DNA of 64,000 nt from Cellulomonas sp. 73-92 (GTDB lineage Bacteria > Actinomycetota > Actinomycetes > Actinomycetales > Cellulomonadaceae), in contig NZ_MKTH01000002.1 of NCBI RefSeq assembly GCF_001898175.1, positions 62,001-126,000 on the forward strand. Direction: 5' to 3'. The notes under the pieces are model-generated. The model saw nothing but the letters and a program-made list of their open reading frames with translations, was not told the origin of the DNA and did not search any database. Every line of letters starts with the position of its first letter. The first letter of the stretch is position 1. Below are positions 1-64,000 of this stretch, piece by piece. The position numbers and the translations under genes are program-made.

Positions 1-533
1 GCCTCGAGCATGACGATCGCGGCGTCGATCGGGTAGCGCAGCCGTCCGGCGTCGGGCTCGAGCACCCGCCGCAGCTGGGCCCGGACGAGCGCCTGGGTCG
101 CCTGCTGGCGCTCCGCCCACGACTCGTGCGGGCCGCGGTGCACCCCGCCGGGGCCGGGTGGACCAGATCCGCGATGGTGCCGGTTGACCATCGACATCCA
201 CAGCGCGAGGTCCGCCATCCGCGCGACGCCGGTGCGGATCACCAGGCCGAGGCGCTCCTCGACGGGCAGCCCCAGGTCGATCGCGCCCAGCTCCGCGAGG
301 TACTCCCCGGGGTCGAGCGCCGAGGCGATCGCCTCCCGGACGAGCGACTCCTTGTCGTCGAACACACGGAAGAGGGTGCCCTCGGCGACCTCGGCCGCCT
401 CGGCCAGCTCGCGTGTCGTCACGTCGGTGCCGCGGGTCCGCACGACGGGAAGCACGGCCTTGAGGATGGCGAGGCGGCGCTCGTCGGGCGGCAGCGGTGC
501 GGCGCGACCCGACCGCGCTCCAGTGATCTGCAC
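1..533 (-). CDS. TetR-family transcriptional regulator (C-terminus beyond left edge)
   Basis: A one-component repressor of the TetR family; about 177 N-terminal residues are visible and the rest lies outside the window. Residues 19-61 form the N-terminal three-helix DNA-binding domain. The helix-turn-helix is at about 39-58 (TTRELAEAAEVAEGTLFRVF), followed by the typical DDKESL. The remaining visible part would begin the ligand-binding helical domain; the ligand cannot be guessed. The GTG start at 533 was chosen because TAGTCT (540-545) lies exactly 6 nt upstream and no Shine-Dalgarno is present. A palindrome at 548-565 abuts this -10, so autorepression is likely. It is separated by a strong terminator from the SPFH gene upstream, so it is probably its own transcription unit or heads one running leftward. 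Confidence 0.9.
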   Translation of the reverse strand, partial: MQITGARSGRAAPLPPDERRLAILKAVLPVVRTRGTDVTTRELAEAAEVAEGTLFRVFDDKESLVREAIASALDPGEYLAELGAIDLGLPVEERLGLVIRTGVARMADLALWMSMVNRHHRGSGPPGPGGVHRGPHESWAERQQATQALVRAQLRRVLEPDAGRLRYPIDAAIVMLE

Positions 534-539
534 CCGGAG

Positions 540-545
540 AGACTA
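540..545 (-). promoter_or_regulatory. -10 element of the tetR-type gene
   Basis: TAGTCT on the minus strand with 6 nt (CTCCGG) before the GTG start, so the transcript probably begins at the start codon. It directly abuts the palindrome at 548-565. Confidence 0.6.
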
Positions 546-547
546 AA

Positions 548-565
548 TGAGTGAGCACTCACTCA
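548..565. promoter_or_regulatory. TetR-type operator palindrome
   Basis: TGAGTGA and TCACTCA are perfect 7-bp inverted half-sites around a GCAC centre. Matching half-sites of the GAGTGAG/CTCACTC type are well known for TetR-family repressors. The site lies 2 bp upstream of the -10 of the adjacent tetR gene, so a bound dimer would block RNA polymerase. Binding by this particular protein is inferred from position. Confidence 0.75.
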
Positions 566-633
566 GCAAGTCCCAGTGCCGCGACGGGGCGCGCGACCAG
601 GAGCGTCACCCGTTCGGCCCAGCACCCGCACGA

Positions 634-676
634 CGGGAGCCATGCGCCGGGACGGGTCCCGACCGCATGGCTCCCG
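634..676 (-). terminator. Terminator after the nfeD-SPFH operon
   Basis: A perfect 13-bp stem (CGGGAGCCATGCG at 634-646 with its complement at 664-676). The loop carries a second nested hairpin (GGGAC/GTCCC, 649-660). It starts 12 nt after the SPFH stop codon and isolates that operon from the tetR gene. Confidence 0.75.
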
Positions 677-687
677 GTGAGGCCGGC

Positions 688-1869
688 TCACTCCCCGGGC
701 GGTGCTTCCTCCGGGGCTTCCTCCGACGAGGCGGGCGGCACCGAATGGCCGCGCGGCGCGGGCGGCACACCGCCCGGGCGCTGGCCGGCCTCGACCTCGG
801 GGTTGAACGGCATGCCGCTGCGGGTGCCCGCGTCCGTGGCGTCGGCGGTCGCTGCCTCGGACTGCCGGCGGGCCTCGGCGAGTGCCTCGGCCGCGGTCGG
901 CAGCGACATCGGCGGCAGGTTGCCCGTCGGCAAGGCCGCGGACCGCTCCCCCGGGACCGCGGGCGACGGCTCGGTGGGCGGCACGCCGCCGCCACCGGTG
1001 AAGCCACGAGCCAGCTGGCCGAGCGCGCCGGACAGCTCCGACGGCAGGAACCACATCGTGCTCGACTGGCTCTGAGCGATCTTCGGCAGCGTCTGCAGGT
1101 ACTGGTAGGCCAGCAGCTTGGGGTCGGCGTCGCCGCGGTGGATCGCGTCGAACACCTGGAGGATCGCGCGCGCGTCGCCCTCGGCGCGGAGCACGGCCGA
1201 CTGCGCGTCGCCCTCGGCACGGAGCACCGCGGCCTGCTTCTCGCCCTCGGCGGTGAGGATCTTGCTCTGCTTGACGCCTTCCGCGGTGAGGATCGTGGCG
1301 CGGCGGTCACGCTCGGCGCGCATCTGCTGCTCCATCGAGCTCTGGATGCTGGGCGGCGGGTCGATCGCCTTGAGCTCGACGCGGTTGACCCGGATGCCCC
1401 ACTTGCCCGTCGCCTCGTCGAGCACGCCGCGCAGCTGGCCGTTGATCTGGTCGCGGCTGGTCAGGGTCTGCTCCAGGTCCATGGTGCCGATGACGTTACG
1501 GAGCGTGGTGACCGTCAGCTGCTCGATGCCGGTGTAGTAGTTCTGGATCTCGTACACCGCGGCCCTCGGCTCGGTCACCTGGAAGTAGATGACCGTGTCG
1601 ATGGACACGACGAGGTTGTCCGAGGTGATGACCGGCTGCGGCGGGAACGAGACGACCTGCTCGCGCAGGTCCACGCGGGCGCGCACCCGGTCGACGAACG
1701 GCACGAGCAGGTGCAGGCCCGCGTCCAGGGTGCGGGAGTACCGGCCCAGGCGCTCGACGATGTAGGCCTCGGCCTGGCGCACGATCCGCACCGCGCGGAC
1801 GAGCGCGATGATGACGAAGAGCGCGATCAGGGCAAGGACGACCAGGCCGATGGTTTCGGCGACGTTCAT
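688..1869 (-). CDS. SPFH/band 7 (prohibitin-type) membrane protein, QmcA-like
   Basis: A 393-residue membrane-anchored scaffold of the stomatin/prohibitin (SPFH) superfamily, which organises membrane microdomains and often works with proteases. A single N-terminal membrane segment (about 7-27) is followed by the SPFH domain (about 30-190), with the family signature VVSIDTVIYFQV near 87-98 and an ELKAIDPP stretch near 165-172. Residues 196-235 hold four near-identical 11-residue units, each containing AEG, which predict a regular coiled-coil oligomerisation arm. The C-terminal 110 residues are Pro/Ala/Glu-rich and disordered. The ATG is preceded by GAGGAG, 5 nt upstream. It starts 1 bp after the NfeD stop, which is the classic NfeD-SPFH operon. 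The precise partner is unknown. Confidence 0.9.
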   Translation of the reverse strand: MNVAETIGLVVLALIALFVIIALVRAVRIVRQAEAYIVERLGRYSRTLDAGLHLLVPFVDRVRARVDLREQVVSFPPQPVITSDNLVVSIDTVIYFQVTEPRAAVYEIQNYYTGIEQLTVTTLRNVIGTMDLEQTLTSRDQINGQLRGVLDEATGKWGIRVNRVELKAIDPPPSIQSSMEQQMRAERDRRATILTAEGVKQSKILTAEGEKQAAVLRAEGDAQSAVLRAEGDARAILQVFDAIHRGDADPKLLAYQYLQTLPKIAQSQSSTMWFLPSELSGALGQLARGFTGGGGVPPTEPSPAVPGERSAALPTGNLPPMSLPTAAEALAEARRQSEAATADATDAGTRSGMPFNPEVEAGQRPGGVPPAPRGHSVPPASSEEAPEEAPPGE

Positions 1870-1870
1870 G

Positions 1871-2302
1871 TCACTCCTCGATGGGTTCGACGACGGCGGT
1901 CGCGCCGTCGATCCGGGTCACGCGCACCGGCGTCCCCGTCGCGATCCGCGCATCCGTGCTGGTGCGCGCGGTCCATACCTCGCCGCCGATCTTGACGCGG
2001 CCGCCACCGGGCGCGACGTCGGTGACGGCCACCGCATGGCGTCCCACGAGCGCGTGCACGTTCGTCTCCACCAGTCGCTGGCGGCGACGGAGGTGCTTGA
2101 GCAGCCACGGCCGCAACGTGAACAGGAGCAGCCCGGACACGACGACGGCGACGATCACCTGCACGACGACCGGGGCGTGGAGCCCCGCGGCAAGGGCGGC
2201 GGCGAGGGCGCCGCCGGAGAACATGAGCAGGACGAGCCCGAGCGAGAGCTCCTCGGCGATCGCGAGCACCAATGCGGCTCCGAGCCACCACAGCCAGGCC
2301 AC
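1871..2302 (-). CDS. NfeD-like membrane protein
   Basis: A short (143-residue) NfeD-family protein, the standard operon partner of SPFH proteins. Residues 1-72 contain about three hydrophobic segments. Residues 80-143 form the soluble OB-fold expected of NfeD C-termini: ALVGRHAVAVTDV, then GGRVKIGGEVWTA, then GTPVRVTRIDG. It lacks the N-terminal ClpP-like protease of long NfeD proteins, so it is probably an assembly or stability partner of the SPFH protein rather than an enzyme. The GTG start at 2302 has a strong GGAGGGGG Shine-Dalgarno about 6 nt upstream. It is the first gene of the two-gene operon. Confidence 0.85.
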   Translation of the reverse strand: MAWLWWLGAALVLAIAEELSLGLVLLMFSGGALAAALAAGLHAPVVVQVIVAVVVSGLLLFTLRPWLLKHLRRRQRLVETNVHALVGRHAVAVTDVAPGGGRVKIGGEVWTARTSTDARIATGTPVRVTRIDGATAVVEPIEE

Positions 2303-2369
2303 GGCGTCCCCCTCCCGAGTGACGGCCGCCAGCGGCCGCGCTCACCTCGACACTAGCGCGCCAGGGAAG

Positions 2370-2392
2370 GGACCCGAGGGGTCTTCGGGTCC
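2370..2392 (-). terminator. Terminator after the ABC ATPase gene
   Basis: An 8-bp stem GGACCCGA/TCGGGTCC with a 7-nt loop, followed on the minus strand by CTTCCCT. It lies 7 nt past the stop of the ATPase gene. Confidence 0.6.
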
Positions 2393-2399
2393 TGACCAG

Positions 2400-3209
2400 T
2401 CAGTGCGCGCCGCTGCGCACGCTGGTCGGCACGGCGCGCGCCGACCAGCGGTCGCCGTGCCGGTCCAGCTCGAGCCCGAGGCCGAAGGTGGCGGACAGGT
2501 GCTCCGCGGTCAGCACCTCGTCGAGCGGCCCGGCCGCCTCCACGTGCCCCTGCCGCAGCAGCAGCGCGTGGGTGAACCCCGGCGGGATCTCCTCCACGTG
2601 GTGCGTCACGAGGACCAGGACCGGTGAGCGCGGGTCGCGCGCCAGCTCGGCGAGCGCCCCGACGAGCTCCTCGCGCCCACCGAGGTCCAGGCCGGCCGCC
2701 GGCTCGTCGAGCAGCAGCAGCTCGGGGTCGCTCATGAGCGCGCGGGCGATCTGGACACGCTTGCGCTCGCCCTCCGACAGGGTGCCGAAGTACCGGCGCG
2801 CGAGGTGGTCGACGCCGAACACCGTGAGCAGGTCCCCCGCACGCGACTCGTCGAGGTCCTCGTACTGCTCGCGCCAGCGGCCGGTGACGCCGTACGCGGC
2901 GGTGATGACCACGTCGCGCACCAGCTCGCCGGACGGGATGTGCTCGGCCAGCGCGGCGCTGGACAGGCCGATGCGGGGCCGCAGCTCGAACACGTCGACC
3001 CGGCCCATGCGCTCGCCGAGGACGTCGGCCGTCCCGCTGGTCGGGTGCATGCGCCCGGACGCGATCTGCAGCAGCGTCGTCTTGCCGGCGCCGTTGCGCC
3101 CGAGCACCACCCAGCGCTCGCCCTCGCGCACGGTCCACGAGAGACCCTCGAGGATCGTCGTCGTGCCGCGGACGATCGTCACGTCCTGCAGGTCGAGCAC
3201 CTCGGTCAC
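2400..3209 (-). CDS. ABC transporter ATP-binding protein
   Basis: A stand-alone ABC ATPase of 269 residues. Walker A GRNGAGKTT is at 37-45, signature LSEGE at 144-148, Walker B LLLLDEPAAG around 164-174, and the switch histidine is in VTHHVEE near 203. All catalytic motifs are intact. No permease gene is adjacent, so the transported substrate and partner are unknown. The GTG start at 3209 is preferred over the ATG at 3218, because GGGAGG lies directly before that ATG, too close to serve it, but 9 nt before the GTG. It sits between ParE and the NfeD operon on the same strand and is followed by its own terminator. Confidence 0.85.
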   Translation of the reverse strand: MTEVLDLQDVTIVRGTTTILEGLSWTVREGERWVVLGRNGAGKTTLLQIASGRMHPTSGTADVLGERMGRVDVFELRPRIGLSSAALAEHIPSGELVRDVVITAAYGVTGRWREQYEDLDESRAGDLLTVFGVDHLARRYFGTLSEGERKRVQIARALMSDPELLLLDEPAAGLDLGGREELVGALAELARDPRSPVLVLVTHHVEEIPPGFTHALLLRQGHVEAAGPLDEVLTAEHLSATFGLGLELDRHGDRWSARAVPTSVRSGAH

Positions 3210-3240
3210 GGCGAACATCCTCCCAGAACGGCCCGGGCGC

Positions 3241-5361
3241 TCAGGCGTCGATCTTGTTGGGGTCGAGCGCGCCGGCGTGGTCGACGATGAAGTCGCGCCG
3301 GGGGCCGACGTCGGACCCCATCAGCATGTCGAACACCTGCTCCGCTCGTTCCGCCGCCTCGACGGTCACCCGCCGCAGCGTGCGGTGGCGTGGGTCCATC
3401 GTCGTCTCCGAGAGCTGCTGGGAGTCCATCTCCCCGAGACCCTTGTACCGCTGGATGTCGTCGGAGTACCGCCTGCCGGCCTTCTCGAGCTTCTTCAGCG
3501 TGGCGACGAGCTCGGCCTCGGAGTACGTGTAGAGGTACTTGTCCTCGTCGGCCTTGCGGCTGCCCATCAGCTCGATGCGGTGCAGCGGCGGGACGGCGGC
3601 GTACACGCGGCCGGCCGCCACCATCGGCTTCATGTACCGGTAGAAGAGCGTCAGCAGGAGCGTGCGGATGTGGGCGCCGTCGACGTCGGCGTCGGTCATC
3701 ATGATGACCTTGCCGTAGCGGGCCTGCTCCAGGTCGAACGTGCGCCCCGATCCGGCGCCGACCACCTGGATGATCGCGGCGCACTCGGCGTTGTGGAGCA
3801 TGTCCGAGATCGACGCCTTCTGGACGTTGAGGATCTTGCCGCGGATGGGCAGCAGGGCCTGGTAGTCCGACGAGCGGGCGAGCTTCGCGGTGCCGAGGGC
3901 GCTGTCGCCCTCGACGATGAACAGCTCGCTGCGCTCGACGTCGTCGATGCGGCAGTCCGCGAGCTTCGGCGGCAGCGAGCTCGACTCCAGCGCGGTCTTG
4001 CGGCGCGAGATCTCCTTCTGCTTGCGGGCCGCCAGGCGCCCCTGCATCTCGGCGACGATCTTGTCGAGCAGCGTGTTGACCTGGGTCTTCACGGCGCCAC
4101 GCGTCGAGGTGAGCAGCGCGGTGAGCTCGGTGCCGACCACCTTGGCGACGATGCCGCGCACCGCGGCGGTGCCCAGCACCTCCTTGGTCTGCCCCTCGAA
4201 CTGCGGCTCGGCCAGGCGCACGGTGACGACGGCGGTGAGGCCGGCCGTCAGGTCGTCCTTCTCGAGGCGCTCCTCGCCGTTCTTCGTCGACACCTTGAGC
4301 CGGCGGGCGTTGGCGGTGACCGCGTCGCGCAGCGCCTTGACCAGGGCCTGCTCGAATCCGGCGACGTGGGTGCCGCCCTTGGGCGTCGCGATGATGTTGA
4401 CGAAGGAGCGGACGTCGGTCTCGTAGCCCGTGCCCCAGCGCACCGCGACGTCGACGTCGCACGTGCGCTCGACCGCCTGCGGGGTCATGTGGCCACGCTC
4501 GTCGAGCACCGGCACGGTCTCGGTGAACGTGCCGGAGCCGGTCAGGTGCCAGACCTCCGTGACCTTCGGGTCCGGCGCCAGGTAGTCGACGAAGTCGACG
4601 ACGCCGCCGGTGTGGCGGAAGGTCTCGACGTGCGGCCCCTGCTCGCCCGGCGTGCCCGGCAGGCCGCGCTCGTCGCGCAGCGTGATCTCGAGGCCGGGGA
4701 CGAGGAAGCTCGTCTGGCGCGCGCGGGTCGCCAGCTCGTCGTACGAGAAGACCGCGGAGGGAAGGAAGATCTGACGGTCGGCCCAGTAGCGCACCCGCGT
4801 GCCGGTGACGGTCCGGCCGACCTTGCCCACGGTCCCCAGCACGGAGCCGGAGACGAACGGCTCGAACGGGGCCTCCGGCCCCGCGCCGGCGAACTCGCCC
4901 GGCTCACCGCGGTGGAAGGCCATCTTGTAGGTGCGCCCGTTGCGGTCCACCTCGACGTCGAGGCGCGCCGACAGCGCGTTGACCACCGACGCGCCCACGC
5001 CGTGCAGGCCGCCGGACGCGGCGTACGAGCCGCCGCCGAACTTCCCGCCGGCGTGCAGCTTGGTGAAGACGACCTCGACGCCGGTCAGCCCGGTCTTGGG
5101 CTCGATGTCGACGGGGATGCCGCGGCCGTCGTCGCGCACCTCGACCGAGCCGTCGGCGTGGAGCACCACGTCGATGTGCTGGCAGAACCCGGCGAGCGCC
5201 TCGTCGACCGCGTTGTCGATGATCTCCCACAGGCAGTGCATGAGGCCGCGGCTGTCGGTGGTGCCGACGTACATGCCGGGACGCTTGCGGACCGCCTCCA
5301 GGCCCTCGAGCACCGACAGGTGCCGGGCCGTATAGCTGGACTGGGAGTCGGTCGTCGTCAC
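3241..5361 (-). CDS. parE: DNA topoisomerase IV (type IIA) subunit B
   Basis: The 706-residue ATPase/TOPRIM subunit of a type IIA topoisomerase. The GHKL ATP site is seen as DNAVDEALAG (49-58), DDGRGIP (77-83) and GLHGVGASVVNAL (118-130). The transducer QTK lysine is in QTKEVLG (391-397). The TOPRIM domain starts with EGDSALG (484-490), followed by LLPIRGKILNV and an acidic TDADVDGAH. EGDSALG rather than EGDSAGG, and the sigma-factor/DUF7455/DUF4192 neighbourhood instead of dnaA-recF, favour ParE over GyrB. No parC is visible. The GTG start has TACGAT 7 nt upstream and no Shine-Dalgarno. GyrB remains a minor alternative. Confidence 0.85.
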   Translation of the reverse strand: MTTTDSQSSYTARHLSVLEGLEAVRKRPGMYVGTTDSRGLMHCLWEIIDNAVDEALAGFCQHIDVVLHADGSVEVRDDGRGIPVDIEPKTGLTGVEVVFTKLHAGGKFGGGSYAASGGLHGVGASVVNALSARLDVEVDRNGRTYKMAFHRGEPGEFAGAGPEAPFEPFVSGSVLGTVGKVGRTVTGTRVRYWADRQIFLPSAVFSYDELATRARQTSFLVPGLEITLRDERGLPGTPGEQGPHVETFRHTGGVVDFVDYLAPDPKVTEVWHLTGSGTFTETVPVLDERGHMTPQAVERTCDVDVAVRWGTGYETDVRSFVNIIATPKGGTHVAGFEQALVKALRDAVTANARRLKVSTKNGEERLEKDDLTAGLTAVVTVRLAEPQFEGQTKEVLGTAAVRGIVAKVVGTELTALLTSTRGAVKTQVNTLLDKIVAEMQGRLAARKQKEISRRKTALESSSLPPKLADCRIDDVERSELFIVEGDSALGTAKLARSSDYQALLPIRGKILNVQKASISDMLHNAECAAIIQVVGAGSGRTFDLEQARYGKVIMMTDADVDGAHIRTLLLTLFYRYMKPMVAAGRVYAAVPPLHRIELMGSRKADEDKYLYTYSEAELVATLKKLEKAGRRYSDDIQRYKGLGEMDSQQLSETTMDPRHRTLRRVTVEAAERAEQVFDMLMGSDVGPRRDFIVDHAGALDPNKIDA

Positions 5362-5368
5362 GCCAAGG

Positions 5369-5374
5369 ATCGTA
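5369..5374 (-). promoter_or_regulatory. -10 element of parE
   Basis: TACGAT on the minus strand, 7 nt before the parE GTG; leaderless arrangement. Confidence 0.55.
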
Positions 5375-5592
5375 ACGGGGGGCGCCGACCGCCCCTGGGC
5401 GGCGCGCGGCGGGTGCCGGCCGGGGCGGCGTCTCGCGATGTGGACAGGAATGTGTCAGGCGCGTGTCGTGAATGTGCAGGAAGGCACGCGCAGATCACGG
5501 GGACGTGACGGGACGTCACGATTCTGTACGCGGTGGGCGAACCTTGTCCTTCGGGTGGCATGGATCGGCACCAGGGGTGGTTCTATGGATTC

Positions 5593-5817
5593 GTGACCGC
5601 GACCCAAACCCTCGCCCCGCTGACCGCAGCCGACCGTTGCGACCGTTGCGGCGCCCAGGCCTACGTCCGCGTCGTCCTCCCGTCGGGCGAGCTCCTCTTC
5701 TGCGCGCACCACGCGCGCGAGCACGCCGACAAGTTCTCCTCGCTGGCCACCCACGTGCAGGACGAGACCGACCGCCTGCACGCCGAGCACGGCGCGGGCG
5801 CCGGCGTCGTCGGCTGA
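5593..5817 (+). CDS. DUF7455 small zinc-ribbon-like protein
   Basis: A 74-residue conserved actinobacterial protein of unknown function. After an N-terminal TATQTLAPLTAADR it has CDRCGAQ and then CAHH some 25 residues later, a CxxC...CxxH arrangement that suggests a single zinc-binding knuckle. A charged, probably helical tail follows. It is divergent from parE and lies in the parE-sigma factor neighbourhood, where family members are usually found. The GTG at 5593 is chosen because conservation begins there (TAADRCDRCGAQ); an in-frame ATG at 5560 is the alternative, preceded by no clear ribosome site. Confidence 0.75.
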   Translation: MTATQTLAPLTAADRCDRCGAQAYVRVVLPSGELLFCAHHAREHADKFSSLATHVQDETDRLHAEHGAGAGVVG

Positions 5818-5826
5818 CGGGAGCAG

Positions 5827-6738
5827 CTACTCCCGGCCCGTCGGCCCGTCCGTGACGGCGCGGTTCCCGCCGGCGCGCTTGGCCTCGAAGAGCAATCGGT
5901 CCGCGCGCCGCAGCACGTCCGTGTAGTCCTCGCCGGGCTGCGCCATCGTGGCGCCGACGGACATCGTCACGTGCAGGACGTCGTCCTCCAGCCCGATGCG
6001 GCACTCCTCGACATAGGCGCACAGGCGCGTCGCGAAGGCGGCGAGGTCGTCGTGCGCCACGAGCCCGACGAACTCGTCGCCGCCGTAGCGGAACGCGCGC
6101 CCCGGTCCCGGAAGGCAGTGGGCGAACGTGTCGGCGACGACCTGCAGCGCACGGTCTCCGACGAGGTGGCCGTAGCCGTCGTTGACGTCCTTGAACCCGT
6201 CGAGGTCGCAGAGCAGGACGCCGAGCGGCAGGCCCTCGTGAGAGAGCGCCGCCAGCCGGTCGACCAGGTATGCCTCGAGCGAGCGCCGGTTGCCCAGCTG
6301 CGTCAGCGGGTCGGTGCTGGCGGTCACCTCCAGCTCGCGCAGCCGCAGCTGCTCGGCGAAGCGCTCGGTGTCGTCACGGAACGTCTCGATCGCACCGACG
6401 ATGCGACCTTCGCCGTCGCGCAGCGGCGCGGCGCGCACCTCCACCGGGACCATGTGGCCGGCGCGGTGGTGGAGCAGCACCTGCGTGGTGCGCACCCGGC
6501 CGTCGGCCAGTGTCTCCAGCAGCGGGCAGCGGGGGCCGCACATCTGGCGGCCCCCGTCGTCCACGTGGTTGAGCAGCCCGTCGCCGCACCAGTGGCCGAG
6601 GATCTCCCGCTGGGAGTACCCGCTGATCACCTCGGCGGCCGCGTTCCAGTAGGTCACCGTGCGGTCGTGGTCGACGACGTAGACGCCGTCGGGCAGGGCG
6701 TCCAGCACGTCGGCCGGAAGCGATGCGGCGTCTGACAC
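5827..6738 (-). CDS. PAS-GGDEF diguanylate cyclase
   Basis: A 303-residue soluble signalling enzyme expected to make cyclic di-GMP from two GTP. Residues 8-125 form a PAS sensor domain (VVDHDRTVTYWNAAAEVISG, 20 residues) containing three cysteines at 51, 67 and 71 in the CGDG and MCGPRCPL motifs, which could bind a metal or respond to redox. The GGDEF domain spans 135-297, with DPLTQLGNRR near 143-152 and an intact GGDEF at 219-223. The RxxD inhibitory site expected just before the active site is absent (PGPG instead), so product inhibition is unlikely. The GTG at 6738 has GAGGGA 8-9 nt upstream. No EAL or HD-GYP partner is nearby. Confidence 0.85.
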   Translation of the reverse strand: MSDAASLPADVLDALPDGVYVVDHDRTVTYWNAAAEVISGYSQREILGHWCGDGLLNHVDDGGRQMCGPRCPLLETLADGRVRTTQVLLHHRAGHMVPVEVRAAPLRDGEGRIVGAIETFRDDTERFAEQLRLRELEVTASTDPLTQLGNRRSLEAYLVDRLAALSHEGLPLGVLLCDLDGFKDVNDGYGHLVGDRALQVVADTFAHCLPGPGRAFRYGGDEFVGLVAHDDLAAFATRLCAYVEECRIGLEDDVLHVTMSVGATMAQPGEDYTDVLRRADRLLFEAKRAGGNRAVTDGPTGRE

Positions 6739-6926
6739 AGCGGTTCGTCCCTCGTCTTCGGTGCGGCTCTCGGAAGGGCCATTACACCGACGCCCACCCG
6801 GCCTGCCTACGGCGCCACAACCTCTCATCACACGATCGAGTGATGCCGCGGGCCGTCGCTGCGCTCTCCGCGGCGTGCCCTCAGAGGTCCAACGTCCCGG
6901 AATGGCCGGTGACCAGGGCCGGGGCG

Positions 6927-6972
6927 GGCACGTCGGGAAGGCCCTGACCCTGGCACACCCTCCCGACGTGCC
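6927..6972 (-). terminator. Terminator after the surface-protein gene
   Basis: A perfect 12-bp stem (GGCACGTCGGGA at 6927-6938; complement at 6961-6972) with a 22-nt loop that can fold further. It begins 7 nt after the surface-protein stop on the minus strand. The rest of the 6739-6926 gap shows nothing else recognisable. Confidence 0.65.
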
Positions 6973-6979
6973 GCCGCGC

Positions 6980-9859
6980 TCACGCGCGCCGCCGGGCGCA
7001 CCGCCTGCTCAGCACCACGGCCGCACCGCCCGCGACGAGCAGCACACCCGCCGCCCCGGCCAGGAGCCCTGCGCGGGTCCCCGTCTCGGCCAGCTCCGGC
7101 ACGGCCGTCAGGGTCTCCCCCGCTTCGCCGCAGGCGCCGCGGGCCAGCACGCGGCCATCCGCGCCCCGCGTCACCTGGACGAACCCGAGCGGGCCGGCCA
7201 CGTTCGACACGGTCACGTGCGGCGACGCGATCTCGCCCGGGCCGGTGAGCCCGACCGTCGGGGACTGCCAGATCGGCGACGCGCACGACGGCGCCTCACC
7301 GGCCCGCCACGTGTACAGCTCGAACGTCAGGGTCGTCCCCTGGGCCGGGTGCCCGGTCACCGTCGCCTCGTCCCAGACCTCCGCGGGCCTGCCCAGCACC
7401 ACCGTCCCCGCGGCCCGGGCGGCGGTGACGATCGCGAGCTCGTCGTCCACGATCGTCTCCTCCCGGGCGCCGCACGCGCCGCGCGAGAGCTCCCGACCGT
7501 CCGCCCCGCGGGCCACCGCGACGAAGCCCAGGTCGCCCCGGACAGGGTCGACGACCACGTCGGGCGACGTGGTCTCGCCGGTCACCAGGGGCACCGCCGG
7601 CGAGGTCCAGACGGGCTCGTCGCACACCGCCTCGGTGCCGACCGGCCAGGCGTACAGCTCGAACGTGAGCGTGCCGCTCGTCGGCACGGTCCCGGTGACG
7701 CTCGCGGTGTCGTGGACGACGACCCGGTCGCCGAAGACGGCCTCGCGGTCCGCGATCGCCGACGTGGCCACGTCGAAGGTGTCCGCAGCGACGGTCTCGT
7801 CGGCCGCCCCGCACTCGCCCCGCGCCAGCACCGTGCCGTCGGTGCCCCTGACGACGGCGACGAAGCCGAGGTCGCCCAGCAGTGTCGTGACGTCGCCGGA
7901 GGGCGAGACGACCTCGCCCTCGGCGGACAGCGTGAGCGCCGGCGACGTCCAGACGGGCGCCGTGCACGCCGGAGCAGCGCCGTGCTCCCACTGGTAGAGC
8001 TCGAACGCGATGCTCGCCCCCACGGGGATGTCACCGGCGACCATCGCCACGTCGTGCGCCAGCACCTGGTCGCCCAGCACGGGCGCCCGCTCCGCGACCG
8101 CCGTGGTGGTGACCACGAGCGGCCGGGGTGCGAGCACGAACTGCTCGGTGGCCGCAGCGAGCGACGTCTCGAACGGCTCCACGCGGTCGTCACCCGCGAA
8201 CCGGTGGGTGAAGACGTAGGTGCCGGGCAGCCCGGCGCCGGTCGCCGTGACCGGCAGGGTGAAGGCACCGTCCCCGGCCGACGGGTAGCTGCCGTTCGCC
8301 GCCGGCAGGTCGACCTGTCCCAGGAGCGTCGCCTCCCCCCGGTGCTCGTCGGCCACCTCGACGCCCTCCGGGAAGTACCAGAGGGACTGGGTGATCGTCG
8401 GGCGGTCGGCGGTGAAGCCGGCGCCGCCCATGAACGCCGGATGATCCTCCGGGAACCCGCTGACGACGACGTCGTCGGCCAGCCCCAGCGGCCGCCCGCC
8501 GGCGTCGGAGCGGACGACGACCTGCGACGTCGCCGTCGCCCGATGGCGCACGGACGCGGTCTCGACGGGCAGCCCGAAGCCGTCGCGCCAGTCGCCTCGC
8601 AGGTAGGGCCGCCAGGCGTCCGGCTGCTCCGCGACCGACATCCGCCACACCCAGGTGACGAACCCGCCGGTGCCGACGCCGGGGATCGTGACGGGGTAGG
8701 TGCCCGGGGCGGTTACCGTCAGCGTCGCCTCGCCGAGGACCGTGGCCCCGGGCGGTGGGGCGCCCTGGCTGGTCGACGGGGGCGTCGAGCCGGTCGCGTA
8801 CGCGGTGCCGACGAACGTCACGGGCACCGGCTGCCCAGCCACGCTCAGCCAGCGGTCCCCGGGCGCCGTGGCTACGGAGACCTGATCGACGAGCGCCGCG
8901 CCCTGCGACACGACCTTGGAGCCCACCACGGTCGAAGCCGTCGGCTGGAACTGCGCGACGACGTCGAACGTGATGGTCGGCGAGACGCGCTCGGTCGGGT
9001 CCGCACCCGCGGGCCGGTGGCCGTAGGTGATGACCGTCTGCACGTTGCCGGACCCCTCGAGGCGCGTCATCGTCACGCGCGGCACGTTCCTGTAGACGAC
9101 GTTCGCACTCACCGGTCCCGTTCCGGTGGCCGTCCATGCCAGCGTGAGGGGACCTGCACCGGTTGTGCCGGTGTACACGGCGCTACCTGTGGCGTCGAAG
9201 ATCGCCGGACCTGAGAGCGTCAGGGTGAAGCCAAGACCCGGCATCCACCCACCGGCTGAGCTCGTCACGCCGATGTTGTGGATGTCTCCCGTGCGCGTTC
9301 CGACTCCTGCCGGTGTCGGCAGAGCTGCCGCGTACGGCCCCGCGGTTGCGGCCGCATCGGCGAGGAAGGCATTCGCCCGATCCTGCACGGGCCTGGGGGT
9401 GTTCGCGGCGTAACGGGTCTTGCGGGTTTGCGCGCTGATCCCGTTTGCGCCGGTCTCCCACCTCATATGGCTCAGGAAGCTGAGTGCGGCGCGGCTCACC
9501 GGGTCGTTCTCCCATCGGTGCGCCGCCATCGCCGCCGTCAGCAGCGGATCGTCGATGGTTCCGACGGCGCGCGGTGTCGTACCCATGGGGATGTCACCGC
9601 CGGCCGTGATGCAGAAGGCCACGTCGTCCTCGTAGCCGATCGGCGGCACCATCGCACCTAGCCAGGAGTCGCCCCACCCCGTGATGCCGGTGATGACGAC
9701 ACCGGGCTCGAGCCGCCCGGGCGCCGCGGCCACCGCGGAACCGGCCGAACCGATCCCGGCGCCGAGCACCAGCGCGACGAGGAGCAGCGACACACCCGTT
9801 CGGGCGATGCCACGGGTGCGCCGCGTCGGGACGCGATGAGAGGATCTCCTTGCACGCAT
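6980..9859 (-). CDS. Sortase-anchored surface protein with three Cys-paired repeats
   Basis: A 959-residue secreted wall-anchored protein of unknown function. An Arg-rich N-terminus and hydrophobic core (about 20-44) ending near SAVAAA form the signal peptide. The C-terminus has LAETG (923-927), a hydrophobic segment (about 931-950) and a positive tail (SRRCARRRA), the three parts of a sortase signal. Residues 581-694, 695-807 and 808-922 are three homologous Ig-sized repeats. Each has FELY.W, a Cys in P.C..P.W.SP, a central LGFV.V.RG.DG and a second Cys in RG.CG...ET, so each probably has one disulfide. The 500-residue N-terminal part was not recognised. The ATG at 9859 has only weak GGAA 5 nt upstream; 9922 is an in-frame alternative. 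No sortase gene is in the window. Confidence 0.75.
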   Translation of the reverse strand: MRARRSSHRVPTRRTRGIARTGVSLLLVALVLGAGIGSAGSAVAAAPGRLEPGVVITGITGWGDSWLGAMVPPIGYEDDVAFCITAGGDIPMGTTPRAVGTIDDPLLTAAMAAHRWENDPVSRAALSFLSHMRWETGANGISAQTRKTRYAANTPRPVQDRANAFLADAAATAGPYAAALPTPAGVGTRTGDIHNIGVTSSAGGWMPGLGFTLTLSGPAIFDATGSAVYTGTTGAGPLTLAWTATGTGPVSANVVYRNVPRVTMTRLEGSGNVQTVITYGHRPAGADPTERVSPTITFDVVAQFQPTASTVVGSKVVSQGAALVDQVSVATAPGDRWLSVAGQPVPVTFVGTAYATGSTPPSTSQGAPPPGATVLGEATLTVTAPGTYPVTIPGVGTGGFVTWVWRMSVAEQPDAWRPYLRGDWRDGFGLPVETASVRHRATATSQVVVRSDAGGRPLGLADDVVVSGFPEDHPAFMGGAGFTADRPTITQSLWYFPEGVEVADEHRGEATLLGQVDLPAANGSYPSAGDGAFTLPVTATGAGLPGTYVFTHRFAGDDRVEPFETSLAAATEQFVLAPRPLVVTTTAVAERAPVLGDQVLAHDVAMVAGDIPVGASIAFELYQWEHGAAPACTAPVWTSPALTLSAEGEVVSPSGDVTTLLGDLGFVAVVRGTDGTVLARGECGAADETVAADTFDVATSAIADREAVFGDRVVVHDTASVTGTVPTSGTLTFELYAWPVGTEAVCDEPVWTSPAVPLVTGETTSPDVVVDPVRGDLGFVAVARGADGRELSRGACGAREETIVDDELAIVTAARAAGTVVLGRPAEVWDEATVTGHPAQGTTLTFELYTWRAGEAPSCASPIWQSPTVGLTGPGEIASPHVTVSNVAGPLGFVQVTRGADGRVLARGACGEAGETLTAVPELAETGTRAGLLAGAAGVLLVAGGAAVVLSRRCARRRA

Positions 9860-9902
9860 TCGAGTTCCATTTCTGCCAAGAGGTCGACCTTGATTCGTGC
9901 TA

Positions 9903-9934
9903 GAGGGGGTCCGGGCTGCCACCTGGGCCCCCTC
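9903..9934 (-). terminator. Terminator after the membrane coiled-coil gene
   Basis: GAGGGGG at 9903-9909 pairs with CCCCCTC at 9928-9934, extended inward by three further pairs (one G.U), loop 12 nt. It lies 24 nt downstream of the stop of the gene at 9958-10887 and upstream of the surface-protein start. Confidence 0.6.
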
Positions 9935-9957
9935 GCTTCATGCGCGTCTGTACGCCG

Positions 9958-10887
9958 CTAGCACTCCCACGAGTTGCCCTCGGTGTCCATGCACAGCTGC
10001 AAGTCCTCGTAGGTCACCGTGGTTTCCCAGTGACCTTCAGTCGTCGGCGGCACCGGCTGCGGCGCTGTGGCGCCACGGGGACCTGCGGGCGCCTTGGCGG
10101 CCGACGAGTGCGTCCCGCTCGCCGTCGGTGGGGCCGTCGAGCGGGCAGCAGCCGCCTGGGCCTCCGTCCACGAGGCGACCGCCTCGGTGACCGCCGCCTG
10201 AAGGCCGGCGACCGAGTCCGCAGTGGAGGTCACCGCTGCGGACGCCGCCGCCAGGGCCGGCACGTCGGCCGATGGCACCCCCACGACGAGCGGCTGTGCC
10301 GAGTCGACAGCACCCGCGAGGGACTGCCGCACGGCGTCGTCGGCCACGCGTCCGGCAGACGCAGCGAGCACGTCGCGGGCCGCCGCGAGCGTCTCATCGA
10401 GGTGAGCGCGCGCCGCCGACCATTCGGCCTGCGCGCGTGCGAGCTCCCACGAGGACATCTCGGCAGCGGTCGCGGATGTCGCCGTCCTCAGCGCGTCGCG
10501 GGACGACACGATCTGCGCCGTCGCCACGTCGAGCTCCTCGACGGTGGCCTCGTGCACGTGAGCCGCAGTCAGGGCAGTGTCGAGCGCCGCGGCGAGGTCG
10601 GTGCGCACACCGTCGTCGGCCACGCGCTCCGCCGACCGGGCGAGCGCGGCCCGTGCGGCCCGCACAACCGTCGCCAGGTCGCGCACGGCCTCGGTCGCTC
10701 GGCCCGCTGCGGCGTCGACGGCGGCAATCTCCGCCAGGCGACGGTTGTCGCGCGCGAGGGCCGCCGCCCCCGACGCGGCGACGAGGACACCGACGAGCAC
10801 CGTGGCGACGACGACCCACCGACGGGCACGCCCGCGCGCCCGCGTCGCCTCCACCGTCGTCGGACCGTCCTCCAGCCCCGCCGTCAT
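9958..10887 (-). CDS. Membrane-anchored coiled-coil protein of unknown function
   Basis: A 309-residue protein not recognised as a known family. A basic N-terminus and one membrane segment (about 24-44) are followed by a long Ala-rich, lysine-poor helical region. Two parts of it are homologous: 76-105 and 167-197 share the pattern AAR..LA.SA.RVADD.VR..LA.A.D.A, indicating an internal duplication. After a Pro/Ala/Ser-rich linker (250-283) the protein ends in a short Trp/Cys-containing tail with cysteines at 299 and at the last residue, 309, that could form a disulfide outside the cell. The ATG at 10887 is supported by AGGGGG 6 nt upstream. It precedes the wall-anchored protein on the same strand, separated by a terminator. 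Confidence 0.7.
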   Translation of the reverse strand: MTAGLEDGPTTVEATRARGRARRWVVVATVLVGVLVAASGAAALARDNRRLAEIAAVDAAAGRATEAVRDLATVVRAARAALARSAERVADDGVRTDLAAALDTALTAAHVHEATVEELDVATAQIVSSRDALRTATSATAAEMSSWELARAQAEWSAARAHLDETLAAARDVLAASAGRVADDAVRQSLAGAVDSAQPLVVGVPSADVPALAAASAAVTSTADSVAGLQAAVTEAVASWTEAQAAAARSTAPPTASGTHSSAAKAPAGPRGATAPQPVPPTTEGHWETTVTYEDLQLCMDTEGNSWEC

Positions 10888-11285
10888 CGCTGCCCCCTGG
10901 CCGGACGCGGCACCCCTCCGCGTCGTCTGGCACCGCAGTGTGGCGGACGATGCACAGCCGCGTCCCAGAGTTTCCACAACTGCCGCCCCCGTCGTCGGAC
11001 GATCATCCGCACGGCCTAACGAGAATGGGATGTTCCGGACCAGAACGGCTCACCCGGAGACGCCGACTGAGGCGAGCCTCGCTTCGCTGATCAGCACCAT
11101 CGTCGTGAGCGAGCGGCCTTGACGAGCAAGAATTGGCGTGACGAATGCGGTCGATCGACCGCGTAAACACGGTCCCCGATCCATTCAAACGACCTGGCGG
11201 CTCCAGCCAGGTGCGCGGTCACCACGTCGCGCGGCAGACGGCCGTCGGCCCGCGGGCGGGTCGCAACCGACCACGGCGGCTCCCC

Positions 11286-11417
11286 CCGAGTCCAACTCCC
11301 GCTCCGACGCCCACTCCGACCCCGACTTCGACTCCGACTCCAGCTCGAGCCCCGGCTCCAGCCCCGGCTCCAGCCCCGGCTCCAGCCCGGCCCCAGCCCG
11401 GCCCCAGCCCGGCCCCG
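11286..11417. repeat. GC-rich tandem repeat tract
   Basis: The first part is made of degenerate GACTCC/GACCCC-like 6-mers. Then come three perfect copies of a 12-bp unit GCCCCGGCTCCA (11349-11384), followed directly by nearly three copies of an 11-bp unit GCCCGGCCCCA (11385-11417). The 11- and 12-bp units look like length variants of one another. The tract lies 58 bp upstream of the operator of the DUF2975 operon and is outside any supported gene. Confidence 0.8.
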
Positions 11418-11474
11418 GCTCCGGTCCCCGCGGCGTCACGACCCACGCGTTGGGCCCCTGACATCCCGCGGGAC

Positions 11475-11506
11475 TTATCGATAATCGACATATCGACTCT
11501 CGATAA
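11475..11506. promoter_or_regulatory. Clustered TCGA operator of the DUF2975-XRE operon
   Basis: The perfect 10-bp palindrome TTATCGATAA (11475-11484) is followed by TCGA cores at 11485, 11493 and 11500, ending in TCGATAA. The four TCGA units (including 11478) are spaced 7, 8 and 7 bp, and the whole segment begins TTATCGA and ends TCGATAA. It is strikingly AT-rich for this genome and ends just before the ribosome site (AAGGTGG, 11505-11511). The natural ligand is the XRE protein encoded two genes downstream; this is inference from position. Confidence 0.65.
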
Positions 11507-11518
11507 GGTGGCTCTCCC

Positions 11519-12124
11519 GTGATCAGCACCGCCAGCCGCCGCTGGCTCACCAGCACCGCCGTCGTCCTCGGGGTGTCGCTCGCGATCCTGGCGTCCGCGA
11601 CGGTGGTCACGGCCGTCCTGGCGGCGCGTGGCGAACCCGTGTCCTTCACCCTCCCGAGCTCCCTCACCGCGACGGTGCTCGGGGTGCCCACGGGCCAGTA
11701 CGCGCTCGCCCACGGCGTCGAGCTCAGCCCGAGCGCCACCGTCGCGGTCCGCATCACCGAACCGACCGGTGCGCAGTCGGCCTGGGGCACCCTCCTGTGG
11801 CTCCCGTCGGCGCTCCTCGGCGGTGCGGCGTTCGCCCTGGTGCTGCTCGCCGTGCTGCGGGCGCGCCGTGGCGAGGTCTTCAGCGGCGGCATCGTCGGGA
11901 TCACGCGCGCCGTCGGGCTCCTCCTGCTCGTCGGCGGTCCGCTGGTCCAGCTCCTCACCGGCGTCGGGACGTCGCAGCTCACCGACAGCGTGCTGCCGGG
12001 CCGCGCGGACTTCTCACCGGCATTCACCTTCGACGGGCCGATCGTCGGCCTGTGCGTCCTCGCGCTGGCCGAGGTCATGCGACACGGCCAGCGGCTCCGC
12101 GAGGAGCTGGACGAGGTGATCTAG
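11519..12124 (+). CDS. DUF2975 four-helix membrane protein
   Basis: A 201-residue integral membrane protein of the DUF2975 family, of unknown biochemical role. Four hydrophobic segments are visible at about 12-36, 92-113, 123-148 and 167-187. There is a soluble extracytoplasmic stretch between the first two and a FSGG.VGITR motif before the third, typical of the family. The GTG start has a good AAGGTGG ribosome site about 7 nt upstream. The next gene, a small XRE regulator, begins on the base after the stop codon. Such DUF2975-XRE pairs are widespread, and the membrane protein is thought to act with or on the regulator; direct evidence is not visible here. Confidence 0.85.
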   Translation: MISTASRRWLTSTAVVLGVSLAILASATVVTAVLAARGEPVSFTLPSSLTATVLGVPTGQYALAHGVELSPSATVAVRITEPTGAQSAWGTLLWLPSALLGGAAFALVLLAVLRARRGEVFSGGIVGITRAVGLLLLVGGPLVQLLTGVGTSQLTDSVLPGRADFSPAFTFDGPIVGLCVLALAEVMRHGQRLREELDEVI

Positions 12125-12346
12125 GTGCCGCCCACCGAGAAGCACAACGTGGTCGTCACGCTCGATCGGCTGCTCGAGGCGCGCCACATGACGCTCACCG
12201 AGCTGGCCGACCGGGTGGGCCTGACGCTCGCCAACATGTCGATCCTCAAGAACGGCCGCGCGAAGGCGATCCGCTTCTCGACCCTCTCGGCCATCTGCGA
12301 GGTGCTGGAGTGCCAGCCCGGAGACATCCTCGCCTTCCGGCGGTAG
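12125..12346 (+). CDS. XRE/Cro-C1-type regulator (YozG-like)
   Basis: A 73-residue protein consisting almost entirely of one Cro/C1 helix-turn-helix. The recognition region is LTELADRVGLTLANMSILKN (20 residues), followed by the family hallmark RFSTLSAICEVLECQPGDIL. This places it with the YozG-like regulators paired with DUF2975 proteins. It starts with GTG immediately after the DUF2975 stop codon with no gap, so translation is probably coupled. No oligomerisation or ligand domain is present. It is the likely ligand of the TCGA cluster at 11475-11506, forming an autoregulated module. Confidence 0.88.
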   Translation: MPPTEKHNVVVTLDRLLEARHMTLTELADRVGLTLANMSILKNGRAKAIRFSTLSAICEVLECQPGDILAFRR

Positions 12347-12348
12347 GC

Positions 12349-12388
12349 ACGACGAAGGGGACGACCCGCGGGCCGTCCCCTTCGTCGT
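12349..12388. terminator. Bidirectional terminator between XRE gene and rpoD
   Basis: A perfect 15-bp stem (12349-12363 with 12374-12388) around a 10-nt loop, centred on GACGAAGGGGACG and its complement. It lies 2 nt after the XRE stop and 7 nt after the sigma-factor stop, so it serves both convergent genes. The GACGAAGGGG core recurs in the terminator at 59770-59808. Confidence 0.85.
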
Positions 12389-12395
12389 ACGGACC

Positions 12396-13844
12396 TCAGT
12401 CCAGGTAGTCCCGCAGCACCTGCGAGCGCGACGGGTGGCGCAGCTTGGACATCGTCTTCGACTCGATCTGGCGGATCCGCTCGCGCGTCACGCCGTAGAC
12501 CTTGCCGATCTCGTCGAGCGTCTTGGGCTGGCCGTCGGTCAGGCCGAACCGCATGGAGACGACGCCCGCCTCACGCTCCGAGAGGGTGTCGAGCACCTGG
12601 TGCAGCTGCTCCTGGAGCAGCGTGAAACTCACGGCGTCGGCGGGGACCACGGCCTCGGAGTCCTCGATGAGGTCACCGAACTCGCTGTCACCGTCCTCGC
12701 CCAGCGGCGTGTGCAGGGAGATGGGCTCGCGGCCGTACTTCTGGACCTCGACGACCTTCTCGGGGGTCATGTCGAGCTCCTTGGCCAGCTCCTCCGGGGT
12801 GGGCTCGCGGCCCAGGTCCTGGAGCATCTGGCGCTGCACGCGCGCGAGCTTGTTGATGACCTCGACCATGTGGACCGGGATCCGGATGGTGCGTGCCTGG
12901 TCGGCCATCGCCCGCGTGATCGCCTGGCGGATCCACCACGTGGCGTACGTCGAGAACTTGTAGCCCTTGGTGTAGTCGAACTTCTCGACGGCACGGATCA
13001 GGCCGAGGTTGCCCTCCTGGATCAGGTCGAGGAAGAGCATGCCGCGGCCGGTGTAGCGCTTGGCGAGCGAGACGACGAGGCGCAGGTTCGCCTCGAGCAG
13101 GTGGTTCTTCGCGCGACGACCGTCCTGCGCGATCCACTCCAGCTCGCGCACGAACCGGCGGGTGTCGGCGTCGGCCTTCGTCTTGTCGAAGCCGACGAAC
13201 TCCTTGCCCAGCTTCTCCTCGGCGAACAGGCCGGCCTCGATCCGCTTGGCGAGCTCGACCTCCTGCTCGGCGTTGAGGAGCGCGACCTTGCCGATCTGCT
13301 TGAGGTAGTCCTTGACCGGGTCGGCGGTGGCTCCGGCGGTGACGACCTGCTGCGCCGGGGCGTCGTCGTCGTCCGCGTCGGAGTAGACGAAGCCGCCGGT
13401 GTCCTCGCCAGCCTCGTCCTCGGGGGCCTTGGCCGGCGCCTCCTCGTCCTCGGCGCCCTCGTCCTCGGCCACGACCGTCTCGGCGTCGGTGTCGACGACC
13501 TCGGCATCCGCCTCGACGTCCTCGACGTCCGCCTCGACCTCCTCCGCCAGGTCGATGTCGCCCTCGGGCTCGACGTCGTCGACCTCGTCCTCGGTCTCCT
13601 CGAGGTCCTCGGCGTCCCCGTCGACGGCGGGCGCGATCGCCTTCGGCGCCTTGGGCGCCGTCTTGGCGGCCGGCTTCGCGGTCTTCGCGCCCGGGCGCTT
13701 CGGAGCGGCCGGCGTCTCGTCGACCGTCGCGGTCACGCGGGTCTTCGCCGCGGTCGCGGCGGACGTACGACGACGAGGCACGGCCCCGGCAGCGGGGGTT
13801 TCGGGCTCAGGCGAGAGGGCAGGGGTCAACGTCTTGGACGACAC
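12396..13844 (-). CDS. rpoD: Principal RNA polymerase sigma factor (RpoD/SigA/HrdB)
   Basis: The 482-residue housekeeping sigma-70 factor directing core polymerase to -10/-35 promoters. An Ala/Lys/Pro-rich N-terminus (1-70) and a very acidic stretch (74-160) replace region 1.1. Region 1.2 starts at [11 protein letters not shown] (175-185). Region 2 runs from about 246 to 322 with the invariant [17 protein letters not shown] (274-290) and [17 protein letters not shown] (293-309). Region 3 follows. Region 4.2 has the helix-turn-helix [19 protein letters not shown] (453-471). Full length indicates a primary rather than an alternative factor. The GTG start has GAAAGG about 6 nt upstream. A likely TACAAT -10 lies at 13909-13914. 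Confidence 0.95.
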
Positions 13845-13908
13845 GTATTACCTTTCGGCAGCTATCGGCGGCACCGGCACCGAGCCACGGTCCGACGGAC
13901 AGACGGAT

Positions 13909-13914
13909 ATTGTA
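13909..13914 (-). promoter_or_regulatory. -10 element of rpoD
   Basis: TACAAT on the minus strand, the best -10 match in the 181-bp gap, giving a leader of roughly 58 nt before the rpoD GTG. No clear -35 is visible. Confidence 0.5.
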
Positions 13915-14025
13915 CCGGCGGCCCTCCGGGCGGACCGGCTGCACGCTGTCCGCGGGGCGGGTGATCCGGGTCCGGGTGCTCCTGTGCTCGAACGAGCGGC
14001 GCGCGCCGAAGATTCCCGTGGACGC

Positions 14026-14418
14026 TCAGAGATCCGGCTTGACCGTCATCACCGGGCACGGGGCGTCGAAGAGGACGCGCTGCGCGTTCGCGCCGAGGAT
14101 CAGCTTGCCGACCGGGCTGCGCCGCCGCAGGCCGAGGATCACGAGCTCCGCCCGCGACTCCTCCGCGGTGCCGAGCAGGTCGTCCGCGACGTCGCCGCCG
14201 ACCAGCACCCGGATCTCGTGCTCCACACCGGCGGCCTCGAGCTCCTCGTGCACGGAAGCGAGCGCGACGTCGAGGTCGTGCTGCTGCTCCGAGGGCTCGT
14301 CGGACCGGGTGCTTACGACGACGATCACCCGCTCCTTGCGCAGCGCCGACTCACGCACGGCCGCGTCGAGCGCGGCACGTCCCTCCACCGTCGCGAGGTA
14401 CCCCACCACGATCGACAT
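14026..14418 (-). CDS. Universal stress protein (UspA family)
   Basis: A single-domain, 130-residue Usp protein with an alpha/beta Rossmann-like fold. MSIVVGYLAT begins strand 1 with the GY..T pattern. SRAELVILGLRRRSPVGKLI near 90-109 is followed by LGANAQRVLFDAPCPVMTVKP, which matches the C-terminal Usp motif. The ATP-binding G-2x-G-9x-G(S/T) motif is only partly kept (GLRRRSPVGKLILG), so nucleotide binding is uncertain. The ATG is preceded by an ideal AGGAGG at 6 nt. An inverted-repeat pair lies just upstream (14426-14453). It is transcribed toward rpoD on the same strand. Confidence 0.85.
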   Translation of the reverse strand: MSIVVGYLATVEGRAALDAAVRESALRKERVIVVVSTRSDEPSEQQHDLDVALASVHEELEAAGVEHEIRVLVGGDVADDLLGTAEESRAELVILGLRRRSPVGKLILGANAQRVLFDAPCPVMTVKPDL

Positions 14419-14425
14419 GCGTCCT

Positions 14426-14453
14426 CCTGGACCGGACCAGGTCCCCGACCTGG
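14426..14453. promoter_or_regulatory. Overlapping inverted repeats upstream of the usp gene
   Basis: CCAGGTC-CCC-GACCTGG (14437-14453) is a perfect 7-3-7 inverted repeat. It overlaps CCTGG-ACCGGA-CCAGG (14426-14441), so CCAGG is shared by two competing structures. The pair lies 8-35 nt upstream of the start codon and covers the ribosome site region. It could be an operator or a leader hairpin pair; no regulator is identified. Confidence 0.4.
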
Positions 14454-14515
14454 CGGCGGACCTGGCGCGACGCTACCGCCTTGCCACCCCCGCCACGACA
14501 CGTGACCGGCGGGTC

Positions 14516-15643
14516 TCACCGCGAGGCGCGGACCCACCCCGGCGGGACGCCGTACGAGAGCGACTGCGCGAGCAGGAGCGCCAGGCGGTAGCCGTCGTCG
14601 TCCGCCAGGGCCCGTTCGAGGAAGATCCGTGCCCGGGCCCCGTCGCCCCGCCACCAGGCGAGCAGGCCGAGCAGGGTGAGGGCGGGCGCCTGGTGGCCGC
14701 GCTCGCCGTGGGCGACGACCGCGACCAGCACGGCTTCGTGGACGCGGGTGGCGGCCGGCGGGGCGGGCACGCCGTCCAGCGGGTCGACGATCAGCGCCAG
14801 CGCCCGGCCCAGCGCGGCGTCGTCCTCGCGGCTCGGCCGGTCGCCGCGGGTGCACCGTTCGGGGAGGTCGCCCTGGCCGGGCACGAGGGCGACGAGGACG
14901 GCGTCACGCACCCGGACGTCGGCCAACCCCGCCTCGAGCCGCCCGAGCGAGGCGGCGGTCGGCCCGCCCGCGCGCTCCAGCTGCTCGTCGACCGCCCGGC
15001 GCCACGCCGCCACGCCGTCGGCCCGCCAACGCTCGACGGCGGCCGCACCGTCGTCGTGCGCGAGCCGTCCACGGACCTGCCACCGCCGGCGCACCCGCGC
15101 GACCGACCGCCGGGACTCGCTGCCGGCGGAACGGATCCGACCCACGTCCTCGCGGCAGCTCGCGACCGACGAGCCGGCCAGCACCATCTGCGCGCTGACC
15201 TGGGTCGACGACAGGTCGGCCAGCGGGCGTCCGCCGGGCGGGCAGCACGTGTCGTCGCAGTCGAGCGACAGGTAGCCCGTCGACGTCACCGCCCAGGCCG
15301 GCACCTCGCCGTACGGCGCCTCGGCGGCCTCCCGGAAGTGCGCGACGGCGGCCGCGACCACGGGGTCCGGTCCCCGACGCGGGTCGTCCCGCGTGTAGAC
15401 GACGAGCACCGCCCGGTCCGCACCGTCACCGTCCAGGTGCGCGACGACCTCCCGTGCGAGCTGCGGCCCGTCCTCGGGGCTCGCCAGGTCGGGGAGGTCG
15501 ACGCGGACGGCCAGGCCCACCCTTCCCCGCGGCGGACGCAGGCTCACCGCCACCACCGACTCCGACGGGTGGAACCCGAGCTGGTACGGGATGAGCGAGA
15601 GCATCTCGCGAGGCTCGGTGACGCGGAGGGTCGGGGTGTCCAT
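14516..15643 (-). CDS. DUF4192 domain protein
   Basis: A 375-residue soluble protein of the actinobacterial DUF4192 family, function unknown. The N-terminal signature is LRVTEPREMLSLIPYQLGF (residues 6-24) with PSESVVAVSLRPPRGRVG, and the family's CC pair is visible in CDDTCCPPGGRPLADL. The C-terminal third holds helical repeats typical of the family (ALTLLGLLAWWRGDGARARI, 20 residues, then ALADDDGYRLALLLAQSL). Length is normal. The gene lies in the rpoD/parE neighbourhood, as in other actinobacteria. The start has a modest GAGG 7 nt upstream. Confidence 0.85.
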   Translation of the reverse strand: MDTPTLRVTEPREMLSLIPYQLGFHPSESVVAVSLRPPRGRVGLAVRVDLPDLASPEDGPQLAREVVAHLDGDGADRAVLVVYTRDDPRRGPDPVVAAAVAHFREAAEAPYGEVPAWAVTSTGYLSLDCDDTCCPPGGRPLADLSSTQVSAQMVLAGSSVASCREDVGRIRSAGSESRRSVARVRRRWQVRGRLAHDDGAAAVERWRADGVAAWRRAVDEQLERAGGPTAASLGRLEAGLADVRVRDAVLVALVPGQGDLPERCTRGDRPSREDDAALGRALALIVDPLDGVPAPPAATRVHEAVLVAVVAHGERGHQAPALTLLGLLAWWRGDGARARIFLERALADDDGYRLALLLAQSLSYGVPPGWVRASR

Positions 15644-15748
15644 GGGCCGACCTCAGCGGACGCGCGCACCCCTCGCCCGGTGACCACCCGTCCCTGTGGA
15701 CCGCGCCTGCCGCCCACAGGCCGCGGGTCGCCTCATGGCGCGCGCGGC

Positions 15749-15754
15749 TAGCCT
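15749..15754 (+). promoter_or_regulatory. -10 element of the lipoprotein gene
   Basis: TAGCCT ends 6 nt before the GTG at 15761. The alternative GTG at 15755 would abut the -10 and could not be transcribed from it. Confidence 0.6.
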
Positions 15755-15760
15755 GTGCCG

Positions 15761-16270
15761 GTGCACTGGCCCCGTCGCTCCGGACCCGTGGCCGCGCTCG
15801 GCCTGGCGCTCCTGGGGGTCACCCTGTCCGCGTGCGCGACGAGCGCTCCGGCCAACCTCGTCGCCACGACCGACGCCGCCCCCACGCCGACGGCCTCCGA
15901 ACAGCTGCTGACCGACCAGCCGGCGCCCGACACCGCGACGGGCAAGCTCGCCGCCGGCTTCCCCACGCAGCTGATCCCCGTGCCCGAGGGCTCCGAGATC
16001 CTCGTCTCGTCGGCGACGCCGCAGGCCGGCGGGACGGTCCAGGTCAGCCTCAACGTGCGCAGCACCCAGGACGCCGCGGGGCTCCTGGCGGCGATCCGCG
16101 CCCCGCTGCTCGCCGCGGGCTTCACCGAGTCGCCCCCGGCCCAGCCCGACCCGAGCCTGGCCGCGCAGGGATCCTTCGTCCGCTCCGGCGGGACCGAGTT
16201 CGTGCTGGTGGGCATCCTCGACCGCGACGGCCAGCGGACCCTCACGCTGGGCGGCACCGTCAAGCCCTAA
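15761..16270 (+). CDS. Secreted lipoprotein of unknown function
   Basis: A 169-residue protein with a short basic N-terminus, a hydrophobic stretch and the lipobox LSAC (in GVTLSACATSAP), so it should be lipidated and anchored to the outer face of the membrane. The mature part begins with a Thr/Pro/Ala linker. It then contains a compact domain with FPTQLIPVPEGSEILVSSAT, repeated beta-like segments and a C-terminal TLTLGGTVKP. No enzyme motif was recognised. The start at 15761 is chosen from the -10 spacing. The downstream polyprenyl synthase gene has its own promoter, so the two are probably independent. Confidence 0.75.
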   Translation: MHWPRRSGPVAALGLALLGVTLSACATSAPANLVATTDAAPTPTASEQLLTDQPAPDTATGKLAAGFPTQLIPVPEGSEILVSSATPQAGGTVQVSLNVRSTQDAAGLLAAIRAPLLAAGFTESPPAQPDPSLAAQGSFVRSGGTEFVLVGILDRDGQRTLTLGGTVKP

Positions 16271-16298
16271 GGGCCGTCGCGCCCGCGGGCGCCTCGCC

Positions 16299-16304
16299 TA
16301 GTCT
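16299..16304 (+). promoter_or_regulatory. -10 element of the polyprenyl synthase gene
   Basis: TAGTCT followed by 6 nt (GGCCGG) and the ATG; leaderless. Confidence 0.6.
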
Positions 16305-16310
16305 GGCCGG

Positions 16311-17429
16311 ATGAGCGAGACGACGTCCCCCACGCGGACCGGCGACGTGCGCGGACGTGTCGACGCGCTGCTCGCGGAGCACGCGGAGCGCGTTCGTCGC
16401 GAGGTGACGGCGGTCGCGCCGCAGGCGGGCCCCCTGGCCGACTCCGTCGCCGCGCTCCTGTCCAGCGGCAAGCGGCTGCGGGCCTCGTACGCCTACTGGT
16501 CGTGGCGTGCCCACGGCGGTGTGCCCGGGACGCCCGACGAGGACGCGGTGCTGCGGGTCGGGGCGTCGCTCGAGCTGTTCCACGCGGCCGCGCTGTTCCA
16601 CGACGACGTCATCGACGACTCCGACACCCGGCGGGGCCGGCCGGCGGCGCACCGCGAGTTCGCCGCGGCCCACCGTCGCGACGGCCTCAGCGGCGACGAC
16701 GGCCGTTACGGCGCCTCGGTCGCCATCCTGCTCGGGGACCTGGCGCTCATCGCCAGCGACGCCGAGTTCGCGGCCGCGGTCGCGGTGCTCCCCGCCGAGG
16801 CGGCACGGTCCACCCGCACGGTGTTCGACGAGATGCGCACCGAGGTCACCGTCGGGCAGTACCTCGACCTGCTGGCCCAGTCACAGCCGTGGGACGACGA
16901 CGCCGACCGCGTCGAGGCCCGCGCGCGGCAGGTGATCCGGTCCAAGTCGGCGCGGTACTCGGTCGAGCACCCGATGGCGCTGGGCGCCGCGATGGCGGGG
17001 GCGGACGACGAGGCACTGACCGCCTGCCGCGCCATCGGCCTGCCCCTGGGTGAGGCCTTCCAGCTGCGCGACGACCTGCTCGGGGTGTTCGGCGACCCGG
17101 CCGTCACCGGCAAGCCCGCCGGCGACGACCTGCGCGAGGGCAAGCGCACGGTCCTCGTCGCCCGGGCGCTGCGGCGCGCGCACGAGGCGGGCGACGCCGG
17201 CACCCTCGAGCTCCTGCGGTCGCGGCTCGGCGACCCCGCCCTCTCGGCGTCGGACGCCGCTCGCCTCGCGGCGGCGATCTCCGCCACGGGCGCCCCCGAC
17301 GAGGTGGAGAAGCTCATCGACTCCCTCGCCGGCTCGGCGCTGGACCTCATCGAGCAGCGGACGTGGCCGGCCGAGGCGCGCGCGCAGCTCGCCGCCCTCG
17401 CGCGGCAGTCGGTGGACCGCCACTCCTGA
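16311..17429 (+). CDS. Polyprenyl diphosphate synthase (IdsA/GGPP-synthase type)
   Basis: A 372-residue trans-prenyltransferase that condenses isopentenyl diphosphate onto allylic diphosphates to supply quinone, carotenoid or lipid-carrier precursors. The first aspartate-rich motif DDVID is at 98-102 (FHDDVIDDSD), followed by the basic RRGR. The second, RDDLLGVFGD, is at 253-262. The substrate-binding SSGKRLRA is at 51-58. Both metal sites are intact. Chain length cannot be read with confidence. The gene corresponds in position to Rv2173 (idsA2) of M. tuberculosis, next to the Rv2175c and pknL homologues. Confidence 0.9.
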   Translation: MSETTSPTRTGDVRGRVDALLAEHAERVRREVTAVAPQAGPLADSVAALLSSGKRLRASYAYWSWRAHGGVPGTPDEDAVLRVGASLELFHAAALFHDDVIDDSDTRRGRPAAHREFAAAHRRDGLSGDDGRYGASVAILLGDLALIASDAEFAAAVAVLPAEAARSTRTVFDEMRTEVTVGQYLDLLAQSQPWDDDADRVEARARQVIRSKSARYSVEHPMALGAAMAGADDEALTACRAIGLPLGEAFQLRDDLLGVFGDPAVTGKPAGDDLREGKRTVLVARALRRAHEAGDAGTLELLRSRLGDPALSASDAARLAAAISATGAPDEVEKLIDSLAGSALDLIEQRTWPAEARAQLAALARQSVDRHS

Positions 17430-17552
17430 TCACGTCCCGCCGCCGGCCACCCCGGCCGGGCGCTCGACCTCCACGCACTGCCCGTGCCCGCCCGTGCACC
17501 ACCGTCGGCACCGCCTCGCGCGGCGGACGGGGACCGGGGCCCGCGCAGGGCG

Positions 17553-17960
17553 TCAGAGCTCGGACTGCGCCACCCGTCGCACCTCGGACTTGCGGCCCGC
17601 CAGGAGTGCCGCCAGCGGGCTGCAGCCCAGCGCGTCGTCCGGCGAGAACAGCCAGACGATCGCCGCCTCGTCGTCGAAGCCGACGTCCGCCAGCACGGTG
17701 AACGTGCCCTGGAGCGCCGAGAGCACCGTCCACTCGGGGGCTCCGTCGGCCGCGCCGCGCTGCGAGGGGTTGGCCATGTTCCCCGGGACCAGGAACGCCG
17801 CCGGGACGTGCAGCACCGGCGGCTCGCCACGGCGGACGCCGACGAGGCGACGCTCCTCGACCAGCCGCCTCGCCTTGGCCAACGGCAGCTCCAGGCGGTC
17901 GGCGAGGTCCGAGAGGGTGAGCCATTCGTCGACGAGGTCGTCGATCTTCGTGCTGTTCAC
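17553..17960 (-). CDS. Rv2175c-like DNA-binding protein
   Basis: A 135-residue cytoplasmic protein of the Rv2175c family. In M. tuberculosis the homologue binds DNA and is a substrate of the Ser/Thr kinase PknL. The N-terminal winged helix-turn-helix is visible as WLTLSDLADRLELPLAKARR, 20 residues. The C-terminal half carries VHVPAAF-like and WTVLSALQGTFTVLADVGF elements, ending in the conserved LAALLAGRKSEVRRVAQ. The GTG of VNSTKIDD at 17960 is preferred to the ATG at 17966, because the -10 TAGGCT leaves 6 nt before it. Thr5 near the N-terminus is a possible phosphosite by analogy. The PknL-like kinase is at 19352. Confidence 0.85.
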   Translation of the reverse strand: MNSTKIDDLVDEWLTLSDLADRLELPLAKARRLVEERRLVGVRRGEPPVLHVPAAFLVPGNMANPSQRGAADGAPEWTVLSALQGTFTVLADVGFDDEAAIVWLFSPDDALGCSPLAALLAGRKSEVRRVAQSEL

Positions 17961-17966
17961 CCGCAC

Positions 17967-17972
17967 AGCCTA
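17967..17972 (-). promoter_or_regulatory. -10 element of the Rv2175c-like gene
   Basis: TAGGCT on the minus strand, 6 nt before the GTG at 17960; it decides that start over the ATG at 17966. Confidence 0.6.
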
Positions 17973-18093
17973 GGGAGGCCGGGTGAGATCGGGACGCTTC
18001 GGACACCCGCCTTCCCCACGTGTTGACCACCAGATACAGTGAACTTTCGTCACATCAGCCACACGTGTCACTCACGCCACGCGAAGGAGAGTC

Positions 18094-19287
18094 ATGGCCT
18101 CCGCCAACCCCAGGACGGCGGCGATCCGCCGCGTCGCCACCGGGACCGGCGCCACGCTCGTCCTGACGGCAGCCGCCGTCGGGGCCGCCGCCCCTGCGCA
18201 CGCCGATGCGCACTACACGGTCCAGCGCGGTGACACCGTGAGCCACATCGCGGCCCGCACCGGCGTCTCGGTGGCGAGCATCGCCGCCGCGAACGCGTTG
18301 GCGAACCCCTCGTACATCCGCATCGGCCAGGTGCTGACCATCCCCGGCCGCACGACCGCGACCCCCGCGCCGGTGGCGACGCCGGCGCAGCCCACCACGA
18401 GCAGCTACACGGTCGTCCCGGGCGACACGCTGACCGCCATCGCCGCGAGGCTGCACACGACGGTCGCCGCCCTCGTCTCGGCCAACGGCCTCAAGAACCC
18501 CTCGCTGATCCGGATCGGCCAGGTGCTGACCGTTCCCGGCGCGGCTCCGGCGGCCGTCGCCGCGCCGGCGCCCGCGGCATCGGTGCCCACGTCGGTGCCC
18601 ACGTCGGTCCCCACGTCGGTCCCCACGTCGATCACGACGAGGACGAGCTACACGGTCGCTCGCGGCGACACCCTGAGCGGCATCGCCGCGCGGTACGGGA
18701 CGACGGTCGCCGCGATCCAGTCGGCCAACGGGCTGAAGAACGCCTCCTTCATCCGCATCGGACAGGTGCTGTCCGTGCCGGTCACGGCGACCGCCATCCC
18801 GCTCGTCGGGAACTCGTTCGCCGGCCGGACCTACCCGGCGGCCGTCGTGGCCGCCGCCAACGCCAACCGCGCCACGCTCCTGGCGATCGGCGTGCCGACG
18901 AAGGACCAGATGCGCGGCCTCGTGGTGACCACGGCGAAGGCGATGGGCGTCGACCCGGCGCTCGCCCTGGCCGTCGCGTACCAGGAGTCGGGCTTCGACC
19001 AGTCGCAGGTCTCCCCCGCCAACGCCATCGGCACGATGCAGGTGATCCCCTCGTCCGGGCAGTGGGCGAGCGACCTCGTCGGGCGCCAGCTCAACCTGCT
19101 CGACCCGCGCGACAACGTCACGGCGGGCGTCGTCATCCTCAAGCAGCTGCAGCGCACCAGCCCGGACCTGCCCACCGCGATCGCGGGCTACTACCAGGGC
19201 GCCACCTCCGTGCTGCAGAACGGCATGTACGCGGACACCCGGCAGTACGTCGCCAACGTCCGTGCGCTGATGACGCGCTTCGCCTGA
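18094..19287 (+). CDS. Secreted triple-LysM lytic transglycosylase
   Basis: A 397-residue exported peptidoglycan enzyme. The signal peptide ends near AHA-DA (about 37). Three LysM glycan-binding domains lie at 41-85, 105-149 and 186-229, each with YTV..GDT and IRIGQVL..P. They are joined by Ala/Pro/Thr linkers, the second with four tandem PTSV units (164-179). The C-terminal lysozyme-like domain (about 265-395) has the catalytic glutamate in AYQESGF (Glu298) and the SLT motif AIGTMQVIP (311-319). It probably cleaves or remodels peptidoglycan for division or growth. An AAGGAG ribosome site precedes the ATG. It sits between the Rv2175c-like gene and the PASTA kinase, both linked to cell-wall signalling. 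Confidence 0.9.
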   Translation: MASANPRTAAIRRVATGTGATLVLTAAAVGAAAPAHADAHYTVQRGDTVSHIAARTGVSVASIAAANALANPSYIRIGQVLTIPGRTTATPAPVATPAQPTTSSYTVVPGDTLTAIAARLHTTVAALVSANGLKNPSLIRIGQVLTVPGAAPAAVAAPAPAASVPTSVPTSVPTSVPTSITTRTSYTVARGDTLSGIAARYGTTVAAIQSANGLKNASFIRIGQVLSVPVTATAIPLVGNSFAGRTYPAAVVAAANANRATLLAIGVPTKDQMRGLVVTTAKAMGVDPALALAVAYQESGFDQSQVSPANAIGTMQVIPSSGQWASDLVGRQLNLLDPRDNVTAGVVILKQLQRTSPDLPTAIAGYYQGATSVLQNGMYADTRQYVANVRALMTRFA

Positions 19288-19339
19288 GTCGCGGACGTCC
19301 GGTCCCGTGCCGCTGCCGGTGCCACGCCGAAGCCCGACC

Positions 19340-19345
19340 TAGACT
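19340..19345 (+). promoter_or_regulatory. -10 element of the PknL-like kinase gene
   Basis: TAGACT followed by 6 nt (TCGCCC) and the GTG start. Confidence 0.6.
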
Positions 19346-19351
19346 TCGCCC

Positions 19352-21379
19352 GTGGGAACCACCGTCACCGACCCCCTCGTCGGCCGTCTCGTCGACGGCC
19401 GCTACGAGGTGGTGTCACGCATAGCGCGGGGCGGCATGGCGACCGTCTACCTCGCGATCGACCGGCGGCTGGACCGCGAGGTCGCGCTCAAGGTGATGCA
19501 CCCGCACCTGGCGGAGGGCGCCACCGGCTCGGACTTCGTCGCCCGGTTCCGGCGGGAGGCGCGCACCGCCGCACGCCTGGCGCACCCGGGCCTCGTGAGC
19601 GTCTTCGACCAGGGCGTCGACGGCGACACCAGCTACCTGACCATGGAGTACGTCGACGGCACCACGCTGCGCCGCGAGCTGGCCGAGCAGGGCGCGCTCA
19701 CGGTCGGCGGGGCGCTGCGCATGGCCGAGCAGGTGCTCGACGCGCTCGCCGCGGCGCACCGCGCCGGCCTGGTGCACCGCGACATCAAGCCCGAGAACGT
19801 GCTCATCGACGGGGACGGCCGGGTCAAGCTCGGCGACTTCGGGCTGGCCCGCGCCGTGACCGAGGTGACGTCGACGACGACCGGCACGGTGTTCGGCACC
19901 GTGGCCTACCTCGCCCCCGAGCTCGTAGCACGGGGCGTCACGGACGCCCGCACCGACGTCTACGCCTGCGGCATCCTGCTCTTCGAGACCCTCACCGGGC
20001 GCCAGCCGTTCACCGGCGAGACCCCGCTGCAGGTGGCGTTCCAGCACGTCAACTCCGACATCCCGGCACCGTCGAGCCTGGTGCACTGGCTGCCGAGCGA
20101 GATCGACGAGCTCGTCGGCGCACTGGCAGCGCGCGAGCCCGCCGACCGTCCCGTCGACGCCGGCGCCGCGTTGACGCTGCTCCGCCGCACGCGCTCGGAG
20201 CTGGACGACGAGACGCTCGCGCGCCGTGCGGACGTCCCGCCGACCGTCGTGCTGCCGGCCGCCACGGACCTGGACGTCGACCCCGAGCCCGACGACGTGG
20301 CGAGCGGCGGGGCCGTCGGCACCGCCAACGGGACGCTCGACCGCGACCAGCACCCGACGACGAGGCTCGACGGGCTCCACGGCACGACCGTCGCCCTCCC
20401 GATCGGCGCCGGTCTCTCGCCCGCGGGGACGAAATCCGGGACGCCCCGTCGGCGCCATCGCGCGCTCGCCGCCGTGATCGCCCTCGTCGTCCTGGCCGCT
20501 GCCGGCGCCGGGACCTGGTGGTACATCAACGTGGGGCCGGGCTCGTACACCAAGGTGCCCGACATGACCATGGGCGTGACGACCGAGAAGGAGGCGCAGG
20601 ACCTCCTCACGGCGCAGGGCCTGAACGGCATGGCCGACCCCGAGTTCTCCGACACCGCTCCCAAGGGCACCGTCTTCAAGCTCGACCCCGGCCCCGGCAC
20701 GAGCGTGCCCAAGGGCAGCGGCGTCACCTACAGCGTGTCCAAGGGCGTCGACCTCGTGACGATGCCGGACGGCGTCGTCGGCCAGCTTCAGGACAAGGCC
20801 GCCACCGCCCTCAAGGACGCGCAGCTCAACCCGGTGTACGGCCCTCAGCAGTACAGCGACACCGCACCCCTCGGCCAGGTCATCAGCGCCACCGTGAAGT
20901 CGACCGGTCAGCCCGCGACGACCGGCATGCAGGTCAAGCGGGGGTCCGACATCGTCCTCGTCGTGTCCAACGGCCCGGTCCCGACGAAGGTCACCTCGGT
21001 GGTGGGCATGACCGTGCCCGACGCCACGGCACAGCTCGCCACGGACAGCCTCAAGCTCAACGTCGCCGACCAGCAGTTCAACGACACCGTCGCGGCCGGC
21101 CAGATCATCTCCCAGGACCCCGTTTCAGGGGCCGCCGCCCACCACGGCGACACCGTCAACGTCGTGGTGAGCAAGGGCCCGGAGATGATCCCCGTGCCGA
21201 ACGTCATCGATATGAAGGTCGACAAAGCGACCCAGACGCTCCAGGCAGCCGGTTTCCAGGTACAGATCGTCAAGCCCTATGGCATCGCGCCGCTCAACCG
21301 TGTCAGCACCCAGCAGCCAGCTGGAGGCAAGGACCAGACCGCCCCGAAGAACTCGACCATCACGCTCTACGTCGTGTAG
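19352..21379 (+). CDS. Membrane Ser/Thr protein kinase with four PASTA domains (PknL/PknB type)
   Basis: A 675-residue receptor kinase. The Hanks-type domain (about 10-275) is complete: glycine loop ARGGMA, ATP lysine in VALK, catalytic HRDIKPENVL, DFGLA metal motif and LAPE. A low-complexity juxtamembrane region leads to one transmembrane helix (about 370-389). Outside lie four PASTA domains (about 397-675) that sense muropeptides or lipid II. By synteny (Rv2175c neighbour, DAHP synthase next) it matches PknL, although M. tuberculosis PknL lacks PASTA domains, which makes PknB-like architecture in a PknL position notable. The adjacent Rv2175c-like protein is the obvious substrate candidate. 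Confidence 0.92.
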   Translation: MGTTVTDPLVGRLVDGRYEVVSRIARGGMATVYLAIDRRLDREVALKVMHPHLAEGATGSDFVARFRREARTAARLAHPGLVSVFDQGVDGDTSYLTMEYVDGTTLRRELAEQGALTVGGALRMAEQVLDALAAAHRAGLVHRDIKPENVLIDGDGRVKLGDFGLARAVTEVTSTTTGTVFGTVAYLAPELVARGVTDARTDVYACGILLFETLTGRQPFTGETPLQVAFQHVNSDIPAPSSLVHWLPSEIDELVGALAAREPADRPVDAGAALTLLRRTRSELDDETLARRADVPPTVVLPAATDLDVDPEPDDVASGGAVGTANGTLDRDQHPTTRLDGLHGTTVALPIGAGLSPAGTKSGTPRRRHRALAAVIALVVLAAAGAGTWWYINVGPGSYTKVPDMTMGVTTEKEAQDLLTAQGLNGMADPEFSDTAPKGTVFKLDPGPGTSVPKGSGVTYSVSKGVDLVTMPDGVVGQLQDKAATALKDAQLNPVYGPQQYSDTAPLGQVISATVKSTGQPATTGMQVKRGSDIVLVVSNGPVPTKVTSVVGMTVPDATAQLATDSLKLNVADQQFNDTVAAGQIISQDPVSGAAAHHGDTVNVVVSKGPEMIPVPNVIDMKVDKATQTLQAAGFQVQIVKPYGIAPLNRVSTQQPAGGKDQTAPKNSTITLYVV

Positions 21380-21430
21380 ACGCAGCCTGCCGGCAACAGA
21401 GCACGTGGGCTGCGCCGGCATCGTCTGCGG

Positions 21431-22786
21431 TCACGACCGGCGGAGCAGCTCCACGACCTGGAAGGCCATCTCGAGCGACTGCTGGTGGTTCAGCCGCGGG
21501 TCGACGCGGGTCTCGTACCGGCGCGCGAGTCCCTCGTCGTCGATCTCCTCGGTGCCGCCCAGGACCTCGGTGACGTCGTCGCCGGTGAGCTCGATGTGCA
21601 GGCCGCCGGGGACGGTGCCCAGCTCGCGGTGCACCTCGAAGAACCCGGCCACCTCGTCCATGACGTCGGAGAACCGGCGGGTCTTGTACCCGGAGGCGGA
21701 CACGATGCCGTTGCCGTGCATGGGGTCGCACACCCACGTCACCGGCCGGCCGTCGGCCGTCACCTTCTCGACGAGGGCGGGCAGCCGGTCGCGGACCTGC
21801 CCGGCCCCCATCCGCGTGACGAACGTCAGCCGCCCCGGCTCGCCGTCCGGGTTGAGCCGGTCGATGAGCGCCACCGCGTCGTCGCCCGTCGCCGTGGGCC
21901 CCAGCTTCACGCCCAGCGGGTTGCGCACCCGGGAGAAGAAGTCGATGTGCGCGCCGTCCAGCCGCCGCGTGCGCTCCCCGATCCACAGGAAGTGCGCCGA
22001 GCAGTCGTAGGGCGTTCCGGTGCGGGAGTCGATGCGCGTCAGGGGCCGCTCGTAGTCGAGCAGCAGCCCCTCGTGGCTCGCGTAGAAGTCGACGTGGCGC
22101 AGGGCCTCGAAGTCGGCGCCGCACGCGACCATGAACCGGATCGCGCGGTCGATCTCGGTGGCGATCTCCTCGTAGCGCGAGTACGCCGGGTTGTTCGTCA
22201 TGAACCCGCGGTTCCACCGGTGCGCCTCGAGCAGCGACGCGAAGCCGCCGGTGGTGAACGCACGGACCAGGTTCAGCGTCGACGCGGACGTGTGGTACGC
22301 GTCGAGGAGCCGGGTCGGGTCGGGGGTGCGCGCCTCGGGCGTGAACTCCCAGCCGTTGACGATGTCGCCCCGGAACGCCGGCAGCGTCACGCCGTCGCGG
22401 GTCTCGGTGTCCGACGAGCGCGGCTTGGCGTACTGCCCGGCCAACCGACCCATCTTGATGACGGGCAGGCTCGCCCCGTAGGTGAGGATGAGCGCCATCT
22501 GCAGGACCGTCATCACCTTCTGACGGATCCGGTCGGCGGTCGCCTCCTCGAAGATCTCCGCGCAGTCGCCGCCCTGCAGCAGGAACGCCTCGCCGCGCCC
22601 GGCGGCCGCCAGCTTCGCCTTCAGCTCGTCGGCCTCACCGGCGAAGACCAGCGGCGGCAGTGCGGCCAGCCGCTCCCGCGCCCGGCGCGCCACGTCCTCG
22701 TCGGGCCAGGCGGGCTGCTGGTCCACCGGCAGCCGCCGCCACGCGTCGAGGCCCTCGAGCACGCCGGGCCCGGGCTCGACGCTCAT
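21431..22786 (-). CDS. Class II DAHP synthase (3-deoxy-7-phosphoheptulonate synthase)
   Basis: A 451-residue enzyme for the first step of the shikimate pathway: phosphoenolpyruvate plus erythrose 4-phosphate to DAHP. Type II features are evident: QGGDCAEIFEE near 95-105 with the metal-binding cysteine, RSSDTETRDG, the WIGERTRRLDGAHIDFFSRV region (20 residues) and CDPMHGNGI with a metal-site histidine. The length is typical of the type II family (AroG of M. tuberculosis, Rv2178c). Start ATG 22786 overlaps the stop of the upstream phosphofructokinase by 4 nt (ATGA), so the two are translationally coupled. It is convergent with the PASTA kinase, as in mycobacteria. Confidence 0.92.
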   Translation of the reverse strand: MSVEPGPGVLEGLDAWRRLPVDQQPAWPDEDVARRARERLAALPPLVFAGEADELKAKLAAAGRGEAFLLQGGDCAEIFEEATADRIRQKVMTVLQMALILTYGASLPVIKMGRLAGQYAKPRSSDTETRDGVTLPAFRGDIVNGWEFTPEARTPDPTRLLDAYHTSASTLNLVRAFTTGGFASLLEAHRWNRGFMTNNPAYSRYEEIATEIDRAIRFMVACGADFEALRHVDFYASHEGLLLDYERPLTRIDSRTGTPYDCSAHFLWIGERTRRLDGAHIDFFSRVRNPLGVKLGPTATGDDAVALIDRLNPDGEPGRLTFVTRMGAGQVRDRLPALVEKVTADGRPVTWVCDPMHGNGIVSASGYKTRRFSDVMDEVAGFFEVHRELGTVPGGLHIELTGDDVTEVLGGTEEIDDEGLARRYETRVDPRLNHQQSLEMAFQVVELLRRS

Positions 22787-24003
22787 GCGTTCGCGCCCTC
22801 GGCGACCGGCTGCCCGATGTCCTGCAGCAGGGCGCGGAACCAGGCCTGCGTGGTGTCGAACGGCTTGCCGCCGGCGATGCGCGGGAACTCGATGGCACGC
22901 AGGCGGTCGCCCTGCTCCTCGTCGTGCCCGATCACGCCGGACTCGCCGCGCAGCGCGCACTCGACCGCGAGGTCCGTCATGGACTTGATGAGGCGCAGGT
23001 CCTCGGCGTTCGCGGCCGCGGAACGGGCGAAGTAGCCCGACTTCTGGACCATGACCTTCTCCGCGCCGAGCTTCTTCGCGAACTGCTTGGCGAACCACTG
23101 GCCCGGGTTGATGGTGTCGAGGCGCACGTGCCCGAACGCGTCGCGCTGGACCTCGTGGCCCGCCGCCTCCAGCTGCGCGACGATCTCGGGCAGCCCGGCG
23201 CCCTCGGACAGGAAGATGTTGACGTTCCCGATCCGGTCCATGACGGCGCGCAGGCGCTTCGCCTCGCCGTCGATGTCGATCGGCAGCTCGGGGACGAGCA
23301 CCGCGTGGATGTCCCAGCGCTCGCGCGACAGCCCGATCTCCGGCACCCACTCCTGGGTGTCGAGCCAGCGACGGTACTCGGCGGCGGACGCGGCGGTCAG
23401 CCAGCCGCAGTTGCGGCCCATGACCTCGTGGACGATGAGCATGCGCGGGCCGGAGCGGTGCTCGCCGATGACGTTCTGGGCGAAGCGCGCGGTCTGCTCC
23501 GCCGCGGTCCAGGCGCCCAGGGACTGGCGGATCGGCACCACGTCGTTGTCGATGGTCTTCGGCAGGCCGACGACGGTCAGCTCGTAGCCGTTGTTGTGCA
23601 GGTAGGCCGCGAGATCGGCCGCGGTGGTGTTGGTGTCGTCGCCGCCGATGGTGTGCAGCACGTCGACGCCGTCGGCCTTCAGCTGCTCGGCCGCGACCGC
23701 CAGCGGGTCCTCACCGGGCTTGACGAGGCCGCGCTTCTCCGCGTCGGCGCGGTTGGTCAGCTTGACGCGGGAGTTGCCGATGGGCGAGCCGCCGAACCGG
23801 TGGAGCACGCCGGCGTGCTTGCGGACCTCGTCGGACACGACGACCTTCTCGCCGAGCAGCAGGCCGTGGTAGCCGTGCTGGTAGGCGATGATCTCGACGT
23901 CCGGCGCGATCTCCGTGTACCGCTCGATGAGGCCGCCCACGGCCGAGGAGAGGCACGGGGCGAAGCCGCCCGCAGTGAGCAGAGCGACGCGGCGGACGGA
24001 CAT
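22783..24003 (-). CDS. pfp: Pyrophosphate-dependent 6-phosphofructokinase
   Basis: A 406-residue phosphofructokinase that interconverts fructose 6-phosphate and fructose 1,6-bisphosphate. Two residues that decide the phosphoryl donor are visible: GGDDT (120-124), with Asp where ATP enzymes have Gly, and PKTIDND (148-154), with Lys where ATP enzymes have Gly. Both are the pyrophosphate-type choices, so PPi rather than ATP is the expected donor and the reaction is reversible. The start ATG 24003 follows GAGAGG at about 9 nt; the ORF extends further upstream without support. It overlaps the DAHP synthase gene by 4 nt, linking sugar-phosphate flux to aromatic synthesis. Confidence 0.9.
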   Translation of the reverse strand: MSVRRVALLTAGGFAPCLSSAVGGLIERYTEIAPDVEIIAYQHGYHGLLLGEKVVVSDEVRKHAGVLHRFGGSPIGNSRVKLTNRADAEKRGLVKPGEDPLAVAAEQLKADGVDVLHTIGGDDTNTTAADLAAYLHNNGYELTVVGLPKTIDNDVVPIRQSLGAWTAAEQTARFAQNVIGEHRSGPRMLIVHEVMGRNCGWLTAASAAEYRRWLDTQEWVPEIGLSRERWDIHAVLVPELPIDIDGEAKRLRAVMDRIGNVNIFLSEGAGLPEIVAQLEAAGHEVQRDAFGHVRLDTINPGQWFAKQFAKKLGAEKVMVQKSGYFARSAAANAEDLRLIKSMTDLAVECALRGESGVIGHDEEQGDRLRAIEFPRIAGGKPFDTTQAWFRALLQDIGQPVAEGANA

Positions 24004-24108
24004 GTGAGCACACCTCTCGATCGACCAGGACACGCGTGGGGGCGCGACAGCGCGCGCCGATCATCCTAGCCACGCGACCTGCGGCCCTCCCGGGCCGTCC
24101 ATCCTGCG

Positions 24109-24945
24109 TCAGGAGGGCTGCTCGGTGCTCTCGTCGACCGCGGGCGAGCCGTCCTCGTGACCCTCGTCCTCGTCCTCGTCGGGCGGCTGCGGCGGCTCGA
24201 CGGCGGGGACCGGGCGCCCGCCGGGGGCCACGTGCGCGCCCAGCTCCTCGCCCGCCTCCGCGAGACCCGCCGCGATGCGGGCCTTCATCGTGGCGGCGTA
24301 CATGTCGACGTACTCCTGGCCCGAGAGGCTGAGGAGGGCGTACATGATCTCGTCGGTCACCGAGCGGAGGATGAAGCGGTCGTCCTCCAGCCCCTGGAAG
24401 CGGGAGAAGTCCAGCGGCTCGCCGATGACGGTGCCGATCCGCATGATCTTGGGGATCTTGCGGCCGATCGGCTGCGCGATGTTGGTGCCGACCATCACCA
24501 CCGGGATGACGGGCGCCCCGGACTCGAGCGCGAGGCGCGCGACACCGGTCTTGCCGCGGTACATCCGCCCGTCCGGGCTGCGCGTCCCCTCGGGGTAGAT
24601 GCCGAAGAGCCCGCCCTCCTGCAGGCGTCGCAGGCCCGTGTTCAGCGCGGCCTCGCCCGCCTTGCCGCCGCCGCGGTCGACCGGGATGGTGCCGACGCCG
24701 CGCATGAAGCCCGCGACCAGGCGCCCCTTGATGCCCTTGCCCGTGAAGTACTCCTGCTTGCCGATGAACACGATCTCGCGCTCGAGCATCAGGGGCAGGA
24801 AGAAGGAGTCGATCACCGCGAGGTGGTTGCTCGCCAGGATGGCGGGGCCCTCCGTCGGGACGTTCTCGGCACCGCGGACCCAGGGCCGGTACACGAGCTT
24901 GAGCAGGGGTCCGACGAAGATGTGCTTCATCAGCCAGTAGAACAA
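24109..24945 (-). CDS. plsC: 1-acyl-sn-glycerol-3-phosphate acyltransferase (PlsC family)
   Basis: A 278-residue membrane-associated acyltransferase that makes phosphatidic acid from lysophosphatidic acid. The catalytic NHLAVID (HX4D, His41-Asp46) and the glycerol-phosphate-binding PEGTRSPDG (118-126) are intact; GVARLALESGAPVIPV is motif IV-like. The last 40 residues are an acidic, probably disordered tail. The start is TTG at 24945, giving MFYWLMKHIFVGP, chosen because GAGGAGGG lies 4 nt upstream and this N-terminus is typical of the family; the ATG six codons on has no ribosome site. Divergent from the small membrane protein at 25014. Confidence 0.88.
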   Translation of the reverse strand: MFYWLMKHIFVGPLLKLVYRPWVRGAENVPTEGPAILASNHLAVIDSFFLPLMLEREIVFIGKQEYFTGKGIKGRLVAGFMRGVGTIPVDRGGGKAGEAALNTGLRRLQEGGLFGIYPEGTRSPDGRMYRGKTGVARLALESGAPVIPVVMVGTNIAQPIGRKIPKIMRIGTVIGEPLDFSRFQGLEDDRFILRSVTDEIMYALLSLSGQEYVDMYAATMKARIAAGLAEAGEELGAHVAPGGRPVPAVEPPQPPDEDEDEGHEDGSPAVDESTEQPS

Positions 24946-25001
24946 GGAGCCCTCCTCGTGCCGCGGCCAGCCCGGGCGACGCGGACTGCTCGGACCGACT
25001 C

Positions 25002-25007
25002 TAGAGT
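25002..25007 (+). promoter_or_regulatory. -10 element of the 25014 gene
   Basis: TAGAGT followed by 6 nt (GCCTAC) and the ATG. Confidence 0.6.
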
Positions 25008-25013
25008 GCCTAC

Positions 25014-25478
25014 ATGGTCCAGCGACCGGACGACGAGGCCGACCCGCGCGACTTCGACGCGCGCTGGGCCGAGATCGTCGCAGACCTCGGGGAGCCGGAG
25101 GGAGTCGACCTCCCCGCGGCGCAGGCGACGCCGCCGGCCGGTCACGTGGTGCGGGGCGCGGACGAGCGGGTGCTGTCCGGCCGCGACTGGGCCGGCACCG
25201 ACCAGATCGACGCCGCCGAGGAGGCCGTCGACGAGCAGGAGCACTTCGTCCCGCCGGACCCCGGTCCCGTCCTGGGCTCCGACCCGCTGCGGGTGCTGAC
25301 CTGGGCCGTCGCGATCGGCGTGCCCGTCCTGTACGTCGTCCTGCTGGTCGCGTGGCACGACCCGCCCGGCTGGCTCGCGCCGGTGGCGGGCGTGGTGCTG
25401 CTCGCCGCCGTCGCCGTGCTCGTCTGGCGCATGCCGCACCGCCGCGACCAGGACTCCGACTCCGGCGCCGTGGTCTGA
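25014..25478 (+). CDS. Two-helix membrane protein of unknown function
   Basis: A 154-residue conserved-looking actinobacterial protein with no recognised domain. The N-terminal 85 residues are acidic and soluble, starting with an R/D-rich region and DARWAEIVADLGEP. Then comes the short motif EHFVPPDPGPVLGSDPLRVL, 20 residues, of the FxPPxPxP type found just before the membrane part of many small actinobacterial membrane proteins. Two transmembrane helices follow (about 97-118 and 122-143), then a charged tail. It is convergent with the ROK kinase gene (41 bp between stops) and divergent from plsC. Confidence 0.75.
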   Translation: MVQRPDDEADPRDFDARWAEIVADLGEPEGVDLPAAQATPPAGHVVRGADERVLSGRDWAGTDQIDAAEEAVDEQEHFVPPDPGPVLGSDPLRVLTWAVAIGVPVLYVVLLVAWHDPPGWLAPVAGVVLLAAVAVLVWRMPHRRDQDSDSGAVV

Positions 25479-25518
25479 CGCGGTGGCGGGCGCCGTTGCC
25501 CGCTCGTCAGTCATCGCG

Positions 25519-26463
25519 CTACCGCCGGGCCAGGTCCCCCGCGCCGACGATGCCGGCGTCGTTGCCCATCGAGGCGACCGCGAACCGCGCCTCGGGATGG
25601 TGCCCGCCCGCGGACAGGTGGGCGCTGAACGCCGCCCGCGCCGGGGCCATCACCAGCTCGCCCGCCGCGGACAGGCCGCCGCCGACGACGAAGAGCTCGG
25701 GGTCCAGCAGGGCCGCGACCGAGGCGGCGCCCTCGCCGACCCACCGGCCGATGGTCGCGAGCAGCTCGACGGCGAGCTCGTCGCCCTCCTCCGCCGCGGA
25801 CGTCACGTGGTGGCCGGAGATCTTGCGCCACTTGCCGCCGGCAAGCTCGATGATCCGGGCCGCGCGGTCGGGACGCGTCTGGGCGACCGCCTGCGCGTCG
25901 CGCACCAGGGCGCTGCCCGAGACGTACTGCTCCCAGCAGCCCATCTGCCCGCACCCGCAGTAGTGCCCGTCAGGCACCACCCGCATGTGGCCGATCTCGG
26001 CCGCCACGCCCCAGCGGCCGCGCAGCAGGATGCCGCCGGAGACGATCGCGCCGCCCAGGCCGGTGCCCAGCGTCAGGGTGACCATGTCGTCGACGTCGCG
26101 CGCGACCCCGAACTGGAACTCGGCCCAGCCGGCCGCGTTGGCGTCGTTCTCGACGACGATCGGCACGTCCGTCCGCAGCGCCGTGGCGACGGCCCCACGC
26201 AGGTCGTGGTCACGCCAGGGCAGGTTGGGCGTGAAGCTGACGGTGGCGCGGTCGGCGCTGACGAAGCCCGGCGCCGCCAGGCCGATCGCGCCCACCTCGT
26301 GGTCGGCCATGAGCTCGCGGCACACGTCGACCACGCCCAGGTCGACGCTGTGCGCATCCGTGGCGTCGGTGTCCCGACGGGTCTGGGCGAGGATCGAGCC
26401 GTCGGTGTCGACGACCCCTGCGGCGATCTTCGTCCCGCCGATGTCCACGCCGATCGCCAGCAT
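25519..26463 (-). CDS. ROK-family glucokinase
   Basis: A 314-residue sugar kinase of the ROK family, expected to phosphorylate glucose to glucose 6-phosphate. The ATP-binding DIGGTK is at 7-12. The substrate region NDANAAGWAEFQFG and GTGLGGAIV are typical of bacterial glucokinases. The ROK zinc motif CGCGQMGCWEQY is intact. There is no N-terminal DNA-binding domain, so it is an enzyme rather than a NagC-type repressor. The ATG has AAGGAG about 10 nt upstream. It feeds hexose phosphate into the pathway containing the PPi-phosphofructokinase 1.5 kb away. Confidence 0.9.
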   Translation of the reverse strand: MLAIGVDIGGTKIAAGVVDTDGSILAQTRRDTDATDAHSVDLGVVDVCRELMADHEVGAIGLAAPGFVSADRATVSFTPNLPWRDHDLRGAVATALRTDVPIVVENDANAAGWAEFQFGVARDVDDMVTLTLGTGLGGAIVSGGILLRGRWGVAAEIGHMRVVPDGHYCGCGQMGCWEQYVSGSALVRDAQAVAQTRPDRAARIIELAGGKWRKISGHHVTSAAEEGDELAVELLATIGRWVGEGAASVAALLDPELFVVGGGLSAAGELVMAPARAAFSAHLSAGGHHPEARFAVASMGNDAGIVGAGDLARR

Positions 26464-26655
26464 CGTCAGCGGTCTCCTTCGTCCACGCGCGTGCGCCCCG
26501 AGCGGGCGCAGCCGCCCTACGCTAGCGCCCGGCCGCGCCCCTCGGGCGAGCCCATGGAGCGGAACACGCGGGCATACCCGGGACGTTGAGTACAGGGAAT
26601 AGGCCGAAGGTCCCGTATCCTCTGCATACGTCGTTGCCTGCCGATGGAGTCAGCC

Positions 26656-28458
26656 ATGACCGCGTCCGTCACCCCGCTCGCCGTCGAGCTCGGCCGGGAG
26701 ACCAACCTCAACGACCTGCTGGCCGCGCGGGTCGCGCAGACACCCGAGGCCGTGCTCGTCGAACGCAAGACCGGTCCGGGCGGCGCCTGGCAGCCCATGA
26801 CGGCGCGCGAGTTCGACGCGCACGTCGTCGCGGTCGCCAAGGGCCTCGTCGCCAGTGGCGTCGACCCCGGGGACCGGGTCGCGATCATGGCCCGCACGCG
26901 CTATGAGTGGTCGCTGCTCGACTGGGCGCTGTGGGCCGTGGGCGCGGTCGGCGTGCCGGTCTACGAGACCTCGTCCGCGGAGCAGGTCCACTGGATCCTC
27001 TCGGACTCCGCCGCGTCGCTCGTCGTCGTCGAGAACGCCGGCCACGCCGCGGTCGTCGCGCAGGTCCGCGACCAGCTGCCCGCCGTGCGCGACGTGCTGG
27101 TGATCGACGACGGCGCGATCGACGCGCTCGTCCTGGCCGGCGCGCAGGTGCCCGACGAGGAGGTCGAGCGCCGCCGCCACCTCGCCACGCTCGACGACCT
27201 CGCGACGATCATCTACACCTCCGGCACCACGGGCCGGCCCAAGGGCGCCGAGCTGACCCACGGCAACTTCGCCGAGCTCGCCGTGAACACGGTCCGCAAG
27301 CTCGAGGTCGTCGTCACCGGCGACGACGTCCGCACGCTGCTGTTCATGCCGCTGGCGCACGTGTTCGCGCGGTTCATCCACGTGCTGACTGTCGCCGCCG
27401 GCGCGGTGCTCGGGCACGCCCCGGACACGAAGACGCTGGTCGCGGACATGCAGTCGTTCCGGCCGACCTTCGTGCTGTCGGTGCCGCGGGTGTTCGAGAA
27501 GATCTACAACTCCGCCGAGCAGTCCGCGGCGACCGGTTTCAAGCGCGGCATCTTCCAGCGCGCCGCCAAGACGGCGATCGTCTACTCCCGGGCCTTGGAC
27601 ACGCCGCGCGGGCCGAGCCCGTGGCTGCGGCTGCAGCACCTGGTGGCCGACGTGCTCGTGCTGCGGAAGATCCGGGCGGCGCTCGGGGGTCAGGTGCAGT
27701 GGGCGATCTCCGGGGGCGCGCCCCTCGGCGAGCGGCTCGGGCACTTCTTCCGCGGCGTCGGCCTGCGCGTGCTGGAGGGCTACGGCCTCACCGAGACCAC
27801 GGCACCCGTGTGCGTCAACCTGCCCGAGCACACCAAGATCGGCACGGTCGGCCCGGCCCTGCCCGGGTGTGGCCTGCGCATCGCCGACGACGGCGAGATC
27901 GAGGCCTACGGCATCGGCGTGTTCCGCGGCTACCTGGACAACGACGCGGCGAGCGTCGACGCGTTCGACGACGGCTGGTTCCGCACCGGCGACCTCGGGG
28001 CGCTCGACGAGGACGGGTTCCTCACGATCACGGGCCGCAAGAAGGAGATCATCGTCACCGCCGGCGGCAAGAACGTGGCTCCCTCGGTGCTCGAGGACCG
28101 GCTCCGCGGCCACCCGCTCGTCAGCCAGGTCGTGGTCGTCGGCGACCAGCGGCCGTTCATCGGCGCCCTCATCACGCTCGACCCCGAGGGCGTCCCCGGC
28201 TGGCTCACGGCGCACAGCAAGCCGGCGATGTCGCTCGAGGAGGCGGCGAAGGACCCGGACGTCCTGGCGTCCCTCGACCGGGCGGTGGAGCGGACGAACC
28301 AGGCCGTCTCGCGCGCCGAGTCGATCCGCAAGTACCGGATCCTGCCGACCGACCTGACGATCGCCAACGGCTACCTCACGCCGAAGCTGTCCGTGCGCCG
28401 GCAGGAGGTCCTCAAGGACTTCGCCGCCGAGATCGAGGCGCTCTACTCGTCCCACTGA
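26656..28458 (+). CDS. Long-chain acyl-CoA ligase (AMP-forming)
   Basis: A 600-residue ANL-superfamily enzyme that activates fatty acids through an acyl-adenylate to acyl-CoA. The phosphate loop IYTSGTTGRPKGAEL lies near 184-198, with YGLTETTAP, the hinge motif GWFRTGDLG and the C-terminal GRKKEIIVTAGGKNVAP containing conserved lysines. Length and the VPRVFEKIYNSAE region match FadD15-like long-chain ligases. The ATG at 26656 is chosen because GGAG lies 6 nt upstream; the ATG at 26644 would place that site inside the gene. It is convergent with the NYN-domain gene across the large inverted repeat at 28462-28540. Confidence 0.9.
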   Translation: MTASVTPLAVELGRETNLNDLLAARVAQTPEAVLVERKTGPGGAWQPMTAREFDAHVVAVAKGLVASGVDPGDRVAIMARTRYEWSLLDWALWAVGAVGVPVYETSSAEQVHWILSDSAASLVVVENAGHAAVVAQVRDQLPAVRDVLVIDDGAIDALVLAGAQVPDEEVERRRHLATLDDLATIIYTSGTTGRPKGAELTHGNFAELAVNTVRKLEVVVTGDDVRTLLFMPLAHVFARFIHVLTVAAGAVLGHAPDTKTLVADMQSFRPTFVLSVPRVFEKIYNSAEQSAATGFKRGIFQRAAKTAIVYSRALDTPRGPSPWLRLQHLVADVLVLRKIRAALGGQVQWAISGGAPLGERLGHFFRGVGLRVLEGYGLTETTAPVCVNLPEHTKIGTVGPALPGCGLRIADDGEIEAYGIGVFRGYLDNDAASVDAFDDGWFRTGDLGALDEDGFLTITGRKKEIIVTAGGKNVAPSVLEDRLRGHPLVSQVVVVGDQRPFIGALITLDPEGVPGWLTAHSKPAMSLEEAAKDPDVLASLDRAVERTNQAVSRAESIRKYRILPTDLTIANGYLTPKLSVRRQEVLKDFAAEIEALYSSH

Positions 28459-28461
28459 CCG

Positions 28462-28540
28462 CCGAGCGCATGGTTGGTCGCCGAGATCGACGATTCCAGG
28501 CGCCGAAACCGTGGATCTCGACGACGAACGATGCGCTCGG
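28462..28540. repeat. Long imperfect inverted repeat between convergent genes
   Basis: Arms of 36 nt (28462-28497 and 28505-28540) match at 30 positions around a 7-nt loop; the outer 10 bp (CCGAGCGCAT) are perfect. Of the six mismatches, three become G.U pairs only in RNA made from the minus strand, so the hairpin is more stable in the transcript of the NYN gene. It lies 4 nt after the acyl-CoA ligase stop and 8 nt after the NYN-gene stop. It may be a bidirectional terminator or a small dispersed palindromic element. Confidence 0.8.
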
Positions 28541-28548
28541 TGTGCAGG

Positions 28549-29961
28549 TCAGACGCGCTGCAGGCGCGCCAGGAGGGTGGTCGACGGCAGCACGCGCGCG
28601 CCGTCACGAGCCACGTCGCGCGCCACAGCCTGGTCGCCCGTGACGACGACCACGACCCGTCCGGGCGGCTCGGCCCGCACGAGTCGGCGGATGAGGTCGT
28701 CGGCGATCTCCCCCACCGAGAAGAGCACCCGCACGCCGCGTGGCTGCGGCACGGCGCCCTGTCCCGGCTGCCCGTCGAAGCAGCACGTCACCTCCGCACC
28801 GGTGCGGGCCGCCATCCCCGCGAGCGCGTCGACCAGGCGGCGGCGCTGGTCGTCGAGCGTCAGCCGCGGCCAGGCGGTCTTCGTCACGTTGTAGCCGTCG
28901 ACGACGAGGTGGGCGTACGGCTGGCGCAGCAGCTCGTCGAGCAGCGTCGGGTCGTCGGCGCTCCGGCCGCGCGACCCTTCGTGGACCGGGCCGGGCTGGT
29001 TGGCCGCGACCGCCACCAGGTCGGCCGGGTGGTCGAGCACCGGGGGCAGCGCGAGCTCGGTGCGCAGCCCCGAGGCGGCGTCGACGATCGTGTCGAGCAG
29101 CAGCCGCGCACGGGTCGCCGCCAGCTGCTGGGCGACCTTGGCCTCCGCCCGCTGCGCGCCACGCTCCCGCTCGGCCGCGGCGCGGTCCGCCGACGCCACG
29201 TCGCGCTCCTCGCGCGCGGCGGCCAGGGCGGCGGTGGCCTCGTCGTGCACGGCGGCCGCGTCCAGCCCCGCGCGGCGCGCCTCCTCGCGGGCCCGGTCGG
29301 CGTCCGACCGCAGCCGTCGCAGCTCGCGCTGCAGCCCGGCCAGCTCCTCCCGGGCGACCCGCTCGCGCTCGCGCGCGACGCCCAGCTCGGCACGCAGCCG
29401 GTCCGCCTCGGCCTGCAGCCGCTCGTGCCGCCGGTCGGGTTCCGTGGGCGGCGCGACGGGCCCCGGCGCGACGAGGCCCGCGGCCAGCTCGGGCCACACG
29501 CCCAGGTGCAGCAGCCACGCCCCCGTCGCGGCGGTGAGCGGGTCGTCCTCCGCCAGGCCGCGGCGGCGCGCGCCCGCCTCGACCGCCGCATCGCCGTCGC
29601 CTCCACCGGGAGCGGCGGTCTCGCCCAGCTCGTCGGGCACCTCGTCGGGCGCCGCGGTCCCGCGCACCTCGTCCGACGCCTCCCCGGAGGCCGCCGCCAG
29701 CCGCTCGGCGAGCTCCGGGTGCGCCTGCGACCAGGCGCGGGCCACGTGCGCCCGGAAGCCGTCCTCGCCGAGCTGGGTCCACAGCGGCCCGGCGCCGGCC
29801 ACCGCGCGCCGGCGGGGCGCGAACCGCTGCACCGCCCGCAGGCCGGCCGGGACGTCGCGGGGCTCCATCGCCGCGAGCACGTCGGCGGCGAACCGCACGA
29901 GCGCCGCCCGCAGCGCCTCGGGGACGTCGGTCGGCGCGGGCCTCTCGTCGGCGGCGGTCAT
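28549..29961 (-). CDS. NYN-domain (YacP-like) putative RNase with coiled coil
   Basis: A 470-residue protein. The C-terminal 125 residues form an NYN/PIN-like nuclease domain with LVVDGYNVTKTAWPR near 350, AEVTCCFDGQPGQG and late VVVVTGDQAVARDVARDGA, placing the expected metal-binding aspartates. The middle (about 165-290) is a long, Arg/Glu/Ala-rich coiled coil. The N-terminal 160 residues are helical and acidic and resemble no known domain. The role is probably RNA processing or decay by family analogy; the substrate is unknown. The ATG has TACCCT 6 nt upstream and no Shine-Dalgarno. It is divergent from the exonuclease/GIY-YIG gene. Confidence 0.8.
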   Translation of the reverse strand: MTAADERPAPTDVPEALRAALVRFAADVLAAMEPRDVPAGLRAVQRFAPRRRAVAGAGPLWTQLGEDGFRAHVARAWSQAHPELAERLAAASGEASDEVRGTAAPDEVPDELGETAAPGGGDGDAAVEAGARRRGLAEDDPLTAATGAWLLHLGVWPELAAGLVAPGPVAPPTEPDRRHERLQAEADRLRAELGVARERERVAREELAGLQRELRRLRSDADRAREEARRAGLDAAAVHDEATAALAAAREERDVASADRAAAERERGAQRAEAKVAQQLAATRARLLLDTIVDAASGLRTELALPPVLDHPADLVAVAANQPGPVHEGSRGRSADDPTLLDELLRQPYAHLVVDGYNVTKTAWPRLTLDDQRRRLVDALAGMAARTGAEVTCCFDGQPGQGAVPQPRGVRVLFSVGEIADDLIRRLVRAEPPGRVVVVVTGDQAVARDVARDGARVLPSTTLLARLQRV

Positions 29962-29967
29962 CGGCCC

Positions 29968-29973
29968 AGGGTA
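29968..29973 (-). promoter_or_regulatory. -10 element of the NYN-domain gene
   Basis: TACCCT on the minus strand with 6 nt (GGGCCG) before the ATG at 29961. Confidence 0.6.
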
Positions 29974-30011
29974 GGTCGGCGTGCCCGCGCGGGAGTGTCA
30001 GTCGCACTCGT

Positions 30012-30017
30012 TAGCGT
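30012..30017 (+). promoter_or_regulatory. -10 element of the exonuclease/GIY-YIG gene
   Basis: TAGCGT followed by 7 nt and the ATG at 30025. Confidence 0.55.
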
Positions 30018-30024
30018 GCTGGCC

Positions 30025-31854
30025 ATGCCGTCCGACCGTCGCCTGCGCCCCGTGTGGGCCGGCGAGGCGGCGGCCCCCGGCGGGGCGGCGGTGCAGCTGA
30101 GCCTGGACGAGGTCGGCCTGCCGCTGAGCGACGTCACCTTCGTCGTCGTCGACCTCGAGACCACCGGCGGGCGCCCCTCCGACTCCGCGATCACCGAGAT
30201 CGGCGCCGTCAAGGTGCGCGGCGGCGAGGTGCTCGGCGAGTTCCACACGCTGGTGGACCCGGGCGGCCCGGTGCCGCCGTTCATCCAGGTGCTCACGGGG
30301 ATCACCACGACGATGCTCATGGGCGCGCCGCCGATCGAGGAGGTGCTGCCGGCCTTCCTGGAGTGGGCGGCCGGCTCCGTGCTCGTCGCGCACAACGCGC
30401 CGTTCGACGTCGGTTTCCTGCGCGCCGCCGCCGCCTCGATGGGCTACCGGTGGCCCGGCTTCCGCGTCGCGGACACCGTCAAGCTGGCGCGCCGCGCGGT
30501 CACGCGCGACGAGGTGCCCAACTACAAGCTCTCGTCGCTCGCCGCCTTCTTCCGCGCGACCACCACACCGAGCCACCGCGCGCTCGACGACGCCCGCGCC
30601 ACGGTGGACGTGCTGCACGGGATCTTCGCGCGCCTCGGGCCGCTGGGCGTCACCCACCTCGAGGACCTCGAGACGGCGTCCGACCCGGTGCCCCCGGACG
30701 TCCGGCGCAAGCGCACCCTGGCCGACGGCCTGCCGGACTCCCCCGGCGTCTACCTGTTCCGCGGACCGCGCGACGAGGTGCTCTACGTCGGCACGTCCAC
30801 CACGTCGCTGCGCAACCGCGTGCGCTCGTACTTCACGTCGGCCGAGAAGCGGACCCGCATGGTCGAGATGGTGCGGCTGGCCACGCGGGTGGACCCGGTG
30901 CCGTGCGCCACGCCGCTCGAGGCGCGCGTGCGCGAGCTGCGCCTCATCGCCGAGCACTCCCCCCGCTACAACCGCCGTTCGCGCTTCCCGGAGCGGATGC
31001 CCTGGGTGCGCCTGACCAGCGAGCCGTACCCCCGGCTGTCGGTGGTGCGCGAGGTGCGCGACGACCCGGGCTCCGCCTGGATCGGTCCGTTCGCGTCCAT
31101 GGGGGCCGCGCAGCTCGCCGTCGAGGCGCTGCACGAGGCCTTCCCGATCCGGCAGTGCACCAAGCACCTGCCTCTGCGACCGGCCGCCGGGGCGTCGGTG
31201 TGCGTGCTCGGGGAGATCGGCCGGTGCGGCGCGCCGTGCGTCGGGGGCATCGAGCAGGGCGCGTACGACGCGGTCGTGGGCGCCGTCCGGGCGGCCATGA
31301 CGGCGGACCCCGGCCCGCTCGTCGAACGGCTGGCGACGCGGATCCGCACGCTCGTCGCCACGGAACGGTTCGAGGACGCGGCGGCGGTGCGCGACCGGAT
31401 GTCGGCCTTCCTGCGAGGCGCCACGCGCGCCCAGCGCACCGCGCCGATCGCCCGCATCCCCGAGCTCGCGGCGGCGCGCCGGACCGACGACCGCGGCTGG
31501 GAGCTGGTGCTCGTCCGGCACGGGAGGCTCGCCGGCACGGCGCGCGTGGGCCGGCTCGACGACCCGATGCCCGTCATCGCCTCGCTGCGCGCGACGAGCG
31601 AGCACGTGCCGGCGCCGGTCGCTCCCGCCAGCGCCGCCCACCCCGAGGAGACCGACCTGATCCTGGCCTGGCTGGAGCAGCCGGGCGTGCGGGTCGTCGA
31701 CGTCGCCGGCGAGTGGAGCTGCCCGGTGCGCTCGGCGCAGCGCGTGAACCCGGTGGCGGCCGTCGCCCTCGACCTGGCGCTGCCGCGGCCGGGCGCCCGG
31801 GTGGAGGCGGAGCTGGCACCCGTGGTGCCCCTGCGCCCCGCCCGCACGGCATGA
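30025..31854 (+). CDS. DEDD 3'-5' exonuclease fused to UvrC-like GIY-YIG nuclease
   Basis: A 609-residue two-nuclease fusion. Residues 38-200 are a DnaQ-type exonuclease: DLETTGG (43-49), HNAPFD (123-128) and HRALDDA (184-190) supply all acidic and histidine catalytic residues. Residues 235-320 are a GIY-YIG domain (GVYLF, LYVGTS, then the catalytic-arginine region SLRNRVRSYF). After it come a Cys-containing RQCTK...GEIGRCGAPC segment and a UVR-like ERFEDAAAVRDRM, as in the N-terminal half of UvrC. The UvrC RNase H nuclease and HhH domains are missing. It is known as a DEDD exonuclease-GIY-YIG architecture in actinobacteria; the repair pathway is not established. ATG 30025 is fixed by the -10 spacing. 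Confidence 0.88.
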   Translation: MPSDRRLRPVWAGEAAAPGGAAVQLSLDEVGLPLSDVTFVVVDLETTGGRPSDSAITEIGAVKVRGGEVLGEFHTLVDPGGPVPPFIQVLTGITTTMLMGAPPIEEVLPAFLEWAAGSVLVAHNAPFDVGFLRAAAASMGYRWPGFRVADTVKLARRAVTRDEVPNYKLSSLAAFFRATTTPSHRALDDARATVDVLHGIFARLGPLGVTHLEDLETASDPVPPDVRRKRTLADGLPDSPGVYLFRGPRDEVLYVGTSTTSLRNRVRSYFTSAEKRTRMVEMVRLATRVDPVPCATPLEARVRELRLIAEHSPRYNRRSRFPERMPWVRLTSEPYPRLSVVREVRDDPGSAWIGPFASMGAAQLAVEALHEAFPIRQCTKHLPLRPAAGASVCVLGEIGRCGAPCVGGIEQGAYDAVVGAVRAAMTADPGPLVERLATRIRTLVATERFEDAAAVRDRMSAFLRGATRAQRTAPIARIPELAAARRTDDRGWELVLVRHGRLAGTARVGRLDDPMPVIASLRATSEHVPAPVAPASAAHPEETDLILAWLEQPGVRVVDVAGEWSCPVRSAQRVNPVAAVALDLALPRPGARVEAELAPVVPLRPARTA

Positions 31855-31861
31855 TGGCGCC

Positions 31862-32143
31862 ATGCTCACCGCCATCGTGCTCATCGACAGCGACGCCGCC
31901 CGCATCCCGGAGGTGGCGCAGAAGATCTCGGACGTCCCCGGTGTCAGCGAGGTCTACTCGGTCACCGGCGACGTCGACCTCATCGCGTTGGTGCGCGTGC
32001 GGGCGCACGAGGAGCTCGCCGACGTCATCGCCGACCACCTGAGCAAGATCGAGGGCGTGCTGCGCACGCAGACGTACATCGCCTTCAAGACCTACTCGAA
32101 GCACGACCTCGAGGCCGCGTTCTCCATCGGCCTCGAGGACTGA
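31862..32143 (+). CDS. Stand-alone Lrp/AsnC ligand-binding (RAM) protein
   Basis: A 93-residue protein consisting only of the RAM domain of Lrp/AsnC regulators, with no DNA-binding helix-turn-helix. The alpha-beta pattern is clear: MLTAIVLIDSD, then VPGVSEVYSVTGDVDLIALV (20 residues), then KIEGVLRTQTYIAFKTYS. It probably forms oligomers and may bind an amino acid or modulate a full-length Lrp partner. It follows the exonuclease gene by 7 nt, without a clear Shine-Dalgarno, but a CATGAT sequence lies 6 nt before the ATG. It is convergent with trpD (6 bp between stops). Confidence 0.85.
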   Translation: MLTAIVLIDSDAARIPEVAQKISDVPGVSEVYSVTGDVDLIALVRVRAHEELADVIADHLSKIEGVLRTQTYIAFKTYSKHDLEAAFSIGLED

Positions 32144-32149
32144 CCCGCC

Positions 32150-33184
32150 TCAGGCGGTCGTCGCGGCGCGCCAGCGCTCGAGGACGGCCGCCGCGGCGCC
32201 GGAGTCGATGGCCGTCTCGGCCAGCGCGACACCGGCGATCAGCCGCTCCGCCAGCGTGCCCGTGCCGGTCCGCGTCCCGTCGGCCACCAGCCCGGCTGCG
32301 GCGTTGAGCAGCACCGTGCGGCGCACCGGCCCGGCCTCGCCGGCCAGCACGCGCCGCGCGACCGAGGCGTTGTGCACGGCGTCGGCGCCGCGGATGTCCG
32401 CGAGCTCGATCGGCGCGAAGCCGAGGTCGGACCAGTCGACGAGGGACTCGGTGACCGCCCCGTCGCGGACCTCCCAGATCCGCGAGGGCCCGGTGGGTGC
32501 GAGCTCGTCGAGCCCGTCGCGCTCACCGCGGAAGACCAGCGCCGACACGGGCCGGGTCGCCAGCACGCCGGCGACGAGCGCGGCGATCCGGGCATCGGCG
32601 ACGCCGATGGCGGCGGCCTGGGGCTGCGCCGGGTTGGTGAGCGGGCCGAGGAAGTTGAACACCGTCGGCACGCCGATCTCGCCGCGGACCGGGCCGACGA
32701 ACCGCATCGACGGGTGGAACACCCGCGCGAAGCAGAACGTGATGCCGACCTCCGTCGCCAGGGCGGCGACGCGCTCGGGCGGCAGGTCGAGGTTGATGCC
32801 GAGGGCCTCCAGCACGTCGGCCGAGCCGGACGACGACGAGGCGGCGCGGTTGCCGTGCTTGACCACGGTCAGCCCGGCCCCGGCGATGACGAGGGAGGCC
32901 ATCGTCGAGATGTTGACGGTGTGCGCCCGGTCGCCGCCGGTGCCGACGATGTCGACCGAGCGCACCGGGACGGTGAACCGCGCGGCGTGGGCCAGCATCT
33001 CGTCGGCCAGTCCGGTCAGCTCCTCGACCGTCTCGCCCTTGGCCCGCAGGGCGACGAGAAAAGCAGCCTGGCAGGACGGCGGCGCCTCACCGCGCATGAT
33101 CTCGCCCATCGCCCACACCGCCTGCTCGCGCGTCAGGTCCTGGCGCGCGATGAGCGGGGTGAGGACCTGCGGCCAGGTGGTCAT
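32150..33184 (-). CDS. trpD: Anthranilate phosphoribosyltransferase
   Basis: A 344-residue tryptophan-pathway enzyme joining anthranilate to PRPP. The family motifs are all present: GTGGDRAHTVNISTMAS with the pyrophosphate-binding GTGGD, KHGNRAASSSSGSADVLEAL (20 residues) and the anthranilate-binding MRFVGPVRGEIGVPT. No other trp genes are near, so it is a dispersed pathway gene. The ATG at 33184 overlaps the stop of the receiver-domain gene by 4 nt (ATGA), so trpD is translationally coupled to it. Upstream ORF extension belongs to the receiver gene in another frame. Confidence 0.93.
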   Translation of the reverse strand: MTTWPQVLTPLIARQDLTREQAVWAMGEIMRGEAPPSCQAAFLVALRAKGETVEELTGLADEMLAHAARFTVPVRSVDIVGTGGDRAHTVNISTMASLVIAGAGLTVVKHGNRAASSSSGSADVLEALGINLDLPPERVAALATEVGITFCFARVFHPSMRFVGPVRGEIGVPTVFNFLGPLTNPAQPQAAAIGVADARIAALVAGVLATRPVSALVFRGERDGLDELAPTGPSRIWEVRDGAVTESLVDWSDLGFAPIELADIRGADAVHNASVARRVLAGEAGPVRRTVLLNAAAGLVADGTRTGTGTLAERLIAGVALAETAIDSGAAAAVLERWRAATTA

Positions 33185-33597
33185 CGCGACGTGGCGCTCC
33201 CGGCGAGCAGGCCGACGACGGCCTCGCGCACCGCGATCGGGTCCAGGGGCCGGCTCACGGCGGCGTCCGCGTCCGACCACGACGCCAGCCAGGCGTCCTG
33301 CGGCCGGCCCAGGAGCACGAGGATCGGCGGGCAGTCGTACGTCTCCTCCTTGAGCTGGCGCGAGAGGCCCATGCCGCCGACCTTGTCGGCCTCGCCGTCG
33401 AGGATCAGCAGGTCCGGGCCCCCGGCCTGGACGCGCTGGATGACCTCGTCGGCGGTCGCCGCCTCGAGCCAGGTGATGTCCGGTGCACCCCGCTCGAGCC
33501 GGCGCCCGATGGCGAGGCGCACCTGCGCGCGCGCGTCCACGTCGTCGCTGTACAGCAGGATCGTCGGCCCGGTCGGCTCGATCAGCTCGCTCTCCAC
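33181..33597 (-). CDS. Receiver-only (CheY-like) protein, atypical
   Basis: A 138-residue single response-regulator receiver domain without output domain. Strand 1 with acidic residues is TILLYSDDVD, and the phosphoacceptor Asp is in PDLLILDGEADKVGGMGL. The conserved Thr/Ser after strand 4 is missing (PILVLLGRP) and the conserved Lys after strand 5 is Arg (SRPLDP), so phosphorylation-driven switching is doubtful. The GTG at 33597 is 4 nt after GAGGGG. It is immediately upstream of and overlapping trpD, and divergent from the ctaE operon. It may act as a protein-protein adaptor; function unknown. Confidence 0.75.
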   Translation of the reverse strand: MESELIEPTGPTILLYSDDVDARAQVRLAIGRRLERGAPDITWLEAATADEVIQRVQAGGPDLLILDGEADKVGGMGLSRQLKEETYDCPPILVLLGRPQDAWLASWSDADAAVSRPLDPIAVREAVVGLLAGSATSR

Positions 33598-33766
33598 TGC
33601 GCCCCTCTTCGGTCGTTCGTCGACTGCACGCCTGTGACTGCACGCATCTTGGCACGTCCGCCCGTGCCGGCGGTGGCCGCGCCGAGCCCGCGGGCGACGG
33701 GCGACGACCTGACACATCGCGATCGAATGTCATGGGTCTTAGGGCCCATCAACACCCCTGATCGGC

Positions 33767-33772
33767 CATAAT
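33767..33772 (+). promoter_or_regulatory. -10 element of the ctaE-qcrCAB operon
   Basis: CATAAT, one mismatch from TATAAT, followed by 7 nt and the GTG at 33780; it overlaps the alternative ATG at 33771, which argues against that ATG. Confidence 0.5.
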
Positions 33773-33779
33773 GGCGAAC

Positions 33780-34418
33780 GTGTCGACCGCCACGGCCTCC
33801 TCCAGGACAGCGCCCCACGTGACCGTCAGCCGGCCCAACCCGGTGTCGGTCGGCACGATCGTGTGGCTCGCGTCCGAGCTGATGTTCTTCGCGGGGCTGT
33901 TCGCGATGTACTTCTCGACGCGCGCGGCCGTCCCCGAGGTGTGGGCCCGCGACACCGTCCACCTCAACGTGCTGTTCGGCTCGATCAACACGACGGTCCT
34001 CGTGCTCTCGTCGGTCACGTGCCAGATGGGCGTGTGGGCGGCCGAGCGGTTCCAGCCCGCGCGCACCGGTGCGCTGTGGCAGGTGGGCCGCTGGGGCCTG
34101 CACGAGTGGATCACGCTGACGTACCTCATGGGCGCGTTCTTCATCGGCGGCCAGATCTTCGAGTACGCCGGCCTCGTCCACGAGGGCATCACGATCTCGT
34201 CGACCCCGTTCGGGTCCGTGTTCTACCTCGCCACCGGGTTCCACGGCCTGCACGTGCTCGGCGGGCTCATCGCCTTCCTCTTCCTCCTCGGCCGTTCGTT
34301 CGCCGCCAAGCGGTTCGGCGCCCACGAGGCCACCACCGCGGTCGTGACGTCGTACTACTGGCACTTCGTCGACGTCGTCTGGATCGCGCTGTTCTCGATG
34401 ATCTACCTGGTGAAATGA
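33780..34418 (+). CDS. ctaE: Cytochrome aa3 oxidase subunit III
   Basis: A 212-residue, five-helix membrane subunit of the aa3-type cytochrome c oxidase. It is recognisable from [20 protein letters not shown] (20 residues), AVPEVW, the central [20 protein letters not shown] (20 residues), [19 protein letters not shown] and the C-terminal [14 protein letters not shown]. The start is set at GTG 33780 from the -10 spacing; the ATG at 33771 adds three residues. It is first in ctaE-qcrC-qcrA-qcrB, the standard actinobacterial order in which oxidase subunit III is expressed with the bc1 complex of the supercomplex. Confidence 0.92.
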
Positions 34419-34444
34419 CGACCGAGCGAGACGAGGTCCGACAC

Positions 34445-35230
34445 GTGAAGTCACTCGCGGCCCGGCGGCACGACCGGAGGGCGCCGATCGTCCTGCTGGC
34501 GTTGGCGCTGGTCCTCACGGGCGCCCTGTACGCCGTGCTGGCGGCGCCGAGCCGGGCGGACGCCGCCCCGGTGACGACGCAGGCCGACGCGCAGGCCGGC
34601 GAGAAGCTGTTCCAGGCGAACTGCGCCACGTGCCACGGCATGGGCGCCGTCGGCACGTCCGTCGCGCCGTCGCTCGTCGGCGTCGGCGCCGCCGCGGTCG
34701 ACTTCCAGGTCGGCACCGGCCGGATGCCGCTGACCATGAGCGGCCCGCAGGCGCAGGTCAAGCCCGTGCAGTTCACGCCGGACCAGATCTCCCAGCTCGC
34801 CGCCTACGTCGCGGGCCTCGGCCCGGGCCCGGAGATCCCGACCGCCGACATGGTCGACCCGAGCAAGGGCGACCCGGCCACCGGCATGGCGATCTTCCGC
34901 ACCAACTGCGCCATGTGCCACAACGCGGTCGGCGCCGGCGGCTCGCTGACGCAGGGCAAGTTCGCCCCCAACCTGTGGCAGACGACGCCGACGCACCTCT
35001 ACGAGGCGATGCTCACTGGGCCGCAGTCGATGCCGGTGTTCAACGACGCGAACATCACCCCCCAGGAGAAGCGTGACGTGATCGCGTTCATCAGCCAGCA
35101 GGGCGGCACGCAGCCCGGTGGCCTGGACCTCGGCTCCCTCGGCCCCGTCAGCGAGGGCCTGTGGGCGTGGGTCGTCGGGCTGGGCCTGCTCATCGGCGCG
35201 GCCGTCTGGATCGGGGCGAAGTCCTCGTGA
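34445..35230 (+). CDS. qcrC: Dihaem cytochrome c subunit of the bcc complex
   Basis: A 261-residue membrane-bound dihaem cytochrome c that carries electrons directly from QcrB/QcrA to the CuA site of the oxidase in the bcc:aa3 supercomplex, replacing soluble cytochrome c. An N-terminal hydrophobic segment (about 15-35) leads to two haem c domains with CATCH (60-64) and CAMCH (155-159). A C-terminal membrane anchor (about 238-256) follows. GTG 34445 has GAGG 8 nt upstream; an ATG at 34415 overlapping the ctaE stop (ATGA) is the alternative and would add ten residues. The stop overlaps the next gene by 4 nt. Confidence 0.92.
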   Translation: MKSLAARRHDRRAPIVLLALALVLTGALYAVLAAPSRADAAPVTTQADAQAGEKLFQANCATCHGMGAVGTSVAPSLVGVGAAAVDFQVGTGRMPLTMSGPQAQVKPVQFTPDQISQLAAYVAGLGPGPEIPTADMVDPSKGDPATGMAIFRTNCAMCHNAVGAGGSLTQGKFAPNLWQTTPTHLYEAMLTGPQSMPVFNDANITPQEKRDVIAFISQQGGTQPGGLDLGSLGPVSEGLWAWVVGLGLLIGAAVWIGAKSS

Positions 35231-36258
35231 GCCAGGTCGACAACTACCAGGGCCCCACCGGCAACCTCCCCGACGGGCACGGGCGGGCGCCGGAGCGGTT
35301 CGAGAACCCGGGCCTGCCGGCGCACAAGCCTCGCCTCGGTGACGTCGACCCCAAGGTCGACAAGCGCCGGCAGCGGATCGTGCTCGCGCTCTTCGGGGTC
35401 TCGACCCTCGGCACCATCGGCTTCCTCGTCGCCTACTTCGCCCTGCCGACCGGCCGCGACGTCGCGACGATCCACCGCTCCAACCTGTGGCTCGGCCTCG
35501 GGCTGGCGGCCTCGCTCCTGGGCATCGGCCTCGCGGCGATCCAGTGGGCGAAGTCGATCATGAACAACGAGGAGAAGGTCGAGGAGCGCCACCCGATGGC
35601 CTCCCGGCCCGAGGTGCGCGAGGCCGCCGTCCGCAACCTCGCCGAGGGCGCCAAGGACTCCGGGATCAGCCGGCGCGGCCTGCTCAAGAGCGCCGTCGTC
35701 GGTTCGCTCGCACTGTTCCCGCTGACGATCGCCGTGCCCCTCATCGGCGAGATCGGCGGCGACTGGAACGTCGGCAAGCTCAAGCACACGATGTGGAAGA
35801 AGGGCCTGCGCCTGACGATCGACCCGTCCGGCCGGCCGATCAAGGCCTCGGACGTCACCATCGGCTCGGTGTTCCACGTCATCCCCGACGGACTCGACAA
35901 GACACCCGACCCGCTGGAGGAGAAGGCGAAGGCCGTCGTCCTCGTCGTCCGCCTCGACCCGCAGGTCGTCAAGTCCGAGCAGATCCCCGGCGCCTCCTAC
36001 CAGGGCATCTTCGCCTTCTCGAAGATCTGCACCCACGTCGGCTGCCCCGTCGCGCTGTACGAGCAGCAGACCCACCATCTGCTGTGCCCGTGCCACCAGT
36101 CGACGTTCGACGTCGCCGACGGCGCGCGCGTGATCTTCGGGCCGGCGAAGCGGCCGCTGCCGCAGCTGCCGATCACCGTCGACGACCAGGGCTACCTCGT
36201 CGCCCAGTCCGACTTCACCCAGCCCGTCGGCCCGAGCTTCTGGGAGCGGCTGCGATGA
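35227..36258 (+). CDS. qcrA: Rieske [2Fe-2S] subunit of the bcc complex
   Basis: A 343-residue iron-sulfur protein passing electrons from quinol to cytochrome cc. The actinobacterial type is recognisable by three N-terminal membrane helices (about 50-72, 85-107 and 150-172) rather than one. The cluster motifs are CTHVGC (268-273) and CPCH (287-290), giving two Cys and two His ligands plus the usual second cysteines for a disulfide. GTG 35227 overlaps the qcrC stop by 4 nt (GTGA), and its own stop overlaps qcrB by 4 nt, so all three genes are coupled. Confidence 0.93.
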   Translation: MSQVDNYQGPTGNLPDGHGRAPERFENPGLPAHKPRLGDVDPKVDKRRQRIVLALFGVSTLGTIGFLVAYFALPTGRDVATIHRSNLWLGLGLAASLLGIGLAAIQWAKSIMNNEEKVEERHPMASRPEVREAAVRNLAEGAKDSGISRRGLLKSAVVGSLALFPLTIAVPLIGEIGGDWNVGKLKHTMWKKGLRLTIDPSGRPIKASDVTIGSVFHVIPDGLDKTPDPLEEKAKAVVLVVRLDPQVVKSEQIPGASYQGIFAFSKICTHVGCPVALYEQQTHHLLCPCHQSTFDVADGARVIFGPAKRPLPQLPITVDDQGYLVAQSDFTQPVGPSFWERLR

Positions 36259-37952
36259 CCACCACCACGCCTCCGGCAACGCCCACCGGCAAGGCCGCCG
36301 CCGCCACGGCCGACTGGCTCGACCAGCGCACCGGCATCGGCGTCGCGGTCAAGGGCCTCGCGCGCAAGCTGTTCCCCGAGCACTGGTCGTTCATGCTCGG
36401 CGAGATCGCGCTCTACTCGTTCATCACGCTGCTGCTGTCCGGCGTGTTCCTCACGATGTTCTTCGTCCCGAGCGCCGACGAGGTGACCTACAACGGGCCG
36501 TGGTCCGCGCTGCAGGGCACCTCGATGTCGGCGGCGTTCGCGTCCACCCTCAAGCTGAGCTTCGAGGTGCGCGGCGGCCTGCTCATGCGCCAGGTGCACC
36601 ACTGGGCGGCGCTGATCTTCCTCGCGGCGATCGTCACCCACATGATGCGGGTGTTCTTCACGGGCGCGTTCCGCAAGCCGCGCGAGATCAACTGGGTCAT
36701 CGGCTTCGTCCTGCTCACCCTGGGCCTGGCCGCCGGGTTCTCCGGCTACTCGCTGCCCGACGACGTGCTCTCCGGCAACGGCCTGCGGATCACCGACGGC
36801 CTCATCCGCGGAATCCCGATCATCGGCACGTACATGTCGTACTTCGTGTTCGGCGGCGAGTTCCCCGGCACCGCCCTCATCCCCCGGCTGTTCACGGTGC
36901 ACGTGCTGCTGGTGCCGGGCGCCATCCTGGCGCTCGTCGGGCTGCACCTGGCCCTCGTGTTCCTCCACAAGCACACGCAGTTCCCGGGCTCCGGGCGGAC
37001 GAACAACAACGTCGTCGGCTACCCGCTGTTCCCCGTGTACACGGCCAAGGCCGGCGGGTTCTTCTTCATCGTCTTCGGCGTCATCGCCCTCATGGGCGCC
37101 GCGATGCAGATCAACCCCGTGTGGAACTACGGCCCGTACGACCCGGCGCCGGTCTCGGCCGGCGCCCAGCCCGACTGGTACATGCTCTTCCTCGAGGGGT
37201 CGCTGCGCCTGACACCCGGCCAGCTCGAGGTGGTGCTCGGCAACTTCACGGTGCCGCTCAACGTGCTGATCCCCGGGCTGGTGATCCCGCTGCTGCTCCT
37301 CGGGCCGCTGGCGGTCTACCCGTTCCTCGAGGCGTACGCGACGGGCGACAAGCGCGAGCACCACCTGCTGGACCGGCCGCGCAACGCGCCGTTCCGCACC
37401 GCCTTCGGGATCTCGATCCTCTCGGCCTTCTTCGTGCTCGTCCTCGGCGGGTCGAACGACCTCCTGGCCACCCATTTCCACCTGTCGCTCAACGACATCA
37501 CGTGGACGCTGCGGTTCGCCTTCTTCCTCGTGCCGCCGATCGTGTTCGCCGTGACCCGCCGGGTGTGCCTGGCGCTGCAGCGCAAGGACCGGGAGCTCGT
37601 GCTCCACGGCCACGAGTCGGGCCGGATCGTGCGGTTCGCCTCCGGCGAGTACGTCGAGGTGCACACGCCGCTCGACGAGGACGAGCGGTGGATCCGCGTG
37701 CAGCACGAGCCGATCCGGCCCGTGCAGATCGCACCGGGCGAGGACTCGCGCGGCGTGCGACGGAAGGGCTACAAGTCCGACCTGCGCCGCCAGCGGGTGT
37801 CCCGGCTGTTCTTCGAGACCCGCGTCGAGCCGGTGACGCCGGCCGAGTACGCGGCCGCCCAGGAGCACCTCGCGGTGACCGCCGGGCACGGGGACGGGGC
37901 TCGTGAGCAGATCGGCGCGGGCACCGGACCGGAGCGCATTTCGCACTCCTGA
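36255..37952 (+). CDS. qcrB: Cytochrome b subunit of the bcc complex
   Basis: A 565-residue integral membrane protein with two b haems that oxidises menaquinol. The b-haem histidine helices are seen in MRQVHHWAALIFLAAIVTHM (20 residues) and in the RLFTVHVLLVPGAI...HLALVFLHKH region. The quinol-site motif appears as PDWYMLFLEG. A long hydrophilic C-terminal extension of about 150 residues (RKDRELVLHGHESGR onward) is typical of actinobacterial QcrB. ATG 36255 overlaps qcrA by 4 nt. It is the last gene of the operon. Confidence 0.94.
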   Translation: MTTTTPPATPTGKAAAATADWLDQRTGIGVAVKGLARKLFPEHWSFMLGEIALYSFITLLLSGVFLTMFFVPSADEVTYNGPWSALQGTSMSAAFASTLKLSFEVRGGLLMRQVHHWAALIFLAAIVTHMMRVFFTGAFRKPREINWVIGFVLLTLGLAAGFSGYSLPDDVLSGNGLRITDGLIRGIPIIGTYMSYFVFGGEFPGTALIPRLFTVHVLLVPGAILALVGLHLALVFLHKHTQFPGSGRTNNNVVGYPLFPVYTAKAGGFFFIVFGVIALMGAAMQINPVWNYGPYDPAPVSAGAQPDWYMLFLEGSLRLTPGQLEVVLGNFTVPLNVLIPGLVIPLLLLGPLAVYPFLEAYATGDKREHHLLDRPRNAPFRTAFGISILSAFFVLVLGGSNDLLATHFHLSLNDITWTLRFAFFLVPPIVFAVTRRVCLALQRKDRELVLHGHESGRIVRFASGEYVEVHTPLDEDERWIRVQHEPIRPVQIAPGEDSRGVRRKGYKSDLRRQRVSRLFFETRVEPVTPAEYAAAQEHLAVTAGHGDGAREQIGAGTGPERISHS

Positions 37953-38010
37953 CGTGCGGAATCATCCGCGGCGAGCCGCGGTTGCACCGATGGGCGTGCC
38001 GCGCCGACGC

Positions 38011-38029
38011 GTGGTACCACTGACAGTGG
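38011..38029. promoter_or_regulatory. Overlapping palindromes upstream of sodA
   Basis: GTGGTACCAC (38011-38020) is a perfect 10-bp palindrome; CCACTG-A-CAGTGG (38017-38029) is a perfect 6-1-6 inverted repeat sharing CCAC with it. The two structures are mutually exclusive as RNA. They lie about 90-107 bp before the sodA start and could be an operator or leader structure. The rest of the 37953-38117 gap shows only the ribosome site. Confidence 0.4.
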
Positions 38030-38117
38030 CCCGCCGGCGGAGAACCGCGGCCGGCGACGCCCCGCACGAGACCTCGTCATGGCAGAACGCCGTGACCGGA
38101 CTGCAGGAGAGGCACTG

Positions 38118-38738
38118 ATGGCTGACTACACCCTTCCGGACCTGCCCTACGACTACGCGGCGCTCGAGCCGCACATCTCCGGCCGGATCATGGAGCTGCA
38201 CCACGACAAGCACCACGCGGCGTACGTCACGGGCGCGAACACGGCGCTGGAGAAGCTCGCCGACGCCCGGGACAAGGGTGACCTGGCGGCCGTCAACCTC
38301 CACGAGAAGAACCTGGCCTTCAACCTGGGCGGCCACGCGAACCACTCGGTGTTCTGGCAGAACCTGTCCCCCGAGGGCGGCGAGCGTCCGGACGGCGAGC
38401 TCGGCGCGGCGATCGACGAGTTCTTCGGCTCGTTCGAGAAGTTCCAGGCGCACTTCGCCGCCAACGCCACCGGCATCCAGGGGTCCGGCTGGTCGATCCT
38501 CGCGTGGGACACGCTGGGCTCGAAGCTCGTCGTGTTCCAGCTGTACGACCAGCAGTCGAACGTCCCCCTCGGCGTGGTGCCGATCACCGTGCTCGACATG
38601 TGGGAGCACGCGTTCTACCTGGACTACCTCAACGTCAAGGCCGACTACGTCAAGGCGTGGTGGAACATCGTGAACTGGCAGGACGCCGCCGCGCGGTTCG
38701 CCCGTGCCCGCGCCACCAGCCTCATCCTGCCCGCCTGA
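38118..38738 (+). CDS. sodA: Superoxide dismutase, Mn/Fe family
   Basis: A 206-residue cytosolic enzyme converting superoxide to hydrogen peroxide and oxygen. The metal ligands are in place: His28 (ELHHDKHH), His76 ([10 protein letters not shown]), Asp160 and His164 ([12 protein letters not shown]). [10 protein letters not shown] and a Gln-containing DQQSNVPLG near 144-152 favour manganese, though metal choice cannot be settled from sequence. The ATG has AGGAGAGG upstream; the in-frame ATG at 38079 has none. Placed directly after the bcc genes, it fits protection against respiratory superoxide. A terminator follows at 38764. Confidence 0.93.
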
Positions 38739-38763
38739 CCTGGCGGCACCACCGTCCCGAGAC

Positions 38764-38801
38764 GTCCGGGCGGGCGGGGCCTCGGCCTTGCCTGCCCGGA
38801 C
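38764..38801 (+). terminator. Terminator after sodA
   Basis: A 12-bp stem (GTCCGGGCGGGC at 38764-38775 with 38790-38801) containing one G.U pair, loop 14 nt, 25 nt after the sodA stop. Confidence 0.65.
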
Positions 38802-38873
38802 CTTGAGCTGTGCACGTCAGCTGGTGCGCGGTGCGTCACCAGGAGCGAGTCGCAACGGCTGTGCCGGTCACCG

Positions 38874-39938
38874 TCAACTGCCGGCACCTCTGAGACCCGC
38901 GGTCGACTCTCGCCGAATCAGGCGAAAGTCGACGACCACCTTCCGGGCCGCCGGCCGTTCCTCGCGTGGCACTCCATCGAGCTGGAGCCGAATCCGCTCT
39001 GCAAGCAGTGCGACGGCCTGCTGGGCGATGGTCTCCCGCCCGGGATCGATCGTGCTGAGCGGGGGCCGCGAATAGCTCGACTCCTCGATGTTGTCGAAGC
39101 CGATGAGAAGAACATCGTCCGGAACCCGCAGGCCGTGATCCTGCAGCGCCGCCAGTGCGCCGAGGGCGAGGGTGTCGGTAAACGCCACCACGGCGTCCGG
39201 CTTCACTCCACTTGCGAGGATCCGGGTCATCGTTCTCGCACCCGTGGCGTGGAAGTAGTCCGGCACACCGATGACCGCCCGACTGTCCACCTCCAGCCCC
39301 CGCGCCTGCAACGCAGCATGGAATCCCCTGAACCGCAAGGTGCCGCTGCTCGCGGACGAGTCGTCCTTCAGGCCGAGCGGGACAACCGTTCTCGCGCCCA
39401 GGTCCAAGACATGCTCGGTCGCTGCTCGCGCGCCGTCGACGTTGCTCATCGTCACGTGGTCGACACCGGCGTCGAACACCCGCTCGCCCAGCAACACCAA
39501 CGGGAAGTCCACGTCGAAGAGAGCAGCGTCGTCCTGGCCCAGGGCCAGGGGCGAGTACAGGACCCCGTCGAACCGTGACCTGTAGCTCCCGTCGAGGACG
39601 CGCAGCTCCCGTTCTCGCTCGTCGTTCGTCTGCTCGATGAACACGGTGAGATCCAGCTTGGACGCTTCACGCATCACTGCGTCGGCGAGCTCAGCGAAAT
39701 ACACACCCCGAAGCGCAGGCAGGACCAGTGCGATGGCGCCGGTCCGGCCACGACCGAGATTCCGGGCCGAGACGTTCACGTGGTAGTCGAGCTCGCGGAT
39801 GGCATCGTCCACCCGCTCCTTGGTCTCCGGGCGCAGGTAGCGGTACCCGTTGAGGACATTCGAGACGGTCTTGACCGACACGCCGGCGCGCAGGGCGACA
39901 TCCCGAATGGTCGCGGACCCGCTGACCTTTCGGGCCAC
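38874..39938 (-). CDS. LacI-family transcriptional regulator
   Basis: A 354-residue repressor with the LacI layout. The N-terminal helix-turn-helix TIRDVALRAGVSVKTVSNVL (10-29) and hinge helix region lead to the periplasmic-binding-protein-like sugar sensor from about 60 onward, with the late ALGALAALQDHGLRVPDDVL (20 residues) and ...GFDNIEESSYSRPPLSTI. The GTG at 39938 follows AGGGAGGG closely; the ATG at 39974 lies upstream of that site. It is encoded on the same strand just downstream of the secreted esterase, so that esterase, probably acting on plant cell-wall material, is the likely target; the inducer is unknown. A weak palindrome GTGTCGATAC lies at 39995-40004. Confidence 0.88.
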   Translation of the reverse strand: MARKVSGSATIRDVALRAGVSVKTVSNVLNGYRYLRPETKERVDDAIRELDYHVNVSARNLGRGRTGAIALVLPALRGVYFAELADAVMREASKLDLTVFIEQTNDERERELRVLDGSYRSRFDGVLYSPLALGQDDAALFDVDFPLVLLGERVFDAGVDHVTMSNVDGARAATEHVLDLGARTVVPLGLKDDSSASSGTLRFRGFHAALQARGLEVDSRAVIGVPDYFHATGARTMTRILASGVKPDAVVAFTDTLALGALAALQDHGLRVPDDVLLIGFDNIEESSYSRPPLSTIDPGRETIAQQAVALLAERIRLQLDGVPREERPAARKVVVDFRLIRRESTAGLRGAGS

Positions 39939-40087
39939 AACGCCCTCCCTCGCCTCGATCCGACCTCGTTTCACACCATTTCGTACGCCAATTGTGTCGA
40001 TACCTGGTGCCTGGTGCGGGTGTCATCCTAGAGGGCACGGCGCAGTTCCCTGGCCCGCTCTCCGAGAGCGCGTCAACCGGTGCGGCA

Positions 40088-40118
40088 GCGTGGGGGCCGC
40101 GGTGAGCAGCCCCCACGC
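40088..40118 (-). terminator. Terminator after the secreted esterase gene
   Basis: A perfect 10-bp stem GCGTGGGGGC (40088-40097) with 40109-40118, loop 11 nt, 19 nt after the esterase stop on the minus strand; it separates it from the lacI-type gene. Confidence 0.7.
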
Positions 40119-40137
40119 CGTTGTCGAGATATGACCG

Positions 40138-42663
40138 TTACGCCGGCGTGACCTCGAGCCTCACCGAGCACGTGACCCGCTGAGCGTCGCCTGCGACGAC
40201 GACGGTGGCCTGATAGATCCCCGCCGGCAGCCCCGCCGCCGCCGTCACCCGGATATCGGCCTTCTTGCCCGCCCGGATGCTGGCCAGGGTGTCGGTGGAG
40301 ACGCTGAACTTGTCCGCGTCAGGGCCGCTGAGACTGACCGACAGCACGCCCGTCGTCTCGCTCTCGGTGTTGGTCACCGTCAGCTTCTTCGGGTCGAGCG
40401 GGGCGTAACCCTCGGGCACCTGCCCGAAGTCCGCGCCGCCCTGCCGGATCGTCAGCCCATGCTCGAAGATCCGCGGCAGGAAGTCCGACAAGCCCTGCCA
40501 CCACACGTCGAACCCATGGGGTCCGGGCACGATCGTCTTGACGGTGGGAATGCCGTACTTGCCGAGGTTCGTCTCCATTCCTGCGATGGCGTTCACGGCA
40601 CCGCTGTCGAGATCGCCGGCGAAGAAGTCGACGATCGTCGTGCCCGCCTTCGCCACTGGTCCGGACGTGTCATTGAGGGAGCCGGAGGCGAAGGGCGGGG
40701 AGAAGATGCCGTACGCGGAGAAGGTGCCGGGGTGGTTGACCAGGGCGCCCTGCGTCCCGCGCGCGCCCCACGACAGTCCAGCGAGCGCCATCTCGGACGG
40801 GTCGTGCGAGATGTTGAACGTCGACTGGGCGAACGGGATGACCTTGCTGGACAGATCGTTCCAGAAGTCCGAGATGCCGGGGTAGCCGGGCATGACGACC
40901 ACCATCGGCGCGATCTCGCCTCGGGCGTAGAGGTTGTCGAGGATCTGCGCGGCGCGCCCGACCTCGGTCCAGGACGCGAAGTTCTGACCCATCCCGTGAT
41001 AGAGGTACAGGACCGGGTACTTCTCGGCCCGGTTGGGGTCGTAGTCCGGAGGGGTCCAGACCTTGAGGCTCATGGTCGGGTTGCCGGGGTAGGCGCTGGC
41101 GTACTGCAGCGTCGCGACGGCACCGGACTCGTTGGCCGGAACATCGGCGAGGAGCGGCGTCCGCACGCCGCCGGGCACGAACAGCTGGCTCTCCACGTTG
41201 TTGGTGTTCTGCGTGTCCTGCGGATCGTGGTACGCGGTCCCGTTGACCTCGTAGCGCCAGTAGTAGTAACCGTCGATCGGGCCGATCGTCGTCCGCCACC
41301 GGTCACCCACCTTGGTCAGCGGGATCCGGAACCACTGGCCGTTGGGGGCCCAGTCGCCCCACAGCACGACATCCTTCGCGTTGGCCCACTGGGTTCCGGT
41401 CTCGAAGGTGACCATGCCGTTGGCATCGATGTCGGGGGTGGTGATGCTCCCCGTGGCGGGCGGCGTGTAGGGCTCGGTCAGCGCGCGATGACCTGCGCTG
41501 AACCCGTCGTGGCTCGACCCCGGCTGGAAGACGCGCGAGGCGAAGTCGCGCAGGTTCTCGCGCCAGGTGTCCCAGACCGCGCCGGTCTTCGGGTCCACAC
41601 CGTCAAACTGGAACTTCACGCCCGCCGACGTCAGAGCGAGCATGGCGTCCCGGGTGGCGTTGTAGCTCGGGTCGAGGGTGTTGCCGACATAGAACCGGAT
41701 CAGGTCCGTGCCCTTGTTGACGGCCTTCGCCAACGGCGCCGTGATGGCGACGTCGCTCGGCAGATACCCGGACATCGACCCGATGGCGCCGAAGGCGCCC
41801 GGGTCGGAGAGCGCGAAGCCCAGGGCCTGGGAGGCGCCCCGACCGATGCCCGCGACGGCGCGCCCGTCGCCGGTGCCGATGACGTTGTAGGCGCCCTCGA
41901 CCGCGGGAACGATGCGGTTCAGGACCTCGGCGCGGTAGTCCGTGGCACCGGGGTCGGCCATCACGACCAGCATCGAGGCGAGGTCACCACTGGCCGAGAG
42001 GTTGTCAAGGATCTGCTTCGCCCGGCCGAGCTCCTGCCACTCGCGGTACGACTGGCCCGCATCGTCGAGCAGGTACAGCACGGGATACGGCTTGGCCCGG
42101 TTCGGGTCGTACGACGGCGGCGTCCACACCATCACCGAGTGAGAACCCGAGGCGCCGGACTGGTAGGCGAGGTCGGACATCGTCCCGCCGCCCGCCGCCA
42201 CGTCGTCCATCCACGCGACCTCGGGACCCGGCACGAAGAGTGTGTTCCAGTTCGGGTGCGACGTCACGTCGACCCCGCTCGCCGGGTTGCGGAAGACCTG
42301 CTTGGAGCGATCCGCCATGGGCGCCACGTACTGGTAGTAGTAGAGCCCAGGCTTCATCGGACCGATGTCGGCCATGCAGTTCTGGCCGCTCGCGTCGAGT
42401 CCGACCGCGGCCCACGTCCCGGACGGCCCGATGTTGCCCTCGAGCTCTGCCCCGGCGCCGGTCGAGTTTCCGCAGGTCTGCGACGGGACGATCGACTTGG
42501 GGACCGTGAAGTAGTGGTAGATGCCGCTCTGGGACTCCCAGCCGTCCGGCGAGGCCGACGCGGGCGACGCGGACACCACCAGTCCGGATGAGACGACGGC
42601 GAGACCGAGCGCAGCGGCGACCCACCTCACTCGTGGGTGACTCTGATGTGGAGCATGCAACAT
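40138..42663 (-). CDS. Secreted tandem esterase (EstD/feruloyl-esterase type), first domain inactive-looking
   Basis: An 841-residue exported protein. The signal peptide ends around ASPASAS (about 38). Two homologous alpha/beta-hydrolase domains of the PF00756 esterase type (about 150-410 and 545-745) both start with SLKVWTPP/MVWTPP..YDPNRA..YPVLYL. They are separated by an E-set/starch-binding-like beta domain (about 425-520). The second has a normal nucleophile elbow GLSWG (Ser631) and a histidine in PGPHGFDVW. In the first, the elbow reads GIGRG, with Gly274 at the serine position, so it is probably non-catalytic. The C-terminal 90 residues are an Ig-like domain. Likely role: deacylation of plant polysaccharide. 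ATG 42663 has AGAGG 7 nt upstream. Confidence 0.82.
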   Translation of the reverse strand: MLHAPHQSHPRVRWVAAALGLAVVSSGLVVSASPASASPDGWESQSGIYHYFTVPKSIVPSQTCGNSTGAGAELEGNIGPSGTWAAVGLDASGQNCMADIGPMKPGLYYYQYVAPMADRSKQVFRNPASGVDVTSHPNWNTLFVPGPEVAWMDDVAAGGGTMSDLAYQSGASGSHSVMVWTPPSYDPNRAKPYPVLYLLDDAGQSYREWQELGRAKQILDNLSASGDLASMLVVMADPGATDYRAEVLNRIVPAVEGAYNVIGTGDGRAVAGIGRGASQALGFALSDPGAFGAIGSMSGYLPSDVAITAPLAKAVNKGTDLIRFYVGNTLDPSYNATRDAMLALTSAGVKFQFDGVDPKTGAVWDTWRENLRDFASRVFQPGSSHDGFSAGHRALTEPYTPPATGSITTPDIDANGMVTFETGTQWANAKDVVLWGDWAPNGQWFRIPLTKVGDRWRTTIGPIDGYYYWRYEVNGTAYHDPQDTQNTNNVESQLFVPGGVRTPLLADVPANESGAVATLQYASAYPGNPTMSLKVWTPPDYDPNRAEKYPVLYLYHGMGQNFASWTEVGRAAQILDNLYARGEIAPMVVVMPGYPGISDFWNDLSSKVIPFAQSTFNISHDPSEMALAGLSWGARGTQGALVNHPGTFSAYGIFSPPFASGSLNDTSGPVAKAGTTIVDFFAGDLDSGAVNAIAGMETNLGKYGIPTVKTIVPGPHGFDVWWQGLSDFLPRIFEHGLTIRQGGADFGQVPEGYAPLDPKKLTVTNTESETTGVLSVSLSGPDADKFSVSTDTLASIRAGKKADIRVTAAAGLPAGIYQATVVVAGDAQRVTCSVRLEVTPA

Positions 42664-42899
42664 TGGATGCCTCTCGTGGATGGACTCCCCGCGTTGTGAG
42701 CGGGTTGCACTGCCGTGTATGCACCGTGCCAGCGGCGACGGATGGGCGTCGGCCACGTGATGCGTGCCGAACCCGATGTCCGGCGCCGCCGAGGTGAGGT
42801 GTCTCCCGAACCCCCTTCCGCCGGTGACCTCCGAGGGCGACCACGGTCACGACGGGGGAACCGTCTCGCCGAGCGTCCTCACTGGGCTGCCCGTCAGTT

Positions 42900-42919
42900 G
42901 TAGTACACCGGTGTACTAC
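42900..42919. promoter_or_regulatory. Perfect 20-bp palindrome, probable operator
   Basis: GTAGTACACC and its exact reverse complement GGTGTACTAC are joined without spacer. It lies 55 bp before the methyltransferase start and 236 bp before the esterase start, in their shared 310-bp divergent region, 42 bp upstream of the methyltransferase -10. No regulator gene is adjacent. Nothing else recognisable is seen in 42664-42899. Confidence 0.75.
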
Positions 42920-42961
42920 TCGGCAAGGGGCACCCGTTGGGGTCTGACGACGGCCCGCTCA

Positions 42962-42967
42962 TAGGGT
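42962..42967 (+). promoter_or_regulatory. -10 element of the methyltransferase gene
   Basis: TAGGGT followed by 6 nt (GGCCTC) and the ATG at 42974; a possible -35 TTGGGG lies at 42937-42942. Confidence 0.6.
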
Positions 42968-42973
42968 GGCCTC

Positions 42974-43618
42974 ATGGACTTCGACGCAGCGGCCGCCACC
43001 TGGGACGACGATGAGCAGCGGGCACGCCGCACGCAGGCGATCGCCGCGGAGATCCGGTCCCGGCTCGGTGAGCGCACCTACCACCGTGCGCTCGACTTCG
43101 GCTCCGGCACCGGCGCGCTGAGCCTGCTGCTCACCGATCGGTTCGACGAGATCCTCCTCGTCGACACCTCCCCCGGCATGCTCGCGGCCGCCGCCGGCAA
43201 GATCGCCGCCGCCGGGCCCGCGCTCGCGGCGCGCGTCCGCCCCCTGCCCGTCGACCTGACGAGCCACGACCCCGCGGGCAGGCCCGAGCCCGGCTCGGTG
43301 GACGTCGTCTACACGTCCATGGCGCTGCACCACGTGCCCGACGTGGTCCGGCTGCTGCGCACGTTCCACGCGCTGCTGGCGCCTGGGGGCCTGCTCCTGG
43401 TGGCGGACCTCGCCGCCGATGCGGACGGCAGCTACCACGGGCACGACGAGGCGTTCGGCGGTCACCACGGGTTCGCGCCGGCGGACCTGCGGACCGCGCT
43501 GTCGGCGGCCGGGTTCGCGACGGCGGAGGTCAGCACCGTCTTCGTCGTGCGCCGGGCGGTGGACGGCGGGGAGCGGGACTACCCGGTGCTCCTGGCCGTC
43601 GCCAGCCGCGTGCCCTGA
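42974..43618 (+). CDS. Class I SAM-dependent methyltransferase
   Basis: A 214-residue soluble methyltransferase with the Rossmann SAM site LDFGSGTGALSLLL (motif I, about 36-49), acidic motif II in ILLVDTSPGML and motif IV around DVVYTSMALHHV, where the LHHV pattern is typical of ubiquinone/UbiE-like small-molecule methyltransferases. The C-terminal GHHGFAPADLRTALSAAGF and CxVVRR-like end resemble the same group. The substrate is unknown. It is convergent with ctaF (11 bp between stops) and divergent from the esterase. Confidence 0.82.
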   Translation: MDFDAAAATWDDDEQRARRTQAIAAEIRSRLGERTYHRALDFGSGTGALSLLLTDRFDEILLVDTSPGMLAAAAGKIAAAGPALAARVRPLPVDLTSHDPAGRPEPGSVDVVYTSMALHHVPDVVRLLRTFHALLAPGGLLLVADLAADADGSYHGHDEAFGGHHGFAPADLRTALSAAGFATAEVSTVFVVRRAVDGGERDYPVLLAVASRVP

Positions 43619-43629
43619 GGGGGCCCCCG

Positions 43630-44028
43630 TCAGTGGGCGTGCTGGCCGCTGCTGTACTCGAGCACCCAGCCGACGAGCCCGACGACGCCGAACGGCAGCG
43701 CGATGGCGAGCATCCACCAGCCCACGGCGAGCGCCGCGAACCCGAGTGCCGCACCCACGGCCAGCACGAGCGGCCACCAGCTCCACGGGGCGAACACGCC
43801 CTGGTCGCCCGCGCCCTGCGCGATCTCGGCGTGCTCGTCGTCCTCCGGCCGTCGGTCGATGCGGCGGGCGAGCAGCCCGAAGTACCCGCCGATCATCCCG
43901 ACGAGCCCGCCGACGAGCGGCAGGCCGGCCGAACCGACGGGCTCGCCGTGGCTGAAGGCCGCGTAGATCAGCCCGACCGGGACGAAGAACAGCACACCGG
44001 CCAGGAACAGCTTCGCCTCGAACCTCAT
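43630..44028 (-). CDS. ctaF: Cytochrome aa3 oxidase subunit IV
   Basis: A 132-residue actinobacterial-type oxidase subunit IV with four hydrophobic segments in two pairs (about 6-26, 34-52, 79-98 and 101-122). The family features are [15 protein letters not shown] at the N-terminus and the FAPWSWWPL motif before the third helix. It stabilises CtaD/CtaC in the membrane. ATG 44028 overlaps the ctaD stop by 4 nt. It is last in ctaC-ctaD-ctaF. Confidence 0.92.
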
Positions 44029-45719
44029 CGGGAGCCCCCGCTCGCGCCGACCATCGGCTCGGGTTCGACGTGGTCGAGCGCCGCGACCTCCGGGTGGTGC
44101 AGGTCGAACGCCGGGCGCTCGGAGCGGATGCGCGGCAGCGACGTGAAGTTGTGCCGCGGCGGCGGGCAGCTCGTCGCCCACTCCAGCGAGTTGCCGTAGC
44201 CCCACGGGTCGTCGCGCGTCACCATCGGGGCGCTGCGCCACGTCCGGTAGACGTTGTAGAAGAACGGCAGCATCGAGATCGCCAGGATCCCCGAGCCGAT
44301 GGTCGACAGCTGGTTCATCCACGTGAAGCCGTCGGCGGGCGAGTAGTCGAAGTAGCGCCGGGCCATGCCGCGCACGCCGAGCCAGTGCTGGACGAGGAAC
44401 GTCGTGTGGAACCCGATGAACAGCAGCCAGAAGTGGACCTTGCCGAGCCGCTCGTCCAGCATCCGTCCCGTGAACTTGGGCCACCAGAAGTAGAAGCCGG
44501 CGAACATCGCGAACACGACCGTGCCGAACACCACGTAGTGGAAGTGCGCGACGACGAAGTACGTGTCGGTCAGCTGGAAGTCCAGCGCCGGGCTGGCCAG
44601 GATCACGCCGGTGAGGCCGCCGAACAGGAACGTCACCATGAACCCGAGGGTCCACAGCATCGGCGTGTCGAAGGTCAGCTTGCCCCGCCACATCGTGCCG
44701 ATCCAGTTGAAGAACTTCACGCCGGTCGGCACCGCGATGAGCATCGTCATGAACGAGAAGAAGGGCAGCAGCACCGCGCCGGTGGCGTACATGTGGTGCG
44801 CCCACACGGTCACCGACAGGGCGGCGATCGCGATGGTCGCGTACACCAGGCCCTTGTAGCCGAACACCGGCTTGCGGCTGAACACCGGGATGATCTCGGT
44901 CACGATGCCGAAGAACGGCAACGCGATGATGTAGACCTCCGGGTGCCCGAAGAACCAGAACAGGTGCTGCCAGAGCACCGCGCCGCCGTTGTCGGGGTTG
45001 AACACCTGGGCGCCCAGGCGCCGGTCCGCGCCGAGCGCGAACAGCGCCGACGCCAGCGGCGGGAAGGCCATCAGCACCAGCAGCGACGTGATGAGGATGT
45101 TCCAGGTGAAGATGGGCATCCGGAACATCGTCATGCCGGGCGCGCGCATCGTGACGATCGTCGTGATGAAGTTGACCGCGCCGAGGATGGTGCCGAACCC
45201 ACCCAGCGCCAGCCCGAACACCCACAGGTCGCCGCCCAAGCCGGGCGTGTAGACGGTGTCGTTGAGCGGCGCGTACGCGGTCCAGCCGAACGACGCCGCG
45301 CCCTGCGGCGTCAGGAAGCCGGCGGCGGCGATGATCCCGCCGAACAGGTAGAACCAGTAGGCCAGCATGTTGAGCCGCGGGAACGCGACGTCGGGCGCGC
45401 CGATCTGCAGCGGCATGATGACGTTGGCGAACCCGGCGAACAGGGGCGTCGCGAAGAGCAGCAGCATGATCGTGCCGTGCATCGTGAACGCCTGGTTGTA
45501 CTGCTCGCTGTTCTGGAACACCTGGAGCCCCGGTGAGAACAGCTCCGCGCGGATGAGCAGCGCGAGGATCCCGCCCAGGATGAACCACACGAACGCCGTG
45601 ATGAGGTACAGGTAGCCGACCGTCTTGTGGTCGGTCGTCGTGATCCACTTGACGATCGTCCGGCCCATGGTCTGCTGGCGCGGGGCCAGCCCGGGGATCA
45701 CCTCGACGTGCGTCGCCAT
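44025..45719 (-). CDS. ctaD: Cytochrome aa3 oxidase subunit I
   Basis: The 564-residue catalytic haem-copper subunit that reduces oxygen to water and pumps protons. It has the family's twelve-helix pattern with [20 protein letters not shown] (20 residues; low-spin haem a His), [20 protein letters not shown] (20 residues; CuB His and cross-linked Tyr), AHHMY and the late [12 protein letters not shown] (haem a3 and a His pair). The K-channel and D-channel regions appear normal. It is 1 bp downstream of ctaC and overlaps ctaF by 4 nt. A ribosome site GGAGG precedes the ATG. Confidence 0.95.
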
Positions 45720-45720
45720 G

Positions 45721-46599
45721 TCAGCCCTGGCCTCCGATGGTCGTCACGCTCTGCTTGCGGCTGTAGTCCAGGCCGAGCTGGCCGGTCTGGCCCGCGGCGC
45801 GCAGGGCGGCGATGTGGGCGTCGTAGTCGGCCTTCGACACGACCTGGACGTTGAAGAGCATCTTCGCGTGGTAGTCGCCGCAGAGCTCCGCGCACTTGCC
45901 GCGGTAGGTGCCGATCGCGGTCGGGGTCACCTCGAAGGTGTTGGTGCGCCCCGGGATCGCGTCCATCTTGAAGAGGAACGCCGGCACCCAGAACGAGTGG
46001 GCCACGTCGCGGGAGTTGATGGTGAACATCACGCGCTCGTTCACCGGCAGGTAGAGCGTGACGACGCCGTTGTCCAGCCCCCCGGGCTGGCTGACGTCGG
46101 CCGCCTGGACCCCGGCGTCGTAGACGCCGTCGTCCAGGTAGTTGATGTCCCACGACCACTGCTTGCCGATCACCTGGACGTGCAGGTCCGCCGGCTTGTC
46201 GGTGGCGAGGATCGCCGTGGTGTCCCGGTTCGTGAAGAAGAACATCACGCCGATCATGACGATCGGCAGCACCACGTACATCACCTCGAGGGGCACGTGG
46301 TAGCGCAGCTGGACCGGCAGGGTGTCGTCGTCGTCCTTGCGCTTGCGGTAGGCGGCGACGCACCACAGGATCAGGCCCCACACCAGGACCCCGACGAGCA
46401 GGGCGGCGATCCAGGAGCCGCGCCAGAGGGTGCTGATGCGACCGGTCTGGTCGGTCACCTCGTGCGTCGAGCTCCCCGGCAGGAAGCCGCGCCACAGGAG
46501 GTCCGAGCAGCCGGACAGGAGGACGGTGGCCGCGACGAGCAGTCCCGCGCCGGCGACGGCGCGGCGACGACGTGAGCGGCGTCGGTGGTCCGGGTGCAC
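45721..46599 (-). CDS. ctaC: Cytochrome aa3 oxidase subunit II (CuA lipoprotein)
   Basis: A 292-residue subunit accepting electrons from QcrC through the dinuclear CuA centre. The signal segment ends in lipobox LSGC, so the N-terminus is lipidated. Two membrane helices (about 55-78 and 97-118) follow. The CuA domain holds an upstream His in [11 protein letters not shown] and [12 protein letters not shown] (Cys236, Cys240, His244, Met247). The GTG at 46599 has AAGG 7 nt upstream; the longer ORF to 46743 crosses the promoter region and is not credible. A DosR-type box is centred 56 bp upstream. It is first gene of ctaC-ctaD-ctaF. Confidence 0.93.
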
Positions 46600-46648
46600 G
46601 GCCTGCCTTCCACTACGGCCCGAGGGGCGGCGACGAAGCCTGAGGCCT

Positions 46649-46662
46649 GGGACTTTAGTCCC
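46649..46662. promoter_or_regulatory. DosR/DevR-type box upstream of ctaC
   Basis: GGGACTTTAGTCCC is a perfect match to the 14-bp core (GGGACTWWAGTCCC) of the hypoxia/NO-responsive DosR (DevR) box; the outer three bases on each side match poorly. It lies 50-63 bp before the ctaC start. A minus-strand TACGCT at 46673-46678 is a possible -10, which would put the box at about +4 to +17 (repressing); a promoter nearer the gene would instead allow activation. Confidence 0.65.
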
Positions 46663-46762
46663 CGGCTGGCCCAGCGTAGCGCGGACGTCCGAGCCTGCAC
46701 CGGGTGTTCTCGCATGTCGTGACGCGGCGTCCCGAACCGTCATGACGTGCTCCGTCGCGGGT

Positions 46763-46768
46763 TAGGTT
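46763..46768 (+). promoter_or_regulatory. -10 element of the desulfurase-like gene
   Basis: TAGGTT followed by 6 nt (CTCCCC) and the GTG at 46775. Confidence 0.6.
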
Positions 46769-46774
46769 CTCCCC

Positions 46775-47923
46775 GTGACGGTCGACCGCGTGGTGCTCGA
46801 CGCCGGGGGCCAGGCCCCCCTGCTGCCCGTGGCGCGCGACGCGTTCCTCGCCGCGCTCGACGAGGGCTGGGCCGACCCCCGCCGGCTCCACTCCGAAGGG
46901 CGCCGCGCCCGCGCCCTGCTCGACGGCGCCCGGGAGGCGCTGGCCGCGGCCGTCGGGGCGCGCACCGAGGAGGTCGACCTCGCGCCGTCCCACACGGCGG
47001 CCCTCCACACGGCCGTCTCCACCGTGGCGCTGGGGCGCCGGCGGGTCGGCGCGGACGTCGTCGTCTCCGCCGTGGAGCGCGCGGCCGTGCTACACGCCGC
47101 CGACTTCACGGCCGCGCGCGGCGACGGCCGCCGCGTCACCGTCCCCGTGGCGCGCACCGGCCAGGTGGACGACGAGGCCTTCGTCGCCGCGCTGGCACGT
47201 CCGGGCGTGGCGCTGGCCGCGCTCCAGCACGCCAACGGCGAGGTCGGCACGCTCCAGCCCGTCGCGGCGGTCCACGAGGCGGCCCGCGCCGCCGGGGTGC
47301 CGCTGCTCGTCGATGCCGGCGCCAGCCTCGGGCACGTGCCGGTGGGCGACGCGTGGGACCTGCTCGCCGCCAACCCGGGCGACTGGGGCGGGCCGTCGGG
47401 GCTCGGCGTGCTCGTCGTCCGCGCCGGGGTGCGGCGCTCCCCCGACCGGCCGTCCGACGAGGACCGCTGGTTCCCGGGGGGCGTCAGCGTGCCGGCGGCG
47501 CTCGCCGCCGCGGTGGCGCTCGAGTCGGCTCTCGCCGGTCAGGCCGCGGCCGACGAGGAGCGGCGCGCGCTCGTCGCGCGGTTGCGCGACCGCATCCCGG
47601 CGGAGATCGAGGACGTCGACGTCGCCGGGCCCGCCGAGGGGCGGCTGCCGCACGTGCTGACGTTCTCCTGCCTCTTCGTCGACGGCGAGGCGGTCGTCGG
47701 CGCGCTCGACGCCGCCGGGTTCGCGGTCGGCAGCGGTTCCGCGTGCACGTCGAGCACGCTCGAGCCGAGCCACGTGCTGGCGGCGATGGGCGTGCTCACG
47801 CACGGCAACGTGCGGATCGCCCTGCCGCGCGGCACGCGGGCCGCCGACGTCGAGCGCTTCGCCGACGTGCTGCCGGGCATCGTCCGGTCCATCCGGGCCC
47901 GGCTCGGGGTGGTCGACCTGTGA
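46775..47923 (+). CDS. Cysteine-desulfurase-like fold-type I protein lacking the PLP lysine
   Basis: A 382-residue NifS/IscS-family protein. Family features are present: His152 in QHANGEVGTLQP (IscS His104 region), Asp180 in LVDAGASLG and a sulfur-loop cysteine in SGSACTSSTLEPSHVL (Cys324). The PLP Schiff-base lysine, expected in an S-x-H-K-x-x-G-P-K-G motif, is replaced: the motif reads NPGDWGGPSG with Asp203 at the lysine position. The nearby Gln is Ala183. The whole protein contains no lysine at all. It therefore cannot form a normal internal aldimine. Its stop overlaps the TusA-like gene by 4 nt, and ErpA and NadA are neighbours, which suggests a sulfur-transfer or Fe-S scaffold role; this is inference. 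Confidence 0.85.
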   Translation: MTVDRVVLDAGGQAPLLPVARDAFLAALDEGWADPRRLHSEGRRARALLDGAREALAAAVGARTEEVDLAPSHTAALHTAVSTVALGRRRVGADVVVSAVERAAVLHAADFTAARGDGRRVTVPVARTGQVDDEAFVAALARPGVALAALQHANGEVGTLQPVAAVHEAARAAGVPLLVDAGASLGHVPVGDAWDLLAANPGDWGGPSGLGVLVVRAGVRRSPDRPSDEDRWFPGGVSVPAALAAAVALESALAGQAAADEERRALVARLRDRIPAEIEDVDVAGPAEGRLPHVLTFSCLFVDGEAVVGALDAAGFAVGSGSACTSSTLEPSHVLAAMGVLTHGNVRIALPRGTRAADVERFADVLPGIVRSIRARLGVVDL

Positions 47924-48195
47924 CCGGCGAGGTGACCCCCGGCGGTGCGGGTGTGCCGGACGAGGTGGTCGTGGACGCGCGGGGGATGCTGTGCCCCGCA
48001 CCCGTCATCGCGCTCGCCAAGGCGGCGCGGTCGCTGCCCGAGGGCGCACGCGTCACCGTGCTGGCCACCGACCCCGCCGCGGCCGTCGACGTCCCCGCCT
48101 GGGCACGCATGCGCGGGCATCGGGTGCTGGAGACGACGGAGGACGGCGAGCACCTGGTGCTCACCGTCCTCCTCGGACCGGCGAAGGCCCGCTGA
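47920..48195 (+). CDS. TusA-family sulfur-carrier protein
   Basis: A 91-residue protein with the TusA/SirA/YedF fold. It contains the defining CPxP motif GMLCPAPVIALAKA, with the persulfide-carrying Cys25, then the beta-strand VTVLATDPAAAVDVPAWARM (20 residues) and a C-terminal strand HLVLTVLLG. A short Gly/Pro-rich N-terminus precedes the domain. GTG 47920 overlaps the stop of the desulfurase-like gene by 4 nt (GTGA), so the two are coupled; in some actinobacteria the two are described as one fused protein. It probably accepts or relays sulfur. A small hairpin covers its stop codon. Confidence 0.88.
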   Translation: MTGEVTPGGAGVPDEVVVDARGMLCPAPVIALAKAARSLPEGARVTVLATDPAAAVDVPAWARMRGHRVLETTEDGEHLVLTVLLGPAKAR

Positions 48196-48202
48196 GCGGG
48201 CC
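48186..48202. terminator. Short hairpin spanning the TusA-like stop
   Basis: GGCCCGC-TGA-GCGGGCC: a perfect 7-bp stem whose 3-nt loop is the stop codon, 6 nt before the convergent erpA stop. It may serve both genes as a compact terminator. Confidence 0.4.
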
Positions 48203-48208
48203 GCAGGA

Positions 48209-48559
48209 TCAGGCGAACGAGCCGCCGCACGCGCAGGAGCTCTGCGCGTTCGGGTTGTCGATCGTGAAGCCCTGCTTCTCGATCGTGTCCGCGAAGTCGA
48301 TCGTCGCGCCCTCGAGGTAGGGCACGCTCATGCGGTCGACGACGACCTCGACGCCGCCGAAGTCGCGCACCGCGTCGCCCTCGAGCATGCGCTCGTCGAA
48401 GTACAGCTGGTAGATCAGGCCGGAGCAGCCACCCGGCTGCACGGCGACGCGCAGCCGGAGGTCGTCGCGACCCTCCTGCTCGAGCAGGCTGCGGACCTTG
48501 GCCGCGGCCACGTCCGTGAGCTCCACGCCATGGGTGGCGGTCTGGATCGTCTCGCTCAT
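48209..48559 (-). CDS. erpA: A-type iron-sulfur carrier protein
   Basis: A 116-residue A-type carrier (ErpA/IscA/HesB family) that delivers [2Fe-2S] or [4Fe-4S] clusters to apo-enzymes. The three conserved cysteines are Cys45 (GGCSGL) and Cys109/Cys111 (SSCACGGSF). The fold signature YQLYFDE...VVVDRMSVPYLEGATIDF... is intact. The ATG has AGGAG 6 nt upstream. The neighbours are a TusA-like/desulfurase-like pair and the [4Fe-4S] enzyme NadA, consistent with local cluster supply. Confidence 0.92.
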   Translation of the reverse strand: MSETIQTATHGVELTDVAAAKVRSLLEQEGRDDLRLRVAVQPGGCSGLIYQLYFDERMLEGDAVRDFGGVEVVVDRMSVPYLEGATIDFADTIEKQGFTIDNPNAQSSCACGGSFA

Positions 48560-48660
48560 GTCGTTCTCCTGTCGCACGCCGTTGCTGTGCGCAACGGGGC
48601 TGTCGGCGCGCTTGTTCCCCGTCAGCGTACGACGCGCCGAGCGGGACTCTCGACCGCGCG

Positions 48661-49878
48661 TCAGCGCGGCCTGGGCGACCAGGTGCGCGCCACCGCCGCG
48701 GTGCGAGCGGTGAGGGTGCCGGCGGGGTCGGCGAGCGCGGCCGCCACCTGCGCGCGCGTCTCCGAGACGGCGTAGGCCGCGCTGATCCCCTCGGCCGCCT
48801 GCTCCCGCCGGCCGACGAGCACCTCGCCGGCGACGACGATCGTCGGCAGGCCGTGCGCCAGCGCGCGGTGCGCCACCTCCGCCACGACCTTGCCGTGCAG
48901 CGACTGCCAGTCGAACCGCCCCTCGCCCGTGACGACGAGGTCGGCGCCGGCCAGCCGCGCGTCCAGCCCCACGGCGTCGGCCACCACGGCCGCCCCGGGC
49001 ACGAGCCGCGCGCCGAGCAGCGCCAGCCCGAAGCCGAGCCCCCCGGCCGCGCCCGCCCCCGGCAGCGCGGCCAGCCGGTCGGCACCGGAGCGGGCCGAGG
49101 CCGTCGGGACCGCGCCGTGGTGATGACCGAACGCCACCGGCTCGGCCAGCAGGTTCGGGCGCTCGACCTCGCCGAGCGCGGCCCCGGCGACCCGCGCGAA
49201 CCGGGCCAGCGCCCGCTCCAGGTGCTGCGCCTGCTCCGGCGTCGCGCCCTTCTGCGGCGAGAAGCCCGCGGCGGCGCCCTGCAGCCCGAGCAGCGGCACG
49301 TCGACGTCGCAGGCGACGAGGACCTCCACGCCCGACCAGTCGGCCCGCAGCGCCGGCAGGCCGGCGAGGTCGTCGTCCGCCAGCTCGTCGAGCCCGCCAC
49401 CGCCCCCGGCGAGGCGGCCGCCAGCGCCGGCCAGCCCGAGCCCGGCCAGCATCCCGGCGCCGCCGTCGACGGTCCCCGAGCCACCGAGGCCGACGACGAT
49501 GCGGCGCGCCCCGGTCTCGCGCGCGTGCCGCAGCAGCTCCCCGAGGCCCACCGACGTGGTGCGCGTCGGGTCCCGCCGGTCGTCCGGCACGAGCGCGAGG
49601 CCGACCGCCTGGGCCGACTCGACGTAGGCCGTGTCGCCGGCGAGCAGCACGGCCGCGTCCACGTCCTCGCCCCACGGCCCGCGGACGACGAACGGCAGCA
49701 GCCGGCCGCCGATGCTCGCCCGCAGGGTGTCCACGAAGCCCGGGCCACCGTCCGCCAGGGGGGCGACGACGATCTCGTCGTGCCGTGCTCCGGCGCGCCA
49801 GCCGGCCGCCATGGCGGCGGCCGCCGCCTGCGGCGAGAGCAGCCCACCGAAGCCGTCCGGAGCCAGCAGCACGCGCAT
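48661..49878 (-). CDS. Glycerate kinase (GarK/GlxK type I)
   Basis: A 405-residue kinase phosphorylating glycerate, expected in glyoxylate or sugar-acid catabolism. The N-terminal MRVLLAPDGFGGLLSP matches the family's APDSFKGSLS-type start with small changes. The core VVGLGGSGTVDGGAGMLAGL (20 residues), followed by TGEGRFDWQSLHGK near 310, is diagnostic. ATG 49878 was chosen because the family N-terminus begins there; upstream ORF extension is Arg/Ser-rich and overlaps nadA. Divergent from nadA with 43 bp between starts, so the promoters overlap. Confidence 0.9.
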   Translation of the reverse strand: MRVLLAPDGFGGLLSPQAAAAAMAAGWRAGARHDEIVVAPLADGGPGFVDTLRASIGGRLLPFVVRGPWGEDVDAAVLLAGDTAYVESAQAVGLALVPDDRRDPTRTTSVGLGELLRHARETGARRIVVGLGGSGTVDGGAGMLAGLGLAGAGGRLAGGGGGLDELADDDLAGLPALRADWSGVEVLVACDVDVPLLGLQGAAAGFSPQKGATPEQAQHLERALARFARVAGAALGEVERPNLLAEPVAFGHHHGAVPTASARSGADRLAALPGAGAAGGLGFGLALLGARLVPGAAVVADAVGLDARLAGADLVVTGEGRFDWQSLHGKVVAEVAHRALAHGLPTIVVAGEVLVGRREQAAEGISAAYAVSETRAQVAAALADPAGTLTARTAAVARTWSPRPR

Positions 49879-49921
49879 GGCCCCAGATCGTCGCACGGCG
49901 GGCCTGTGCGAGGATCGGCGT

Positions 49922-51127
49922 GTGACTCTCGCGACACCCGAGCGGTCGGTCTTCGTCGAGCCCGCCTCGTCGGCGTTGCTCCTGCTGGGACGCGGTGTGG
50001 ACCTCGCCTCCGAACGGGGCGTCGAGTGCGCCGGCACGCTGCCGCCCGCGAGCGACCCCGACCTCGTCGAACGTGCCCGCGCGGCGCGCGACGCCCTCGG
50101 CGACCGCGCCTTCGTCCTGGGCCACCACTACCAGCGCGACGAGGTCATCGCGTTCGCTGACGTCACGGGCGACTCCTTCCGGCTGGCGCAGCAGGCCGCG
50201 GCGCGGCCCGAGGCGGAGTTCATCGTCTTCTGCGGCGTGCACTTCATGGCCGAGTCGGCCGACATCCTCACCGCAGCCCACCAGCAGGTGGTGCTGCCGG
50301 ACCTGGCCGCGGGCTGCTCCATGGCGGACATGGCGGCGATCGACCAGGTCGAGGACGCCTGGGACGTGCTGACCGACGCCGGCGTCGCCGACGACACGGT
50401 CCCCGTGACGTACATGAACTCCACGGCGGCCATCAAGGCGTTCACGGGCCGCCACGGCGGCACGGTGTGCACGTCGTCGAACGCCCAGGTCGCCCTGCGG
50501 TGGGCCTTCGAGCAGACCGGCGGGGTCGACGGCCGTGGGAAGGTCCTGTTCCTGCCCGACCAGCACCTGGGGCGCAACACGGCGGTGCTCCAGCTCGGGA
50601 TGGGGCTGACCGACTGCGTGGTCTACGACCCCCACAAGCCGAACGGCGGCCTCACCGCGCAGCAGCTGCGCGACGCCCGGATGATCCTGTGGCGCGGCCA
50701 CTGCTCCGTGCACGGGCGCTTCTCGGCGCGCAACGTCGCGGACATCCGTGCCGCCGACCCGGGCGTGCGGGTGATCGTCCACCCCGAGTGCACGCACGAG
50801 GTCGTCACCGCGGCCGACGAGGTGGGGTCGACCGAGAAGATCATCAAGGCCCTCGACGCTGCGCCGGCGGGCACCCACTGGGCGATCGGCACCGAGCTCA
50901 ACCTGGTGCGTCGGCTGGCGCAGACCCACCCCGACCAGGCGATCCACTACCTCGACTCGACCGTGTGCTTCTGCTCGACGATGAACCGGATCGACCTGCC
51001 CCACCTCACGTGGGCGCTGGAGTCGCTCGCGGCCGGCCGCGTGGTCAACCGCATCGTCGTCGACGCCGACGACGCCCACTGGGCGCGCGTCGCGCTGGAC
51101 CAGATGCTGGCGCTGCCGGGCTACTGA
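49922..51127 (+). CDS. nadA: Quinolinate synthase
   Basis: A 401-residue [4Fe-4S] enzyme that condenses iminoaspartate with dihydroxyacetone phosphate to quinolinate in NAD synthesis. The three cluster cysteines are in AGCSMADM, HPECTHEV and VCFCSTMNRI; LGHHYQRDEV and DVTGDSFRLAQQA are typical of the long NadA class. nadB and nadC, usually adjacent, are absent here. GTG 49922 has a weak -10 (GAGGAT) 6 nt before it and no Shine-Dalgarno. It is 1 bp upstream of the DJ-1 gene, so they are cotranscribed. Confidence 0.93.
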   Translation: MTLATPERSVFVEPASSALLLLGRGVDLASERGVECAGTLPPASDPDLVERARAARDALGDRAFVLGHHYQRDEVIAFADVTGDSFRLAQQAAARPEAEFIVFCGVHFMAESADILTAAHQQVVLPDLAAGCSMADMAAIDQVEDAWDVLTDAGVADDTVPVTYMNSTAAIKAFTGRHGGTVCTSSNAQVALRWAFEQTGGVDGRGKVLFLPDQHLGRNTAVLQLGMGLTDCVVYDPHKPNGGLTAQQLRDARMILWRGHCSVHGRFSARNVADIRAADPGVRVIVHPECTHEVVTAADEVGSTEKIIKALDAAPAGTHWAIGTELNLVRRLAQTHPDQAIHYLDSTVCFCSTMNRIDLPHLTWALESLAAGRVVNRIVVDADDAHWARVALDQMLALPGY

Positions 51128-51128
51128 C

Positions 51129-51728
51129 GTGGGCACCGGGAACCCGCTTCGGGTCGGGCTCTTCGTCTTCGACGAAGCCGAGGAGCTCGACGTCGTCGGC
51201 CCCTACGACGTGCTGGCCTGGTGGGCGCAGCACTCCGACCTGCGTCCCCAGGTGCTGACGTTCTCGGCCGACGGCGCCGGCGTGCGGTGCGCCAAGGGGC
51301 TGTCGCTGGTGCCGGACACGTCGGCCGACGAGGTGGGCCCGCTGCACGTGCTGATCTACCCGGGCGGGCACGGAACCCGCGCCCTGGCCGCCGACCCGGA
51401 GCACCTGGCCTGGGTGCGCCAGATGCGCGCGACGACCCCGGTGCTGGCCTCCGTGTGCACCGGCGCGCTGGTGTTCGCGGCCGCCGGGCTGCTCGCCGGC
51501 CGGCCGGCGACGACCCACTGGGACGCCTTCGACGAGCTCGCCGAGCTGGACCCCTCGATCCTCGTCGACACCGAGGCGCGCTGGGTCGACGACGGCGACA
51601 CGGTCACCTCCGCCGGCGTCTCGGCGGGCATCGACATGGCGCTCCACCTCGTCGACCGGCTCGACTCCCGGGACATGGCCCGGCGGGTGCGCCGCGGCAT
51701 CCAGTACGACCCGGAACCACCCGTCTGA
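51129..51728 (+). CDS. DJ-1/PfpI family protein
   Basis: A 199-residue protein of the class I glutamine-amidotransferase-like DJ-1/PfpI superfamily, close to isonitrile hydratase/ThiJ-type members. The nucleophile elbow is SVCTGALVFAAAGLL (Cys110), preceded by the acidic residue in FDEAEELDVVGPYDVL (16 residues) and followed by ATTHWDAFDEL with the active-site His. There is no helix-turn-helix, so it is not an AraC-type regulator. The substrate is unknown. GTG 51129 follows the nadA stop by 1 bp. Confidence 0.88.
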   Translation: MGTGNPLRVGLFVFDEAEELDVVGPYDVLAWWAQHSDLRPQVLTFSADGAGVRCAKGLSLVPDTSADEVGPLHVLIYPGGHGTRALAADPEHLAWVRQMRATTPVLASVCTGALVFAAAGLLAGRPATTHWDAFDELAELDPSILVDTEARWVDDGDTVTSAGVSAGIDMALHLVDRLDSRDMARRVRRGIQYDPEPPV

Positions 51729-51735
51729 CCGCCGC

Positions 51736-51741
51736 TACCCT
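51736..51741 (+). promoter_or_regulatory. -10 element of the DUF3043 gene
   Basis: TACCCT followed by 6 nt (TACGGG) and the GTG at 51748. Confidence 0.6.
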
Positions 51742-51747
51742 TACGGG

Positions 51748-52356
51748 GTGATCGGTCGCAACAAGAACGCGGACGCCGCCCCCGTGCAGCAGCCACCCGT
51801 CGAGGATCCGGCGGCGGGCAAGGGCCACCCGACCCCGAAGCGCAAGGTCGCCGAGGCGGCCAACAAGCGCCCCCTCGTCGTCGACGACCGCCGCCAGGCG
51901 GCCAAGGACGCGCGCACCAAGGACCGGGCCAAGCGCGACCTGCAGTACAAGGCGATGCTCTCCGGCGACGAGCGGAACATGCCACCGCGCGACGCCGGGC
52001 CGGTCAAGCGGTTCGTGCGCGACCACGTCGACGCGCGCTTCAACCTCGGCTCGTACTTCCTGCCGCTGGCGGTCGTCTTCCTGCTCTTCGCGTTCGTGGC
52101 GCAGTACCTCGGGTCGCTCGGCTTCTCGCTCGTCGTCGCGGCGCTGTACCTCTACGTGCTCGCGGTCGTCGTCGACTCGGTGATCCTGTGGCGTGGCCTG
52201 CGCAAGCGGCTCATCGCCAAGTTCGGCCCGACCTCGACGAGCGGCAACCTCATGTACGGCGTGCTGCGTGCCACCCAGCTGCCGCGCACCCGCCTGCCGC
52301 GCCCGCAGGTGAGGCGCGGCGGCGCGCCGGTCGTGCCGAAGGCGCCGAAGAAGTAG
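51748..52356 (+). CDS. DUF3043 membrane protein
   Basis: A 202-residue conserved actinobacterial protein. The N-terminal 90 residues are Lys/Arg/Pro-rich and cytoplasmic (PTPKRKVAEAANKRP, then DDRRQAAKDARTKDRAKRDL). The family motif MLSGDERNMPPRDAGPVKRF (20 residues) precedes two membrane helices (about 101-121 and 124-146). LRKRLIAKFG and a basic tail follow. Function unknown. Family members are commonly found next to nadA, as here. Its stop directly abuts that of the convergent 68-residue gene. Confidence 0.88.
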   Translation: MIGRNKNADAAPVQQPPVEDPAAGKGHPTPKRKVAEAANKRPLVVDDRRQAAKDARTKDRAKRDLQYKAMLSGDERNMPPRDAGPVKRFVRDHVDARFNLGSYFLPLAVVFLLFAFVAQYLGSLGFSLVVAALYLYVLAVVVDSVILWRGLRKRLIAKFGPTSTSGNLMYGVLRATQLPRTRLPRPQVRRGGAPVVPKAPKK

Positions 52357-52563
52357 TCAGGCGGCCGGCAGGGCGATCGTGGGCGGCACCGGCGCGCCCT
52401 CGTTGAGGAGCACCGCGCGGCGCACGCGCTGCTCGGCCAGCGCCCGCCAGTGGTCGCCGAGCCACTCCTCGGCGTCGTAGCGGGCGTCGAAGACGGGGCT
52501 CGTCGGGCGGTCCAGCACGGCGCCGGACTCGTCCTCCAGCCGCCACTCCCAGCGCGGTCGCAT
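52357..52563 (-). CDS. Small hypothetical protein downstream of pyrD
   Basis: A 68-residue acidic/aromatic protein starting MRPRWEWRLEDESGAVLDRP, then YDAEEWLGDHWRALAEQRV with a short Pro-rich end. It is not recognised. It starts 2 bp after the pyrD stop, with GGAGGGCGGG upstream, so it is the second gene of a pyrD operon. Codon use matches its neighbours (GC-rich third positions), supporting a real gene. Confidence 0.65.
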   Translation of the reverse strand: MRPRWEWRLEDESGAVLDRPTSPVFDARYDAEEWLGDHWRALAEQRVRRAVLLNEGAPVPPTIALPAA

Positions 52564-52565
52564 GC

Positions 52566-53606
52566 TCAGCCCGCCCTCCGCTCGTCGGCCGCCAGCGCGT
52601 GCGTGATGCGGCGCGCGAAGAACGGCCCCTCGTAGATCAGCCCGGTGTAGGCCTCCACCAGCGTGGCACCGACCGCGAGGTACTCGCGGGCGTCGGCGCC
52701 GGTCGAGATGCCGCCGACGCCGATGATGACCGCCGCAGGGCCGAGCCGGTCGCGCAGCCGCGCGACGACGTCCAGCCCGCGGGCCAGCAGCGGCGGGCCG
52801 GACAGGCCGCCGGGACCCTCGTCGTGCGCGATCGTCGTGTTGACCGCGACGACGCCCTCCAGCCCCAACTCGGCGACGAGGTCGGCGACCGCGTCGACGT
52901 CGTCGTCGGACAGGTCGGGGGCGATCTTCACCAGCAGCGGCACCGGCGCGCGGTGGGCCGCCGTCGTCGCCTCGTCGGCCGCGACGCGCACCGCCTCGAG
53001 CACCGGGCGCAGCGACTCGACGGCCTGCAGGTCGCGCAGGTTCGGGGTGTTCGGCGAGGACACGTTCACGACGAGGTAGTCGGCGTACGGCGCCAGCAGC
53101 CGGGCGCTGGTGGCGTAGTCGTCCGCGGCGCGCTCGAGCGGCGTCACGCGGGACTTGCCGATGTTGACGCCCACCACCGCGGCGCGCCCCCGGCGCGTGG
53201 CGCGCAGCCGGCGCAGGTGCGCGGCCACCGCCTCGGCGCCGGCGTTGTTGAAGCCCATGCGGTTGCGCAGCGCCCGGCGGTCCACGAGGCGCCACAGCCG
53301 CGGCGGCTCGTTGCCGGGCTGCGGCAGCGCGGTGACCGTGCCGATCTCGACGAACCCGAAGCCCATCATCGCCATGCCGAGCACGCCGTGGGCGTCCTTG
53401 TCGAACCCCGCCGCCAGCCCCAGGCGGGAGGGCCAGCTGCGGCCCCACATGCCGAACGAGGAGTCGCGCGGGGCGCCGAGCACGGCCGCGACCACGTCGC
53501 GCAGCAGCGGTACGGCGGCCACGGTGCGGATCAGCGCGAACGTGCCCGCGTGCGCCTTCTCGGGGTCCGTCCGCCGCAGGACGAGGTCGAACAGCAGCCG
53601 GTACAC
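52566..53606 (-). CDS. pyrD: Dihydroorotate dehydrogenase, quinone-dependent (class 2)
   Basis: A 346-residue membrane-associated flavoenzyme oxidising dihydroorotate to orotate with quinone. The N-terminal helix (YRLLFDLVLRRTDPEKAH) is the class 2 membrane/quinone element. The FMN and substrate residues are in GLAAGFDKDA, RMGFNNAG and VVNVSSPNTPNLR, with the class 2 catalytic serine. GIGGISTGADAREYL-type phosphate binding is seen as IIGVGGISTGADAREYL. GTG 53606 is preferred over TTG 53615, because TAGGTT (53614-53619) lies 7 nt before the GTG and the TTG falls inside it. Confidence 0.93.
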   Translation of the reverse strand: MYRLLFDLVLRRTDPEKAHAGTFALIRTVAAVPLLRDVVAAVLGAPRDSSFGMWGRSWPSRLGLAAGFDKDAHGVLGMAMMGFGFVEIGTVTALPQPGNEPPRLWRLVDRRALRNRMGFNNAGAEAVAAHLRRLRATRRGRAAVVGVNIGKSRVTPLERAADDYATSARLLAPYADYLVVNVSSPNTPNLRDLQAVESLRPVLEAVRVAADEATTAAHRAPVPLLVKIAPDLSDDDVDAVADLVAELGLEGVVAVNTTIAHDEGPGGLSGPPLLARGLDVVARLRDRLGPAAVIIGVGGISTGADAREYLAVGATLVEAYTGLIYEGPFFARRITHALAADERRAG

Positions 53607-53613
53607 GGCGCTC

Positions 53614-53619
53614 AACCTA
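53614..53619 (-). promoter_or_regulatory. -10 element of pyrD
   Basis: TAGGTT on the minus strand, 7 nt before the GTG at 53606; it overlaps and rules out the TTG start at 53615. Confidence 0.6.
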
Positions 53620-53663
53620 CCGGGCGGTCCGTGCCGTCGGCTGGGTCCACCAGCGCCCGGGCG

Positions 53664-54113
53664 TCAGGCCGCGGGGCCGGCGCCGGGTGCGGCCTCGTCG
53701 GGCGCGGCACCCCGCGTGGCCTCGTCGGCCGCCGCCCGCCCGGAGCGTCGCAGCCACGTGACGCCGAGGAACGGCAGCACGAGCGGGACCAGGAGGTACT
53801 CCACCCCGAACCACGACCACACCGACGCGTGCAGCCGGAACAGTCCCGGCGCGACGAACGACAGCGTGCCGACGACGAGCACGCCGACCATCTCGGTCAG
53901 CACCGTGGGCCAGGCGAGCCAGCGGCGGTTCGTCGCCAGCGCGAAGGTCGCCACGGCGTAGACGACGCCCGCGAACAACGCCAGCGAGTAGGAGAGCGGC
54001 GCCTCGTGGAACTTGGTGGTGACCTCGAAACCCCCGCGGGCGCACGCCGCGAGGGCCAGCACGCCGTAGACGGTGACGAGCGCGCGGCCGGGCCCCTGGC
54101 TCGTCGGCCTCAC
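53664..54113 (-). CDS. Four-helix integral membrane protein (149 aa)
   Basis: An unrecognised membrane protein with four predicted helices (about 10-28, 40-58, 68-90 and 96-114). The conserved-looking FEVTTKFHEAPLSYSLALFA (20 residues) lies in the loop into helix 2, and the cytoplasmic tail is Ala/Glu-rich. GTG 54113 overlaps the stop of the upstream four-helix gene by 4 nt (GTGA), so the two are coupled and may form a heteromeric complex. A transporter or sensor role cannot be assigned. Confidence 0.75.
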   Translation of the reverse strand: MRPTSQGPGRALVTVYGVLALAACARGGFEVTTKFHEAPLSYSLALFAGVVYAVATFALATNRRWLAWPTVLTEMVGVLVVGTLSFVAPGLFRLHASVWSWFGVEYLLVPLVLPFLGVTWLRRSGRAAADEATRGAAPDEAAPGAGPAA

Positions 54114-54463
54114 GCCTGGCCCCAGACCTGCAGCAGCCGCAGCTGGAGGAAGGCGACGACCAGCGCACCGAGGAGGAGCACCACCGAGCTCCATCGCGTC
54201 CGCTCCGCGAACGCCCAGGTCGCCGCGAGCGGCAGCACGAACAACTGGGTGACGACGTACGTCCAGAACAGCCCGCTCGCCGCCCCTCCGCCGGCCGGGT
54301 GCACCAGCACGACGACGAGCTGAATCAGCAGGTACGCCTCGACCACCGCGCCGGCGAGCAGCTGGCGCAGGATCACGGGCCTGTTCCGGAGGGTGTGCCA
54401 GCCCGCCGAGGCGGCCAGCACCAGGCTCAGCACGACGCCGACCCAGACGAGGAGGGTGCTCAC
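54110..54463 (-). CDS. Four-helix integral membrane protein (117 aa)
   Basis: An unrecognised small membrane protein with four helices (about 3-21, 33-54, 63-84 and 90-110), Trp/Arg at loop borders and no charged residue in the helices. LRNRPVILRQLLAG in the first loop is the most distinctive stretch. First gene of the two-gene membrane operon. Its GTG has TACGGT 8 nt upstream. Divergent from pepA, 53 bp between starts. Confidence 0.75.
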   Translation of the reverse strand: MSTLLVWVGVVLSLVLAASAGWHTLRNRPVILRQLLAGAVVEAYLLIQLVVVLVHPAGGGAASGLFWTYVVTQLFVLPLAATWAFAERTRWSSVVLLLGALVVAFLQLRLLQVWGQA

Positions 54464-54471
54464 GGCTCGAC

Positions 54472-54477
54472 ACCGTA
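54472..54477 (-). promoter_or_regulatory. -10 element of the small membrane operon
   Basis: TACGGT on the minus strand, 8 nt before the GTG at 54463. Confidence 0.5.
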
Positions 54478-54503
54478 CCGGTCGGCCGGGCGCCGCACCG
54501 GTC

Positions 54504-54509
54504 TACCCT
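54504..54509 (+). promoter_or_regulatory. -10 element of pepA
   Basis: TACCCT followed by 7 nt and the GTG at 54517. Confidence 0.6.
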
Positions 54510-54516
54510 TGGGCAG

Positions 54517-55989
54517 GTGATCGCGCTGACCAGCAAGGACCCCGCCAAGCTCCCCGTGGACGCCCTCGTGGTGGCCACCGCGCCGAAGGACGGAGGCGTC
54601 GAGCTCGTCGGCACCGACTGGCTGCCGGGCGAGCTGCGCTCGGCGCTGGTCCGCGACGCCGGCGCGCTCGGTGTCACCGGCAAGGCCGACGAGGTGCGCC
54701 GCGTGCCGGCCACCGGGCTCAAGGCGAAGGTGCTCGTCCTCGTCGGCCTCGGCACCGGCCCCGTCACCGCGGAGCGGTTGCGCCGGGCCGCCGGTGCGGC
54801 GACGCGCGAGCTGGCGGGTGTCGGATCGGTCGCCCTGGCGCTGCCGGCGGGCGACGTCGCCGCCACCGTGGCGGTCGCCGAGGGCGCGCTGCTCGGCGCC
54901 TACACGTACACCCGGTACCGCGCGGCGGACGCCGCCCGGGCGCCCGTGGCCTCGATCGAGGTCGTCACGACGAAGGCCAAGGACGCAGCCGCCACGCAGG
55001 GCGTGGCCCGCGCCGAGGTGCTCGCCGCCGCCGTCCACGCGACGCGCGACCTGGTCAACGCCGCGCCGAACCACCTCTACCCCGAGGCGTTCACCGAGGC
55101 CGCCCGCGCGGCGGCCAAGGGCGTCAAGGGCGTGCGGATCACCGTGCTCGACGAGAAGGCGCTCGCCGCGGGCGGGTACGGCGGCCTCGTCGGCGTCGGC
55201 CAGGGCTCGCCGCGGCCGCCGCGGCTGGTCAAGGTGGCCTACTCCCCCGCGCGCGCCAAGGCGAAGGTGGCGCTCGTCGGCAAGGGCATCACGTTCGACT
55301 CCGGCGGCATCTCCATCAAGCCCAGCGGGTCGATGGAGACCATGAAGTCCGACATGGCCGGAGCGGCCGCGGTGCTGCACACCGTGCTCGCCGCCGCCCA
55401 GCTCGGCGTCCCGGCGTCCGTCACCGGCTGGCTCTGCCTGGCGGAGAACATGCCGTCCGGCACGGCGCAGCGGCCGTCGGACGTCGTCACGATCCGCGGC
55501 GGGAAGACCGTCGAGGTCCTCAACACCGACGCCGAGGGTCGCCTCGTCATGGCCGACGGGCTCGTCGCCGCCACCGAGGAGAAGCCGGACGTCGTCATCG
55601 ACATCGCCACCCTGACGGGCGCGCAGGTCGTCGCGCTCGGCGACCGCGTAGGCGCCGTCATGGGGACCGACGAGGTCCGCGCCGAGCTGGTGGCGGCCGC
55701 CGACCGGTCCGGCGAGCAGGCCTGGCCCATGCCGCTGCCCGACGAGCTCAAGGCGAACCTGTCCTCGCGCGTGGCCGACCTGGCCAACGTCGCCGGCAAC
55801 CGCGACGCGGGCATGCTCGTCGCGGGGATCTTCCTCAAGGAGTTCGCCGGCAGCACGCCCTGGGCGCACTACGACATCGCCGGCCCGGCGTTCAACGAGC
55901 GCGGCGAGCACGACTACACGCCGAAGGGTGGCACCGGCTTCGGCGTCCGCACGCTGCTGGCGTTCGTGGAGTCCCGCGCCACCCGCTGA
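54517..55989 (+). CDS. pepA: Leucyl aminopeptidase (M17)
   Basis: A 490-residue cytosolic metallo-aminopeptidase releasing N-terminal residues; it forms hexamers. The C-terminal catalytic domain has VGKGITFDSGGISIKP (metal-binding Lys and Asp), the MKSDMAGAAAVL region and the M17 signature NTDAEGRLVMADGL, all intact. The N-terminal macro-like domain (1-160) is divergent, as usual. Length is normal. The GTG has no Shine-Dalgarno; see the -10 at 54504. It is convergent with the 118-residue gene. Confidence 0.95.
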   Translation: MIALTSKDPAKLPVDALVVATAPKDGGVELVGTDWLPGELRSALVRDAGALGVTGKADEVRRVPATGLKAKVLVLVGLGTGPVTAERLRRAAGAATRELAGVGSVALALPAGDVAATVAVAEGALLGAYTYTRYRAADAARAPVASIEVVTTKAKDAAATQGVARAEVLAAAVHATRDLVNAAPNHLYPEAFTEAARAAAKGVKGVRITVLDEKALAAGGYGGLVGVGQGSPRPPRLVKVAYSPARAKAKVALVGKGITFDSGGISIKPSGSMETMKSDMAGAAAVLHTVLAAAQLGVPASVTGWLCLAENMPSGTAQRPSDVVTIRGGKTVEVLNTDAEGRLVMADGLVAATEEKPDVVIDIATLTGAQVVALGDRVGAVMGTDEVRAELVAAADRSGEQAWPMPLPDELKANLSSRVADLANVAGNRDAGMLVAGIFLKEFAGSTPWAHYDIAGPAFNERGEHDYTPKGGTGFGVRTLLAFVESRATR

Positions 55990-56029
55990 CCACGGGCGAC
56001 CGGCCCTGCCGCGACCCGGCTGGGGAGCG

Positions 56030-56386
56030 TCAGGCCGGGTCGATCGTCGTGCGGTCGCGGTCGCCGTGGCGCAGGCGCTGGCGCGCGTTCCAGTCCCGGA
56101 CGCGCTGCGGGTAGCCGACGCGCTGCACGTCGTACACTGGGATGCCCAGGTCGCGGGCGATCTGGGCGGCGGTGCGCGGGTCCGGCACCCGGCGCCGCGT
56201 CCACTCGCCGTCCGTCGCGACGAGCATCACGGTGGTCGGTGTCACCGTGGTCGCCGGCTCGACGTAGGCCTCGACGCCGACGCGCGTCGCGACGAAGTCC
56301 TTGAGGTGCGCCAGCGTCGCCTCACGCGCCTCGCGCGTCGATGCCTCGCCCGCTGGGGCCGGCTTGCGCCGGCGGAACCACGCCAT
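56030..56386 (-). CDS. Small conserved-looking protein of unknown function (118 aa)
   Basis: A soluble basic protein starting MAWFRRRKPAPAG, then a helical ATLAHLKDFVATRVGVEAYV (20 residues), beta strands TTVMLVATDGEWTRRRVP and a C-terminal ARDLGIPVYDVQRVGYPQRV (20 residues). It has no recognised domain and no cysteine. ATG 56386 is fixed by TACCCT 7 nt upstream; the ORF continues to 56521 without support. Position between pepA and the E3/E2 genes is common for such small proteins in related genomes, to my recollection. Confidence 0.7.
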   Translation of the reverse strand: MAWFRRRKPAPAGEASTREAREATLAHLKDFVATRVGVEAYVEPATTVTPTTVMLVATDGEWTRRRVPDPRTAAQIARDLGIPVYDVQRVGYPQRVRDWNARQRLRHGDRDRTTIDPA

Positions 56387-56393
56387 GCGGTCG

Positions 56394-56399
56394 AGGGTA
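56394..56399 (-). promoter_or_regulatory. -10 element of the 56030-56386 gene
   Basis: TACCCT on the minus strand, 7 nt (CGACCGC) before the ATG at 56386. Confidence 0.6.
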
Positions 56400-56547
56400 A
56401 CCGCCGTACCCGTGTGACCAGCGCGGTAAGTGATGGGACGAATGTCTCGCAGGTCACAGCGGGACGCGTTCGTTCCTGACGTGCGGCAATGACAAGATGG
56501 ACTTTGGTCCTTGATTCCCACATCCCCCGAAACCTGAGGAGCAGGCT

Positions 56548-57921
56548 GTGGCCGACACCGGCACCTTCGACATCGTCGTCCTGGGCGGAGGGAGCGGGGG
56601 CTACGCCACCGCCCTGCGCGCCTCGCAGCTGGGCAAGTCGGTGGCCCTGGTCGAGGCGGACAAGGTCGGCGGCACGTGCCTCCACCGCGGCTGCATCCCC
56701 ACCAAGGCCCTGCTGCACGCGGCCGAGCTCGCCGACGACGCCCGCGAAGGCGCGCGCTTCGGCGTGCACACCCAGCTCGAGAAGATCGAGATGGTCGAGG
56801 TCAACCAGTACAGGGACTCGGTGGTCGGCCGGCTCTACAAGGGCCTGCAGGGCCTGTTCACGCACCGCAGCGTGGAGATCGTCAACGGCTGGGGCACGCT
56901 GACCGGGCCCAACACGGTCCAGGTCGGCGACCGGACCCTCACCGGCGAGCACGTCGTCCTCGCGTCCGGCTCCTACGCCAAGTCGTTGCCCGGCCTCGAG
57001 ATCGGCGGCCGCGTCATCACGTCCGACCAGGCGCTGCAGCTCGACTGGATCCCGCAGAGCGCGATCATCCTCGGCGGCGGCGTCATCGGCTCCGAGTTCG
57101 CCTCGGTGTGGAAGTCGTTCGGCACCGACGTCACCATCGTCGAGGCCCTGCCGCACCTCCTGCCCAACGAGGACGAGTCGCTCAGCAAGGCGTTCGAGCG
57201 CCAGGTCCGCAAGCGGGGCATCAACTTCTCCGTCGGCGTCCGCTTCGCGGGCGTCTCGCAGACCGACAGCGGCGTGCACGTGTGGCTCGAGGACGGCAAG
57301 ACGTTCGACGCCGACCTGCTGCTCGTCGCCGTCGGCCGCGGCCCCGCGACCGCCAACCTCGGCTACGAGGGCCAGGGCATCACGCTGGACCGCGGCTTCG
57401 TCATCACCGACGAGCGGCTGCGCACCGGCGTGGGCAACATCCGCGCGGTCGGCGACATCGTGCCCGGCCTGCAGCTGGCCCACCGCGGGTTCGCGCAGGG
57501 CATCTTCGTCGCCGAGGACATCGCCGGCCTGTCCCCGGCGCCCATCGTCGAGAGCGGCATCCCGCGCGTCACGTACTCCAACCCCGAGGTCGCCTCCGTC
57601 GGCCTCACCGAGGCGAAGGCCCGCGAGGTCTACGTGGACGTCGAGACGATCGAGTACAACCTCGGCGGCAACGGCAAGAGCCAGATCCTCGGCACCCAGG
57701 GGTTCGTCAAGCTCGTCCGGCAGAAGAACGGCCCGGTGGTCGGCGTCCACATGATCGGCGCGCGTGTCGGCGAGCTCATCGGTGAGGCGGAGCTGATCGT
57801 CAACTGGGAGGCTTACCCCGAGGACGTCGCGAGCCTGATCCACGCGCACCCGACCCAGAACGAGGCCCTCGGCGAGGCGTTCCTCGCACTGGCCGGCAAG
57901 CCGCTGCACGCGCACGCCTGA
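56548..57921 (+). CDS. lpdA: Dihydrolipoyl dehydrogenase (E3)
   Basis: A 457-residue flavoprotein disulfide reductase that reoxidises dihydrolipoyl groups of 2-oxoacid dehydrogenases with NAD+. FAD-binding GGGSGGYATALRA is at about 13-25. The redox-active disulfide GGTCLHRGCIPTK (Cys44, Cys49) is intact. NAD-binding GGGVIGSEFA and the active-site His-Glu pair HAHPTQNEALGEAF at the C-terminus are present. GTG 56548 has GGAG 7 nt upstream. It lies 24 bp before the E2 gene, so E3 and E2 are cotranscribed. Confidence 0.95.
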   Translation: MADTGTFDIVVLGGGSGGYATALRASQLGKSVALVEADKVGGTCLHRGCIPTKALLHAAELADDAREGARFGVHTQLEKIEMVEVNQYRDSVVGRLYKGLQGLFTHRSVEIVNGWGTLTGPNTVQVGDRTLTGEHVVLASGSYAKSLPGLEIGGRVITSDQALQLDWIPQSAIILGGGVIGSEFASVWKSFGTDVTIVEALPHLLPNEDESLSKAFERQVRKRGINFSVGVRFAGVSQTDSGVHVWLEDGKTFDADLLLVAVGRGPATANLGYEGQGITLDRGFVITDERLRTGVGNIRAVGDIVPGLQLAHRGFAQGIFVAEDIAGLSPAPIVESGIPRVTYSNPEVASVGLTEAKAREVYVDVETIEYNLGGNGKSQILGTQGFVKLVRQKNGPVVGVHMIGARVGELIGEAELIVNWEAYPEDVASLIHAHPTQNEALGEAFLALAGKPLHAHA

Positions 57922-57945
57922 GAACCGAAGGAGATCTGAGCCGTC

Positions 57946-59757
<1,812 letters not shown>

Positions 59758-59769
59758 CCGCAGTCTCCC

Positions 59770-59808
59770 GACGAAGGGGCGTCCCGCCGCGCGGGGCGCC
59801 CCTTCGTC
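59770..59808 (+). terminator. Terminator after the E3-E2 operon
   Basis: GACGAAGGGGCG (59770-59781) pairs perfectly with 59797-59808; the 15-nt loop can pair further. It begins 12 nt after the E2 stop. The first ten bases are identical to the terminator at 12351. Confidence 0.8.
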
Positions 59809-59884
59809 ATGCGCGCCCACCACCCCCGAGTTCCCTGAACTTCCGGTCGTGAATCGCAACGCCGACGTCAGGAAAGTGAGCATT

Positions 59885-59918
59885 GGGGGGTGGGGGCGGG
59901 GTGGGGGGCGGGGTGGGG
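59885..59918 (+). other. G-quadruplex-prone tract
   Basis: Six runs of 4-6 G (59885-59890, 59892-59896, 59898-59901, 59903-59908, 59910-59913 and 59915-59918) are separated by single T or C bases, far exceeding the usual quadruplex rule. It is on the coding strand of the epimerase gene, about 105 bp before its start. Confidence 0.8.
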
Positions 59919-59948
59919 TGACGGGTGACGGGCGGCCGGCGGCCGGAC

Positions 59949-59972
59949 GGGCGGCCGGGCGGCCGGGCGGCC
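59949..59972 (+). repeat. Three tandem 8-bp GGGCGGCC repeats
   Basis: Three perfect adjacent copies, with degenerate GGCGGCC units on the left (from 59931). It forms the second half of the simple-sequence promoter region of the epimerase gene. Confidence 0.75.
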
Positions 59973-60023
59973 GGACGGTGGGCACGACGCGACGGATCGG
60001 TCGGTTCCCGGCAGGATGGCGCG

Positions 60024-60923
60024 ATGCGCGTCGTCGTGGCGGGATCCCATGGGCTGATCGGATCGGCGCTCGTCGCCCACCTGCGGGGCGACGGGCACGA
60101 CGTGGTGCGCCTGGTCCGTGGCACCGCGCGGGCCGCCGACGAGCTGGCGTGGGACCCCGACCACGGGGTGCTCGACCCCGCGGGCCTGGCCGGCGCCGAC
60201 GCGGTGGTGAACCTCGCGGGCGTCAACGCGGGCTCGCGCCCGCTCACGCCGGCCCGCAAGCGCGCCGTCGTGGCGTCCCGGCTGCGCACGACGAGCCTGC
60301 TGGCCACCACCCTCGCCGCCGCACCCGACGGCCCCCGGGTGCTGCTGCAGGGCTCCGCGGTGGGCGCCTACGGGGACCGCGGCGACGACGAGCTCACCGA
60401 GGCCGAGCCCTACGGCAGCACCTTCTTCGCCGACCTCGTCGAGCGCTGGGAGGCCGCCACCGCGCCCGCCGCGGCGGCCGGCGTCCGCGTGACGCACCTG
60501 CGGACGTCGATCGTCCTGTCGCCGCACGGCGGCGCGCTCGGGCGGCTGCTGCCGCTCGTCCGGCTCGGCCTGGGCGGCCGGCTCGGCTCCGGGCGGCAGT
60601 TCTGGAGCTGGATCACGCTGCACGACGAGGTCCGCGCGATCACCCACCTGCTCGCCTCTGACGTGCCCGGGCCGGTCAACCTGGTCGCCGGCGCCGACCG
60701 CAACGCCGACGTCGTCGCCGCGCTCGCCGCGACCTGGCACCGTCCGGCGGTGCTCGCCGTGCCGGCACCGGCGCTGCGGCTGGTGCTCGGCGACTTCGCC
60801 TCGGAGGTGCTCGGCTCCGCCCGCGCCGTCCCCGCGGCGCTCACCGCGTCGGGCTTCGTGCCGGACCACCCGGACATCGCCACCGCCGCGGCATGGGTCT
60901 GGGCGGCGTCCCGGGAGCACTGA
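60024..60923 (+). CDS. TIGR01777-family NAD-dependent epimerase/dehydratase
   Basis: A 299-residue short-chain-dehydrogenase-like protein of the YfcH/TIGR01777 family. The nucleotide-binding GSHGLIGSAL is at 7-16. The family's WDP...VVNLAGVN and SAVGAYGDRG, then ERWEAATAPAAAAGVRV and WSWITLHDEVRAI, are all present. The strict YxxxK catalytic pair of classical SDR enzymes is not evident, as is normal for the family. The substrate is unknown. A CAGGAT sequence 6 nt before the ATG is a weak -10; a G-rich tract lies upstream. Confidence 0.87.
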   Translation: MRVVVAGSHGLIGSALVAHLRGDGHDVVRLVRGTARAADELAWDPDHGVLDPAGLAGADAVVNLAGVNAGSRPLTPARKRAVVASRLRTTSLLATTLAAAPDGPRVLLQGSAVGAYGDRGDDELTEAEPYGSTFFADLVERWEAATAPAAAAGVRVTHLRTSIVLSPHGGALGRLLPLVRLGLGGRLGSGRQFWSWITLHDEVRAITHLLASDVPGPVNLVAGADRNADVVAALAATWHRPAVLAVPAPALRLVLGDFASEVLGSARAVPAALTASGFVPDHPDIATAAAWVWAASREH

Positions 60924-60984
60924 GCGCGGGCCGCCGCGCAGCGGCGTCAGCCTGGCGGGCATCGACATCCACGACACCGACATC

Positions 60985-61061
60985 CGACGCCCGACGCCCG
61001 ACGCCCGACGCCCGACGCCCGACGCCCGACGCCCGACGCCCGACGCCCGACGCCCGACGCC
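60985..61061. repeat. 7-bp tandem repeat, 11 perfect copies (VNTR-like)
   Basis: CGACGCC is repeated 11 times without a mismatch over 77 bp. It lies in the 142-bp gap between the convergent epimerase gene and the kinase-like gene, whose stop codon is 5 bp beyond the last copy. The unit is not a multiple of three, so copy change inside a gene would shift frame; here it is just outside. Confidence 0.9.
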
Positions 61062-61065
61062 AGGA

Positions 61066-62208
61066 TCATGCCGTCGGCTCGCCGACAGCCCACACGCGCC
61101 ACCCGGCATCGGTCCAGCGGAGGTGAAGCACGACCGTCCGGGGCGTCGCGCCGGGCACCGTGGTGGTGCCCGACTCCCCCACCCGCCGGTAGGGGCTCGT
61201 CGCGGACGTCACCGAGACGGCGGGCTCGTCGGGGTCCGCCGCGACGAGGTCGCTCTCCTGGACGTCGACGCTCAGCCCCTCGAGGCGGTCGCCGTCGAGG
61301 GACGCGACGAGGTCCTCGTCGGCACCCAGCGCGGGGCTGCCCGCGGCATCCACCGCTCCCAGGGCGGCGGCGTCGCCGGCGCCGATGAGCGCGGCCCGCT
61401 GCCGCGTCAGCGCGGCCGCAGCCGCCTCCGGCGCCGTCCGGTCGAGCACCGGGTCCACCGCGACGGCCGCCGATGACCCGACCTGCCCGGCGGCGGCGCG
61501 GTCGACGCCCGCCGAGGGTTCGACCTGCCCAGCAACGGCGCGGTCGACAACCGGCCGCAGCAGCACGCCGCCCACCAGGGCGATGGCGACCACCACGACC
61601 GCGACGGTGCGCACGTGGGCCCGGCGGCGGGCGCGGCGCCGGGCGGCCCGCCGGGTCGGCCCCGGCAGCGCCGTGCCACCCCCGGGTGCCGGCCGCGCGG
61701 CGGGAGCCAAAAGGCTGGCGCGGGCGAGGGCACCGGCGTCGGGGATCCGGACGGCCTCGGGCTCGACCGTGCCGAAGCACACCCGCGCCACCTCGGCGCC
61801 GCTGCGGCAGCCGCGGACGAGCAGGTCCTCGAGCACCGGGCGCAGGTCGGGGCCGTCGTCGGCCTCGTCGGCCGGCCGCAGCGGCGGGGTCATCACGGAC
61901 AGGACGGTCCGCAGCAGCCCCGGGACGTCGTCGTCCGGCTCGTCGGCCCACCGCCTCGGCACGACGAGCGCCGGACGTCCCCCCGGCAGGAACCGGACGC
62001 CGTCCGGCCGAGGTGGGCCATAGGCCAACCCGGCGTCGTGGAGGGCGTCGAGCGTCTCCACCAGCGGGACGGTCACCGTCACGGCCTCCGCGTCGGTCAG
62101 CGGCACGCGAGCGCGGCGCACATCGGCGAGCGAGGGTCCGTCGTCGTCGTCCACCAGCAGCCCGCGGCGGAGCAGCGCGGCGACGGCCTCGGCCTGAGCA
62201 GGGTTCAT
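61066..62208 (-). CDS. Membrane protein with degenerate kinase-like domain
   Basis: A 380-residue protein. Residues 35-150 resemble the C-lobe of a Hanks-type kinase (VPLVETLDALHDAGLAYGPP, 20 residues, then PDGVRFLPGGRPALV), but the HRD catalytic loop, DFG and Walker-like lysine are absent, and the N-lobe is missing. A basic stretch (185-198) and one membrane helix (about 200-219) follow. The outside part starts with a doubled motif of DRAVAGQVEP/DRAAAGQVGS type and ends in an NTF2-like domain (VVLHLRWTDAGWRVWAVGEP, 20 residues). It is probably a pseudokinase-derived sensor or scaffold. ATG chosen as first in frame; ribosome site is weak. Confidence 0.65.
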   Translation of the reverse strand: MNPAQAEAVAALLRRGLLVDDDDGPSLADVRRARVPLTDAEAVTVTVPLVETLDALHDAGLAYGPPRPDGVRFLPGGRPALVVPRRWADEPDDDVPGLLRTVLSVMTPPLRPADEADDGPDLRPVLEDLLVRGCRSGAEVARVCFGTVEPEAVRIPDAGALARASLLAPAARPAPGGGTALPGPTRRAARRRARRRAHVRTVAVVVVAIALVGGVLLRPVVDRAVAGQVEPSAGVDRAAAGQVGSSAAVAVDPVLDRTAPEAAAAALTRQRAALIGAGDAAALGAVDAAGSPALGADEDLVASLDGDRLEGLSVDVQESDLVAADPDEPAVSVTSATSPYRRVGESGTTTVPGATPRTVVLHLRWTDAGWRVWAVGEPTA

Positions 62209-62318
62209 GCCGCCATCGAAGCGATGCGCGTCCGCCCTCGTCGGGGCCCGTCCACAGGCCCGCGTGGCTCCGTGGTCCTGGTCGAGGACGTCGAGGTCGG
62301 CGGGCTGATCGTCGGCGT

Positions 62319-62334
62319 CGACCCGACAGGGTCG
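62319..62334 (-). terminator. Possible terminator after the oxidoreductase gene
   Basis: CGACCC-GACA-GGGTCG: 6-bp stem, 4-nt loop, directly after the oxidoreductase stop. Weak; the rest of the 62209-62335 gap shows nothing clear. Confidence 0.3.
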
Positions 62335-62335
62335 G

Positions 62336-63364
62336 CTACGCGAGCTTGACGGCGTGCCCCTCGGCGGCGGCGACCTTCGCGGCGTCCAGCACGCGGGCGA
62401 CGTGCACCGCGTCGAGCGGGTTCACGGGGGCCGGCCCGTCCCCGGCCGCCCAGCGCACCACGGCGCGGTACAGGTCCGCGTGGCCACCGGGCGCCGCCGG
62501 CACCGGCGTCATCTCGGCGCCGCGCACCAGCCACGCCTCGTGCGGCGGCACCCCGCGCCGGGCGTCGAGCCCCTCGAAGGGCGTCGCCTCGCCCTCGAAG
62601 TGCGTGACGAGGAACGCGCCCTTGTCCCCGAGCACGCGCGTGCGGGGTCCGGGCGCGCCCACCAGCGCACCGGCGGACAGGTGGCTGATGACGGCGTGGC
62701 CCTCGGCGTCCGGCACGTGCTGGAGGGCGAGGAAGACGTCGTCGACCGCGGGCGTGGTGATCGCGCGCAGCTCCGCGGAGACGGTGGCCACCGGCCCGAA
62801 CAGCTGGATCGCCGAGTCCACCAGGTGCGAGCCGAGGTCGAGCAGCAGGCCGCCGGCATCGGGGTCGAGCTCCTTCCAGCGCTGCAGGGGCACCGGCCGG
62901 AACCTCTCCCACCGGCGCTCGAACCGGTGCACCCGGCCCAGCTCGCCGCGCTCCAGCACGGCCCGCAGGGTCAGCTGCTCGGGGTCCCAGCGGCGGTTGT
63001 GGAACACGGTGAGCCGCCCGCCGTGGCGGGTGGCCAGCCGAACCAGCTCGGACGCGGCCTTCTCCGTGGTCGCCAGCGGCTTGTCGACGAGCACGGGCAG
63101 CCCCGCGTCGAGCAGCCGGGCGACGTCCGCGGCGTGCTGGCCGGTGGGGCTGGCGACCACGACGAGGTCGAGGCCGGTCGCGTGCTGCAGCAGCCCCGGC
63201 ACATCGGGCACCACGACCGCGCGCGGCCAGTCGGCCTTGACCTGGTCGCCCCGCGTGCGCGTCACGACGACCGTGACGTGCTGGCCGACCTCCTTGAGGA
63301 GCCGGGTGTGGATCCCCCGCCCGGACGTCCCGTACCCCACCAGACCGACGCGCAGATGCTCCAC
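62336..63364 (-). CDS. Gfo/Idh/MocA-family NAD(P) oxidoreductase
   Basis: A 342-residue sugar-type dehydrogenase. The Rossmann GYGTSGRGIH is at about 10-19, the VVVASPTGQHAADV region near 66-79 and VDKPLA (usual EKP, here DKP) near 93-98. FHNRRWDPEQLTLR is typical of members acting on sugars or inositols. The likely substrate class is carbohydrate, but the exact substrate is unknown. The GTG has TAGGGT 6 nt upstream. It is divergent from lipB. Confidence 0.87.
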   Translation of the reverse strand: MEHLRVGLVGYGTSGRGIHTRLLKEVGQHVTVVVTRTRGDQVKADWPRAVVVPDVPGLLQHATGLDLVVVASPTGQHAADVARLLDAGLPVLVDKPLATTEKAASELVRLATRHGGRLTVFHNRRWDPEQLTLRAVLERGELGRVHRFERRWERFRPVPLQRWKELDPDAGGLLLDLGSHLVDSAIQLFGPVATVSAELRAITTPAVDDVFLALQHVPDAEGHAVISHLSAGALVGAPGPRTRVLGDKGAFLVTHFEGEATPFEGLDARRGVPPHEAWLVRGAEMTPVPAAPGGHADLYRAVVRWAAGDGPAPVNPLDAVHVARVLDAAKVAAAEGHAVKLA

Positions 63365-63370
63365 AGCCCC

Positions 63371-63376
63371 ACCCTA
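63371..63376 (-). promoter_or_regulatory. -10 element of the Gfo/Idh/MocA gene
   Basis: TAGGGT on the minus strand, 6 nt (GGGGCT) before the GTG at 63364. Confidence 0.6.
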
Positions 63377-63411
63377 GAGGGACGCCGTGACGACGTCCGG
63401 TCGAGCCGGGT

Positions 63412-63417
63412 TAGCCT
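63412..63417 (+). promoter_or_regulatory. -10 element of lipB
   Basis: TAGCCT followed by 6 nt (GCCCTC) and the ATG at 63424. Confidence 0.6.
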
Positions 63418-63423
63418 GCCCTC

Positions 63424-64000
63424 ATGCGGTTCGACGTGCTGGGCATCGGCGAGACCCTCCAGCCCTACGAGCCGACGTGGCAGCTGCAGCGGGAGGTCCA
63501 CGCCGCCGTCGCGGACGGCGCGCAAGAGGACACCGTGCTCCTCGTCGAGCACGAGCCCGTCTACACCGCCGGCAAGCGCACCTCCCCGCTCGACCGGCCC
63601 GTCGACGGCACCCCGGTGGTCGACGTGGACCGCGGCGGCCGCATCACGTGGCACGGCCCGGGCCAGCTCGTCGGCTACCCGATCGTCCGGCTCGCCGAGC
63701 CGATCGACGTGGTCCGCTACGTGCGCGAGCTCGAGGAGGCGCTCATCCGCACCTGCGCCGACCTGGGCCTGGCGGTGGTCCGCGTCGAGGGGCGCAGCGG
63801 GGTGTGGTTCGCCGGCCGCGACGGCGGGCACGACCGCAAGGTGGCGGCGATCGGCGTACGCGTGGCGCGCGGGGTGACGATGCACGGCTTCGCGCTCAAC
63901 TGCAGCTGCGACCTGTCGTGGTACGGCCGGATCGTGCCCTGCGGCATCCCCGACGCGGACGTGACCACGCTGTCCGCCGAGACCGGCCGGCTCGTCACCA
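63424..64000 (+). CDS. lipB: Octanoyltransferase (C-terminus beyond right edge)
   Basis: About 192 residues of lipoate-biosynthesis octanoyltransferase, which moves octanoyl from ACP to lipoyl domains. [19 protein letters not shown] is the family signature. The catalytic Lys is in [11 protein letters not shown] and the acyl-accepting Cys in [13 protein letters not shown]. The protein is complete to the right edge, where roughly the last 30-40 residues are cut off. Substrates include the lipoyl domains of the E2 protein at 57946. It is normally followed by lipA. Confidence 0.93.

Follow-up and report, generated by a model that had tools for sequence, protein, structure and literature searches.

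A lysine-less cysteine desulfurase homologue at a conserved actinobacterial locus as a candidate PLP-free pseudo-desulfurase

We describe a cysteine desulfurase homologue (dsf) from the window, by which we mean the whole 64,000-nt stretch of Cellulomonas DNA that was analyzed. Judged by its sequence and gene order, dsf is orthologous to a lysine-bearing desulfurase–TusA pair found in Streptomyces and others, and it occupies the corresponding locus. The residues expected to hold the pyridoxal phosphate (PLP) cofactor have been lost and the sulfur-loop cysteine (Cys324) is under selection, and the protein therefore probably has a different job in this bacterial group. Classical PLP-dependent desulfuration is very probably not that job. 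Our best explanation, to which we give somewhat less than an even chance, is that the product is a PLP-free pseudo-desulfurase that would carry sulfur on Cys324.

The desulfurase homologue and its PLP site

The gene (46775..47923, + strand) begins with GTG and encodes 382 residues, of which two are cysteine and none is lysine. Its product matched the class V aminotransferase fold in Pfam (Aminotran_5, PF00266, 2.9e-27) and passed the curated cut-off of none of the 18 NCBIfam families that it matched (best NifS, 199.2 bits vs. 530.75). An AlphaFold2 model (pLDDT 92, pTM 0.92), which served for fold assignment only, had Mycobacterium tuberculosis IscS (4isy) as its best Foldseek hit, followed by Archaeoglobus fulgidus IscS (4hvk, 4eb5, 4r5f). 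Both 4isy and the E. coli IscS–TusA complex (3lvj) share the fold of the model (TM 0.86–0.91), the M. tuberculosis protein being compared by fold match only. Our reading of the ORF agrees with a preliminary description of this DNA, which had reported a 382-residue IscS/NifS-fold protein with Asp180, Ala183, Asp203, and Cys324 and no lysine.

As the SspA structure is described in PMC7188994, His99 stacks on PLP, Asp175 holds N1, Gln178 holds the hydroxyl, and the phosphate is held by Ser71, Ser198, and His200; Lys201 forms the Schiff base, and Asn150 and Arg340 bind the carboxylate of the substrate. We mapped these positions onto the family from motif and spacing, not from an SspA alignment, which gave position 102 for His99, 180 for Asp175, 183 for Gln178, 200/202/203 for Ser198/His200/Lys201, 154 for Asn150, 347 for Arg340, 324 for Cys314, and, less surely, about 74 for Ser71.

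On the cofactor side, dsf has Arg at codon 102 (CGC, 47078..47080, + strand, as for all codons given here), where the PLP-stacking His is expected, and Ala in place of Gln at codon 183 (GCC, 47321..47323). Codons 200–203 (47372..47383) read Asn-Pro-Gly-Asp in place of the Ser-x-His-Lys that supplies PLP phosphate ligands and the Schiff-base lysine, with Asp203 encoded by GAC (47381–47383). Asp180, equivalent to the N1 ligand, is present (47312..47314). So are the equivalents of both SspA residues that hold the cysteine carboxylate (Asn154, 47234..47236; Arg347, CGG, 47813..47815) and the persulfide cysteine of the mobile loop (Cys324, TGC, 47744..47746). The preliminary description had also counted His152 as kept. 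There is a His at position 152, but the PLP-stacking His corresponds to position 102, which is Arg here, and the stacking His has therefore been lost as well. With the Lys, the Gln, the stacking His, and two phosphate ligands gone, the earlier conclusion that classical desulfuration is ruled out unless the chemistry is unusual can be kept in the form that it is very unlikely.

A protein search with the dsf product yielded 7798 relatives at E < 1e-10 among 8000 candidates. The window protein and the best 120 of these 7798 relatives all have Asp203, Cys324, His152, and Asp180; at position 183, 100 of them have Ala and 21 have Ser, and the protein has no lysine in 116 of the 121 and one in five. 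With Asp203 in 121 of 121 sequences, the sequencing error at 47381–47383 that had been named as a possible refutation is excluded, and a frameshift was likewise rejected. The GAC codon is at least two changes away from any lysine codon. Database names of the relatives, where given, were along the lines of "cysteine desulfurase" or "aminotransferase class V-fold PLP-dependent enzyme." Because lysine-less proteins bear the name cysteine desulfurase, some of the annotation of sulfur metabolism in this actinobacterial group is probably wrong.

Locus conservation and the loss of Lys203

The stop codon of dsf and the GTG start of a tusA-like gene (47920..48195, + strand) overlap by 4 nt (GTGA), as had been noted before. 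The 91-residue product of the latter has a TusA domain (PF01206, 3e-20) with a CPxP cysteine (CPAP motif; Cys25, 47992–47994). Beyond it lie a gene for an A-type Fe-S carrier of PF01521 (48209..48559, − strand), to which we assigned the name erpA; a glycerate kinase gene (48661..50037, − strand); and nadA, encoding quinolinate synthase (49922..51127, + strand, start uncertain). The preliminary description had placed dsf beside both erpA and nadA. The latter is near but not adjacent, with erpA and the glycerate kinase gene in between. Upstream, the divergent ctaC (cytochrome c oxidase subunit II; 45721..46743, − strand) and ctaD (subunit I; 44025..45719, − strand) served as synteny markers.

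Lysine-bearing Streptomyces loci and lysine-less Cellulomonas loci have a common order: ctaD and ctaC in reverse, dsf and tusA forward, erpA in reverse, and nadA forward. This was judged where the locus was long enough, and there are few exceptions (e.g., erpA and nadA are inverted in L286). Because the order is shared, the lysine appears to have been lost in place and not with the arrival of a foreign gene. The lysine-bearing pair, which occurs in Streptomyces, Kitasatospora, Nonomuraea, Actinomadura, and others, has about 46%–59% identity to dsf and has tusA downstream, as in the window, or fused; in Streptomyces, tusA is fused in frame to the dsf orthologue.

We then asked how Lys203 is distributed. 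Within the window's order, 61 of 248 sampled genomes have a dsf match (at a cut-off of E 1e-50, which would miss more divergent copies), and none of the 62 matches, all of which were read, has Lys203. A recent, isolated loss of the lysine was rejected on this count. At the class level, 171 of 344 genomes match at a cut-off of E 1e-55, of which 100 were read and 71 left. Six of these 100 belong to the window's order and are all lysine-less; the 94 outside it have the lysine in 92 cases and no lysine in two (L200 and L202). The preliminary description had suggested mapping positions 183 and 203 across actinobacteria, and among the matches read, the resulting map sets a lysine-less order against a mostly lysine-bearing rest of the class. 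In a named scan of at least 536 relatives, the best 80 included the Asp type in Cellulomonas, Cellulosimicrobium, Isoptericola, Promicromonospora, Krasilnikoviella, Sediminihabitans, Flavimobilis, and Paraoerskovia; Ala in Actinotalea; Ser in Pedococcus; and Lys203 in Streptomyces, Kitasatospora, Nonomuraea, Actinomadura, and other genera. Within the order, Asp, Ser, Ala, Thr, Gly, and Glu all occur at position 203.

A quick tree of 121 rows, made without the trait columns (199–206, 183, and 152), placed the lysine-less rows of the window's order in one group of 55 (SH-aLRT 95); the long rows L127, L128, L205, and L202 are of unsure placement. The presence or absence of the lysine needs four changes on this tree, three of them forced by starred branches. 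We read the four as the window's order, L202, A. fulgidus IscS2 (AfIscS2), and L200. The last stands at an unresolved fork beside the order and therefore may share the order's loss instead of being independent. A FastTree of 260 rows, from which the archaeal row was omitted, needs three changes, two of them forced. These trees suggest that the PLP site was dismantled once, at the root of the window's order, and that the lysine was lost one or two more times elsewhere in the class. Horizontal acquisition of an AfIscS2-type gene was rejected by synteny and tree.

Retained residues, selection, and the tie to TusA

To follow the whole site, we used 253 orthologue rows, each a distinct locus spanning more than 300 residues with a complete residue key. 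Identical proteins, the contig-edge fragment L066, and the split hit L251 were left out, and lysine-bearing rows below 45% identity were treated as outgroups. Position 203 is occupied by Lys in 138 rows, Asp in 86, Ser in 17, Ala in six, Thr in three, Gly in two, and Glu in one; Cys324 and Asp180 are conserved in all 253. The lysine-bearing rows differ from dsf in having Lys203 and His102 in 138 of 138, and they keep Ser200 in 137, His202 in 133, and Gln183 in 109. Thus, Gln183 was sometimes lost while the lysine stayed, and its loss alone marks nothing because it is already gone in 29 of the 138.

Among the 115 lysine-less rows, Gln183 and His202 are found in none, Ser200 in three, His102 in 21, and Thr74 in 69, with Ser200 replaced by Asp in 97. 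Asn154, Asp180, His293, Cys324, and Arg347 are each retained in 115 of 115. Arg102 is present in all 86 Asp-type rows, a correlation that is confounded by shared descent, and an Arg102–Asp203 pair may fill the former cofactor space in this type.

The gene had been described as intact, and the family is indeed under purifying selection, with a dN/dS of about 0.2. The median pairwise values (Nei–Gojobori; pairs 75%–99.5% identical, dS < 1.5) were 0.232 for lysine-less rows with tusA (271 pairs), 0.199 for lysine-less rows without it (50 pairs), and 0.195 for lysine-bearing rows (1777 pairs), where pairs share lineages and are not independent. Pseudogene status was rejected on dN/dS. An in-frame stop was seen in one of the 62 order matches (L127, G480).

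The scarcity of lysine extends beyond position 203. In 30 Asp-type loci, the dsf products have two lysines in total versus about 240 expected from neighboring genes, and none of the 161 neighbors of at least 300 residues in these loci (from a crude gene caller) is lysine-free. Aligned glycerate kinase stretches from the same loci have a mean of 0.39% lysine and are lysine-free in six of 23 cases, and aligned tusA stretches are lysine-free in 17 of 23. Lysine-bearing orthologues are also lysine-poor, with just one lysine in the aligned stretch in 36 of 138. On these counts, the lysine-freeness of dsf is partly a matter of composition, and selection against lysine as such is possible. The window holds another lysine-free ORF, of 375 residues.

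We called tusA with a profile made from the TusA hits in the loci. It lies downstream of dsf in 135 of 136 readable lysine-bearing rows (two more end at a contig edge) and in 80 of 115 lysine-less rows, in which the adjacent TusA retains CPxP in 79 of 80 cases. On the FastTree, the presence of tusA changes eight times among lysine-less rows versus once among lysine-bearing rows, with a similar total branch length behind the changes (30.3 vs. 26.3). The close coupling to TusA that was first proposed is not supported as a strict tie, nor is strict dependence on an adjacent tusA, which was rejected: the gene is missing in 35 of 115 lysine-less rows, and TusA is therefore not the only partner of dsf. 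Cys324 is kept in 35 of 35 of these rows. On these counts, the adjacent TusA became dispensable once the lysine had gone, and dsf did not.

Among 33 searched genomes that carry a tusA-less copy, a strong TusA domain (E < 1e-15) occurs elsewhere in 10, just a weak one in 18 (11 of these above Pfam's cut-off), and none at E 0.001 in five; a divergent TusA elsewhere in the genome may serve such copies. In seven named loci without a detected tusA, the next marker gene is erpA.

Candidate functions and known relatives

As a PLP-free pseudo-desulfurase, the dsf product would no longer take sulfur from cysteine. The Asn154/Arg347 clamp would bind a small thiol with a carboxylate group, cysteine persulfide or cysteine being the likeliest; alternatively, the protein would be loaded with sulfur from another desulfurase. 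The sulfur would be held as a persulfide on Cys324 and would pass to TusA or, where TusA has been lost, to a different acceptor. The function must go beyond transfer to TusA because Cys324 stays in the 35 of 115 rows where tusA is missing. A PLP-like ligand may still bind, since Asp180, known for holding PLP, is invariant and Thr74, a probable ligand of the phosphate, is kept in 69 of 115. We also considered a fuller version, a cofactor-free sulfurtransferase whose PLP site was erased (and closed by Arg102–Asp203 in the Asp type), whose Asn154/Arg347 clamp and Cys324 were kept, and which would move sulfane sulfur from free cysteine persulfide or another desulfurase to TusA or another acceptor. 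Such a protein would have evolved separately from the archaeal Lys-to-Asp family and in the opposite way, by losing the cofactor side and keeping the substrate side. This version is rather unlikely to hold in every part.

The product could instead be a donor of an Fe-S ligand, docking on an Fe-S scaffold or carrier and lending Cys324 to the cluster. The precedent is AfIscS2, which is reported to have no desulfurase activity, since its Lys is Asp, and to lend a Cys ligand to a [2Fe-2S] cluster on IscU (PMC7585200). AfIscS2 (PDB 4eb5, 4eb7, 4hvk; D199K mutant 4r5f) has the IscS fold and the loop cysteine, like dsf, and shares both of its replacements, Asp203 for Lys and Ala183 for Gln. The erpA gene next door to dsf, which is also the next marker in the seven named tusA-less loci, fits a role of this sort as well. 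However, the origin of AfIscS2 is separate on the quick tree, where it is not part of the 116-row group containing the actinobacterial rows, and no IscU-like gene was recognized among the scanned neighbors of dsf.

The pattern of retention is also reversed. We compared the best 120 of 7970 AfIscS2 hits, those with a source name being archaeal; 119 of them have Asp203, whereas P0122 has Lys and was taken to be the D199K construct. His102, Ser200, and Arg347 are kept in 119, 119, and none of these 119 relatives versus 21, three, and 115 of the 115 lysine-less actinobacterial rows. We therefore regard an Fe-S ligand donor as unlikely here. Asn154 is kept in 118 of the 119 without Arg347, and for this reason it may be structural in the clamp that the pseudo-desulfurase reading invokes.

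A further alternative is a noncatalytic partner or regulator that pairs with a lysine-bearing IscS or SufS, or guards TusA, and so apportions sulfur among acceptors. Possible partners are at hand. The preliminary description had suggested looking for a complete SufS elsewhere in the genome, and one was found above the NCBIfam cut-off (528.5 vs. 475.1), adjoining an Fe-S assembly gene of PF01883. A lysine-bearing IscS-like gene adjoins a putative mnmA, assigned by eye, and a third lysine-bearing desulfurase lies near an ArsR–rhodanese gene. TusA domains occur twice more in the genome, once next to a gene judged DsrE-like by eye and once within an 842-residue fusion. IscS is described as acting as a dimer, with TusA contacting the loop cysteine of the partner subunit (PMC2854127), which is consistent with a role in pairs. 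We nevertheless give this alternative a low probability, as a pure scaffold offers no clear reason for Arg347 and Cys324 in 115 of 115 rows.

Lysine-less PLP or PMP enzymes with His at the Lys position exist (ColD, E1). A cryptic enzyme of the PLP or PMP kind, working without a Schiff-base lysine, would account for the pyridine-nitrogen ligand Asp180 in 115 of 115 rows and Thr74 in 69. It is very improbable given that few or none of the rows retain the stacking His, the Gln, or the phosphate Ser/His, that Ser200 has become Asp in 97 of 115, and that residue 203 varies among Asp, Ser, Ala, Thr, Gly, and Glu. A decaying gene on its way out, as the loss of catalytic residues and tusA and a match in just 61 of 248 sampled order genomes (at E 1e-50, where divergent copies would be missed) might suggest, is hardly credible against a median dN/dS of about 0.2 in all three groups, one in-frame stop among 62 matches, and Cys324 in 253 of 253 rows.

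The preliminary description had proposed an undescribed system. In the titles and abstracts that searches of mostly open-access papers listed, we found no description of the actinobacterial lysine-less family. The Lys-to-Asp change itself is already in print: such desulfurase relatives are known in archaea from AfIscS2, reported as inactive, and Methanosarcina acetivorans IscS1 is also reported to be without the essential Lys (PMC7585200). IscS1, which we liken to dsf by description only, is an IscS homologue without the lysine but is encoded with IscU. E. coli IscS passes sulfur from its loop Cys to TusA and, unlike dsf, holds PLP on Lys206 (PMC2854127).

The graded series from lysine-bearing to lysine-less proteins at one fixed locus is a natural one, with lysine-bearing orthologues in easily grown Streptomyces. 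It makes testable what a desulfurase is good for without its cofactor, which the archaeal case left open. The contrast between two independent families, with the substrate clamp kept here and lost in AfIscS2 relatives, points to residues worth mutating.

AfIscS2 works with IscU, whereas the window family adjoins TusA. The 119 Asp-type AfIscS2 relatives among the best 120 of 7970 have Asn and not His at position 202, Leu (92) or Val (27) at position 347, and 12 to 34 lysines; the change of Arg347 to Leu or Val is found in none of the 115 lysine-less actinobacterial rows. The window family has lost Ser200 and mostly lost His102, has kept Arg347, and is nearly lysine-free, and the AfIscS2 relatives are the reverse. 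The actinobacterial and archaeal families thus appear to be near mirror images, the former having lost most of the cofactor side and kept the substrate Arg and the latter having kept much of the cofactor side and lost that Arg, which argues against simply transferring the archaeal mechanism to dsf. What seems to be new is a lysine-less orthologue at a lysine-bearing locus together with a retention pattern opposite to that of the archaeal family, and we consider this mirror image, as read from the alignments, to be the main new point.

Lysine poverty and the loss of the PLP lysine

We looked at lysine content in distant homologues of the cysteine-desulfurase-like gene dsf that bear a lysine at position 203, all from other families of the phylum. 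In L025, L026, L028, L029, L031, L033, L034 and L040, the PLP lysine is the single lysine of the aligned stretch, and the scarcity of lysine therefore seems, from these alignments, to predate the loss of Lys203 in the order of the window. A second lysine-free ORF in the window (14516-15643, minus strand; 375 aa) passed a simple coding filter and has no link to the dsf finding.

Unusual copies and doubtful labels

Copies of family f70 (L102, L104, L107, L108, L110-L112, L115, L116, L118 and L119) lack both Lys203 and a neighboring tusA, and reside in host genomes of 2.3-2.9 Mb; their sulfur loop differs (e.g., GSACGKAAFEP), with the cysteine still present. One genome, G397, carries two Lys-less copies (L125 and L128), one of which is without tusA; the other has an odd loop (GCGCTCGRHP) and adjoins a TusA-like protein without the CPxP cysteine motif. 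The sole Lys-to-Glu replacement among the members read was observed in L127 (G480:C1:533572-534681), a copy that sits on a very long branch, contains a single in-frame TAG and looks to be in decay. Two named MAG contigs (L232 and L269), titled Proteobacteria and Acidobacteria, carry actinobacterial-type copies in unchanged synteny; these are probably wrongly labeled or from mixed bins.

Other TusA-domain genes in the window's genome

The genome from which the window was taken (G000) encodes an 842-aa fusion of pyridine nucleotide-disulfide reductase, rhodanese, TusA and DsrE_2 domains (L304:1707-4235; contig C13). An additional TusA-like gene (L303:2625-4024; contig C24) adjoins a gene that appears DsrE-like by eye.
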